Shown here piece by piece: positions 1 to 37,572 of a stretch of DNA of 37,572 nucleotides (its first letter is position 1; each line of letters starts with the position of its first letter). Location of the stretch: assembly GCA_001821435.1 (NCBI GenBank), contig MHLP01000006.1, forward strand, positions 1-37,572, given 5' to 3'. The translations under genes and the position numbers were made by a program. This stretch comes from Candidatus Lloydbacteria bacterium RIFCSPLOWO2_01_FULL_50_20 (GTDB lineage Bacteria > Patescibacteriota > Minisyncoccia > Phycocordibacterales > UBA6899). The notes beneath the pieces are model-generated. The model had not been told where the DNA came from, did no database searches, and was given only the letters and a program-made list of their open reading frames with translations.

Positions 1-1
1 G

Positions 2-37
2 GCGTTCATTCCGGACTTCCGCGCGCTCGGAAGTTAA
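2..37 (+). CDS. possible 3' end of a truncated gene
   Basis: The first bases read as an open frame of eleven codons (AFIPDFRALGS) closed by TAA at 35-37. It could be the tail of a plus-strand gene lying mostly outside the window. The fragment is too short for any family call, and other frames cannot be excluded. Confidence 0.25.
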   Translation, partial: AFIPDFRALGS

Positions 38-253
38 AACTCATCACGTCATTGCTTGGAGTATCTGTCTAGCCTCACAAATTTACCATTAAGCCCAAAT
101 CCGTCAAGTCATTTACTTGACGGAACCAAGCTTCGCGCCTGCGGAGTCTCTGAAAAAAGAATCATCCTCGCTTGGGGGAAGCGGAGTAACGCCCATCCGC
201 AGCCACTCAAAAAGCGATATCTCGCTTCAAGGAAAGTGCTTTGCCTCAAAAAT

Positions 254-283
254 TTGCTCGTTAAATGAGGGTCGGTATACAAT
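254..283 (+). promoter_or_regulatory. promoter of pspC-like gene, apparently leaderless
   Basis: TTGCTC (254-259) is followed 16 nt later by TATACA (276-281), overlapping TACAAT (278-283). The ATG at 292 lies eight bases after TACAAT, where transcription would start, and no Shine-Dalgarno sequence precedes it. A leaderless mRNA is inferred. Confidence 0.5.
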
Positions 284-291
284 GAACATAC

Positions 292-489
292 ATGAGAAAA
301 CTTTATCGCCACCGCAAACAACACGGGACACCCATCGCGAGCGGGGTCTTCAGTGGTCTCGGAGAATGGATGGAAGTCTCACCGGGTATTTTGCGCCTTG
401 GCTATGTCGCTCTTGCTGTCCTTACCGGCATTCTTCCCGCCATCTTTCTCTACATCATCGCTCATTTTCTTATTCCGGAGAAAAAATGA
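292..489 (+). CDS. PspC domain membrane protein
   Basis: This 65-residue protein is a stand-alone PspC domain. It has a basic N-terminus (RKLYRHRKQHG), the family's G-V-x-x-G-L-x-E motif (GVFSGLGEWM, about residues 18-27), then a hydrophobic span from about 35 to 60 ending in the typical FLIPEKK. PspC domains occur in envelope-stress proteins and sit in the inner membrane, where they sense or respond to membrane damage. Here it is a single gene with its own promoter and terminator and no other psp gene nearby, so a role in envelope stress is inferred from the family only. The start is set by the promoter spacing. Longer overlapping frames are shadows. Confidence 0.85.
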   Translation: MRKLYRHRKQHGTPIASGVFSGLGEWMEVSPGILRLGYVALAVLTGILPAIFLYIIAHFLIPEKK

Positions 490-495
490 TCTTAC

Positions 496-528
496 AAAAA
501 AGACCCGCGTGAAGCAGGTCTTTTTTTT
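496..528. terminator. bidirectional terminator
   Basis: AAAAAGACC and GGTCTTTTT form a stem around an 11-nt loop, with an A-run on one side and a T-run on the other. It lies between the convergent pspC-like and cyclophilin genes and can serve both. Confidence 0.75.
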
Positions 529-536
529 AGTGGCAG

Positions 537-1259
537 TTATTTTATTTCCACCGACTTGATGGTGACTGCCGTCAGCGGCCGGTCGTCCGAATCTACCGGG
601 GCCGTTGCGATCGCATCAACGACGTCCTGCCCGGAAACCACTTCGCCGAAGATCGTATAAGAAGGCGGAAGCGGATAATCCTGATGCATGATGAAGAATT
701 GACTGCCGTTCGTATTGGGGCCTGCATTCGCCATCGCAAGCACGCCGCGTTTATACCCTTTTTTGTAGAGCGCACTCTCTGCTTTGATCTCGTCGGGGAA
801 CGTGTAGCCCGGACCGCCGCTTCCCCATCGGTCTGCCAGTGCGTCGTTCTTCGAGAGCGGGTCCCCCGCCTGGATCATAAAGTCCTTGATGACGCGATGA
901 AATTTTACTCCGTCATAAAATCCGGAACGAGCGAGTTTGACGAAGTTCTCTACAGTCTTTGGCGCATCACTTGATGCGAAGCGGAGCGTAATATCGCCTT
1001 TAGAAGTTTTGAGCACTGCTTCAGATGGAGCTGCCGCGGCCGATCCCGCGCTTTTTGCTCCGGGGACTGAAGCGTTGATCGCTTCAACCGCCGTTCCTGT
1101 CGCCGTTGGCGGAAGCGTCAATGTCTTGTTTTCGACCGAAACCGGTCCGGCCGATGTCGCCGCCATTTGGGGAAGCCCGTCGCCGCTAAACCAATACAGT
1201 AATACTGCGGCACCGACGATAACTAGGCCTCCGATGATGATCGCTGTTGTTTGTGACAT
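537..1259 (-). CDS. membrane-anchored cyclophilin-type peptidyl-prolyl isomerase
   Basis: This 240-residue protein has an N-terminal membrane anchor (about residues 5-24), a low-complexity Ala/Ser/Pro linker to about 80, and a cyclophilin domain to the end. The domain shows the family signatures: VENFVKLARSGFYDG, FHRVIKDFMIQAGDP (catalytic Arg in FHRV), GPNTNGSQFFI and a final FGEVVSGQDVVDAI. Cyclophilins catalyse cis-trans isomerisation of Xaa-Pro bonds. The anchor places this one outside the cytoplasmic membrane, where it would help fold exported proteins. It is a single gene converging on the pspC-like gene and sharing its terminator. Confidence 0.93.
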   Translation of the reverse strand: MSQTTAIIIGGLVIVGAAVLLYWFSGDGLPQMAATSAGPVSVENKTLTLPPTATGTAVEAINASVPGAKSAGSAAAAPSEAVLKTSKGDITLRFASSDAPKTVENFVKLARSGFYDGVKFHRVIKDFMIQAGDPLSKNDALADRWGSGGPGYTFPDEIKAESALYKKGYKRGVLAMANAGPNTNGSQFFIMHQDYPLPPSYTIFGEVVSGQDVVDAIATAPVDSDDRPLTAVTIKSVEIK

Positions 1260-1328
1260 ATATGTTATGAATTGACCAAATAATGATGGGGTGCATTATA
1301 CACCGCAAATGAAAGCCCGCGCAAGAAT

Positions 1329-1787
1329 TTACGCGGCCACCTTTGCTCGTACCTCATCGCGAACTTCCATCCAAAGTTTTCCCAAGTGGTTTTCGCCGTC
1401 TTTATTTGGCCCCCACCCCCAGTAAGCATCACGCCATGAATCCTCAATAAGAACTCGGTCTCCCGATTCGAGCAGTTTTTTTCGTACATAGGGGTGCTGA
1501 GCCACTTTTGCATGAAGTATCTTTTTCATCACACCGAGCTTTATCTCATCCCACTCGGGTAAATACTTGTCTCTGTTTGCGTAAGCAAATTTCATTGCAT
1601 CGTGAGCTGAACGAGCTTTTCGAATCGCATCGTGCGAGACTTCATCGGTAAATTTTTCGGAATGATAGGCGTGTTCTGACGTCATCCAAAGCTCACCTTT
1701 CCACTCAAGGGCGAAGGAAGAAAAATTAGAGAACACGTAATATTCGTGTTCGTAAAAAAATATGGGCTTTTGTGTATCTGTCGGCAT
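1329..1787 (-). CDS. NADAR (YbiA-like) N-glycosidase family protein
   Basis: About 152 residues with the NADAR domain from end to end. The N-terminal block is YYVFSNFSSFALEW, the central signature TSEHAYHSEKF carries the catalytic Glu, and the C-terminal block is YWGWGPNKDGENHLGKLWMEVR. NADAR/YbiA proteins cleave N-glycosidic bonds; known activities include hydrolysis of riboflavin-biosynthesis intermediates and removal of ADP-ribose from guanosine. No riboflavin gene is nearby, so nucleic-acid or metabolite repair are both open. TTG at 1793 and ATG at 1787 are both possible starts. ATG is preferred here, close behind an extended -10 box. Confidence 0.88.
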   Translation of the reverse strand: MPTDTQKPIFFYEHEYYVFSNFSSFALEWKGELWMTSEHAYHSEKFTDEVSHDAIRKARSAHDAMKFAYANRDKYLPEWDEIKLGVMKKILHAKVAQHPYVRKKLLESGDRVLIEDSWRDAYWGWGPNKDGENHLGKLWMEVRDEVRAKVAA

Positions 1788-1797
1788 GATCAAAAAT

Positions 1798-1806
1798 ATT
1801 GTAGCA
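1798..1806 (-). promoter_or_regulatory. extended -10 promoter of the NADAR gene
   Basis: On the minus strand TGCTACAAT (TGn + TACAAT) lies 10 nt before the ATG at 1787, and there is no recognisable -35 or ribosome-binding site. Transcription would begin almost at the start codon. Confidence 0.45.
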
Positions 1807-1843
1807 CATCGAGACTATGCGCCACGGAGTCGCTATCCGATCT

Positions 1844-3241
1844 TTAGAAATGTTCCAAAAGTTTCGCGAGCAGCCGCACCGGAGCGCCGGCGGCGCCCTT
1901 GGCAAGCTGTTCCCCTTCTGCGGCGGTCATCCGCGAAGCGATATCGATATGCACCCATGGGTAGGCATCTTTTCCTCCCGCATCTTTAGTGAACTGATAG
2001 AGGAAGAGGGCGGCATTCGTTGCGCCGCCATAACGGCTTTTTCCGGTATTGGCCCAATCGCCGAACGTCCCCTTGATCTCCGACTCATATTCGTCCCACA
2101 GCGGCATCGGCCAGACATAGTCCCCCGTTTCCTCTCCCAATGCGCGAAACCGCTCTTCGAGATCATGGTCCCGCGTGAAAAGTCCCGATGCGTATGGGCC
2201 AAGAGCGACACAGATGGCGCCCGTCAGCGTGGCGACGTCAATCACAAGCCGCGGTTTGTATTGCTTCGCGTAATGGAGCGCATCGGCAAGGATGATCCTT
2301 CCTTCCGCATCAGTATTCAATACTTCGATCGTCTTTCCCGACATGCTCCGGAGCACGTCGCCCGGATGATAGCTTGAACCGCTCGGCATGTTCTCTACCG
2401 CCGGAACAAGTGCGACGATGTTCTTCTTTATTTTGAGTTTCGCCGCGGTGCAGAGCGCATGAATGACCGCCGCGCCACCCGACATATCCATATGCATCTC
2501 ATACATGTTCGTATCCGATTTCAGATTGAGCCCGCCGGTATCGAACGTCACGCCCTTTCCGATGAGTACGATGGGCTGTTCGTCGGGAGCCCCCGCCATG
2601 TATTCCATGACGATGAACTTCGGTTCCTCGTCAGAGCCGCGACCGACACCCAAGATCGCCCCCATGCCCAATTCTTCCATTTCGCGGACGCCAAGCGCGG
2701 TGACCGTGATCGGCAGTCCCTCGGCTTCATCGGTCGCCGTTTGAGCAAGTATTTGCGGGGTCATTTCTCCTCCGGGAGTATTGGCGAGCGAGCGCGTCTT
2801 ATTCACTTCTTCGCCGATGATCTTTCCTTTTTTGATCGCTTTTTCGACGCCGCTTCCTAATTTCCCGACAACGATCACTTCAGCAAGCGCGTTCCACCCC
2901 TCTTTCGGCTTTGACTTATACTTCACGAATTCGAAATTCGCCATTTCAAGATTGACGGAAAGCAGCTCGCCAATCTCCTGAGGGAGCATGTGGAGATGCG
3001 GAAATACCAGGTCGAAGAAATTCAGCGCAACCTTTTGTCTGTTTGCCGACTTCGCCAGCGATACCATTTTGCGGATCGTCGTCAATAATTTCCGCCGCGT
3101 CATCTCATCGCGCTTCCCCGTGCCGACCTCGATCACCGTTCCACCTTGAGCGGTGCGTACTATTGTGTCTTTCCCTTCGACAAAGGTGATGCGTGTAATA
3201 TCTTTTGCCGTAGGAAATCTGCCCGCGAATGTGTATTTCAT
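1844..3241 (-). CDS. pepA: leucyl aminopeptidase (cytosol aminopeptidase, M17)
   Basis: The 465-residue protein has an N-terminal macro-like region (about 1-150) and an M17 catalytic domain. The two-metal site is visible: LIGKGVTFDTGGLNLK (Lys and Asp ligands), MDMSGGAA and the signature NTDAEGRIILADAL (Asp and Glu ligands). These enzymes remove N-terminal residues from peptides in the cytosol, usually as hexamers with Zn/Mn. Length and motifs fit a full, active enzyme. On the minus strand AATACT ends 7 nt before the ATG and no Shine-Dalgarno is present, so a leaderless transcript is inferred. It is the only gene in its unit. Confidence 0.95.
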   Translation of the reverse strand: MKYTFAGRFPTAKDITRITFVEGKDTIVRTAQGGTVIEVGTGKRDEMTRRKLLTTIRKMVSLAKSANRQKVALNFFDLVFPHLHMLPQEIGELLSVNLEMANFEFVKYKSKPKEGWNALAEVIVVGKLGSGVEKAIKKGKIIGEEVNKTRSLANTPGGEMTPQILAQTATDEAEGLPITVTALGVREMEELGMGAILGVGRGSDEEPKFIVMEYMAGAPDEQPIVLIGKGVTFDTGGLNLKSDTNMYEMHMDMSGGAAVIHALCTAAKLKIKKNIVALVPAVENMPSGSSYHPGDVLRSMSGKTIEVLNTDAEGRIILADALHYAKQYKPRLVIDVATLTGAICVALGPYASGLFTRDHDLEERFRALGEETGDYVWPMPLWDEYESEIKGTFGDWANTGKSRYGGATNAALFLYQFTKDAGGKDAYPWVHIDIASRMTAAEGEQLAKGAAGAPVRLLAKLLEHF

Positions 3242-3265
3242 AGCGTTTAGTATTCTGCCGTTAAT

Positions 3266-3410
3266 AAACTTGTCCGCCCGTCCAATCCCCGCGACAAATC
3301 AGCGGGATATTTGGCGGGCGGAACCATGGGTAAGTTTTTTGGTTAGGGATGGGGCCACCGCCCCATCTTTGCTATTCGCGCCCATTCATCCCCGGGGGGA
3401 TGAATGGGCT
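3266..3410. repeat. three strong hairpins between pepA and pyrF
   Basis: The 211-nt gap holds three separate hairpins. The first runs from about 3272 to 3322 with outer arms CCGCCCG/CGGGCGG and inner CCCCGC/GCGGGA. The second is GATGGGGC/GCCCCATC at about 3348-3367. The third is GCCCATTCATCC/GGATGAATGGGC, a perfect 12-bp stem at 3380-3409. They may act together as a terminator zone for the pyrF transcript, but none is followed by a long T-run on the minus strand. They may be REP-like elements instead. Confidence 0.55.
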
Positions 3411-3452
3411 GTTCCAATAACAAAATTCATACTACTCTTCGGCTCTATTTTT

Positions 3453-4118
3453 TCAACATATGCCGATCTCAGCAAGGATATCCTTTGTAGCCCTCACCGG
3501 ATCTTTCGACATGGTGATCGGCCGGCCGACGACAAGAAGCCCGGCGCCCGCCTCCATTGCTGTTTTTGGAGTCGCGCTTCGGTGTTGATCGTCTTTTTTG
3601 GCATACCAGTCAGGTCGAATACCCGGGACTACAGCAAGAAATGTATTGCCTTTTTTCATGCCCCTGAGCAACGAAAGGTCGTGTGCGGAACAAACGACTC
3701 CGTCAAGGCGGGCGGCAACAGCATCGCTCATCAATCGTGAGACCGACCGCGCGATCTCGCGACGCCCTCCGGAAGATGAGGTGAGTACGGTCACCGCAAT
3801 GATCTTGCTCCGGCCTGCATGTTTTTTTGCCGCACGCATCATATCGATCCCGCCGGAAGCATGCACGGTGATGATGTCGGCTCCTGCTCCGGAAATTTTT
3901 TCGACACTATTCCCGACGGTATTGGGAATGTCGTGGAGTTTCGCATCAGCGAATACCTTTCCGAATTTTTTGAGTTTACGAATGATCGACGTTCCCTCAA
4001 ACAACAGATCGTTTATTTTAAATCCCCACGCGAGATCTTTGAGCGACGCGGCAAGTAAAAATGCCCGCTCCTCGGACATCCCGTCAAGCGCAACAATGAT
4101 CGGGCTCTCAAGCTTCAT
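3453..4118 (-). CDS. pyrF: orotidine 5'-phosphate decarboxylase
   Basis: The 221-residue TIM-barrel protein carries the OMP decarboxylase signatures IIVALDGM at the N-terminus, the substrate Lys in WGFKIND, and the catalytic ADAKLHDIPNTV (Asp-Lys-x-x-Asp array). It converts OMP to UMP, the last step of pyrimidine synthesis. No other pyr gene is in the window. The start overlaps the end of the NADH dehydrogenase gene by 11 nt, so the two are probably translated from one message. This gives an unusual pairing of pyrimidine synthesis with a respiratory enzyme; in many bacteria the link between them is dihydroorotate oxidation through quinone. Confidence 0.93.
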   Translation of the reverse strand: MKLESPIIVALDGMSEERAFLLAASLKDLAWGFKINDLLFEGTSIIRKLKKFGKVFADAKLHDIPNTVGNSVEKISGAGADIITVHASGGIDMMRAAKKHAGRSKIIAVTVLTSSSGGRREIARSVSRLMSDAVAARLDGVVCSAHDLSLLRGMKKGNTFLAVVPGIRPDWYAKKDDQHRSATPKTAMEAGAGLLVVGRPITMSKDPVRATKDILAEIGIC

Positions 4119-5358
4119 GGGGTGCGGAATGCTTTTCTACGGAGCAAATACCGCAGTTATCGCAAATACTCGACCCGTTCTTAAATACTTTCCAGGCCTT
4201 GATCGGCGAAAGAATTCCGAGAAAAGACCGCAGATCGGCGAGACGGCGCAGCCACCAGCCGATCCGTCCGTAAAAACGTTTGTTGCCCCATAAGATGGCT
4301 GCCCATTGGGGACCTGCGGGGATCGCATTCATGGGCGGCGGCGGATCATAGACGGGCATGCTTTTTTGCTTCAGATCCGATTCGACCACCCTTTCAATAT
4401 GTTCCCCGTCGTATACGGCCGTTTGCGCCCATCCCGAATATTTTGTCGCGGCACCATCTCCGGCAATGAATACATCGGGATCGAAGTGAAGCCGCAGGTG
4501 TTCGTCAACCTCGACTTTCCCCTGTTTGTTGATCGGGAGTTTCCATCGCTCATATACAGCGTTCGCTTTTACGCCTGCGGTCCAGATCACCGTGCGCGCT
4601 TTCATGCTCATATCTCCCAGGTATATTCCCTCTATTTCTTCCCGCTCGATCATGCGGTTCAGAAATATATTCACTCCGAGCCCGCGCAAATGATGCTCAA
4701 TGCGATCGGTAAAACGTGCCGGTAGCGAGGGTATGATCTTACCCGCACCTTCGATAAGTTCAACGGAGACCAGTGCGGGATCGAGCCCGTGTTCTTTTGC
4801 GAGCTCTCTCGCATACACGATCAACTGGCCGGCCATCTCTACGCCCGTCGCGCCGGCGCCGATCACGACAAAATTCGCATTGCAAACCTGGTCGGTCTTG
4901 TTCGCATCATCGATCTTGCACGTAAGAAGTACGTCTGAAATATGTTCCTTGAGCCGAAGCGCCTCGGCTATCGATTTCATCCCGTAAGAATATTCTTTCA
5001 ACCCGGGAACGCCAAAATAGTTCGTCTCGCTCCCGAGCGCAAGAATGAGGTAATCATAGGAATAACGGACGCCGGAAGAACCAACGACGACTTTCCCGTC
5101 GCGATCAAGATCGGTGATACGATCTTCCACCACCTCGACATTCTTTCCTGCGAATATTTCATGGAGCGGGATACAAACCTCGGTTGACGAGCTTCCGGTC
5201 ACAAGGCGGTAGAGTGCGGCATGATATTCAAAATGGGGCGTGGCCGTTATCAACGTGATCGTAACATGTTTTACAAGCCGCTCTGCACATGCAAGCGCTG
5301 CGGCAATACCGGCGAAACCGCCTCCGACGATGACCATGTGTTTCTTATTCATGGACAC
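4108..5358 (-). CDS. ndh: type II NADH:quinone oxidoreductase-like flavoprotein
   Basis: 416 residues with two Rossmann dinucleotide sites: VIVGGGFAGIAAALA for FAD (about residue 10) and VVIGAGATGVEMAG for NAD(P)H (about 165). The FAD-binding IAGDGAA lies near 300. This layout is typical of single-subunit NDH-2, which passes electrons from NADH to quinone at the inner face of the membrane without pumping protons. The C-terminus has an unusual CDNCGIC cluster, perhaps a metal site. A perfect extended -10 (TGATATAAT) ends 7 nt before a GTG at 5358, so the GTG is taken as start; ATG at 5352 is the alternative. It follows dsbB closely and overlaps pyrF. Confidence 0.88.
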   Translation of the reverse strand: MSMNKKHMVIVGGGFAGIAAALACAERLVKHVTITLITATPHFEYHAALYRLVTGSSSTEVCIPLHEIFAGKNVEVVEDRITDLDRDGKVVVGSSGVRYSYDYLILALGSETNYFGVPGLKEYSYGMKSIAEALRLKEHISDVLLTCKIDDANKTDQVCNANFVVIGAGATGVEMAGQLIVYARELAKEHGLDPALVSVELIEGAGKIIPSLPARFTDRIEHHLRGLGVNIFLNRMIEREEIEGIYLGDMSMKARTVIWTAGVKANAVYERWKLPINKQGKVEVDEHLRLHFDPDVFIAGDGAATKYSGWAQTAVYDGEHIERVVESDLKQKSMPVYDPPPPMNAIPAGPQWAAILWGNKRFYGRIGWWLRRLADLRSFLGILSPIKAWKVFKNGSSICDNCGICSVEKHSAPHEA

Positions 5359-5365
5359 GCTTTCG

Positions 5366-5374
5366 ATTATATCA
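5366..5374 (-). promoter_or_regulatory. extended -10 promoter for ndh
   Basis: TGATATAAT on the minus strand is a perfect extended -10 box. It overlaps the stop codon of dsbB and ends 7 nt before the GTG start of ndh. This would give ndh-pyrF an internal leaderless transcript in addition to read-through from dsbB. Confidence 0.6.
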
Positions 5375-5926
5375 TTGAATGTTTTTTGCGTAGCGGTTCC
5401 CTGCCCACATGACCACCAGAAGCAGGAGGAAGGCGTTGAGTGCGATCATCGGTATGGTGATATATCCCATTTCAAGCACATAGATCTTGTCGCACGAAGG
5501 AAGGCCTGCTACTGCAGGACACGGTGCGGTCGTATTGGAATAGACAAGCAGCATATCCTTCCCCCACTGATAGAGCGCAACGGCGGCGCCAAGGAGCGAA
5601 AGCAGGAACATATATGGGACGACCATTCGCTCTTTCCGCCATATCGCGAGACCGAACAGAAACATCTGCGGATACATGAACAACCGCTGGATCCAGCACA
5701 GAATGCATGCCGGATAGCCGACCACCTCGGAATAGATGAGGCTTCCTATCGTCGCCCCGGCGGAAATAAGAAAACCAATAGCGACCGCACGTTCTCCGAG
5801 CCAACCAATTATCCGGTCGAATATCGAACGGCGTACGATGAAAAACAGAAAGAGGCCGAGCAAGACGAGATTGCCGCCAAGCGTTGCCAACGCGAGTATT
5901 TTCGTAAAAAGAGTTCCGGGCTCCAT
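5372..5926 (-). CDS. dsbB: disulfide bond formation protein, DsbB/BdbC family
   Basis: 184 residues with about five membrane segments (near 8-30, 45-65, 70-90, 98-117 and 150-172). The first redox pair is in YPACILCWIQR between the second and third spans; the second pair is Cys-Pro...Ser-Cys-Asp in the outer loop (about 135-145). DsbB proteins take electrons from a DsbA/thioredoxin partner and give them to quinone. The gene begins 3 nt after the anchored thioredoxin and is followed 13 nt later by ndh, so a thioredoxin-DsbB-NDH2 redox operon is likely. The extra N-terminal span suggests a BdbC-like rather than enterobacterial form. Confidence 0.88.
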   Translation of the reverse strand: MEPGTLFTKILALATLGGNLVLLGLFLFFIVRRSIFDRIIGWLGERAVAIGFLISAGATIGSLIYSEVVGYPACILCWIQRLFMYPQMFLFGLAIWRKERMVVPYMFLLSLLGAAVALYQWGKDMLLVYSNTTAPCPAVAGLPSCDKIYVLEMGYITIPMIALNAFLLLLVVMWAGNRYAKNIQ

Positions 5927-5929
5927 AGG

Positions 5930-6349
5930 TTATTGTATGACGGGCACCGGGCAATTCGCCTTTTCACCCAGCTGGGCGAATGTCTGCTCTCCACCTAGGC
6001 GCGAACCGTCGAAAAATTCCCATGTCGGATAACCGCTGATATTTTTATCCTTGCAGATCGGTTTTTGTCCATTGCCGTCCGGCGTCGAGCATTCAACGTA
6101 AGGAAGCAATGCTTTTGCTTCGCCAAAAAGTGCGTTTTGCGCCTTACAGTGTGAACACCAAAATGCCCCGTAATATACGGCACCACTATCTTTAATACAC
6201 TGTGCAAATTGCGCAATCGGTGAGGACGATGCGGTGATGGTCGGAAGATTATCTTGTCCAAGCTCTCCCCCGCCGCCGAATACAAAGAGCGCGACTCCGA
6301 CAACGATAAGCAAGACAACGACACCAATAATGATATTCCTATCATTCAT
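5930..6349 (-). CDS. membrane-anchored thioredoxin-fold protein
   Basis: About 139 residues: an N-terminal hydrophobic anchor (residues 5-25), a linker, then a short thioredoxin-like domain with active site GAFWCSHCKAQ near residue 64 and the cis-Pro loop ISGYPTWEFFDG. Two further Cys (about 86 and 97) are uncommon and may form a second disulfide. Related small domains accompany VKOR/DsbB proteins and exchange disulfides with them outside the membrane. It is the first gene of the block with dsbB and ndh. TTG at 6355 is an alternative start; ATG at 6349 is preferred. Confidence 0.85.
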   Translation of the reverse strand: MNDRNIIIGVVVLLIVVGVALFVFGGGGELGQDNLPTITASSSPIAQFAQCIKDSGAVYYGAFWCSHCKAQNALFGEAKALLPYVECSTPDGNGQKPICKDKNISGYPTWEFFDGSRLGGEQTFAQLGEKANCPVPVIQ

Positions 6350-6375
6350 AAGCAATTATTGATTTACGTGGATAA

Positions 6376-7422
6376 CTAATCAAGCTTGTGCTTGAACCGC
6401 GGTACGTTTTTCTTCTCATTTTCGAGAAAAAGGAAAAACTGTCTCTCGTTCAAAAATGACCGATCGTAGTAGTATATCAGAAAAGGGCTTGCAGATTTAG
6501 AGGGATAGATGATCCAGGCTTCTTTGTTCGTCTCATGCGCCTCCCGAAGCTCGTTGATCACCCCCGGAGAAGAAACCTCTTTGGGAAAGAAAACGATGAT
6601 CCGTTTCGACTGATGGAGCAGTATATCAAGGTCGACTTTCACCATTTGATATGAGTTCGTGTAGTGCGCATGGTTCCTTTTTGAAAGTTCCTGAGAAACC
6701 TTCGGTATCTTTCCTTTGTTGATATTCGGCACGAACACGACAAAATACTGCTCGAGCTTTTTGATGAAGCGATCAACGCGAGCACGGTTCACTCCGTCCA
6801 TCATGTGCGTCATCGGCATCGAGATGTAAGTGGACTCCATCTCCGGCAAAAATACGAGCTTGAAGAGCGTGCACAGACGCTGGACGTTAAAAAACGCATA
6901 GTAAGGACAGCCGGAAAATTCCGCCCACGTGGCGATCACTTCGGTCTCGACATTCTGCCAGAGGGAGATCTCTTCCTCGCCAAGCCGTTCGCGCTTCCAT
7001 TGTTCGCGCGCGCTCAACGTTTCCCGAACATCAACCGGATCCCGCATGACCGTAATGAACAGGTCGGGTTTGAAGCGGGCGATGTAGTGATGATCGTACG
7101 AATGGTGAAAGGTCTTTTTCCAATAAAAGAACCCGTGAATGGAAACGACGATCAGGTCGTGTTTTTTATGATCTTCTTTAAAATTGCGGAGAATGCTCTC
7201 GTAAACCCCACTCCGTAGGGCCTGCATCGTATGGCGATTGGTATTCAAAATATTCTTCGGGGTAATATTAAGACCGTCACGTTTCGCGCGCTCGATCATC
7301 ATTTGCCCCACATGGTACACTTTTACTTTTTTTCCCAGTTTACCGGAATACTCGGCGAATCGATCGAGGTACTCTTTCCGACCCGAGCCGGAAATTCCCG
7401 TACAAATGATGACTTTCACCAT
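6376..7422 (-). CDS. adenylate-kinase-like P-loop protein with extra C-terminal domain
   Basis: 348 residues from the ATG at 7422. A Walker A P-loop lies at the very start (VIICTGISGSGRKE), followed by features of nucleotide kinases: YHVGQMM, a DLIVVSIHGFF strand and VMRDPVDVRETL. This is the arrangement of archaeal-type adenylate/cytidylate kinases. Residues from about 190 onward (FVPNINKGK ... RIIVFFPKEVSSPGV ... AWIIYPSKSASPF) form a second domain that looks like a nucleotide- or sugar-binding fold of unknown kind. The substrate cannot be named. A 27-nt upstream extension to 7449 is in frame but less likely. Confidence 0.55.
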   Translation of the reverse strand: MVKVIICTGISGSGRKEYLDRFAEYSGKLGKKVKVYHVGQMMIERAKRDGLNITPKNILNTNRHTMQALRSGVYESILRNFKEDHKKHDLIVVSIHGFFYWKKTFHHSYDHHYIARFKPDLFITVMRDPVDVRETLSAREQWKRERLGEEEISLWQNVETEVIATWAEFSGCPYYAFFNVQRLCTLFKLVFLPEMESTYISMPMTHMMDGVNRARVDRFIKKLEQYFVVFVPNINKGKIPKVSQELSKRNHAHYTNSYQMVKVDLDILLHQSKRIIVFFPKEVSSPGVINELREAHETNKEAWIIYPSKSASPFLIYYYDRSFLNERQFFLFLENEKKNVPRFKHKLD

Positions 7423-7488
7423 ATTATCCAATCCTATACCCGCCACCAAGAAAGGTCAAAATGCGCACTTGTCCACTTTTCTTCCATC

Positions 7489-7517
7489 AAGACATATAAA
7501 TATGGCTCTGCTATACT
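7489..7517 (+). promoter_or_regulatory. promoter of first REC gene
   Basis: AAGACA (7489-7494), 17 nt, TATACT (7512-7517). The ATG of the response regulator is 7 nt further on, so the transcript should be leaderless. Confidence 0.5.
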
Positions 7518-7524
7518 TGTACGC

Positions 7525-7911
7525 ATGGAACAGAAAAAAATACTTCTTATCGAAGACAGCAAACCCCTCCGCACGGTTTTGACCGAACGATTACGCGAAG
7601 TCGGCTTTGAGGTGACGGAAGCAAACGGAGGAGAAGAAGGCCTCAAGCTTGCGCTTGAACAAAAACCCGACATGATCATTACCGATATTGTGATGTTCCC
7701 CGTTGACGGACTGGAACTGGCAAAACGCGTCAGGGAATCGGGAAATTGGGGCAACGACGTGCACATCGTCGCACTGACTAATCAAGACAGCACGCAGGAA
7801 AAATCACGGATCGAACCACTGCATCTGAGTGCATATTTTATTAAAACGGATACGCCCCTCGACGAGATCGTAAAGGACGTACAGAAGCTTTTTAAAGGAA
7901 AAAAAAGGTAA
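7525..7911 (+). CDS. single-domain response regulator (receiver only)
   Basis: 128 residues forming one CheY-like receiver domain: acidic pocket LLIEDSK, phosphoacceptor Asp in MIITDIVMFPVDG, conserved Thr/Ser as ALTNQDS, and Lys in YFIKTDTP. The usual Met-Pro after the acceptor is shifted to Met-Phe-Pro. There is no output domain, so it must act through protein contact. No histidine kinase is in the window. It is followed 24 nt later by a second receiver gene. A long in-frame upstream extension exists, but the promoter and 7-nt spacing select this ATG. Confidence 0.9.
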   Translation: MEQKKILLIEDSKPLRTVLTERLREVGFEVTEANGGEEGLKLALEQKPDMIITDIVMFPVDGLELAKRVRESGNWGNDVHIVALTNQDSTQEKSRIEPLHLSAYFIKTDTPLDEIVKDVQKLFKGKKR

Positions 7912-7935
7912 GGTTCGCAAGGACAATTTATTATC

Positions 7936-8316
7936 ATGGCTACGGAAAAAAAATCTGTTTTGATCGTTGAAGACGACGCTGCGCTCCGAAAGGTGCTTAT
8001 CGACAAACTGACCAGCGAAGGTTTTGACGTGTTCGGAGCAGTCAACGGCGAAGAGGGGCTGAAGGTCGCCGAGGAGAAACATCCGTCGCTCGTCCTTCTT
8101 GATATTTTTATGCCGATCATGGACGGCGTGACCATGCTCTCAAAACTCCGCGGTTCTAACGCGTGGGGAAAACATGTGATCGTGCTCATTCTTACCAATT
8201 CCATCGATGCGCAGACGATCGCGAAAGTCTCCGGGCTCGGTGCTGCTGACTTCATGATCAAAAGTGAATGGTCGCTTGATGCGCTCGTCTCCCGTATTCG
8301 CGAGCGGCTCGTTTAA
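7936..8316 (+). CDS. single-domain response regulator (receiver only)
   Basis: 126 residues, receiver domain only: VLIVEDDAALRK, phosphoacceptor in LVLLDIFMPIMDG, ILTNSID for the switch Ser/Thr position and FMIKSEW for the Lys. It resembles its neighbour and the REC protein at 28853-29236, including a Trp-Gly-Lys/Asn stretch before the LTN/LSN motif, so the three are probably paralogues. AAGGAC at about 7918 may be a distant ribosome-binding site. Likely co-transcribed with the preceding gene; partner kinase unknown. Confidence 0.9.
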   Translation: MATEKKSVLIVEDDAALRKVLIDKLTSEGFDVFGAVNGEEGLKVAEEKHPSLVLLDIFMPIMDGVTMLSKLRGSNAWGKHVIVLILTNSIDAQTIAKVSGLGAADFMIKSEWSLDALVSRIRERLV

Positions 8317-8481
8317 AACTTTCCGGAAAAACGCTTTTGTTCCGAGGATCCGATTTTTCTCCACTGTGGAAATCTCGTTCACTTAAGGCTGGTTTCTCAA
8401 TGCGTGTAAAATGATCTCCCCAGATTGTCCACGGGTTTCTCCCCCATTGGACACTGCTTCACCGGAAATAAGTTCTAACAA

Positions 8482-8490
8482 TGATACAAT
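8482..8490 (+). promoter_or_regulatory. extended -10 promoter of NUDIX gene
   Basis: TGATACAAT (TG + A + TACAAT) lies 8 nt before the ATG at 8499. The in-frame ATG at 8481 falls on the -10 element itself and would not be transcribed, which fixes the start. Confidence 0.5.
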
Positions 8491-8498
8491 TAACCCAT

Positions 8499-8912
8499 AT
8501 GGTCAAGATTGCCGGTGGGATCGTGTGGAACCCAAAACTCGGCATCGTCGTGGTCAACCAGAACCACAACTCTTGGTCTTTGCCGAAGGGGCATGTCGAG
8601 CGAGGCGAAGCACTGCTTACCGCCGCAAAACGAGAGATCCGGGAAGAAACAGGCATTCCTGAAGAAAAACTTACTCTGGTGGGCAAACTTGGGACGTATG
8701 AACGCGACCGTATCTTGCACGATGCCGACGATACGCCTGAAATGCGCCAGATCACCCTTTTTCTCTTCAGAACAGACCATAAAAAACTCGCCCCAGAAGA
8801 TCCGATAAATCCCGAGGCGCGGTGGGTCGGGGTCAATGATGTTTCATCCCTCCTGACGCATCCAAAAGACAAGGAAATGTTCGAGTCGCTTAAAGAAAAG
8901 GTGCTCACCTGA
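8499..8912 (+). CDS. NUDIX hydrolase
   Basis: 137 residues. A complete Nudix box (G-x5-E-x7-REUxEExGU) is present at about residues 30-52, reading GHVERGEALLTAAKREIREE then TGI. The box binds Mg2+ and directs hydrolysis of nucleoside diphosphates linked to another group. The short N-terminus (KIAGGIVWNPKLGIVVV) and the spacing to NHNSWSLPKGH resemble MutT/Ap4A-hydrolase types, but the substrate cannot be read from sequence. It is a single gene that converges on the oligopeptidase gene. Confidence 0.9.
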   Translation: MVKIAGGIVWNPKLGIVVVNQNHNSWSLPKGHVERGEALLTAAKREIREETGIPEEKLTLVGKLGTYERDRILHDADDTPEMRQITLFLFRTDHKKLAPEDPINPEARWVGVNDVSSLLTHPKDKEMFESLKEKVLT

Positions 8913-8923
8913 TTATCAATAGG

Positions 8924-8960
8924 ATAAAAAAACCCCGCACGATGTGACCCGTGTGGGGTG
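8924..8960 (-). terminator. terminator after the M3 peptidase gene
   Basis: ACCCCGCAC (8932-8940) pairs with GTGTGGGGT (8951-8959) around a 10-nt loop. On the minus strand it runs into seven T residues just after the peptidase stop. It may also stop the NUDIX transcript less efficiently. Confidence 0.75.
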
Positions 8961-8961
8961 T

Positions 8962-11031
8962 TCATAACAACCGACTTTGCTCAAGGAGCGCCTTCGCCGA
9001 CGGAAGTTTCCGTCTGAAAAATGTGGTGAGGTTTTCCTTTGCGTCTCTGATGCGCGACTCCTCCATGAACTCGGTGCGGAACCGGCGGCTCACCATCGGA
9101 TTGACCGATTGACCCGTTTTCAAATGTTCCTGACGGATGGCAGCGGCAAATCTCCATGACCAGAGGTAGCTGTAGAATGACGCATCGTACCCGTCGCCGA
9201 AAATACACGGGAAATTATTCGGGAATCGGTCATGCTCGTACACAGGGAGCACACCGACTTCGGCCTGAATGCGGCGCACCACTCTTTGCACAAAACCGAC
9301 TCCTGGCGTCTTTGAATGCAGCGTGAGATCGATCAGACTCCGTTCAAGATATTCAAGCAGACTCCAGCGTCCGTAACTATCAACAACCGTACGCTGGCGA
9401 TGCATCGCGAGCAGCAGTTTGAACGGAGCAGGTTTTCCCTTTTTCCCGCGGGTCATTTCGACCAACGTCTCTATGTCCCATGCCCAGTTTTCCATAAGTA
9501 CGCTCGGGATCTCAATGACATCCCACTCGATGTTCATCGGACTCGTCGCGAGATATTCCGACTTGATGAGGACTTCCTGCAGCATATGACCGAACTCATG
9601 AAAAAGTCCAATCACGTCTTTATGTGAAAGACACTGCTCATCCCCTTCTCCCGAATTGGCCATGTTGAGATGAATGATGACCAATGGGAGGCGAATCTCT
9701 TTCCTTCCCAGTTTGAGCCTCGTCAAAACACTCTGCGTCCACAGACCTTCGGATTTCACGACTTCACCCACCCGTGCATACGGATCAAGATAGAAGCCGC
9801 CCAAGAGTTCCCCGCTGTGTTCATACACTTCAAAGAAGCGTACGTGCGGAAGCCAACCTTTGACATCCGGCCGCTCCCTGATCTTCACTCCATACATTTT
9901 CTCCGCGAGAGCAAAGAGCGTGCGGAGCACGCGGCGAAATGTGAGATATGGCTCAAGGTCGACGCCGGTAAAACCGAACTGCTTTTTGAGGAATCGATTC
10001 TTTGCGTATTCGACATCCCACGCTTCGAGCGCATATCCGAGTTCAACTTTTGAAAACCTTTTGAGCCTTCTCAATTCTTCTCTGGCGCTCTGACAGATCT
10101 TCCGGCGCATTGAGTCAAGGAACCGCACGGCTCTCCGCGGAGATTCGCCCATGAGATCCTCTGCGATGAATTCGGCGTGGCTCTTCTTCCCGAGCCGCCG
10201 CGCGACATGGTGACGCAAAAGCAACAAGCGTTCAGCCACATGGCGATTGTCAAGCGCGGCGCTGCCCGCTCCGATATCGGACGCAGCGGTAGCAAAAGCT
10301 TTGTAAACGGCTTCGCGGAGCGATCGATCATCGGCAAATTCCAAGATGGGGACGCGCATCGCATCTTTTGCAAAAATCGCCCAACCCTCGCCGCCTGCGA
10401 GCTTTGCAGCCTCACGCATCATCGCTTTTGTGCTCTTGGGAATTCCTGAAAGCCGAGACTCGTCGGTCACGAGCTCTACTTTGTTGTTGAGCGAGAGTCC
10501 GAGATTTTTCCTGAAACGTTGTTCGAGTTCCTCGATCTCCGCTTCAAGCTTGCGCAGTCTTGCTTTTCCTTTTGGCGTCAGCAACACTCCATATTGCTTA
10601 AAAGATTCGAATTGAATGCCGAAGGCGCTCTTTTCTTCTTTACCGAGCTTGCGATAAAGCTCAGTGTGGCGAAATGATCGATGCGCGCGAAAAAATCTTT
10701 GATCGGACCAGATCTCCGCATAAGAGCAGCGAAGCAGTTTCGTGACTTCTCGATATGCTTCTTCAACCGCGGGAGTGCGCATGGATGAATATAGATTATC
10801 GAGGGGTCCCTCGATCTGTGCGATACGATCTTCCACGGCCTCATAATCTTCAACCAATCGTCTGAACGTCGGCCGCTCATTCACGACCGCATCGACGAGC
10901 GTTCGAAGCTCTTGAGTAAGCGTGCGTACTTCTTCCACTGCTTTTTTCAGATCAAATGTTGACCAATCGGGAAGCATGAATATGCGCGCTTCCCCACCCT
11001 TCGTTTGTTTCTTTTCGATGAGGTAATTCAC
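8962..11031 (-). CDS. M3 family zinc oligopeptidase (Dcp/thimet oligopeptidase-like)
   Basis: About 689 residues. The zinc site HEFGH is in GLFHEFGHMLQEV, with the third ligand region EIPSVLMENWAWD some 30 residues on. Near the C-terminus YDASFYSYLWSW carries the substrate-binding tyrosines of the family. Length and helical, charge-rich composition fit cytosolic M3A enzymes, which degrade short peptides. GTG at 11031 is chosen because GGAGG lies 4 nt before it. ATG 10977 is possible. The longer frame reaching 11280 crosses the gene's own promoter and is rejected. Confidence 0.88.
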   Translation of the reverse strand: MNYLIEKKQTKGGEARIFMLPDWSTFDLKKAVEEVRTLTQELRTLVDAVVNERPTFRRLVEDYEAVEDRIAQIEGPLDNLYSSMRTPAVEEAYREVTKLLRCSYAEIWSDQRFFRAHRSFRHTELYRKLGKEEKSAFGIQFESFKQYGVLLTPKGKARLRKLEAEIEELEQRFRKNLGLSLNNKVELVTDESRLSGIPKSTKAMMREAAKLAGGEGWAIFAKDAMRVPILEFADDRSLREAVYKAFATAASDIGAGSAALDNRHVAERLLLLRHHVARRLGKKSHAEFIAEDLMGESPRRAVRFLDSMRRKICQSAREELRRLKRFSKVELGYALEAWDVEYAKNRFLKKQFGFTGVDLEPYLTFRRVLRTLFALAEKMYGVKIRERPDVKGWLPHVRFFEVYEHSGELLGGFYLDPYARVGEVVKSEGLWTQSVLTRLKLGRKEIRLPLVIIHLNMANSGEGDEQCLSHKDVIGLFHEFGHMLQEVLIKSEYLATSPMNIEWDVIEIPSVLMENWAWDIETLVEMTRGKKGKPAPFKLLLAMHRQRTVVDSYGRWSLLEYLERSLIDLTLHSKTPGVGFVQRVVRRIQAEVGVLPVYEHDRFPNNFPCIFGDGYDASFYSYLWSWRFAAAIRQEHLKTGQSVNPMVSRRFRTEFMEESRIRDAKENLTTFFRRKLPSAKALLEQSRLL

Positions 11032-11068
11032 ACATCCTCCACAAAAATGGCGAGGAACTTCTGCATTC

Positions 11069-11096
11069 ATCCTAGCAACGAAGTATGGGGTGTCAA
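11069..11096 (-). promoter_or_regulatory. promoter of the M3 peptidase gene
   Basis: On the minus strand TTGACA (11096-11091), 16 nt, TAGGAT (11074-11069). It is back-to-back with the plus-strand promoter of the non-coding RNA candidate, giving a compact divergent control region. Confidence 0.6.
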
Positions 11097-11124
11097 CGTA
11101 TAATTTGCTATAAAACAGCTCGTA

Positions 11125-11152
11125 TTGACAAATTTTTAGAAAAGAGTACAAT
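11125..11152 (+). promoter_or_regulatory. strong promoter of a non-coding RNA candidate
   Basis: TTGACA (11125-11130), 16 nt, TACAAT (11147-11152): an almost perfect sigma-70 type promoter. Transcription would start near 11159, into a region without a credible coding frame. Confidence 0.7.
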
Positions 11153-11158
11153 GTCTTC

Positions 11159-11535
11159 AGAGTAAGCCGTTGATCGTTAAGGGGGTAACTCCCTTTTCTC
11201 TCCACTCTTTGCTGTGGTTTGCTTCCGCGGGTGCTTCCGGATACAAACAGCATAGCAATGAGGCTTTCGACCCTCCACACAGACTACATAAACGTAGGAA
11301 GTGGGAACCACCGAAAACAGGTTCGGCTTACCACCGATCCGTGGGGCGATCAACGGCTGAATTCCCGACGAGTATCGGGAGTTGTCACTGACCCGGGGCG
11401 GGGAAAGTGAGATGTGACAGATTTTTTTAAAAGTCTGTCATTTCTCACCCCGCCCCGGCAAGGTGCCTCGCCTAGAGGCTACGGCCAAAGGCAAAATGTT
11501 TTGCAAACAAAAACTTGCTCCGGCAAGTTTTTTTT
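11159..11535 (+). ncRNA. structured non-coding RNA candidate of unknown family
   Basis: The core is closed by a perfect 12-bp helix, 11165-11176 with 11347-11358 (AGCCGTTGATCG/CGATCAACGGCT). Inside are several hairpins: TTGCT/AGCAA plus GTTTG/CAAAC (11209-11258), GAGG/CCTC (11260-11275), CTAC/GTAG (11284-11297), and GTGG-GAACC/GGTTC-CCAC (11301-11334). Outside follow TCCCGA/TCGGGA (11363-11380), a very long GC-rich hairpin (11393-11458), GCAAAA/TTTTGC (11491-11504) and a terminator AACTTGC/GCAAGTT with T8 (11512-11535). This is a multi-branched RNA with its own promoter. I see no match to the conserved blocks I know of RNase P RNA, tmRNA, SRP RNA or 6S RNA. The 73-codon frame inside it has no ribosome-binding site. 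Confidence 0.6.
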
Positions 11536-11593
11536 ATGACCAAGGAACATTTCGCTCAAAAATAACAATGCGCGGTAAAACAAAACTGTTGCA

Positions 11594-11630
11594 CAAAAAA
11601 CCCCGCAGCAGAGCAAGCGTGCTACGGGGT
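11594..11630 (-). terminator. terminator of the 945-residue protein gene
   Basis: ACCCCGCAGCA (11600-11610) pairs with TGCTACGGGGT (11620-11630); on the minus strand the stem is followed by six T residues. It also stands next to the terminator of the convergent RNA candidate. Confidence 0.7.
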
Positions 11631-11640
11631 CAAAACAAAT

Positions 11641-14478
11641 TTAGACAGGATTCGGGAGGAAAGCCTCCCAATCAAACTTGAATCCGGCAAGCGCGAGCCT
11701 CGCGATCTGGTCATACCGGAGATACCTGAAGAGGAACGGAAGTTGCGGTCCCTCAGCCGGAATACCGATCCACGACACGCCCGAGTTATTCGGCGGAAAA
11801 CCGTGCTCACCATACCGGTCGGTATGGACGCCGGGGGCGCACATATGAAAGAGCTTTTGTGCGGTGATCCCCGTACCGAAGAAATGCTTATCGCCGAAAG
11901 TGGTGATGCAGTAGCGGCCTTCCATGATCCTCGTCGGGTTGCCCCGCAAAAGGTCATTAGAAATCGCACCGCCAACTGTGTCGCCCCAGCTTTTCATCCG
12001 GGTGGGTGAATCGCGGAGATCCATCCCCCACTCATAACCGCCATCAACGCGAACGGTACCCCACGCACAGAAAAAGTTCGAGTACATCGGATCCCGCACA
12101 AATTTCTGCACATACTCCCGATTCTTCTTCCAATAATTTTCCTGGAGAAGCATCGCACGCATGACCCGAGCGTACATGAAGCTTTCGGTGAGTCTTCGAT
12201 CGACAGTGCGCTCGAAGTGATTCCCTGTGCCCCAATTGATGATGCCGAGGTCGCGTCCGTCTTTCAGTTTGCCGTAATGCTCGGAGACCGGCTTAACGAC
12301 CACCCCGGACTCTTTGGCGCGACGCAAGATCGCGCTGTAGTAGTCCATATTGGGCTCCATGAAGCGATCGAGCATCTCTTCCACCTGAAGCTTCGGGTGG
12401 TCAAGGCCGAGAACATCCTGATGTTCAAGGCTAAACTGCTGATACTCATTGAAGAGCCGCAAACACTCGGCACCATTCGCTTTTTGCGCACGCTCATACA
12501 TCAAGCGGGAAATGTCCTCGACATCGGTCCGCGACAACTGCTGCGGATCGGGCTGGAAATGCCCTTCGAAGTGGTTTCCCTGGGTCGGGTCGTCGTTCGA
12601 GCTCCACACGTGGATCCCGAACTTTTTGCTTCCCAAGTATCCCGAAACGCGCATCGAGTGAATGACCGCCTCTGCCAGTCCCAGTCGCCTCCGCAATGCA
12701 TCGCACCAAACGTATTCTTTGGCGCGCGAGCCGATGTGCTTGTCAGTGTCGATCATGTACCAAGCATATCGAGCGGTTCCGAAGTCCGGGTACAAGACCT
12801 TGCTTTCATTAGCGCCTTTTTTCTTGAGAGCGATCAAGGAAAGCGGGCGCGTGAGCGGCCAAAAATCCTGAGCAACGATGTCTCCGTGATATCTGAAGAC
12901 GAGCGCGCCGGGCTTGAATTGATCGTTAAACACTGCCTGCTGGAGCGGATGCACCATACGGATCGTGCTCCGGAGTTCCCTGCGCAGATATTCATCATCG
13001 ATCAAGGTCGGCGCCACAAAGATCTGCACCGAATCCCGCTTGCCGTCATGATCCGCCTCACGCACCGTGTCGCGCTCTTGAAGAGCGAACGGGTGGCAGA
13101 TCACGGTCGTCTGCGCGATGTCCTTCCGCAGGATCTTGGGACCCGCCTTCCGCGCCGCAAAATCGGCAAGAAGGGCATCTGTCACCCGAATATGGGACGG
13201 GATATGGATCGCGATCGACGGTTTGTCGTTGATGCGCAAATGCGTCGAACCGAAGCCGACGATCTCGACGTTGGGCACGAGCTCCTGCAGCATCTTGAGA
13301 AAGAGCGAACGGAGTTTCGGCGCGAACCGATTGATCTCCTGCGCAGCAATAGCGGTCGTCACCGAGCGCGTATGCTGTTTCGTCTTCTTGTCGATCTCGT
13401 CTTCACAATGCTGATAGGTCTTCTTGTCGCCGTTCTTAAGGGCATGACGCTGAAGCACCAGCTGCGCTTGGATCTCTTGCTTCAAACGATTCTGTTTCCT
13501 GGTGCGCAAGTTGTTGATCGCATCGTACGTAAGCGTATTGATGAGGAGTTCGTCCATGTACCCAAGAACCATCACGATCTTCCCTGAATACTCGGGTTCG
13601 CTTTTTTTGCCCTCCTTATCGACGGGCTTGGTCATGACTTTGTAGAGCCCGGAGAACACGTTCGCCGCACGCTCGATCGGTGTCTCAAAAACGACTTCGT
13701 CATCAGGCCGCCTCTCGAGGATCAACTCCGCTTCTTTTCGATAATCCGGATCAAGGATCTCGGTGTTGATATCAAGCCCGGAAAGCCTTGCGCGATACAC
13801 TAAAAGTGCACCCGCGGCTTTTATGATCTGCAGCGCAAAGACATTCGTGAGCACGACAACGTCAACGCCGTGAGTTTCCGCCTCCGCAAGTTTCCGGCGG
13901 AGCGGGTTTAACTCGATGTCCGGGTTGTAACGCAAGCCCAAATTCGCACCGTTGAAGACCGCCCACTTCGGATCTTTCGCTTTAACGGAGATCCGGTGCG
14001 GCTCATTGAACGAGCTCTCGGGAAGCGTAATGTCCGGGATCTTGTCGAGCCACCCTTTTTCAAGATAGCCACCCATACCGGGAACCATGACAACGCTCGG
14101 CGTTTTGGATGAAACACCGCGGATCCATTTCGATCGCTCCTTCACCCACTCGAGCGGGATGTAGGAATGGATCTTTTGCCACTCTTCGATCGCGGCATTC
14201 CACTCACTCGGTGCCAGAGACCGCAGATAGTCTTTAAGAAGATCGTGGTTCTGTTTTGACCACACAACCCCCTTCACCAACTTCGTGAAGTGTCCGAGCG
14301 AAAGCGAAGATTTTTCTTTCGCAAGTTCATTCTTATGGGCCTCGATCACGCCCTTGTAGAGAGACTCGATGCCGCCCCTCGCGACCAGCGCGCCGCTTTC
14401 AACTTTCGTCATCACAAACTGACGCAATCCTTTGACTTCGGGAAAAGCCGCAAGCGCTGTCTTCCGTTTATTAATCAT
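11641..14478 (-). CDS. large protein of unknown function, possible metallophosphoesterase relation
   Basis: 945 residues; I do not recognise the family. It seems cytosolic: no signal peptide or membrane span is seen. Features are VVMVPGMGGYLEKGW (about 130), VDVVVLTNVFALQIIKAAG (about 210), a Lys/Gln-rich helical region (about 330-390), and HVWSSNDDPTQGNHFEGHFQPDP (about 655-680) followed by NWGTGNHFERTVDRRLTES (about 780). The Asn-His pairs in G-N-H and G-T-G-N-H recall calcineurin-like phosphoesterases, but the full D-x-H/GDxxD set is not evident. The start at 14478 follows AGGAGG with 6-nt spacing, the best ribosome-binding site in the window. It is a single gene with its own terminator. 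Confidence 0.55.
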   Translation of the reverse strand: MINKRKTALAAFPEVKGLRQFVMTKVESGALVARGGIESLYKGVIEAHKNELAKEKSSLSLGHFTKLVKGVVWSKQNHDLLKDYLRSLAPSEWNAAIEEWQKIHSYIPLEWVKERSKWIRGVSSKTPSVVMVPGMGGYLEKGWLDKIPDITLPESSFNEPHRISVKAKDPKWAVFNGANLGLRYNPDIELNPLRRKLAEAETHGVDVVVLTNVFALQIIKAAGALLVYRARLSGLDINTEILDPDYRKEAELILERRPDDEVVFETPIERAANVFSGLYKVMTKPVDKEGKKSEPEYSGKIVMVLGYMDELLINTLTYDAINNLRTRKQNRLKQEIQAQLVLQRHALKNGDKKTYQHCEDEIDKKTKQHTRSVTTAIAAQEINRFAPKLRSLFLKMLQELVPNVEIVGFGSTHLRINDKPSIAIHIPSHIRVTDALLADFAARKAGPKILRKDIAQTTVICHPFALQERDTVREADHDGKRDSVQIFVAPTLIDDEYLRRELRSTIRMVHPLQQAVFNDQFKPGALVFRYHGDIVAQDFWPLTRPLSLIALKKKGANESKVLYPDFGTARYAWYMIDTDKHIGSRAKEYVWCDALRRRLGLAEAVIHSMRVSGYLGSKKFGIHVWSSNDDPTQGNHFEGHFQPDPQQLSRTDVEDISRLMYERAQKANGAECLRLFNEYQQFSLEHQDVLGLDHPKLQVEEMLDRFMEPNMDYYSAILRRAKESGVVVKPVSEHYGKLKDGRDLGIINWGTGNHFERTVDRRLTESFMYARVMRAMLLQENYWKKNREYVQKFVRDPMYSNFFCAWGTVRVDGGYEWGMDLRDSPTRMKSWGDTVGGAISNDLLRGNPTRIMEGRYCITTFGDKHFFGTGITAQKLFHMCAPGVHTDRYGEHGFPPNNSGVSWIGIPAEGPQLPFLFRYLRYDQIARLALAGFKFDWEAFLPNPV

Positions 14479-14516
14479 TATTCCCTCCTGGGGAGTGCTT
14501 TCAATGAACAAAGCCT

Positions 14517-14550
14517 GAATTCATTCTATTGAGCTTTGTTAAAATAGACA
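14517..14550. promoter_or_regulatory. inverted repeat upstream of the 945-residue protein gene
   Basis: AACAAAGC and GCTTTGTT form a perfect 8-bp inverted repeat separated by 18 nt, upstream of the ribosome-binding site. It could be an operator or a 5'-leader hairpin. Confidence 0.4.
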
Positions 14551-14596
14551 GCTTGACATCGTAAAAAAATGCCGGTCGCGTGCGAACAGAAGCTGA

Positions 14597-14624
14597 TTGA
14601 CACAACCCGCCGCGCACGTAACAT
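14597..14624 (+). promoter_or_regulatory. promoter of the triplicated membrane protein gene
   Basis: TTGACA (14597-14602), 16 nt, TAACAT (14619-14624), about 35 nt before an ATG that has CGGAGA upstream. Confidence 0.5.
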
Positions 14625-14659
14625 TGACTCAGATAGTTTCTTGTTACGGAGAATGAAAC

Positions 14660-15820
14660 ATGCTCTTTATACAACGGATCTTTGCCCATCCGACGCTCGC
14701 GCAGATCCCGCGCCCAGCGATCGTCGTGTTCATGCTCATCCTTGGCACAATGTTTCCGGATATTCCGCTTAAGGCGAGTATCACGCTCATGGCGCTCGCG
14801 TTCGTGCAAAATGCGGCCTACTCCCTCCAAAGCCGCGCCGGTAATCGCACAAGCAATCTTTACCATTTCATTGCCGCGGTCTTTTCAAAGCTCGTCTTCT
14901 TCGTCACCCTGAGCTTTCTGGTGCACATCCAGGTCACGCTCAATGTGCTTCTCACGTACATTCTGGGTACGATGCTCGGGAGCGTCTACGGTACGCGGCT
15001 TTCCATTGTTATAGAGAAGATGCTCGGTGCGGTAGCCGATCTCGGCGAAGAAGTGAAGGGTCAAGCACTGCCGCTTTCTAGGGCCATGCTCGGGCTCACG
15101 ATATTACTTGTCCTTGAGCTCGCGGCTATCGGGTATTACGGCGTTCAATATGACCTCTACATGTTGGCGATCATTGCGCTTGCTGCGTATGTGTCAGATC
15201 TACTTTTTGCCATATTGCGTGTTGCCCGCAATACCGATGCGTACTGGTTTCACTTGAGCTTCGCGGTCATTCAGGCTGCGGCCGGATTCGCCGTCTTTTC
15301 CGTACTCGTCAAGATGAACGGTGACTGGTTTCTCTTCGCTCCGTATCTGACTGGTGCGGTGCTGGGAAGCCTTATGGGCGCTGAAGCAGGAAAACGCTTC
15401 GGAAAACACCTTAAGGCTTCCTGGAACGCGCAAGATCTGAAAAAAAACGTGGTACCGCTTCCGATCAAGCAAGGTATCGCCTGCGCTTTATTGCTTGTGC
15501 CGCACCTCCTCTACTTCGGTCTTGGGAGTCTGGCACAACAACTGCTCATCCTCGGCGCTGCATTGCTCCAAACGAGCGCTTTCACCGTCATATCAAGGGC
15601 GCGGCAGCGAAATCATGAACTCTATATTGAGTGGGCATCGATCTTTTCAAATGGTATTTGGTTCGTGACGTTCAATATCCTTGTCGTCAATGAGCTTGCA
15701 GGCTATCTGTTGATCCCGTTTCTGGTCGGTACCGGCATTGGGAGTCTCTGGGGACAAGCATTCGCCATGTCTATAGAAAAACAGATCGGTGCGTTCGTGA
15801 ATACCGAAGAAAAGAAATAA
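14660..15820 (+). CDS. polytopic membrane protein with three internal repeats
   Basis: 386 residues, strongly hydrophobic, with roughly ten membrane segments. Three similar modules of about 80 residues can be laid under one another, starting near residues 43, 170 and 294. Each begins with a hydrophobic helix and a basic turn (LQSRAGNRTSN, LRVARNTD, ISRARQRNH), then a span containing FS/FA and FFVT/FVTF-like residues, and ends in a Gly-rich helix (ILGTMLGSVYG, LTGAVLGSLMG, LVGTGIGSLWG). No function can be assigned; the pattern resembles small duplicated transporter-like families such as DUF5698/DUF2179-type proteins. Start supported by CGGAGA. Confidence 0.75.
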   Translation: MLFIQRIFAHPTLAQIPRPAIVVFMLILGTMFPDIPLKASITLMALAFVQNAAYSLQSRAGNRTSNLYHFIAAVFSKLVFFVTLSFLVHIQVTLNVLLTYILGTMLGSVYGTRLSIVIEKMLGAVADLGEEVKGQALPLSRAMLGLTILLVLELAAIGYYGVQYDLYMLAIIALAAYVSDLLFAILRVARNTDAYWFHLSFAVIQAAAGFAVFSVLVKMNGDWFLFAPYLTGAVLGSLMGAEAGKRFGKHLKASWNAQDLKKNVVPLPIKQGIACALLLVPHLLYFGLGSLAQQLLILGAALLQTSAFTVISRARQRNHELYIEWASIFSNGIWFVTFNILVVNELAGYLLIPFLVGTGIGSLWGQAFAMSIEKQIGAFVNTEEKK

Positions 15821-15837
15821 TTTCTGCACATAAAAAA

Positions 15838-15869
15838 CAAAGACCCTCGGGGAACCGGGGTCTTTTTTT
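15838..15869. terminator. terminator between convergent genes
   Basis: AAGACCC pairs with GGGTCTT around CGGGGAACCG-like loop sequence, followed by T7 on the plus strand. It ends the membrane protein transcript and may act for engB as well. Confidence 0.7.
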
Positions 15870-15909
15870 ATTCTCCAAACGCGCAACAAGCAGATCGGCA
15901 GAAAACCGA

Positions 15910-16533
15910 TCATTTTATGCCAAGCAGGGCAAATAATTGCGCCCGTACCGCACTGACATTTTCTTTTTTTGTCGCGGAAAAAGGAACACAGGAAATATCG
16001 GGGAATTCCTGCAGAATATGGGCGAGCGCTTTTGTGCGCTCATTCTTGGTAAGCTTGTCGATCTTGTTCGCGAGGAGAAGCATCGGATGCCCTTCGGCGC
16101 GCGCGACATGGATAAGGTCGCGGTCATGATCCGTGACCCCTATCCGCGCATCAATGATAAGCACGAGAAGTTTCGGCTTCACTTCACCGCCCGACAGATA
16201 CCAGAGAATATGTTTCCGGATCTTTTCCCGTGCATCAGCGGGTATTTTTGCGTATCCATATCCGGGCAGGTCGACGAAATACCCCTTGCCGCCTACTTCA
16301 AAAAAGTTGATCTCCTGCGTTTTTCCCGGGGTCGCGCTCGTCCGCGCAAGCTTTGCATGTAAAAGCGCGTTTATGGTGGACGATTTACCGACATTCGACC
16401 GCCCGACGAATGCGACCTGCGGTTTTTTGTCATGGATGATCGGGTCGGACCCGCGGATACCGCGCGCAAAGACCGCACGGATATCGTGCGTATGATGAAA
16501 ATTGTTTTTCTTTTCTTTTTGGAGTTTCTTCAT
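15910..16533 (-). CDS. engB: ribosome biogenesis GTPase EngB/YsxC
   Basis: 207 residues with the G motifs in order: G1 VAFVGRSNVGKSST (about 40), G2 region TPGKTQ, G3 VDLPGYGYA, G4 LANKIDKL and a G5-like VPFSATK. EngB/YsxC is a circularly ordinary TrmE-Era family GTPase needed for late 50S ribosomal subunit assembly. Its length and motifs are those of a normal enzyme. On the minus strand TAGTAT lies 6 nt before the ATG with no Shine-Dalgarno, so this gene too may be leaderless. Confidence 0.95.
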   Translation of the reverse strand: MKKLQKEKKNNFHHTHDIRAVFARGIRGSDPIIHDKKPQVAFVGRSNVGKSSTINALLHAKLARTSATPGKTQEINFFEVGGKGYFVDLPGYGYAKIPADAREKIRKHILWYLSGGEVKPKLLVLIIDARIGVTDHDRDLIHVARAEGHPMLLLANKIDKLTKNERTKALAHILQEFPDISCVPFSATKKENVSAVRAQLFALLGIK

Positions 16534-16560
16534 AGTGAGATACTAACAGAATCGGCATGG

Positions 16561-16673
16561 ACAAGAAAGCCCCGTAGTGAGCTCACGCTTGTCTGCGCCG
16601 CACTCGGTCAAAGAGCAAGCGAAACTTGTTCTTCTTCCTCGCTATCGCAGTAAAAGCAGCGCTACCACAGGGC
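16561..16673 (-). repeat. structured terminator-like element, copy A
   Basis: Read on the minus strand, this segment matches the element at 35438-35552. It opens with GCCCTGTGGTAGCGCT, continues with TACTGC, TAGCGAGG, GAACAAGT and ACCGAG blocks, and closes with ACTACGGGGCTTT. Its ends pair (GCCCTGTGGT with ACTACGGGGC) and its middle folds as AAGAACAAG/CTTGCTCTT. It sits upstream of engB and downstream of the HNH-like gene. Confidence 0.7.
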
Positions 16674-16893
16674 TGGTCCCGCAAATAACGAACGGTCATT
16701 TGCGGGAGCATTGTTCTTCCTCCGTCGGTACTTTGTTTACTGGTGTGGGCCAGAATGCCATGGGCGTAAGCCCGTGGATGAATGGCCACAGTGATAAGTG
16801 CGCGCGGTGGCGCGCTCCTATTCCAGAAAAACAACCCTGAAGCCACCCGTGAAATATCCCGCCCGTAAGGGCGGGATAGACGGGTGGCATGTT
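16674..16893. repeat. hairpin-rich non-coding stretch
   Basis: No gene is seen here. It holds TCCCGCAAAT/ATTTGCGGGA (16677-16707), GGGC/GCCC near 16760, GCGCGC/GCGCGC near 16800, and a long compound hairpin CCACCCGT...ACGGGTGG with inner ATCCCGCCC/GGGCGGGAT (16845-16887). The last probably ends the HNH-like gene's transcript. Confidence 0.5.
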
Positions 16894-17079
16894 TTACTTT
16901 TTGTTGCAATCTCCGCACGACTGACCACCTTCGTTGTAATTCGCACCCCCCCGATAGCGATAAGGGTGATCGACATGCAGGGTTTTCAAAAACCCCATGT
17001 CGCGGAAACAGAGCACGCAAAACTCGTTGGGTTGCGCCACCGCGCGCTCGAATTGCTTCTGCCGGAGATCATTCGCCAT
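16894..17079 (-). CDS. small HNH-like zinc-finger protein
   Basis: 61 residues from the ATG at 17079, which has AAGGA upstream. The protein shows CVLC, then LHVDHPYRYRGG, then CGDCNKK at the extreme C-terminus. This is the Cys-x-x-Cys ... His ... Cys-x-x-Cys frame of HNH nucleases with the HVDH core, but the domain ends right after the last zinc pair. It may be a minimal HNH protein or a structural zinc protein. A promoter (TTGACA at 17142-17137, 17 nt, AATTAT) precedes it. The 36-residue upstream extension crosses that promoter and is rejected. Confidence 0.6.
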   Translation of the reverse strand: MANDLRQKQFERAVAQPNEFCVLCFRDMGFLKTLHVDHPYRYRGGANYNEGGQSCGDCNKK

Positions 17080-17252
17080 CACAGTTCCTTTCTCGTTGGT
17101 GTGCGTTCCTGAATAAATAATTACCCAAAAATACGATTTTGTCAACACTACGCGACAGACAAAGAAAATCGTTTCCGCCCTACGCATGAAACGCGGGACA
17201 CGGAATGAGATGTGTTATACTTTCAAGCATCATTATCCGTTTCACATCGACC

Positions 17253-18011
17253 ATGGAAAACGAAACTCAACAAAAGAAAAAAAATGATCTCAGCATCCCG
17301 ATCGCTATCGTCATCGCCGGTGTCGTCATCGGAGGCGCGATAATCTTCTCGAATAACACAGAGCCTCTTGGCGCCCCAAGGCCGACGGGTATTACAGGAG
17401 TTTCGGGTCAGCAACTTGCAGACGCAGCGAGTGCGAAAGCGCCAGTCGCCGAGTTAACGCTTCGTCCGGATGATCATGTGTTCGGTAATCCCGCCGCCGA
17501 CGTACTCATCGTCGAATATTCCGATACTGAATGCCCATTCTGCAAAAGATTCCATGTCACCATGCTTGAGATCATGAATGAATATGAAAATACCAGCAAT
17601 GTCGCATGGGTGTATCGTTACTTCCCTCTTGATTCCATCCACCCGAAGGCGCGCAAGGAAGCGGAAGCATTGGAGTGCGCAAACGAACTCGGCGGCAACG
17701 ATGTTTTTTGGAAATATCTGGATAAAATATTCGAGATCACGCCGGCAAACAACGGGCTCGATGCCGCACAACTACCGATCATTGCGGCGGGACTAGGACT
17801 TGATGTCGCAAAATTCAACGCATGTCTTTCAAGCGGAAAATATGCCGAACGCGTACAAAAAGACTATGAAAGCGGCGGCAATGTCGGCGTAGGCGGTACG
17901 CCATATAGCGTCGTCTGGAACAGAAAGACCGGAAAACAAGAACCCATCGAAGGAGCATTGCCGTTCGCGGGAGTAAAAAATATTCTCGAAAAAGTGCTTT
18001 CAGCAAAATAA
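17253..18011 (+). CDS. membrane-anchored DsbA-family thiol oxidoreductase
   Basis: 252 residues. An N-terminal signal anchor (about 14-34) is followed by a linker and a DsbA/thioredoxin domain with active site ECPFCKRFH near residue 95 and the cis-Pro loop GVGGTPYSVVW near 215. Such proteins introduce or isomerise disulfides outside the membrane. DsbB at 5372-5926 would be the natural re-oxidant. TATACT at 17216-17221 may be the -10 box; no Shine-Dalgarno is seen. The ATG at 17253 starts the lysine-rich N-terminus expected before the anchor, so the longer in-frame start at 17205 is not used. Confidence 0.88.
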   Translation: MENETQQKKKNDLSIPIAIVIAGVVIGGAIIFSNNTEPLGAPRPTGITGVSGQQLADAASAKAPVAELTLRPDDHVFGNPAADVLIVEYSDTECPFCKRFHVTMLEIMNEYENTSNVAWVYRYFPLDSIHPKARKEAEALECANELGGNDVFWKYLDKIFEITPANNGLDAAQLPIIAAGLGLDVAKFNACLSSGKYAERVQKDYESGGNVGVGGTPYSVVWNRKTGKQEPIEGALPFAGVKNILEKVLSAK

Positions 18012-18072
18012 AAACAGGTCGCACGAGGGTCCCGCCCACAGGGGCATGGTATTCGCGGGTGACCTGTTTTTA
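18010..18072. terminator. large bidirectional terminator
   Basis: AAAAACAGGTC (18010-18020) and GACCTGTTTTT (18061-18071) form an 11-bp stem with a 40-nt structured loop, between the convergent dsbA-like and sufT genes. Confidence 0.75.
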
Positions 18073-18402
18073 TTTCCCCTCCCTTCTCCTTTTATCGAGG
18101 ACTGCCTCATCCTCGGGTGATAACCCGAGCGCTATTCTCATGTCATCGCTCGGCGCCCATTCCGGTTCGAACGTGAGATCGACGCGGACCTCTACCCCGA
18201 ACTTTTTGAGTACGCCTTCGACTTTCTGAACAATCTCATCGCCGTACGGACAAAACGGCGTTGTCAGCGTCATCAGAATATCGATCCCGTTCTCTCCAAC
18301 CTTGATGTCATAGATAAGACCTAGAGTATACACATCAGCGTGGATCTCCGGATCGATGACCGTCTTCAGCGCTGCGATGATCTGTTCTTTAGTCGGCATC
18401 AT
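18070..18402 (-). CDS. sufT: SufT-like Fe-S assembly factor (MIP18/DUF59 family)
   Basis: 110 residues, a DUF59/MIP18 domain: VIDPEIHADVYTLGLIYDI at the N-terminus, then MTLTTPFCPYGDEI with the family's reactive Cys, and a C-terminal tail with acidic and basic residues. These proteins help deliver iron-sulfur clusters to target enzymes and are commonly found with suf genes. Its ATG overlaps the sufC stop (ATGA), so the pair is translationally coupled. Confidence 0.9.
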   Translation of the reverse strand: MMPTKEQIIAALKTVIDPEIHADVYTLGLIYDIKVGENGIDILMTLTTPFCPYGDEIVQKVEGVLKKFGVEVRVDLTFEPEWAPSDDMRIALGLSPEDEAVLDKRRREGK

Positions 18403-19136
18403 AATGAGGAAATGGCATCAAAACCGCCTTGTGATATCTGTTCGACCAATTCTTTTCCGCCCGTCGCGACGATATCTCCGTTCTTCATCACGGAAACTTG
18501 ATCAGGGTGAACATGCTCGAGCAATTTTGCATAATGTGACACAAGGAGGAACCCGACTCCTTTTTTGCGTAAGTGTTCTATGACCGCAAACACGTTCTTC
18601 AGCGCATCGACATCAACGCCCGAATCGATCTCGTCCAGGAGTGCGAACTTTGGCTCAAGCGCCAAAAGCTGGAGCACTTCGGACTGTTTCTTCTCCCCGC
18701 CGGAAAGTCCCGTGTTCAAATGTTTCTTCAGGAAACCGGGATCCATACCAAATTCTTTTGCGCGCGTTTCCATCATTTTATAAAAATCGAGCGGTGCTAT
18801 TTCACCTCCCTTTTGTGCGCGATACGCCTTGTGGAGAAAATTCGTAAGCGTCACGCCGGCGATCTCTGGAAGATGCTGAAGCGACAAAAAAATTCCCGCC
18901 TTCGCTTTTTTCTCCGTCGGCAAATGAGTGATGTCTTCGCCGTCGAGCACAATGCCGCCTTTCACAACGGCATATTTGGGATGCCCCATGATCGCATTTA
19001 AGAGCGAAGATTTTCCCGAACCGTTCGGTCCCATAAGGAGATGTATTTCACCGCCTTTAAGCGCAAAAGAGGCTTCAGTAACAACTGTTTTTTTGTCCGC
19101 GGCCACGGTCAGCCTTTGTATTGAAAGCTCGCTCAT
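18399..19136 (-). CDS. sufC: Fe-S cluster assembly ATPase SufC
   Basis: 245 residues, ABC ATPase. Walker A GPNGSGKSS (about 36-44), Q-loop LQHLPEIAGV, signature LSGGEKKQSEVLQ and Walker B FALLDEIDSGVDVDAL are all present. SufC works with SufB and SufD as the scaffold on which clusters are built, in the cytosol. In this window sufC is separated from sufB and sufD by several kilobases and paired only with sufT. The promoter lies just upstream (19148-19176). Confidence 0.95.
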   Translation of the reverse strand: MSELSIQRLTVAADKKTVVTEASFALKGGEIHLLMGPNGSGKSSLLNAIMGHPKYAVVKGGIVLDGEDITHLPTEKKAKAGIFLSLQHLPEIAGVTLTNFLHKAYRAQKGGEIAPLDFYKMMETRAKEFGMDPGFLKKHLNTGLSGGEKKQSEVLQLLALEPKFALLDEIDSGVDVDALKNVFAVIEHLRKKGVGFLLVSHYAKLLEHVHPDQVSVMKNGDIVATGGKELVEQISQGGFDAISSL

Positions 19137-19147
19137 GTGTGGCGCTT

Positions 19148-19176
19148 ATTACACACTAAATTTGCAGATAATGCAA
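19148..19176 (-). promoter_or_regulatory. promoter of sufC-sufT
   Basis: On the minus strand TTGCAT (19176-19171), 17 nt, TGTAAT (19153-19148), with the sufC ATG 11 nt downstream of the -10 box. The leader is therefore only a few nucleotides. Confidence 0.5.
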
Positions 19177-19183
19177 GAGCGCG

Positions 19184-19212
19184 ATAAAAAAACACCTCCA
19201 AAAAGGAGATGT
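19184..19212 (-). terminator. terminator after first aminopeptidase gene
   Basis: On the minus strand ACATCTCC and GGAGGTGT form an 8-bp stem around T5, followed by T7. Confidence 0.7.
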
Positions 19213-19215
19213 GCC

Positions 19216-20196
19216 TCACCATTCCAAACGAGGACGAGCGAAACGATCGGTCGCCTCGATCACATGGTGAGTGATCGAGGCTTCAACTCTTGAATGCCCT
19301 GCGTCATCCGCGACGCGCAGATATGCTCCTGGCCATGCACGATAGAGTTCCCACGCCGACTCGAACGGACAGATTATGTCGTAACGACCGTGCACGATCA
19401 CTCCCGGAATGTGGATGATCGAAGACATTGATCGCGATGAAAGGATGCCCTGCTCGGATTCGATAAAACAGCCGTTCAAATAATAGTGCGTCGAAATGCG
19501 CGCAAGCTGTTCAGTCGGTCCGATCTCGGAAAGTTCCCGTTCGAGTTCTGCTTTATCTCGAGGGAGGAGCGTGTCCGGCGGCCAGCGCAAGAGTTCCTTC
19601 GCCGCGTTCCACCGCGTCCAATTGTCCTGAGAGAGCAGTCGCTGGTAGTACCCGTCGAGCGGACAGCTGCGTTCGTCTTCCGAAAGATAGCTTAGTAAAC
19701 GCTCCCACGCTTCGGGAAAGAGCCTGCTCGCTCCCCCCTTCTCGTACATCCAGTCTATTTCTTTCCGTCGCCCAAGAAAAATGCTGTGCAGCACGCATCC
19801 GCGCACGCGACCGGGATGCGCCCTGGCGTATAAGAGTCCCAGGGTTGACCCCCATGATCCGCCCAAAATGAACCACGAAGAAATGCCGAGATGTTCCCGC
19901 AATGCTTCAATATCGGAAAGCAGATGCGCGGTCGTATTTTCTCTGAGCTCGGCATGGGGAACGCTTTTCCCCGATCCGCGCTGATCAAAAAGGATCATGT
20001 CATAACATAAAGGATCGCAGTATCTGCGAAGCAGCGGATAAGAGCCCGATCCGGGACCGCCATGAAGAATGAGGATCGGCGATCCCCCGCTCTTCCCGAC
20101 ACGTTCGTAATAGATGCGGTGGAGTGCTGACACTTGCAGATAACCCCACGCTCTCGGCTCGATCTCCGGGTAGAGCGTACGGAGTACTTGGCCCAT
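19216..20196 (-). CDS. prolyl aminopeptidase-like alpha/beta hydrolase, copy 1
   Basis: 326 residues, S33 peptidase family. The oxyanion region is LHGGPGSGSYP, followed by DQRGSGKSVP, the nucleophile elbow GGSWGSTLGL, the acid in VHGRYDIICP, and the His in DDAGHSRVE. Prolyl aminopeptidases release N-terminal proline from peptides in the cytosol. It is the downstream member of a tandem pair of paralogues; the start at 20196 and upstream 60 bp are shared almost base for base with copy 2. Its promoter TTGCAT-N16-TAGGAT lies in that shared block. GGGGAA serves as ribosome-binding site. Confidence 0.88.
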   Translation of the reverse strand: MGQVLRTLYPEIEPRAWGYLQVSALHRIYYERVGKSGGSPILILHGGPGSGSYPLLRRYCDPLCYDMILFDQRGSGKSVPHAELRENTTAHLLSDIEALREHLGISSWFILGGSWGSTLGLLYARAHPGRVRGCVLHSIFLGRRKEIDWMYEKGGASRLFPEAWERLLSYLSEDERSCPLDGYYQRLLSQDNWTRWNAAKELLRWPPDTLLPRDKAELERELSEIGPTEQLARISTHYYLNGCFIESEQGILSSRSMSSIIHIPGVIVHGRYDIICPFESAWELYRAWPGAYLRVADDAGHSRVEASITHHVIEATDRFARPRLEW

Positions 20197-20264
20197 ATTT
20201 TTCCCCGACAAAAATAGAACAAACTGAAGATATCCTATCGGAATTCGACCTAAATGCAAGAAAA
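20155..20264 (-). repeat. 110-bp direct repeat, copy 1
   Basis: This block covers the promoter (TTGCAT at 20259-20254, TAGGAT at 20237-20232), leader, ribosome-binding site and first codons of aminopeptidase copy 1. It is identical to 21260-21369 except for one base. The spacing between copies is 1105 bp. Confidence 0.9.
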
Positions 20265-20290
20265 AAGACACAGCGATCTGCTGCGTCTTT
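20261..20290 (-). terminator. terminator after second aminopeptidase gene
   Basis: AAAGACACAGC and GCTGCGTCTTT pair with one mismatch around GATCT; on the minus strand a run of T follows. It sits between the two paralogues, so each has its own transcript. Confidence 0.65.
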
Positions 20291-20299
20291 CGATCTTAT

Positions 20300-21301
20300 T
20301 TATTTGCTCAGGAGATCACGAAATGCATCCGTCGCTTCGATGAGCCGATGCGTGATACCGGGCTCCGAGGATGCGTGCCCCGCGCCTTCGACGGTGTGAA
20401 ACGTGAAGGGTACGGAAGAAATGCCGGCGTGGTTCCTCTCGAACTCCCACTTCGAACGCAGCCGCCATGCCGCATGGTAAGGGCAAACCATATCGTATCG
20501 CCCCTGCACGATCGCCGCCGGGATCTCGGTGAGTTTCCACGCATTCCGAAGGAGCTGACCTTTTTTGAGAAAAGCATCGTTCCTGAAATAGTGGCATTCG
20601 ATACGCGCAAGCGCAATAGCAACCTCCGGATCGGCAAGTCCGGCGAGCGGTGCTTCGTCGGGAATGAGTTGTGAAGTAACGTCTTCCCACGCACTCCACG
20701 CGATAGCCGCTTTGGAACGCACCTCGGGGTCAGCATCTGAAAGACGTTTCCAGTATGCCTCAACCATATCGCCGCGCTCTTCCTCGGGAATAACGGCGCA
20801 ATAGCTCTGCCATTCCTCGGGAAAAAATCGCTGAGGAACTCCCGTCTGATAAAACCACTCGATCTCTTCCTTTTCGGCAAGATAGATCCCGCGAAGCACA
20901 AGTGCGCTCACGCATTCCGGATACGCTTCCGCATACGCAAGCGCAAGCGTGGAACCCCATGATCCGCCGAAGACCAGCCATCGTGTGACACCGAATATTT
21001 TGCGTACATACTCGACATCGGAAACCAGGTGCCCCGTCGTGTTCTCTTCGGTCGAGGCGTACGGCACACTTTGACCGCACCCGCGCTGATCGATAAGTAT
21101 GATCCGGTAAGCTTTTGGATCAAAAAAACGGCGATTGTTCGGAGTGCACCGATAGCCGGGACCGCCGTGAAGGAACACCGCGGGAATGCCGTCCGGATTT
21201 CCGCATTGTTCGACATAGATCTGATGGAGCGGTGAAACCCGGATCATTCCCGTCATGTACGGCTCGATCTCCGGGTAGAGCATACGGAGTACTTGGCCCA
21301 T
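20300..21301 (-). CDS. prolyl aminopeptidase-like alpha/beta hydrolase, copy 2
   Basis: 333 residues, S33 family like its neighbour: LHGGPGYRCTP, DQRGCGQSVPY, nucleophile GGSWGSTLALAYA, acid VQGRYDMVCPYHAAW and His VEGAGHASSEPG. The two proteins share the same layout but many positions differ, while the first dozen residues (MGQVLRMLYPEIEP against MGQVLRTLYPEIEP) and the upstream DNA are nearly identical. Prolyl aminopeptidase activity is expected from the family; different substrate preference is possible. Its own promoter and terminator are present. Confidence 0.88.
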   Translation of the reverse strand: MGQVLRMLYPEIEPYMTGMIRVSPLHQIYVEQCGNPDGIPAVFLHGGPGYRCTPNNRRFFDPKAYRIILIDQRGCGQSVPYASTEENTTGHLVSDVEYVRKIFGVTRWLVFGGSWGSTLALAYAEAYPECVSALVLRGIYLAEKEEIEWFYQTGVPQRFFPEEWQSYCAVIPEEERGDMVEAYWKRLSDADPEVRSKAAIAWSAWEDVTSQLIPDEAPLAGLADPEVAIALARIECHYFRNDAFLKKGQLLRNAWKLTEIPAAIVQGRYDMVCPYHAAWRLRSKWEFERNHAGISSVPFTFHTVEGAGHASSEPGITHRLIEATDAFRDLLSK

Positions 21302-21369
21302 ATTTTTCCCCGACAAAAATAGAACAAACTGAAGATATCCTATCGGAATTCGACCTAAATGCAAGAAAA
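21260..21369 (-). repeat. 110-bp direct repeat, copy 2
   Basis: Same block as 20155-20264 with a single base difference (G to A within codon 7). It contains TTGCAT at 21364-21359 and TAGGAT at 21342-21337 on the minus strand. Confidence 0.9.
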
Positions 21370-21404
21370 CCCCGTAGTAAGCGCTTTACACTACCACGGG
21401 GCTG
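21365..21404 (-). terminator. terminator after PYROXD2-like gene
   Basis: On the minus strand AGCCCCGTGGTAGT pairs with ACTACGGGGTTTT. The CCCCGTGGTAG/CTACGGGG arms resemble the ends of the larger structured elements at 16561 and 35438. Confidence 0.65.
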
Positions 21405-21441
21405 TGTCCGACAATATGCCGGATTTGCTGCCAGATGACTT

Positions 21442-23043
21442 TCAATCCGATTTTCCGATATCTTCGAGGATCTCACGCGCGGCATTGTAGCCGGGCGCCC
21501 CGGTCACCCCGCCGCCGGGATGCGTGGACGCACCGCAGAGATAGAGCCCGCTGATCGGCGTTCGGTAGTCCGCAATGCCACGCGCGGGACGAAGCGAGAA
21601 CAGTTTCCCCAGAGAAAGCGCCCCGTGAAAAAGATTCCCGCCCGAGAGACCGAACTCGCTCTCCAGATCGTTCGGCGTGAAGATCTGCACATCGCAAATG
21701 ATATTGTCGATGTTGGTGATATACGACCGAAGCAGCGGAAGCACGTGATATTCCCAGTAGGCATACTTATTGAACGTTTCACCGTAAGGAAAGAACTGCG
21801 TAAAGACGTTCATCACCTGCATGCCCTTCGGAGCAAGTGTTGGGTCGAGGACCGACGGGATCGTAAGCTCAAGCATCGGCAAAGAAGAAAATCTACCGTC
21901 CGCCAATTCACGAAGCGCGCGAAGAATGTACTCGACCGACGGAGCGATGTGGATCGTTCCTCGATGCTGCGGACCGGGTACTGTCCCGGGACATGCCTGA
22001 AAATCAGGAAGACCGGAAAGCACCAGATTGATCTTCATCGATGCGCTTGAATAGTCGATCGCCTCGTTCGATTTCATAAGGCGATCTTTTTTCCGTTCAC
22101 GCTCACGGATCTTCGACAGCGTATTCTTCACATCCAGATTTGAAACAACCACATCCGCAAACATCGAACACGGCTTGTCATCGCCTTGTTTGAACTTTAC
22201 CAACAACTTATCCATGAACAAGGACTCGGTCCCTATTTCTATGACTTCCGCGTTGCAGCAGATATGCGCGCCATAGCTTAGTGCGACGCTCTTCAAGGCA
22301 TTCGCGATCCCGCCCATACCGCCTTTTTGATATGCCCATACTCCGCGCGCTCCGCCGGACTCACCCATCACATGATGGAGAAGTACGTAGCCGGAGAGTT
22401 TCGTCGCTCCGATCAACGCGTCAGTGAGCAGAGTCGCCTTGAGCACATCCGATTCGAACCACGAGTCGAGATATTTCACAGGGTCGGAAAAGATCAGGCG
22501 AAGGAGCGTAAAAATTTTGAGCGGAAACAGTTTGCGTGCATACCAGAGGACTTGAAAGAGGCGCACCCAGTTACGCAACGTTTTGGGCAGCCACACTTTC
22601 GTGAAGAAGTTGGGCGGCGTCATGGTCATGAGACCAGCCATCCATTTCGCGACACCAGAAAGTTTTTTTTCATACCAAGGATATGCTTTGACATCTTTCA
22701 GTGAAAATTTTGCGATCTCCGACTGGTTGAATGCCATGTCGGGGCCAAGCATGAGAAAACGACCGTCCGGCAACGGGGTAAACGATGACGGGTCGCGCGG
22801 AAAAACTTCATAGCCATGCTGCCGAAGCGAGAGATCTTCGACGATCTCCGGCAAAAAAAGACTGTTGAGATACGCGGCCGTCGAGATCGTAAATCCCGGA
22901 AACGTCGTCGTATCGCTTGATGCGCAGCCGCCGACCACTGAACGCTTCTCGAGAACGGTCACTTCATGACCCGCCTTCGCAAGATAGGCCGCAACAACAA
23001 GACCATTATGCCCCCCGCCAACAATAACAATATTCTTTTTCAC
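21442..23043 (-). CDS. phytoene-desaturase-like FAD oxidoreductase (PYROXD2/COG1233 type)
   Basis: 533 residues with an N-terminal FAD-binding Rossmann motif VIVGGGHNGLVVAAYLAKAG, the following LEKRSVVGGCASSD, and the C-terminal FAD motif region RTPISGLYLCGASTHPGGGVTGAPG. This is the CrtI/PYROXD2 type of amine-oxidase-like flavoprotein. The best match in layout is PYROXD2 rather than true carotenoid desaturases, and no carotenoid gene is nearby, so the substrate is unknown. Start is GTG at 23043, with GAGG 5 nt upstream. It is a single gene with its own terminator. Confidence 0.85.
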   Translation of the reverse strand: MKKNIVIVGGGHNGLVVAAYLAKAGHEVTVLEKRSVVGGCASSDTTTFPGFTISTAAYLNSLFLPEIVEDLSLRQHGYEVFPRDPSSFTPLPDGRFLMLGPDMAFNQSEIAKFSLKDVKAYPWYEKKLSGVAKWMAGLMTMTPPNFFTKVWLPKTLRNWVRLFQVLWYARKLFPLKIFTLLRLIFSDPVKYLDSWFESDVLKATLLTDALIGATKLSGYVLLHHVMGESGGARGVWAYQKGGMGGIANALKSVALSYGAHICCNAEVIEIGTESLFMDKLLVKFKQGDDKPCSMFADVVVSNLDVKNTLSKIRERERKKDRLMKSNEAIDYSSASMKINLVLSGLPDFQACPGTVPGPQHRGTIHIAPSVEYILRALRELADGRFSSLPMLELTIPSVLDPTLAPKGMQVMNVFTQFFPYGETFNKYAYWEYHVLPLLRSYITNIDNIICDVQIFTPNDLESEFGLSGGNLFHGALSLGKLFSLRPARGIADYRTPISGLYLCGASTHPGGGVTGAPGYNAAREILEDIGKSD

Positions 23044-23142
23044 GAGGACCTCAGAGATGAGAAGTACGTCTATGCCAAAACTAGCACAATGCGCTAAAAA
23101 TGCGAGGAAATATTCCCGCCGACGTTCAGGGGAGAACCCGCA

Positions 23143-23535
23143 TTACTTCCCAAGCGCCTCTTTGAGCGTATGCAATGCTAAGAGCGCGCACTTTTCCCGT
23201 GCCGGAGAAATGGTCGTGCCGTACAGTGCGTACATGTCGGCAGGCTCGAATACGCGTATCGCTTCTTTGGTCATACCCTTCACCTTGTCGGAAAGCATTG
23301 AAGCCCCCGACTGCGAGATCGCACAGCCGAAACCTTCAAAAGCAATGTCCTTAAGTACCGTCCCTCTTTCCTGCGCCGAGCCTTCGGCAGGCAGGCCCCA
23401 CTTGAGATACAGCGTGAGATCATCGCCGCATGAGACATTCACTCCTTTATGCTTCACGTCAAAATCCTCTAGCCGTCCCCTGTTATGCGGATGCCGATAA
23501 TGTTCGAGAATGTGTTCTTGATAGAGCGGGTCCAT
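23143..23535 (-). CDS. sufU: Fe-S cluster assembly protein SufU
   Basis: 130 residues with the three SufU/IscU cysteines: NVSCGDDL, FGCAISQSGASML and REKCALLAL. SufU binds zinc and accepts sulfur from SufS in Gram-positive-type SUF systems. The gene starts 2 nt after sufS ends. A short stretch absent from typical SufU proteins (about residues 47-58, GLPAEGSAQERG) corresponds to palindrome-like DNA, see 23362-23397. Its position, ahead of the second Cys, is away from the zinc ligands. Confidence 0.92.
   Translation of the reverse strand: MDPLYQEHILEHYRHPHNRGRLEDFDVKHKGVNVSCGDDLTLYLKWGLPAEGSAQERGTVLKDIAFEGFGCAISQSGASMLSDKVKGMTKEAIRVFEPADMYALYGTTISPAREKCALLALHTLKEALGK
23362..23397 (-). repeat. 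palindrome-like insertion inside sufU
   Basis: On the minus strand GGCCTGCCTGCCGAAGGCTC resembles the palindromic CCTGCCTGCGCAGGCAGG found at 33503-33520. It adds about twelve in-frame residues to SufU. Confidence 0.4.
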
Positions 23536-23537
23536 AG

Positions 23538-24779
23538 TTATTGAAATATTGCACGCGCTTTTTCGAGACTCGCGACCAATGCATCAACATCTTCTTTGGT
23601 GTTATAGAGGTGGAAACTCGCACGGGTGGTCGCTTTTACTTCGAGAGCAGCGTGGAGCACTTCCGCACAGTGGTGTCCCGGGCGCACGGCGACCCGATCC
23701 CGTGCCAGTATCTCGGCGACATCATGCGGATGAGCAAAATCACAGACGAAAGAGACCACGCCGGCATTCTTCTTGGCATCGTGTTCGGCGAGTACGGAGA
23801 CGCCGGGGATCGACTCGAGTTTTGTCATAGCGTAGGAAGCGATTTCGCTCACGTATTCATGTATGTTTTCAACACCGACTTCCTCCAGATGATCGATCGC
23901 CGCGCCAAGCCCGATCATTCCTCCGATGTTTTTTGTGCCCGCTTCGAAACGTTCGGGTATCGGCGCCCACTCTGCGCCGTCTTTTTCGACACTGGAGATC
24001 ATGTGCCCTCCGAACGAAGACGGTTCAAGCTTCTCAAGCAGGGGTTTCTTGACCCAAAGTATGCCCACGCCCGTCGGCGCCATCATCTTATGGCCGGAAA
24101 AATAGAGCGCATCGACATCAAGCTTTCGCACGTCTAACGGGACGTGTCCTGCCGCAGCGGTCGCATCGACCACGACGATTGCGCCCACCTTGTGTGCCAT
24201 GTCCGCGATCTTCTCCACATCGTTTATCGTTCCGGTCACATTCGATGCGAGTATCACTGAAACGAGAGCGGTCTTTTCGGTGATCAATTTCTCTGCCACA
24301 GCATAATCAAGACCGAAATCCTTGAGCGGAATATATTTCAATTCAAGTTTTGTCCGTTTCGCCAGCTGCTGAAGCGGAACAAGCGCGCTGTGGTGTTCCA
24401 TTTCTGTCGTGACAATGCTTGCCCGCTCTGTCATGACAGTCGGGTCTCCTCCTTCTTTCAAAACGCCCGACTCTTCGAGCGTCCGCACGAGTATATTGCT
24501 CGACTCGGTCGCACCCGAGGTAATGATGATCTCTTCGGCACTCTTTGCATGAATGAATTGCGCGGCTTTCCGACGCGCCTCTTCATACTTATCCGTCGCC
24601 GTGACCGCCTCACTGAAAAGCGCGCGGTGTACGTTCGCGCGATAATCGCGGTAATACTCATCGACCGCGTCAATGACCTTGGCGGGCGTGAGCGATGTTG
24701 CGGCGGAATCAAGGTAGTGATAGCCGTCACTCTTCAGCTGCGGAAAACAATTGCGGATTTTTTGTATGTCGAATGTCAT
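23538..24779 (-). CDS. sufS: cysteine desulfurase SufS
   Basis: 413 residues, class V aminotransferase fold. PLP Lys is in FSGHKMMAPTGVGILW, the early ATSLTPAKV and SGATESSN bind the cofactor, and the persulfide Cys is in RPGHHCAEVLHA. SufS takes sulfur from cysteine and passes it to SufU for cluster building. The ATG lies one base after the sufD stop, and sufU follows after 2 nt, so the three form one tight operon. Confidence 0.95.
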   Translation of the reverse strand: MTFDIQKIRNCFPQLKSDGYHYLDSAATSLTPAKVIDAVDEYYRDYRANVHRALFSEAVTATDKYEEARRKAAQFIHAKSAEEIIITSGATESSNILVRTLEESGVLKEGGDPTVMTERASIVTTEMEHHSALVPLQQLAKRTKLELKYIPLKDFGLDYAVAEKLITEKTALVSVILASNVTGTINDVEKIADMAHKVGAIVVVDATAAAGHVPLDVRKLDVDALYFSGHKMMAPTGVGILWVKKPLLEKLEPSSFGGHMISSVEKDGAEWAPIPERFEAGTKNIGGMIGLGAAIDHLEEVGVENIHEYVSEIASYAMTKLESIPGVSVLAEHDAKKNAGVVSFVCDFAHPHDVAEILARDRVAVRPGHHCAEVLHAALEVKATTRASFHLYNTKEDVDALVASLEKARAIFQ

Positions 24780-24780
24780 A

Positions 24781-26052
24781 TCAAACAGGACGGATACCGG
24801 AAAGTGCGGTCCGAATATCGTTCATTATGGGCTCATTGTCTTCTCCGGGAAAGCCCTGTCTTGAGGACATTCGGCTGAGCCCTTCGGTGCTGAACTCAGG
24901 GTTGAAGCACTCAGTCGAAGCCCCTGTCGAAAAGACCTGCGCAAAGTGCCCTTCGAGAAAAAGCTGTTTGCTTTCCTCGTCGGAAAGACCGCGCAGCTTC
25001 GAATAAAAGGTGTCGGTGTCGCGGATATGCGAGATCGAAAGTTTGTGCGTTGAGAGCACATCTTTGCTGGCGATATCGAGTGACGGAATGGCATCGACTT
25101 CCGCTTTTGGAGAGAGCACGAGAAATCGCGCTTCCTGTCCGCCGTCGACAGCTCGGATGCCTTCCACCATGTCGATCAGTCCGCGATACACCGTCCTTGA
25201 GGTATCTGTGGCAAGCCCCGCCGCGCGGATGCGTGAATGCGTGTGATCCGCAAGATGTTTTGCGGAGGAAAAAACATCAAATTGCGCGGAACCGCCCCCG
25301 AGAATTCCTTCGCGTATCTCCCCTCTGGCCTCATCCCCGATGAGCATATTTTCCGTTCCCGACTTTACCGCGATCGCTCCGGCGAAAATGGCACTCCACG
25401 TTACGGATGAATGCGCCGCGGCTATCCCGCGAGAAGAAAAAAGCGCCGTCGCTCCGTTTGCCAATGTGTGTTTCTGCGTGATACGCACGTGCGCATCGCG
25501 TTCGGTGAGCACAATGACGGTTCTTGCAAAAACACTGGTTTGTTCCCCACCGGAGAGCGCACTCGTCAGCGAAAGTTTAGCGCCTTCTTTTGCGATGACC
25601 ACGACAATATCGGCAGAGCTTCCTTTGGGAACAAGCGTATCGAGATGCAGTGATTCTTCTCTGGGCGTACCGTCCTCCTCAAGCGAAGGCTGTACATACG
25701 CGACGATGCCGGAACGAAAGAGCGCCTGCGCGATGCCGGAAAAATGATCCGTCGCACTCGGAAAGAATTCGCTTTTCATGAGCCCCTCGAGTATCGGTAC
25801 GATCTCTTCCTGAGCGATCGCCTCTTTCCACGTATAGAGTTCAAGTCCTTTTGACGCATCAACATGATAGTCGGCGGTTTGATCGAACGGCACCTCATTT
25901 GGAGGCAATACCGCATGGATGCTGATGCCGTACTTTATCGCCGCGGGAAGCGTCTCGGCATGCCCGGCCTTTTCCGCGCGCCATGACAAAAGCCAAGTTG
26001 GTTCACTTAAACTTTGTGATATTTTTTTAATTTGTTCCGCTATTTTACTCAT
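24781..26052 (-). CDS. sufD: Fe-S cluster assembly protein SufD
   Basis: 423 residues. The C-terminal beta-helix domain of the SufB/SufD family is clear: DEARGEIREGILGGGSAQFDVFSSAKHLADHTHSRIRAAG, VYRGLIDMVEGIRAVDGGQEARFLVLSP and the AEVDAIPSLDIASKDV...HKLSISHIRDTDTFYSKLRGLSDEESKQLFLEGHF motif series (not written here as one run beyond short blocks: GEIREGILGGG, YRGLIDM, SLDIASKDV, SHIRDTD). SufD joins SufB and SufC as scaffold. Residues 374-407 are an insertion derived from a palindromic repeat. Start ATG 26052 overlaps a small upstream frame by 8 nt; the longer in-frame start at 26115 is rejected. Confidence 0.9.
   Translation of the reverse strand: MSKIAEQIKKISQSLSEPTWLLSWRAEKAGHAETLPAAIKYGISIHAVLPPNEVPFDQTADYHVDASKGLELYTWKEAIAQEEIVPILEGLMKSEFFPSATDHFSGIAQALFRSGIVAYVQPSLEEDGTPREESLHLDTLVPKGSSADIVVVIAKEGAKLSLTSALSGGEQTSVFARTVIVLTERDAHVRITQKHTLANGATALFSSRGIAAAHSSVTWSAIFAGAIAVKSGTENMLIGDEARGEIREGILGGGSAQFDVFSSAKHLADHTHSRIRAAGLATDTSRTVYRGLIDMVEGIRAVDGGQEARFLVLSPKAEVDAIPSLDIASKDVLSTHKLSISHIRDTDTFYSKLRGLSDEESKQLFLEGHFAQVFSTGASTECFNPEFSTEGLSRMSSRQGFPGEDNEPIMNDIRTALSGIRPV
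24866..24935. repeat. REP-like palindromic element inside sufD
   Basis: TTCGGCTGAG (24870-24879) pairs with CTCAGTCGAA (24910-24919), with nested CCCT/AGGG and GTGCT/AGCAC pairs between. The same CTTCGGCTGAG...CTCAGTCGAAG core occurs in the tandem repeats at 34204-34382. In sufD it is read in frame and adds about 34 residues near the C-terminus. Confidence 0.65.
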
Positions 26053-26128
26053 ATGTTTGTATTCCCTGGAGCACCATCGAAACGAGGTGCTCGGCAGGCC
26101 ACTCGAGTTCAACAAGTTCGTTCGACAT
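26045..26128 (-). CDS. possible small leader peptide gene upstream of sufD
   Basis: A 27-codon frame (MSNELVELEWPAEHLVSMVL, then QGIQTYE) begins at ATG 26128 and ends in TAA at 26047-26045, overlapping the sufD ATG as TATGAGTAA. The tight overlap suggests translational coupling. No ribosome-binding site is visible for it, and it has no recognised family, so it may instead be an unused frame. Confidence 0.35.
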   Translation of the reverse strand: MSNELVELEWPAEHLVSMVLQGIQTYE

Positions 26129-26148
26129 TTTTTAGATTTTTTTCATAA

Positions 26149-26177
26149 TTGACAAAACGGGTAAACTTTAATATAGT
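26149..26177 (+). promoter_or_regulatory. promoter of small gene between sufD and sufB
   Basis: TTGACA (26149-26154), 17 nt, TATAGT (26172-26177): near-consensus. It lies back-to-back with the sufD operon's control region. Confidence 0.7.
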
Positions 26178-26229
26178 TTTGATAGTTTGTACAGATATAC
26201 TGATATTTTAGAAATGAGGAACCTGACAG

Positions 26230-26475
26230 ATGATTACTGCCATAGAGTTTTTTAAACTTAAGGGAGAAATTCTTGAGGCGACAAAAGAGGGGCGTCTGCA
26301 GGATTGGAACGAACGCATTGGAGAGATCGCACAACTTGCAGAGTTCCAACTCGAAAAAATAAACTGGCAAGGCGCGCCTAACGAGTTGGCGGCGAGGCTT
26401 ATTCATTACGCCGATGTAAGGAGTACGATCGAAAAGTTGGCTCATGCATTGCAAAAATATCGATTCTCAAACTAG
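26230..26475 (+). CDS. small protein of unknown function
   Basis: 81 residues, mostly helical in appearance, with mixed charge and no membrane span: an N-terminal ITAIEFFKLKGEI, a central EFQLEKINWQG and a C-terminal RSTIEKLAHALQKYR. I do not recognise a family. It stands in its own unit with a strong promoter about 50 nt upstream and a terminator directly after, inserted between sufD and sufB on the opposite strand. AGGAA lies 12 nt before the ATG as a weak ribosome-binding site. Confidence 0.6.
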   Translation: MITAIEFFKLKGEILEATKEGRLQDWNERIGEIAQLAEFQLEKINWQGAPNELAARLIHYADVRSTIEKLAHALQKYRFSN

Positions 26476-26487
26476 TTTGTGCTCCTT

Positions 26488-26511
26488 CCGCCTGCCGTAG
26501 GCGGTTTTTTT
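26488..26511 (+). terminator. terminator
   Basis: CCGCCT and AGGCGG (26490-26504) form a short stem followed by T7 that runs straight into the next promoter's TTGACA. Confidence 0.75.
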
Positions 26512-26513
26512 AT

Positions 26514-26542
26514 TTGACAAGGTTTAAAGAGTATAGTACGCT
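26514..26542 (+). promoter_or_regulatory. promoter of small membrane protein gene
   Basis: TTGACA (26514-26519), 17 nt, TACGCT (26537-26542). The -35 begins within three bases of the preceding T-run. Confidence 0.45.
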
Positions 26543-26581
26543 TTTCGTGAGCTGTAAATGCCTCTCAGAAAGGGAACGAAT

Positions 26582-26743
26582 ATGTTCGATGGACGAAAGA
26601 ATCGACTGCTTGGAGTGGCAATATCCGGCGCGTTTGGCACGTTGGGCGGTGTCATCGCCTCAATGCTTGCCGGACCGTTCATGGGCGTTGTCATTGGGGC
26701 CGCAGTGGTGATATTCGGCCTCTATGTCACAAGAAAGATGTAA
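26582..26743 (+). CDS. small membrane protein
   Basis: 53 residues from the ATG at 26582, preceded by AGGGA at good spacing. After a short basic start (FDGRKNRLL) it has two closely spaced hydrophobic, glycine-rich stretches (about 10-28 and 30-48) and ends RKM. It is probably a membrane hairpin. No family is recognised. It is the second unit inserted between sufD and sufB. Confidence 0.6.
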   Translation: MFDGRKNRLLGVAISGAFGTLGGVIASMLAGPFMGVVIGAAVVIFGLYVTRKM

Positions 26744-26746
26744 ACC

Positions 26747-26772
26747 ATCGCCGGAACCGCCGGCGATTTTTC
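26747..26772 (+). terminator. terminator
   Basis: ATCGCCGG and CCGGCGAT form a perfect 8-bp stem around AACCG, followed by T5. sufB converges from the other side. Confidence 0.75.
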
Positions 26773-26778
26773 TATTAT

Positions 26779-28140
26779 CTATCCGACACTCCCGTCCATT
26801 TCAAGCTCGATCAATTTGTTCAACTCCACCGCATACTCGAGCGGAAGGGCTTGCACGATCGGCTCCATAAAACCGCCGACGATGAAGCGGAGCGCTTCTG
26901 ATTCGCTGTAGCCGCGTGATTTAAAATAGAACACTTCCTCCTCCCCTATTTTTCCCACGCGCGCTTCGTGCGAAATGTTTGAATGGCTGTTTTGATTTTT
27001 TATTGAAGGGTAGGTGTTGGAAACCGACTCGCCATCGAGAATAAGCGCATCACACGAAACGGACGACTGCGCATTTTCCGCGCCCGGAAGGATGCGTACG
27101 AAGCCGCGGTAATTTGACACGCCGCCCCCTTTCGAAACCGATTTCGAGTGGATAACGGAAACGGTGTCGGGAGCGATATGTATCGCCTTGGAACCGGTAT
27201 CCTGCACTTGTCCCGTATTCGCCATCACGATGCCGAGCGATTCGCTCCGCGCGCCGCGCTCAAGCAGAAGCGATGACGGATAGAGCATCGTCGTATGCGA
27301 ACCCATATTGCCGTTCACCCATTCCACGGTCGCGTCCTCGAAGACGAGCGCCTTTTTCGTATTGAGGTTGTAGGTATTCTTCGACCAGTTCTCGACACTG
27401 ATATATTTGATGCGCGCATTTTTCTTCACCCACAGCTCGACACATCCGGCATGAAGCGATGAGCCGGTGTATTGCGGCGCCGAACATCCTTCGATGTAGG
27501 TGATCTCGGCTCCCTCATCGGCAATGATGAGCGTGTGCTCGAATTGCGCCGAACGCGCTTTGTTCATGCGGAAATACGCCTGAAGCGGGAGCTCGACTGA
27601 AACTCCTTTCGGCACATAAATGAATGTTCCCCCGCTCCAGACCGCGCCATGAAGCATCGTGAATTTATGATCGGTGATCGGTACGCACTTCGTCATAAAA
27701 TGTTCTTTGACGAGCTCGGGATATTTTTGAAGTGCGACATCCATGTTCTCGAAGATCACTCCTTTCTTCGCGAGCGAATCCTGAATGCGGTGATAGACGA
27801 CACCCGAGTCGAATTGCGCGCCGGCACCCCCCAGGTAATCACGCTCGGCTTTTGGGATCCCGAGCTTTTCGAACGTGTCGGTAATTTCCTTTGGAAGTTC
27901 TTTCCAATCATCGGTTTCTTTCACGTTCGGATCGACATAGTAGGTCATACCTTCGAGATCGAGGCCTGAAAGATCCGGACCCCAATTCGGCATCGGTGTC
28001 GCTTGCCAAAGCGCGAGCGCTTTCAGACGCAGTTCGAGCATCCACTCGGGTTCTTTTTTTGTCGCAGAAATATGCCGCACGAGCATTTCATCCGGGCCGA
28101 CATTGTGTGGGTCTGATTTTTTTGATGATTTATCGGTCAT
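26779..28140 (-). CDS. sufB: Fe-S cluster assembly scaffold SufB
   Basis: 453 residues of the SufB family, near the usual length. Blocks include VPKGVSVELPLQAYFRMN, EGCSAPQYTGSSLHAGCVE with conserved Cys, VEWVNGNMGSHTTMLYP and KNQNSHSNISHEARVGKIGEE. SufB carries the nascent cluster with SufC and SufD. Its own promoter, a 5'-leader hairpin and a CAGGAG ribosome-binding site lie upstream. It is separated from sufD by two small plus-strand genes. Confidence 0.95.
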   Translation of the reverse strand: MTDKSSKKSDPHNVGPDEMLVRHISATKKEPEWMLELRLKALALWQATPMPNWGPDLSGLDLEGMTYYVDPNVKETDDWKELPKEITDTFEKLGIPKAERDYLGGAGAQFDSGVVYHRIQDSLAKKGVIFENMDVALQKYPELVKEHFMTKCVPITDHKFTMLHGAVWSGGTFIYVPKGVSVELPLQAYFRMNKARSAQFEHTLIIADEGAEITYIEGCSAPQYTGSSLHAGCVELWVKKNARIKYISVENWSKNTYNLNTKKALVFEDATVEWVNGNMGSHTTMLYPSSLLLERGARSESLGIVMANTGQVQDTGSKAIHIAPDTVSVIHSKSVSKGGGVSNYRGFVRILPGAENAQSSVSCDALILDGESVSNTYPSIKNQNSHSNISHEARVGKIGEEEVFYFKSRGYSESEALRFIVGGFMEPIVQALPLEYAVELNKLIELEMDGSVG

Positions 28141-28146
28141 ATGGTA

Positions 28147-28224
28147 CTCCTGACCCGTAGCGATCCGTCAGCCGACGGATCTGCTACTGGGTTGACAGTA
28201 TACGGATATATTGTGTTTTTGCAA
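28147..28224 (-). promoter_or_regulatory. sufB promoter and leader hairpin
   Basis: On the minus strand TTGCAA (28224-28219), 16 nt, TATACT (28202-28197). The leader then folds as GATCCGTC/GACGGATC with a 4-nt loop (28181-28162), ending about 10 nt before CAGGAG. A hairpin so close to the ribosome-binding site could affect sufB translation. Confidence 0.5.
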
Positions 28225-28236
28225 CTCGGTGGATAG

Positions 28237-28776
28237 TTATCGTGAAAATCGTCGGAGGCGGAAATCGTTGAGAAAAGCGATCAAATATACGGTTCCGCCC
28301 AGAAGTGTGATGAGGAAAACCTCCAATGACAGATCGAACGCGAAGAGCGCACCGATCGCCCAGAGCCCAAGCGATGCCTGCACGACATAATAAAGCAGAT
28401 GGAATTTCCCGCTGAGCGATACTTTCCCGACGGAGGGAAAACTTGAGTCGGGACGATGACTATCGCATATACTATAAAAATAGAATGCTGAGGCGATGAT
28501 GATCCCCCCGACGGCAACAGTCGCAAGCATGGGCGTATCCCAGAACATCGTCAGTGTGGCCACTGCGCCGATGTCGATCAGCGTAAAACCGATATAATCC
28601 CCCCATGAGGCGGTTGACCAATCATGTAAATAAAGGAATCCATTCCCCTCTTCATCAATGCTTTTTCGCCCGGGAATAAAACCATGTTTTGCTTCGTAGC
28701 GTTCGGCAAGCCACATACTCCCCCAAAGGAGCACGTTCGCGAGAATGGCAATAAACACGATCGAATACAATGTCAT
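28237..28776 (-). CDS. membrane protein of unknown function
   Basis: 179 residues with about five hydrophobic spans (near 4-24, 60-80, 85-103, 122-142 and 148-168). The first loop, between spans one and two, is hydrophilic and contains ERYEAKHGFIPGRKSIDEEG. The C-terminus is basic (FRLRRFSR), placing it in the cytosol. No family is recognised and no neighbour indicates its role. Confidence 0.65.
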   Translation of the reverse strand: MTLYSIVFIAILANVLLWGSMWLAERYEAKHGFIPGRKSIDEEGNGFLYLHDWSTASWGDYIGFTLIDIGAVATLTMFWDTPMLATVAVGGIIIASAFYFYSICDSHRPDSSFPSVGKVSLSGKFHLLYYVVQASLGLWAIGALFAFDLSLEVFLITLLGGTVYLIAFLNDFRLRRFSR

Positions 28777-28852
28777 GGATGACCATAATCATAACAAAAA
28801 AACCGGCCGTATGTGGTCATTTTGACTTCAACATACAAAACAGGGACTGCAT

Positions 28853-29236
28853 TTATCTCGCAAGTCCGAGATTTTTCTTGACCATTGCAACGACCGCGCC
28901 GATGTCGACATCGCTTTTCACCAGATATTCGAAAGTATCCTGTAGCAGTGCTTCGGCGACCTTCTTCGTATCAGAAACATTTGAAAGAATAATGACCTTT
29001 GCGCTTTTTCCCCACGGATCGAGACGCAGCTGATGCAGGAGGTCCATACCGTCCTTTTTCGGGAGAATGAGATCGAGCAAGATGAGGTCAGGATGCTCCG
29101 CTAATGCAACATCCAGTCCCTTCTCGCCATCCTCCGCCTGAAACGTCACAAAACTTTCGTGCTCGAGGTTGTCACGGAGCGCGTTCGAAAGCGGAACATC
29201 GTCTTCGATGATCAATACTTTTTTAATTGTTTTCAT
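28853..29236 (-). CDS. single-domain response regulator (receiver only)
   Basis: 127 residues, CheY-like receiver: VLIIEDDVPLSN, acceptor Asp in LILLDLILPKKDG, Ser in IILSNVSD and Lys in YLVKSDVD. It resembles the REC pair at 7525-8316 (same WGK and LSN/LTN motifs). There is no output domain and no kinase in the window. Three direct repeats lie upstream and may control it. Confidence 0.9.
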   Translation of the reverse strand: MKTIKKVLIIEDDVPLSNALRDNLEHESFVTFQAEDGEKGLDVALAEHPDLILLDLILPKKDGMDLLHQLRLDPWGKSAKVIILSNVSDTKKVAEALLQDTFEYLVKSDVDIGAVVAMVKKNLGLAR

Positions 29237-29277
29237 GTGTTTCTACCCTGAAGAAATAGCTGTTAATTTTGTGATCT

Positions 29278-29311
29278 CATTTTATCACCATTTTATCACT
29301 TCATCTTATCA
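29278..29311 (-). promoter_or_regulatory. triple TGATAARATG repeat upstream of REC gene
   Basis: CATTTTATCA occurs at 29278-29287 and 29289-29298, and CATCTTATCA at 29302-29311. On the minus strand these read TGATAAAATG, TGATAAAATG and TGATAAGATG, 11 and 13 nt apart, suggestive of a protein-binding array. Confidence 0.45.
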
Positions 29312-29361
29312 GTGTCGTGTATGGAGGTCAATTTCTTGGCCCCCGAAGGCGGCCATGTAAC

Positions 29362-29383
29362 AAAACCCCGCCCGTGGGCGGGA
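29362..29383 (-). terminator. terminator of mlaC-like gene
   Basis: CCCGCCC/GGGCGGG (29367-29382) with four T residues on the minus strand, directly after the stop. Confidence 0.6.
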
Positions 29384-29387
29384 TCCA

Positions 29388-30044
29388 TCATTTCAGAAAT
29401 TCCTGATTTTTTTTCGAGAGTTCCGCGATAAGCCCGTCAATACCGGACTCCTTGACCTTTGCGCTGAATGTCTCTCTATATGTCGACACGAGACTCACGC
29501 CGTCAACGACAATGTTGTACACCTTCCATCCAGCGGAGGTTTTTTCCATAGAAACACCGAACTTGATCACCTGTGCTTTCTTTTTCAGCTCCAGACGAAC
29601 CGTGACATCGGTGTCTTTCGGTGTCATGCGAAACGGCTTAAATTCCGGAGTGTGGGCGCGCAAAATGATAAAAATTCCCGAATAGGTGTTGAGGAGAAGC
29701 GTGCGAAATTCTGCTGTCAGCTCTTCCTGCTGTTTCACTGTCGCCTTGCGCCAATGCACACCAAGAGCAAGTCGGGTCATGCGCGCGAAATCAAAATGGG
29801 GCTCGACGATGAGCTGAACATCTCTTATGAGTTTTTTGTGGTCTTTCAGTTCTCCCGTGGATTTCACGGTAGCTTCCACGGTCAGCCTCATGACCTCTTC
29901 GGTGATACTTCTGACCAGCGCGTCGGGCTGAACGTCTTTGACCGCTTCAGCAACCGGAGGCGACGCCCCCATCGTCGGTACTGAGACAGCAAACACGGCA
30001 AACAGGATGAAACAAAAGCGTCCAAGCGGGCGAACAAGTGGCAT
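29388..30044 (-). CDS. secreted MlaC/Ttg2D-family protein
   Basis: 218 residues. A signal peptide is clear (basic PLVRPLGR, hydrophobic core to about residue 22, cleavage near SVPTMGA). The mature part matches the MlaC family: VEPHFDFARMTRLALGVHWR, EFRTLLLNTYSGIF, TVRLELKKKAQVIKFGVSM and WKVYNIVVDGVSLVSTYR. In diderms MlaC carries phospholipid between outer and inner membrane with MlaFEDB and MlaA. No other mla gene is in the window, and CPR bacteria are not known for outer membranes, so this may be an acquired or repurposed lipid-binding protein. Start supported by AAGGAA. Confidence 0.85.
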   Translation of the reverse strand: MPLVRPLGRFCFILFAVFAVSVPTMGASPPVAEAVKDVQPDALVRSITEEVMRLTVEATVKSTGELKDHKKLIRDVQLIVEPHFDFARMTRLALGVHWRKATVKQQEELTAEFRTLLLNTYSGIFIILRAHTPEFKPFRMTPKDTDVTVRLELKKKAQVIKFGVSMEKTSAGWKVYNIVVDGVSLVSTYRETFSAKVKESGIDGLIAELSKKNQEFLK

Positions 30045-30152
30045 ACATTTTCCTTGAATGAGCGATCTTCATCAAGGGTAACCCCCGCGATTATTTCCCG
30101 CAAGCGGCAAAATGACAAAATGGCGTTCGGAGGATCGTATTTTTACGCATAC

Positions 30153-30181
30153 TTGACAGAATCATATAAAAAAGATATTTT
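30153..30181 (+). promoter_or_regulatory. promoter of zinc-ribbon gene
   Basis: TTGACA (30153-30158), 17 nt, TATTTT (30176-30181), about 50 nt before the start. Confidence 0.55.
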
Positions 30182-30229
30182 ATCATCATAATTACGTAGC
30201 GTTCCTTTCAACAGCCCAGGAGACCGCCG

Positions 30230-30493
30230 ATGCCGGAGAAATATTTTCTTGAGATCGCCAACTGCCCCAAATGCATGACGCCGCTGCAGGTTGGTTCATA
30301 TCTCAAGCAATTTTGCCCGTCGTGTCAATGGACAAGTGACGGCGCACCCGCGCCTGAAAAAGTCCTGTGTTGCAGCAAATGCAAACATCCGCTCACGGTC
30401 ACCAGCCCGCGTTGGAGTGTTTATTGCCTCAGTTGCATTTTTACTCCGGCCAGGACGGACATCACCCTCGAACCCCGCAAAGCGGCGGCCTAG
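30230..30493 (+). CDS. small double zinc-ribbon protein
   Basis: 87 residues with four Cys-x-x-Cys knuckles: CPKC, CPSC, CSKC and CLSC, at about residues 12, 29, 48 and 66. They pair into two zinc ribbons. No catalytic motif is present; a nucleic-acid- or protein-binding role is likely. It forms its own unit with promoter and terminator. GGAGACC precedes the ATG. Confidence 0.7.
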   Translation: MPEKYFLEIANCPKCMTPLQVGSYLKQFCPSCQWTSDGAPAPEKVLCCSKCKHPLTVTSPRWSVYCLSCIFTPARTDITLEPRKAAA

Positions 30494-30504
30494 CCGACGC
30501 TCAG

Positions 30505-30530
30505 ACCCCGCCGTGTGCGGGGCTTTTTTA
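30505..30530 (+). terminator. terminator with GCGGGGCTTTTTTATTT tail
   Basis: CCCCGC (30506-30511) and GCGGGG (30517-30522), then CTTTTTTATTTC. The same tail recurs after many small genes in this region. Confidence 0.8.
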
Positions 30531-30605
30531 TTTCCAAGAATGTTTTTTCTTGACTCAAAAATGCCAAGGTGGGAGGATGCCGAAAGATGAACGAACGGAG
30601 CAAGC

Positions 30606-30866
30606 ATGGAATTCGCAGTTAGAGGAGACACGCTCCTCATTACCGAGAACGGAAAACTCATTGACCGGGTCAGGATCAGATTTGCCGAAGAAACAGGAAA
30701 CGGACGGATCCTTCACGTGTCGAGCATGATGCGCACCGAGAACAGATACTATGAGATCGGCGAAGTGAGCGATGAAACTTGGCAAGTGCTTTCCGACAGA
30801 TCGCTCGAAGCTGCGAGAGAAAACTACAGACCAGGCCAACCGACCCTCACGCTTGAGATCGAGTGA
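30606..30866 (+). CDS. small protein of unknown function
   Basis: 86 residues, soluble and acidic, with a beta-rich N-terminus (EFAVRGDTLLITENGKLID) and a helical tail (SLEAARENYRPG). No family is recognised. CGGAG lies 5 nt before the ATG. The end of this gene and its terminator are partly duplicated at 31647-31688. Confidence 0.6.
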   Translation: MEFAVRGDTLLITENGKLIDRVRIRFAEETGNGRILHVSSMMRTENRYYEIGEVSDETWQVLSDRSLEAARENYRPGQPTLTLEIE

Positions 30867-30872
30867 CACATC

Positions 30873-30898
30873 GCCCCGCAATATGCGGAGCTTTTTAT
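30873..30898 (+). terminator. terminator
   Basis: CCCCGCA/TGCGGAG stem and CTTTTTATTT, which runs into the next promoter's TTGATA. Confidence 0.7.
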
Positions 30899-30927
30899 TT
30901 GATAATTTTTATATTAAATGATATAGT
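30899..30927 (+). promoter_or_regulatory. promoter
   Basis: TTGATA (30899-30904), 17 nt, TATAGT (30922-30927). It starts inside the preceding terminator's tail. Confidence 0.65.
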
Positions 30928-30976
30928 TCAACCCAGCCAATCTGTTTTTCGTCTCATTTCACCGAAAGGAGTCCTG

Positions 30977-31453
30977 ATGACATCACTCAAAACTCTTGCG
31001 TGGCGTGAACGCGATGCGAGCTATTTTTACTTCGACGAGACACGCCGGGTACTCATTCCCGCGCTCTGTGAGATCGCACACACGATCGCGCGCGGACGGA
31101 AGCCGAACTCCTGTTCGCTCCTCCCTGGAGTAAATTTGAGGGAATGGCTCACGATGGTCTTCCGCGATGAAAAAGACTTCTTGCGTGACCATGTGGATGA
31201 AAAGTGCTCATACGTCGTTAACCTCGAAAATACCCTCTGGGCATATGACGACCCAAACACGCAAGTGATCTTCCGTGCGATCAGTCTGTGCAGGAGAGTA
31301 CTTTACCCTCCGCGAATTCCAGGCGAGTTTCGCGGAGATTGTCAGTATCAAGAAGCGCACAAACAGACGAGCTTGAAACGTCGGCGGAGATGGCTTGCGG
31401 AAAGAAACGGTTCCTGCTATCACGGAGATTATTTCGATCCGTTTTACGGTTAG
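30977..31453 (+). CDS. protein of unknown function
   Basis: 158 residues from the ATG at 30977, which has AAAGGAG at ideal spacing. The sequence is rich in Arg and aromatic residues: TLAWRERDASYFYFDETRR, CEIAHTIARGRKPNSC, a CRRVLYPPRIPGEF stretch, and a very basic LKRRRRWLAERNG near the end. No family is recognised. A longer in-frame start at 30863 would begin inside the preceding gene's stop region and terminator and is rejected. Confidence 0.6.
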   Translation: MTSLKTLAWRERDASYFYFDETRRVLIPALCEIAHTIARGRKPNSCSLLPGVNLREWLTMVFRDEKDFLRDHVDEKCSYVVNLENTLWAYDDPNTQVIFRAISLCRRVLYPPRIPGEFRGDCQYQEAHKQTSLKRRRRWLAERNGSCYHGDYFDPFYG

Positions 31454-31475
31454 GGTCCTCTGCGGCACACACAAA

Positions 31476-31504
31476 GGCCCGCCACATAGGCGGTGCTTTT
31501 TTTA
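31476..31504 (+). terminator. terminator
   Basis: GCCCGCC pairs with GGCGGTGC (31477-31496), followed by T7 and ATTTCC. Confidence 0.7.
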
Positions 31505-31581
31505 TTTCCAACACATAAGTCGGACCCCGGTAGTATCCGCCTCAGGCGGAACTACGGGGCAAGCTTATGGAATGGAATAAA

Positions 31582-31646
31582 TTACTTTTTCTCGACAACG
31601 ATCGTGCATTTGGCGACCAATGCCGCGATAGCACCGACCGCAGCGA
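31582..31646 (-). pseudogene. duplicated 3' end of the DUF4342 gene
   Basis: The 61 bases 31586-31646 equal 31950-32010 except for one change. On the minus strand they encode the last twenty residues of the DUF4342 protein (ending KCTIVVEKK) and a TAA stop, with no upstream coding part. Confidence 0.75.
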
Positions 31647-31688
31647 TGAGATCGAGTGATACGGCCCCGCAATATGCGGAGCTTTTTA
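31647..31688 (+). pseudogene. duplicated end and terminator of the 86-residue protein gene
   Basis: TGAGATCGAGTGA followed by CCCCGCAATATGCGGAGCTTTTTAT repeats the last codons and terminator found at 30855-30898, with a few changes. It abuts the DUF4342 tail copy head to head. Confidence 0.65.
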
Positions 31689-31692
31689 TCGC

Positions 31693-31721
31693 TTGACAGT
31701 TGCGAGGGAATTTGTTAAGCT
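31693..31721 (+). promoter_or_regulatory. promoter of small RNA/peptide unit
   Basis: TTGACA (31693-31698), 17 nt, TAAGCT (31716-31721). Confidence 0.5.
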
Positions 31722-31727
31722 CTTATT

Positions 31728-31866
31728 AGGCACGTTGGTTAAACGCAACTCTTTCGGGAGGTTGCGGCCAGCGTTAAAAGCAAAAAGTACAGCATACAAA
31801 TCACATGTGAAACGGGGCACGTTTCCCCTCGACTCGCAGAGACCCTGAAAGGGGTCTCTTTATTAT
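31728..31866 (+). ncRNA. short transcription unit, RNA or tiny peptide
   Basis: From the promoter at 31693 a transcript of about 140 nt would run to a terminator AGAGACCC/GGGTCTCT (31838-31859). It folds a GCAAC/GTTGC hairpin (31744-31764) and GGGG/CCCC near 31815. A 37-codon basic frame starts at TTG 31735, but it has no ribosome-binding site and its stop lies in the terminator loop, so RNA is preferred. Confidence 0.4.
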
Positions 31867-31945
31867 TTATAACCACAATTTTTATCTATAAGTAAGACAG
31901 GCCGCCCGTAAAATACAGAAGACCGACTTATGTATTATTGCGAGA

Positions 31946-32197
31946 TCATTTTTTCTCGACAACGATCGTGCATTTGGCGACCAATGCCGCGATAGCACCG
32001 ACCGTAGCGAGAGGAGGGACCAGGACTGCGCCGATCGCGCCTATCGTAAGCGGGATCTCGATGAACGTCTCCCCTTCCTCGTTCTTGATAATGATGCGCC
32101 GAGCATTCCCGGCTGCGATAAGCTCTTTCACTTTTTTGAGCAATTCCTCGCCGCTCACGCGAAACTCTTCTTTGCTTTGTGCTTTTTCGTCGGTCAT
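31946..32197 (-). CDS. DUF4342 protein with membrane hairpin
   Basis: 83 residues from the ATG at 32197. The N-terminal half is charged (EEFRVSGEELLKKVKELIAAGNARRIIIKNEEGE), given here in short: FRVSGEELLKKVKEL and RRIIIKNEEGETF; it is followed by IPLTIGAIGAVLVPPLATVG and KCTIVVEKK. This is the DUF4342 pattern, found in Firmicutes and others, of unknown function. On the minus strand TATAAT (32210-32205) ends 7 nt before the ATG, so a leaderless transcript is inferred. Confidence 0.85.
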   Translation of the reverse strand: MTDEKAQSKEEFRVSGEELLKKVKELIAAGNARRIIIKNEEGETFIEIPLTIGAIGAVLVPPLATVGAIAALVAKCTIVVEKK

Positions 32198-32231
32198 GAG
32201 ATGCATTATAAACTTTTATAAATGAAAATAA

Positions 32232-32360
32232 AGTGAGTGGCACAATCCGCAAAGCGGCAATGCGGTGATCTTAATACGTTACGATGCTACGGATATCATG
32301 GGCGGAGTGACCGAAGTACTCGCCTATGGGACGGCGGTTGTGGCCGAAAAGATCAAGTGA
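32232..32360 (+). pseudogene. 3' remnant of a YbjQ/DUF74-type gene
   Basis: An open frame after a TAA at 32229 reads through GNAVILIRYDATDIMGGVTE, then VLAYGTAVVAEKIK and TGA at 32358. The end matches the C-terminus of YbjQ (DUF74) proteins, which carry NAVVGVRFD...EVLAYGTAV. The first half of the family is missing, and there is no start signal, so this is a decayed copy. Confidence 0.6.
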
Positions 32361-32371
32361 GCAGATCTCGT

Positions 32372-32400
32372 TTGACCAAAAAAGCATAAAAGGTTACAGT
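32372..32400 (+). promoter_or_regulatory. promoter of NADAR-like gene
   Basis: TTGACC (32372-32377), 17 nt, TACAGT (32395-32400). Confidence 0.5.
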
Positions 32401-32455
32401 ATACCTCCGCACGGGGGAAGAAGTTCTCCTACAACCAACCAACAAGGAGGTCCAC

Positions 32456-32914
32456 TTGGACATCACGGCAAAGGCCGTCTTCCCCGCTTCGGCACTCTCC
32501 AACTTTGAACCGTATGACTTCGTCTTTGACGGAGTGTTTTGCGCTTCGATGGAGGGGCTCATGCAAGCGTTCAAGATCGAAGACCACGAGCTTCAGAAGC
32601 AAGTCTGTCTCCTGATCGGCAAGGCAGCAAAGAAATTCGGGCAAGACTACAACGGCGTATGGAAATCGACACAAACGCTCTGGTGGAAAGGAAGGGCACA
32701 TCCACGGGAAAGCGGAGCATATCAGGAACTCGTTGACCGCGCATTCGATGCATTGGCAACGAACGAACGGTTCCAAAAGATACTCCTTTTCACCGGCACG
32801 GAGACACTTACCCATTCGATCGGCTCGCACGACCCGAAAGAAACGGTGCTCACGGAGGAAGAGTTCTGTTCTCGATTGATGAAGCTCAGAGCTCTTCTCG
32901 CACAAGGAAAATGA
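32456..32914 (+). CDS. diverged NADAR-like protein
   Basis: 152 residues starting at TTG, which has AAGGAGG 6 nt upstream. The layout follows NADAR/YbiA proteins: ALSNFEPYDFVFDG, SMEGLMQAFK in place of SxExxxQxxK (the catalytic Glu kept), a central WKSTQTLWWKGR, then LLFTGTETLTHSIGSHDPKETVLT and EEFCSRLMKLR. Compared with the gene at 1329-1787 the WGxGxxxxGxNxLG block is replaced. Hydrolysis of an ADP-ribose or similar N-glycosidic bond is possible. It is an isolated unit with its own promoter and terminator. Confidence 0.65.
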   Translation: MDITAKAVFPASALSNFEPYDFVFDGVFCASMEGLMQAFKIEDHELQKQVCLLIGKAAKKFGQDYNGVWKSTQTLWWKGRAHPRESGAYQELVDRAFDALATNERFQKILLFTGTETLTHSIGSHDPKETVLTEEEFCSRLMKLRALLAQGK

Positions 32915-32925
32915 TCGTAACTTTA

Positions 32926-32951
32926 GCCCCGCATACGTGCGGGGCTTTTTT
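32926..32951 (+). terminator. terminator
   Basis: GCCCCGCA/TGCGGGGC stem followed by T6, after the NADAR-like gene. Confidence 0.75.
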
Positions 32952-32954
32952 GCC

Positions 32955-32990
32955 AAAAAAAGAGAACCATAATGATGCATCACGGTTCTC
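32955..32990 (-). terminator. terminator of thioesterase gene
   Basis: AGAGAACC and GGTTCTCT pair around a 15-nt loop; on the minus strand T7 follows. Confidence 0.7.
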
Positions 32991-33023
32991 TGCTTCTCGT
33001 ATGGTGAAGAATCTCTTCCGGGG

Positions 33024-33413
33024 TCATTGCTTGTTTTTCTTTTTTGCCTCTCTGTATGGCGGCAGTCCATGCGGCGTTGGCTTGCCATTCTTATCGAGCA
33101 ATACGAAGACGATACGCTCGATGATCATCACCGGATCTCTGGAACCAAAAGAATCCACGCACACACGGAAGGTGACCGAAGTATTTCCGACTCCGGCGAC
33201 CTTCACGTGGATACGAACCAACGAACCGGAACGCACAGGACGCTTGAATTGCACATCGCTCATGGCGACGGTCACAATGTGCGGCGACCAGAGCTTTTTC
33301 ATTGCGGCGATAGCGGCCGCCTCGTCAACCCACGCCAAGAGGATCCCCCCGAAGATCGTATTCGCGCCGTTTAAGTGTTCCGGCCGCACCAAACGTTCCA
33401 CTACGTAAGACAT
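33024..33413 (-). CDS. hotdog-fold acyl-CoA thioesterase
   Basis: 129 residues matching the YciA/acyl-CoA hydrolase type. It has RPEHLNGANTIFGGILLAWVDEAAAIAA with catalytic-region Asn and Asp (key blocks HLNGANTIFGG and WVDEAA), then VAMSDVQFKRPVRSGSLVRIHVKV and a final FVLLDKNGKP. These cleave acyl-CoA esters in the cytosol. GAGG precedes the ATG at 33413; the much longer upstream frame lacks any signal. Confidence 0.88.
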   Translation of the reverse strand: MSYVVERLVRPEHLNGANTIFGGILLAWVDEAAAIAAMKKLWSPHIVTVAMSDVQFKRPVRSGSLVRIHVKVAGVGNTSVTFRVCVDSFGSRDPVMIIERIVFVLLDKNGKPTPHGLPPYREAKKKNKQ

Positions 33414-33502
33414 GAAATATCCTCGAACAACGACTCTCCGCACATCCTTGCATACGCGAACACATGACGCAAATGAATCGTTCCATCGCCCCGTAACCGC
33501 CT

Positions 33503-33520
33503 CCTGCCTGCGCAGGCAGG
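33503..33520. repeat. perfect 18-bp palindrome
   Basis: CCTGCCTGCGCAGGCAGG is fully self-complementary and lies in the divergent control region of the thioesterase and nucleotidyltransferase genes. A related sequence lies inside sufU. Confidence 0.7.
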
Positions 33521-33614
33521 CGTGGTTTTGGTGGACAACGAGAACAGAAAATGTTAGCATTTTGCAGGCCAAAAGCCGGATTTTTGTTCCACCCACGCAA
33601 CCCATGGAGGTCGC

Positions 33615-34154
33615 ATGCATTCTGTGTTCACTGAGTTTGCGATCAATTCCAAGGCAACCCGGCAAGATGTCGAACGCGCCGCGCACAAATTACTCTGCTG
33701 TCCCGGAGTCGAAGGTGTCGAGCTGTTCGGGAGCATCGCCAGGCAAGGTTACGGCAACGATGTCGACTTGATCCTCATCGTGTCTGATGATCTTGCGCAG
33801 GAATTCATTTTTCATGTGCACAGACTGCTGGAAACGAAGCGGTACCGGCATGATCAAGGAAAAGGGTTCTACGGCGCTAGAGCTTTGCGACGGGTCGCTG
33901 CGGCCGCAACGCTGGGGAGGAAGAAATTCAACAATATCTATGCCCACGCATCGAAATGGACGACCCCGCACCTGATCGAAGTTTTTCTTTTCCCCGCCGA
34001 CTGGCGCAAGCAACTCCACGAACTTCAGGCGATATATCCGCATCGTGATCCGGAGTTCATGAAAAAGATCGCGAAGGATGCGGTGGTGCTTCTCGATGGA
34101 AAAGATCGCCACCCTTCCGGCTGTGTGTGCGAGGTGTGCGGAGGTCTCGGATAA
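33615..34154 (+). CDS. nucleotidyltransferase-fold protein
   Basis: 179 residues. The pol-beta-like motif GSIARQGYGNDVDLILIV (about residues 36-53) contains the GS and D-x-D of minimal nucleotidyltransferases. A Lys/Arg-rich middle (ETKRYRHDQGKGFYGARALRR) and a WTTPHLIEVFLFPADW third-Asp region follow; Glu in IEVF may be the third acidic residue. The C-terminus carries a Cys cluster CVCEVCGGLG. MNT proteins often pair with HEPN toxins, but no HEPN partner is seen here. GGAGG precedes the ATG. Confidence 0.7.
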   Translation: MHSVFTEFAINSKATRQDVERAAHKLLCCPGVEGVELFGSIARQGYGNDVDLILIVSDDLAQEFIFHVHRLLETKRYRHDQGKGFYGARALRRVAAAATLGRKKFNNIYAHASKWTTPHLIEVFLFPADWRKQLHELQAIYPHRDPEFMKKIAKDAVVLLDGKDRHPSGCVCEVCGGLG

Positions 34155-34169
34155 ATTTGTACAAATATC

Positions 34170-34200
34170 ACATCGCCGCTACAGACGTGGCGGTTTTTTT
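34170..34200 (+). terminator. terminator
   Basis: CGCCGC pairs with GTGGCG around a 7-nt loop, followed by T7. Confidence 0.7.
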
Positions 34201-34203
34201 ATT

Positions 34204-34261
34204 GTCGTGTAATACCTCGCGGCTGACTTCGGCTGAGCTCAGTCGAAGCCCTGCCGCGAGG
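34204..34261. repeat. REP-like palindromic element, tandem copy 1
   Basis: CCTCGCGGC (34215-34223) pairs with GCCGCGAGG (34253-34261), enclosing the core CTTCGGCTGAGCTCAGTCGAAG (34227-34248, one G-T pair). Confidence 0.75.
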
Positions 34262-34324
34262 ATACACTGATATGAGTATCGACGGTGGCCGATACCTCTT
34301 CCAAAAAACCAGCCACGGCGTCGC

Positions 34325-34382
34325 GTGCCGAATACCCCGTCGGGACTTCGACCGAGCCTCAGTCGAGGTCCTTGCCGCGGGG
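34325..34382. repeat. REP-like palindromic element, tandem copy 2
   Basis: It aligns with copy 1: AATACC(C)CG, GACTTCGACCGAG, CTCAGTCGAGGTCCT and GCCGCGGGG. The arms CCCCG/CGGGG pair and the core CTTCGACCGAG/CTCAGTCGAGG folds. The unit-to-unit distance is 121 bp. Confidence 0.7.
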
Positions 34383-34430
34383 TTTAACACGCGACCTGGT
34401 TTATTCGGCTAAAAATATGAGGGCGAATCC

Positions 34431-34898
34431 ATGCTGTTTCATCGATATCATGCTAGGATGCAAAAAGGAACAATTATTCGTCTCACTCGTTACACCATGA
34501 AGGAATCGGAAAATGAAAGCGGAGTGATTCAGACTTCCTTTGCCCTCACAAGGGAAAGTATGACCAAGGTGCTTGAGGCTTATCAGGAGGCAAAAAGATC
34601 AGGCGAGTATATGACGTCCATTGATCTCCACGACTTTCCGTCAATGATCGAGATCGTCCGGCAAGCGGAAAAAGAGAACATCGAAGGAGCGCTGAGTGGC
34701 GAAGAATTCAAAAGGATCGAAAATTCTCCTGAATTCATCGCATTGGCGAATAGTGCCGCAGGAGCAAAAGCAATAAAAAAAGCCCATATTTACAAAGTGC
34801 GCCAGCTTTTATTGGACGAATTCGAGCGAGAAGGCAAAGATGTTGCCGAACTCAAGCAAATGCTTGCCAGAGACGTCAAAGACAACCAGGATAAGTAG
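34431..34898 (+). CDS. soluble helical protein of unknown function
   Basis: 155 residues from ATG 34431, chosen because GAGGG lies 7 nt upstream; ATG 34458 and 34497 are alternatives. The protein is Lys/Glu-rich and looks entirely helical from about residue 30, for example TKVLEAYQEAKRSGEY, IVRQAEKENIEGALS and KKAHIYKVRQLLLDEFEREG. No family is recognised. The tandem palindromic repeats lie directly upstream. Confidence 0.6.
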   Translation: MLFHRYHARMQKGTIIRLTRYTMKESENESGVIQTSFALTRESMTKVLEAYQEAKRSGEYMTSIDLHDFPSMIEIVRQAEKENIEGALSGEEFKRIENSPEFIALANSAAGAKAIKKAHIYKVRQLLLDEFEREGKDVAELKQMLARDVKDNQDK

Positions 34899-34997
34899 GG
34901 TATAGAAAAGCTCCGCAATTCAGACCTGCGGAACCACAGGATTGTGCCGTACAAGATCTCGTGTTAGCCTTTGTGCGGACATACAAAGGAGATGGAA

Positions 34998-35408
34998 ATG
35001 ACAAAACTCGCAGTGCTCAACCGTGAACTCGATGCATTGAAAGCGAAAGAAAAGCTGGTGCGCAAGGGAAAACTCGAGATCTTCAGGCGAAAACTGCTTT
35101 GTTGTTTGCATTGCAAAAAGACGAGACAGCTTTTGCGGTGGGATTTTGTCCAAGATCATTGGTATGAAAAACCTTGGAGTTGCAATGGAGGCGACACCTG
35201 GCACATGACCGAAACGAAGTGTTGCCACATTGTTTGCCCGGAATGCAATACGATGAACTATGTTTACAACCATCCCAAGATGGCCGTCATTGTCCTCGCG
35301 CGTGACACCGAACACTTCTCATCCGAGGAACTCTTTGCGCGCGTATTCGACCAACATGGAAACAGCTATCCGAAACTCCGAACGCCCGAAGAAGCGACCG
35401 AGTCCTAG
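34998..35408 (+). CDS. zinc-ribbon protein of unknown function
   Basis: 136 residues from the ATG at 34998, with AGGAG 6 nt upstream. After a helical, charged N-terminus (LNRELDALKAKEKLVRKGK) come CLHCKKTRQLLRWDF, WSCNGGDTWHM and KCCHIVCPECNTMNYVYNHP. Two Cys-x-x-Cys knuckles with extra Cys make one or two zinc ribbons. A DNA- or RNA-binding role is plausible but not shown. It is followed by structured element copy B. Confidence 0.65.
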   Translation: MTKLAVLNRELDALKAKEKLVRKGKLEIFRRKLLCCLHCKKTRQLLRWDFVQDHWYEKPWSCNGGDTWHMTETKCCHIVCPECNTMNYVYNHPKMAVIVLARDTEHFSSEELFARVFDQHGNSYPKLRTPEEATES

Positions 35409-35437
35409 TTTTCCCCCGCCCCGCAACTGCGAGGCAC

Positions 35438-35552
35438 GCCCTGTAGTAGCGCTTCGCTTACTGCATCTAGCGAGGGAGAGGAACAAGTGTTCTCACTTGT
35501 TCCTTAACCGAGCGACGATGCGGAAAAGGCCGCCTTACTACGGGGCTTTTTT
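35438..35552 (+). repeat. structured terminator-like element, copy B
   Basis: Matches 16561-16673 read on the minus strand. The ends GCCCTGTAGTA (35438-35448) and TACTACGGGGC (35536-35546) pair over 11 bp; the middle is a perfect GGAACAAGTG/CACTTGTTCC hairpin (35501-35504 loop region); T6 and ATTTC follow. It ends the zinc-ribbon gene's transcript. Confidence 0.7.
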
Positions 35553-35670
35553 ATTTCTAAAAATCGTTTGCCTTGCGTATGGGTTTCCATGAGGTAATAT
35601 TCTCAGCAGACGTTTCTGGCTGGCAGATCGTGTGCTGGTCATACACAACAGTAACTTGAAAGGAATAGTC

Positions 35671-36417
35671 GTGGAAAAAAAAGTGGAGCTTGCTGGACGG
35701 ATACCCTTGATCGAAAAAAGCGTCTCCTTTATGGCACCCCACCTGCCTCAAGGGACGTCATTCCAAGACCTCAGGGACTGGATTGTTGCCAATGATCACG
35801 GGCGAAGCGGACACTACTACGCTCTCGCTGCAACCGGCTGGAAACACCAGGTACCTTTTTACACGGGGAACGCAAAAGCGTGCGCGGAACGATTCAAGAG
35901 ATACACCCACGTCGTTCCAAACACGGACGAGATCGATCGTGTGTGCGGCATGAAGCTGATGCATGGGTTTTTCTGTTGCGGCGAACCGGGAAATAACTCC
36001 TACTCGACGATCATCGATGAAGACTTCAAAGAAAGCCGCCGATTGTCGGATAGTGCATACGGAAAAATTTGCAAAAAAACCGCCGGAGTGAAGTATTATT
36101 TCTTCCGACCGAAGGCCGGGCGCATCGTGAACAACAATGTGTGGTACGGAGATCTGGTTGTCGTATCGCTGTCGTTACGAGTCAACGATCGAAACAAGAT
36201 CGTGTGTCTTCCGCTTCAGGTAAGGACAAACCTCTATTTCGCTGGCGGACATGGAGCCGCGACTTACTACGATGCGACCTATCGGAAATACACCAAACGC
36301 CTTGGCTGGGATAGCAAACCGTGGTCCGACGATGATTTCCGTATCTCCCCCGATCCCATAGCGGAGCAAATGTTCCATGTAGAGATTCTTGAAGGCCTGC
36401 TTCAAGCGATTTGCTAG
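35671..36417 (+). CDS. protein of unknown function
   Basis: 248 residues from GTG 35671, which has AAAGGAA upstream; the longer frame from GTG 35632 has no such site. The protein is soluble and rich in aromatic residues, Cys and His: HYYALAATGWKHQVPFYTG, CGMKLMHGFFCCGEPGNNSY, KYYFFRPKAGR and FAGGHGAATYYDATYRKY. No family is recognised and no catalytic motif is obvious. A possible promoter is CTTGCG-N17-TAATAT at 35572-35600. Confidence 0.6.
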   Translation: MEKKVELAGRIPLIEKSVSFMAPHLPQGTSFQDLRDWIVANDHGRSGHYYALAATGWKHQVPFYTGNAKACAERFKRYTHVVPNTDEIDRVCGMKLMHGFFCCGEPGNNSYSTIIDEDFKESRRLSDSAYGKICKKTAGVKYYFFRPKAGRIVNNNVWYGDLVVVSLSLRVNDRNKIVCLPLQVRTNLYFAGGHGAATYYDATYRKYTKRLGWDSKPWSDDDFRISPDPIAEQMFHVEILEGLLQAIC

Positions 36418-36423
36418 GTTGAA

Positions 36424-36455
36424 CACCCGTCCCGCACACTACGGGATTTTTTTTA
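36424..36455 (+). terminator. terminator
   Basis: CCCGT/ACGGG around CCCGCACACT, followed by T8 and ATTTC. Confidence 0.65.
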
Positions 36456-36486
36456 TTTCAGCGAATACATAAGACCGACTCAAGTG

Positions 36487-36654
36487 TTACGTGAATCGGA
36501 CGAAGCGGGCGTGATATTTGTTTTGCCAATCGGCCTTGGCGATCGTGCGCTCGCTGTAGATGCCGTCACGGGGCCAGTTGGCTTCCGAGATGTTTATCGA
36601 GCCATCGGAGAACACCTTTTCAATAAACGCGACGTGACCGTATCCTTTGTGAAC
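36487..36654 (-). pseudogene. 3' remnant of a CHAP-domain amidase gene
   Basis: On the minus strand a 55-codon frame reads GYGHVAFVEKVFSDGSINIS, then EANWPRDG...YHARFVRFT and TAA. GHVAFVEKV with the catalytic His and the ISEANW block are typical of the C-terminal half of CHAP amidases, which cut peptidoglycan. It is preceded by an in-frame stop (36657-36655), and the half holding the catalytic Cys is missing. The plus-strand 83-codon frame over the same bases is a shadow. Confidence 0.6.
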
Positions 36655-36786
36655 TCACTTCCGGTATCCTCGCACATTCATATCAGTGAGGCAAACGGTA
36701 AAAAAAATCACGACCATTTCATCAAACAGCGATAAAATATCATTATGTTTAAGAGAATATTATTCGCTATTTAACGCAGCACATTC

Positions 36787-36986
36787 ATGCCGGCAAAATC
36801 ACAACAGCAACAGAAAGCCGCGGGAGCAGCGCTCGCCGCAAAGAGAGGGAAAAAGCAAGAGCCTCGCTCAAGGGGGCGTCAAAGAGCATGTATGAATCGA
36901 TGGACGAGGCGGAATTACGAAGAATGGCTTCGACAAAACGCAAAGGCAAATCCAAGCGCGTAAGGAGGCAGAAAAAGAAAAATTGA
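36787..36986 (+). pseudogene. DUF3008-type small protein gene with frameshift
   Basis: The ATG at 36787 starts MPAKSQQQQKAAGAALAAKR, the hallmark N-terminus of the DUF3008 family. At the A5 run 36850-36854 the frame must shift by -1 to continue as ARASLKGASKSMYESMDEAE, then LRRMASTKRKGKSKRVRRQK and TGA at 36984. Together they give about 66 residues, the family's normal length. One missing A would explain it. It is a mutation, a sequencing error in a homopolymer, or less likely programmed frameshifting. Confidence 0.75.
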
Positions 36987-37011
36987 CAAATATTTAATCG
37001 CGTGATAATGT
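36983..37011 (+). promoter_or_regulatory. promoter
   Basis: TTGACA (36983-36988), 17 nt, TAATGT (37006-37011). The -35 overlaps the stop codon of the DUF3008-type gene. Confidence 0.65.
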
Positions 37012-37038
37012 TTCTGCGGACAACAAGGAGAAGCCTCT

Positions 37039-37290
37039 ATGAAAAGCGTGCGGATCGAACCTGTGAATGCCGCAGGTAAGACGTTGTTCGCGATTGATGT
37101 CGTCTGCGACTGCGGAAGGAACGGTCTCGAAAAAGTAGAGACGGGTGATATGAGTTTTCGCCACCTCGCCGGTGTCGGCGCATCACACACCGCGCCGTAC
37201 ACCCTGAGATGTACCTGTGGACGAACATATCAGGTCGCCTCTCAGGTGAACCATATTCACGTTCACCAGCTCGACCATACTGGTCGTTAA
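37039..37290 (+). CDS. small zinc-binding protein of unknown function
   Basis: 83 residues. Two Cys-x-Cys pairs, VVCDCGRNG (about 23) and LRCTCGRTYQ (about 58), probably bind one zinc. The C-terminus is His-rich (VNHIHVHQLDHTGR). AAGGAG lies ahead of the ATG. It is an isolated unit with promoter and terminator. Confidence 0.65.
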   Translation: MKSVRIEPVNAAGKTLFAIDVVCDCGRNGLEKVETGDMSFRHLAGVGASHTAPYTLRCTCGRTYQVASQVNHIHVHQLDHTGR

Positions 37291-37305
37291 GGATCATTGA
37301 ATGAT

Positions 37306-37335
37306 ACGCCCTGCAACTGCGGGGCTTTTTTATTG
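37306..37335 (+). terminator. terminator
   Basis: CCCTGCA/TGCGGGG stem and CTTTTTTATT, the same tail as elsewhere in the region. Confidence 0.75.
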
Positions 37336-37370
37336 CACGTATATTGCACGCACAAAAAGTCTGCGCGGAG

Positions 37371-37399
37371 TTGACAACAGGTGATTATTCTGTTAGTTT
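37371..37399 (+). promoter_or_regulatory. promoter
   Basis: TTGACA (37371-37376), 17 nt, TAGTTT (37394-37399). Confidence 0.55.
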
Positions 37400-37441
37400 T
37401 ACTTCAAGAAGTCCCACCCCCTTACAAACGGAGAAAGAAAG

Positions 37442-37572
37442 ATGATCAAGCGAGTCGCGGCGAATCTCGCGTTAACGGTGCTGGCATTTATTGTATGCGG
37501 TATTCCCGCATGGATCTGGCTGGGATTCCGAGCACTCGCATCCCCCGAAGGATTCGGCTTAATGGTAAATTT
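37442..37572 (+). CDS. small membrane protein, cut by the window end
   Basis: The ATG at 37442 follows GGAGAAAGAAAG. The visible 43 codons have a basic start (IKRVAANLA) and a hydrophobic span (about residues 8-30, LTVLAFIVCGIPAWIWLGF). The rest lies outside the window, so no family can be given. Confidence 0.6.
   Translation, partial: MIKRVAANLALTVLAFIVCGIPAWIWLGFRALASPEGFGLMVN

Follow-up and report, generated by a model that had tools for sequence, protein, structure and literature searches.

A dispersed two-hairpin module inside palindromic terminators of a small Patescibacteria genome, a candidate element moved as folded single-stranded DNA

The segment at 35438-35552 of the window is two nested things, an outer palindromic terminator and a two-hairpin module inserted into it. 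The inner module is considered, by a narrow preference, to be a non-autonomous mobile element which moves as folded single-stranded DNA in an IS200/IS605-like manner and which in the window has lodged in terminators. The window, i.e. the whole stretch of 37,572 nucleotides that was analysed, is contig C6 of a 0.99-Mb genome (~1 Mb) consisting of 44 contigs; beyond the window, this genome was covered by searches and by the sequence surrounding their matches.

Copy A (35438-35552, plus strand) and copy B (16673-16561, minus strand) are hairpins of 113-115 nt. All sequence blocks that an earlier note on this DNA had named as shared were found in both copies and in the same order, and its description of paired ends with an inner hairpin was confirmed by folding, with energies of -63.8 kcal/mol (z = -8.4) for copy A and -50.4 kcal/mol (z = -3.5) for copy B. 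In copy A, the outer palindromic terminator starts with a 5' half (GCCCTGTAGTAGCGCTTCGCTTAC, 35438..35461, plus) that ends in the target letters TTAC and is followed by the inserted module of 77 nt (35462..35538, plus, covariance model E = 7e-24), which carries its own TTAC at the end. The module is made up of hairpin I (about 35461-35523, plus), in which AGCGAGG/ACCGAGCG is a conserved internal motif, and of hairpin II (about 35526-35536, plus), while the 3' half of the palindrome together with a T-tract (TACGGGGCTTTTTT, 35539..35552, plus) forms the terminator end. The second outer palindrome, copy B, is arranged in the same way on the minus strand, with a 5' half (GCCCTGTGGTAGCGCTGCTTTTAC, 16650..16673), a module of 73 nt with CTCAC at its end (16577..16649, covariance model E = 3e-15, copy B itself being among the five sequences of the model) and a 3' half (TACGGGGCTTTCTTGT, 16561..16576) located upstream of engB (15910-16533, minus).

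The insertion point lies in the outer stem between TTAC and TACGGGG. Cutting the 77 nt from copy A leaves CCCTGTAGTAGCGCTTCGCTTACTACGGGG, which is identical in 29 of 30 positions to an unfilled palindrome on contig C18 (matching strand) reading CTTAC|TACGGGG, and copy B minus its 73 nt agrees with the unfilled palindrome in 25 of 30 positions. Upstream of engB, the source genome (G000) has the filled terminator and the congeners G002, G003 and G004 have an ordinary short one; the module was found at none of the four congener loci. Comparing pairs of copies within a genome, the core is identical in 65-70 of 70 positions, and the left flanks are mostly unrelated. Taken together, the dispersed near-identical copies, the sharp borders, the unfilled host palindrome in the same genome and the absence from the engB site of the congeners support the earlier suggestion of mobility for the inner module.

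The two window modules of 73-77 nt belong to a family in which every element has two adjacent hairpins: the long hairpin I (~60 nt) contains a conserved internal motif of tandem G-A, and hairpin II varies in length. In 75 distinct aligned copies, standard pairs make up 90.4% of the pair cells, and two-sided changes occur in 21 of 23 pairs. The number of two-sided cells was 410 compared to 130 in shuffles, and the covariation score was 0.61 compared to 0.21 in shuffles and ~0.1 with the partners slid; the alignment was fitted to the model and therefore leans in a favourable direction, yet the margin is large. Further copies and covarying pairing had been set beforehand as the test of the earlier proposal; both were found, and the covariation is strong.

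Strong covariation would also be expected of a structured RNA gene or a cis-regulatory RNA, that is, a decorated terminator or regulator spread by ordinary duplication with its RNA fold under selection. This explanation appears improbable. G-U pairs show a modest excess over A-C mismatches in the strand as written (72 vs 32), which speaks for RNA, whereas they amount to only ~5% of the pairs, show no excess in the inner tip helix (26 vs 21) and are favoured by the aligner; accordingly, the G-U content does not separate RNA from single-stranded DNA. Both window copies lie inside terminators, and 15 of 73 copies are situated directly 3' of a terminator-like hairpin; this proportion, however, is not above the lenient control (142 of 937, p = 0.24), and a terminator preference of the whole family was rejected on this basis. 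Furthermore, the upstream gene runs on the same strand as the module in 20 cases and on the opposite strand in 29, so that orientation relative to neighbouring genes looks random, and tandem copies and insertion borders suit a mobile element. The idea of a decorated terminator therefore stays apt for the two window copies with their outer stem and T-tract, but not for most of the other copies, which lie outside terminators and show no orientation preference. A trans-acting RNA, likewise considered in the earlier note, is not supported in view of the low G-U content and the lack of an Rfam match for the module, nor is a general terminator role.

A covariance model built from five copies detected 15 sites in the source genome (a sixteenth match repeats one of them, a window site, on the opposite strand), so the element is not restricted to two copies as had been supposed; its inner part occurs about 15 times. 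In the order, 32 of the 79 genomes searched were positive, with the highest copy numbers in G053 (19), G032 (15), G021 (9) and G050 (7). A phylum-wide search with a broader model, in which 12 candidates were scored per genome and which is hence less sensitive, yielded 13 of 380 genomes; the module is sparse in the phylum outside its order. An exact 22-base pattern found 84 stretches in a species-level genome collection, nearly all from Patescibacteria or unnamed metagenome-assembled genomes (MAGs), and gave no match in viral contigs. Matches in Blastococcus, Microbacterium, Caulobacteraceae and Methylobacteriaceae were discarded, as they lack the flanks of the element and look like chance, while the contig of a Bacteroidetes MAG (L162), which may be misbinned, holds a full element. 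At the gathering score, Rfam showed no match in the window and none overlapping the module in ten related loci, and searches of the open-access literature on Patescibacteria with element or structured-RNA topics yielded no description of the family, an absence which is weak evidence. Apparently, the family is uncatalogued and not in Rfam.

A chance or convergent likeness of two strong terminators deserves practically no weight in comparison. The outer arms alone are indeed common to many palindromes, but the inner module recurs, copy B matches copy A with a BLAST E of 1.6e-11, and dozens of copies in other genomes share the same internal motif; this reading is refuted by the further copies and the covariation.

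Regarding genomic position, 50 of 77 copies lie outside any open reading frame (ORF) of at least 70 aa, though such ORFs cover 87%. The copies are thus mostly intergenic, and their orientation to neighbouring genes shows no preference. GC skew revealed no replication-strand bias (38 vs 39), the stretches of up to 20 kb making this a weak test. In G053, 17 of the 19 listed copies are on the contig minus strand, while an arbitrary contig orientation would be expected. Some copies are themselves interrupted or extended: those at C21:7850-7974 (L065) and on C34 (L066) share an insertion of ~55 nt (CCTAAAATTCACGACCGCAGGGAGATGAATTTGGAAGTACTCGAAGTGGTGCG) within the 3' arm of hairpin I, and similar inserts occur in L193 and L227. 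Long right ends (G032, G021, G030 and others; L145, L146, L081, L085) often have nested palindromes in hairpin II, with letters similar to GGTTTAATACC on either side, as though another element had inserted there.

As for the outer stem (GCCCTGTAGTAG.../...CTACGGGGCTTTTTT), it represents a short palindromic terminator. Its arms, GCCCTGTAGTAG.../...CTACTACGGGGC followed by a T-tract, are members of the CCCCGTAGT...ACTACGGGG palindrome family. This palindrome and inverted-repeat family is abundant in the ~1 Mb genome, where ACTACGGGG was counted 63 times compared to 7 for the reversed control. The window holds two unfilled relatives, CCCCGTGGTAG...CTTACTACGGGGTTTTC (21370..21401, minus) and another at 31525..31559 (plus), and a diverged one, CCCCGCAGCAG...GTGCTACGGGG (11601..11629, plus). 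The first two had been regarded as smaller relatives of the whole element that end other genes. They do share the outer palindrome, but the inner module is absent from both, and while the copy at 21370-21401 is terminator-like, the one at 31525 has no T-tract and is not. For copy A, the sequence of the outer stem presents the features of an intrinsic terminator, namely a G+C-rich stem and a subsequent T-tract where a gene ends; in copy B, with CTTTCTTG, the terminator scan made no call.

In many CCCCGTAGT...ACTACGGGG pairs, the two members are 75-400 bp from each other, with other sequence between them. Since exact 4-bp direct repeats (TATA, CAAG, ATGA, TTCA, CTCG, TACA) were found outside 12 of 19 inspected pairs compared to 1.6% at random positions, these larger outer elements look like inverted-repeat mobile elements. 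They combine terminal inverted repeats with direct target duplication, as do miniature elements with terminal inverted repeats (TIR MITEs), and the ~30-nt palindromes are without the 4-bp repeats. Some outer elements carry the module near their right end, and in two such cases on C29, which have TATA and TACA repeats, module and outer element seem to have moved together. It could be argued from these repeats and this apparent joint movement that the module is merely the internal part of a CCCCGTAGT element, i.e. of a TIR-type MITE moved by a DDE transposase. Modules, however, also stand alone without CCCCGTAGT ends on C36, C37, C40, C18 and C38, they have TTATT borders in other genomes, and palindromes and TIR elements occur without the module. 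A MITE is a likely account of the outer elements, whereas for the module it is largely refuted and very improbable.

The preferred reading, movement as folded single-stranded DNA, agrees with the borders. Most copies start right after TTAY or CTAY, whatever the locus, and the right border is formed by the element's own hairpin II, closing in TTTAY or TTAY. As is typical of IS200/IS605 members, a fixed tetranucleotide is kept as left flank. Copies at inverted-repeat and tRNA sites have CTAC on the left and TTAC on the right; this difference between the left YTAY and the right TTAY of the element argues against an ordinary target duplication. Repeats of 9-12 nt were observed at three tRNA genes and long repeats also in tandem copies (L101, L142, L087), but target duplication as a rule was dismissed, as long repeats are restricted to inverted-repeat sites, tRNA sites and tandem copies. 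For IS608, insertion takes place exactly 3' of TTAC, which remains as left flank (PMC5934647).

Probably, the module transposes as folded single-stranded DNA which would enter just 3' of a YTAC/YTAT tetranucleotide, end in its own TTTAY and leave the target unduplicated at ordinary sites. This would follow the logic of IS200/IS605 (HUH, Y1) with a transposase supplied in trans, and a folded single strand would explain a strand-specific structure without terminal inverted repeats. The two window copies would have entered the 3' arm of CCCCGTAGT-type palindromes acting as intrinsic terminators, in which the terminator stem and T-tract may still be able to pair around the insert.

With regard to a Y1 enzyme as the mobiliser, 9 of the 10 genomes that have at least three copies contain Y1 transposases; over all genomes the association is weak (24 of 32 module genomes vs 26 of 47 others, p = 0.10), a module lies within about 1.5 kb at 2 of 34 Y1 loci, and G050 has seven copies and no Y1 match. 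No autonomous copy with tnpA or an ORF between its ends or hairpins was seen among about 150 copies inspected by eye, the automatic right-end finder having missed many ends. In IS200/IS605, the ends have subterminal hairpins of 20-25 nt, and a guide tetranucleotide directly precedes the foot of each on the 5' side (PMC6006769); this geometry of guide and short hairpin was not recognised in the module, in which hairpin I is ~60 nt in length and starts at the target letters. Because no autonomous copy was found, the hairpin geometry differs, Y1 genes are rarely near copies, the RAYT genes have palindromes of their own and G050 is Y1-less, the module is described as behaving like an IS200-type passenger and as a putative member. 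The mobilising enzyme was not found: the IS200-type TnpA on C43 of the source genome was rejected because its ends differ from those of the module, and RAYT because it is rarely near copies and its palindromes differ. The RAYT genes themselves (L107-L133, L009-L013) are mostly flanked by gene-specific palindromes, e.g. GAGGTTNAACCTC or AAGGTCCGACCTT.

At the 5' end of tRNA-Asp (L087), tRNA-Thr (L151) and tRNA-Ala (L180), the initial 9-12 nt of the tRNA recur in the left arm of the module, and the tRNA itself stays intact. These repeats are contrary to the prediction of a simple IS200-like insertion. On a rival reading they would be the mark, together with the tandem arrays, of the same mobile element being moved by a non-Y1 enzyme, for example a GIY-YIG-linked one or a rolling-circle Rep, which we regard as possible but clearly the less probable variant. 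In its favour, a GIY-YIG element in G004 likewise duplicates about 11 nt of a tRNA start, 9 of the 10 genomes with at least three copies have GIY-YIG relatives compared to 29 of 69 others, tandem module arrays exist, and G050 has copies yet no Y1. Against this, the terminal inverted repeats and the short duplications of GIY-YIG elements are both absent from modules as a rule, GIY-YIG relics adjoin some modules only, and their overall presence (18 of 32 module genomes vs 20 of 47 others) shows no clear association. A common mobiliser of modules and the GIY-YIG mini-elements of this order, which likewise lie at tRNA starts and also at start codons, is possible.

The GIY-YIG units are ORFs for nucleases of ~90 aa with terminal inverted repeats (CCCGTAGT... 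or TCCCGTTAGAGA...) and short direct repeats (L306/L071 at C36:6393-6659 and L074 at C7:40192; in other genomes L307-L309, L314, L319-L322 and L327). The direct repeats often equal the ATG(A) start of the next gene, and the units are apparently mini-elements which enter gene starts with neither gene broken. At L330 (G004:C51:10398-10631), such an ORF with 21-nt inverted repeats lies at a tRNA 5' end and about 11 nt of the tRNA (GGGCCCGTAGC) are repeated on the far side; further GIY-YIG ORFs are near tRNAs at L325, L329 and L334. It is tentatively conceivable that the modules represent a class of mobile structured DNA of their own, centred on Patescibacteria and separate from both REPINs and IS200 derivatives, which would share its enzyme with the GIY-YIG mini-elements and spare tRNA 5' ends and terminators by means of site-matched left arms.

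Patescibacteria genomes are reduced, yet the small folded elements described here reach up to about 20 per ~1 Mb, occupy terminators as well as the starts of tRNAs and can be nested. The strongly covarying model and the defined borders yield a family that annotators can mask or name, and raise the testable question by which enzyme folded DNA is mobilised when the gene set is so small.

Among known systems, Rho-independent terminators resemble the window copies, in which a T-tract follows the outer stem downstream of genes, whereas the module family is untied to gene 3' ends or the direction of transcription. The TIGR/tigRNA arrays of Patescibacteria (PMC12045711) share with the module folded repeats, covarying arms and the phylum, but the module forms mostly dispersed single units of fixed structure and no interspaced spacer array. 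TIR MITEs are small, non-coding, multi-copy and intergenic like the module and fit the outer CCCCGTAGT elements well, while the module lacks terminal inverted repeats and may have different letters at its left and right borders. REP/REPIN sequences (RAYT, TnpA-REP) are equally short, extragenic, folded, dispersed and sometimes tandem, with compensatory changes, and RAYT genes are common in module-bearing genomes; unlike them, the module has no inverted REP doublet with GTAG/GTGG-type tags, GTAG being present in the arms of the outer palindrome, and is rarely near RAYT genes, which carry other palindromes. Compared to IS200/IS605 ends and their non-autonomous derivatives (IS608, PATE-like), the module has no internal transposase and no separate 5' guide that was found, its hairpin I measures ~60 nt, contains a tandem G-A motif and starts directly at the target, and its right end is TTTAY instead of the TCAA of IS608. 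With these elements, however, it shares the position 3' of a TTAC-like tetranucleotide, which is retained as left flank, hairpins at both ends, a strand-specific fold and probably the lack of an ordinary target duplication.
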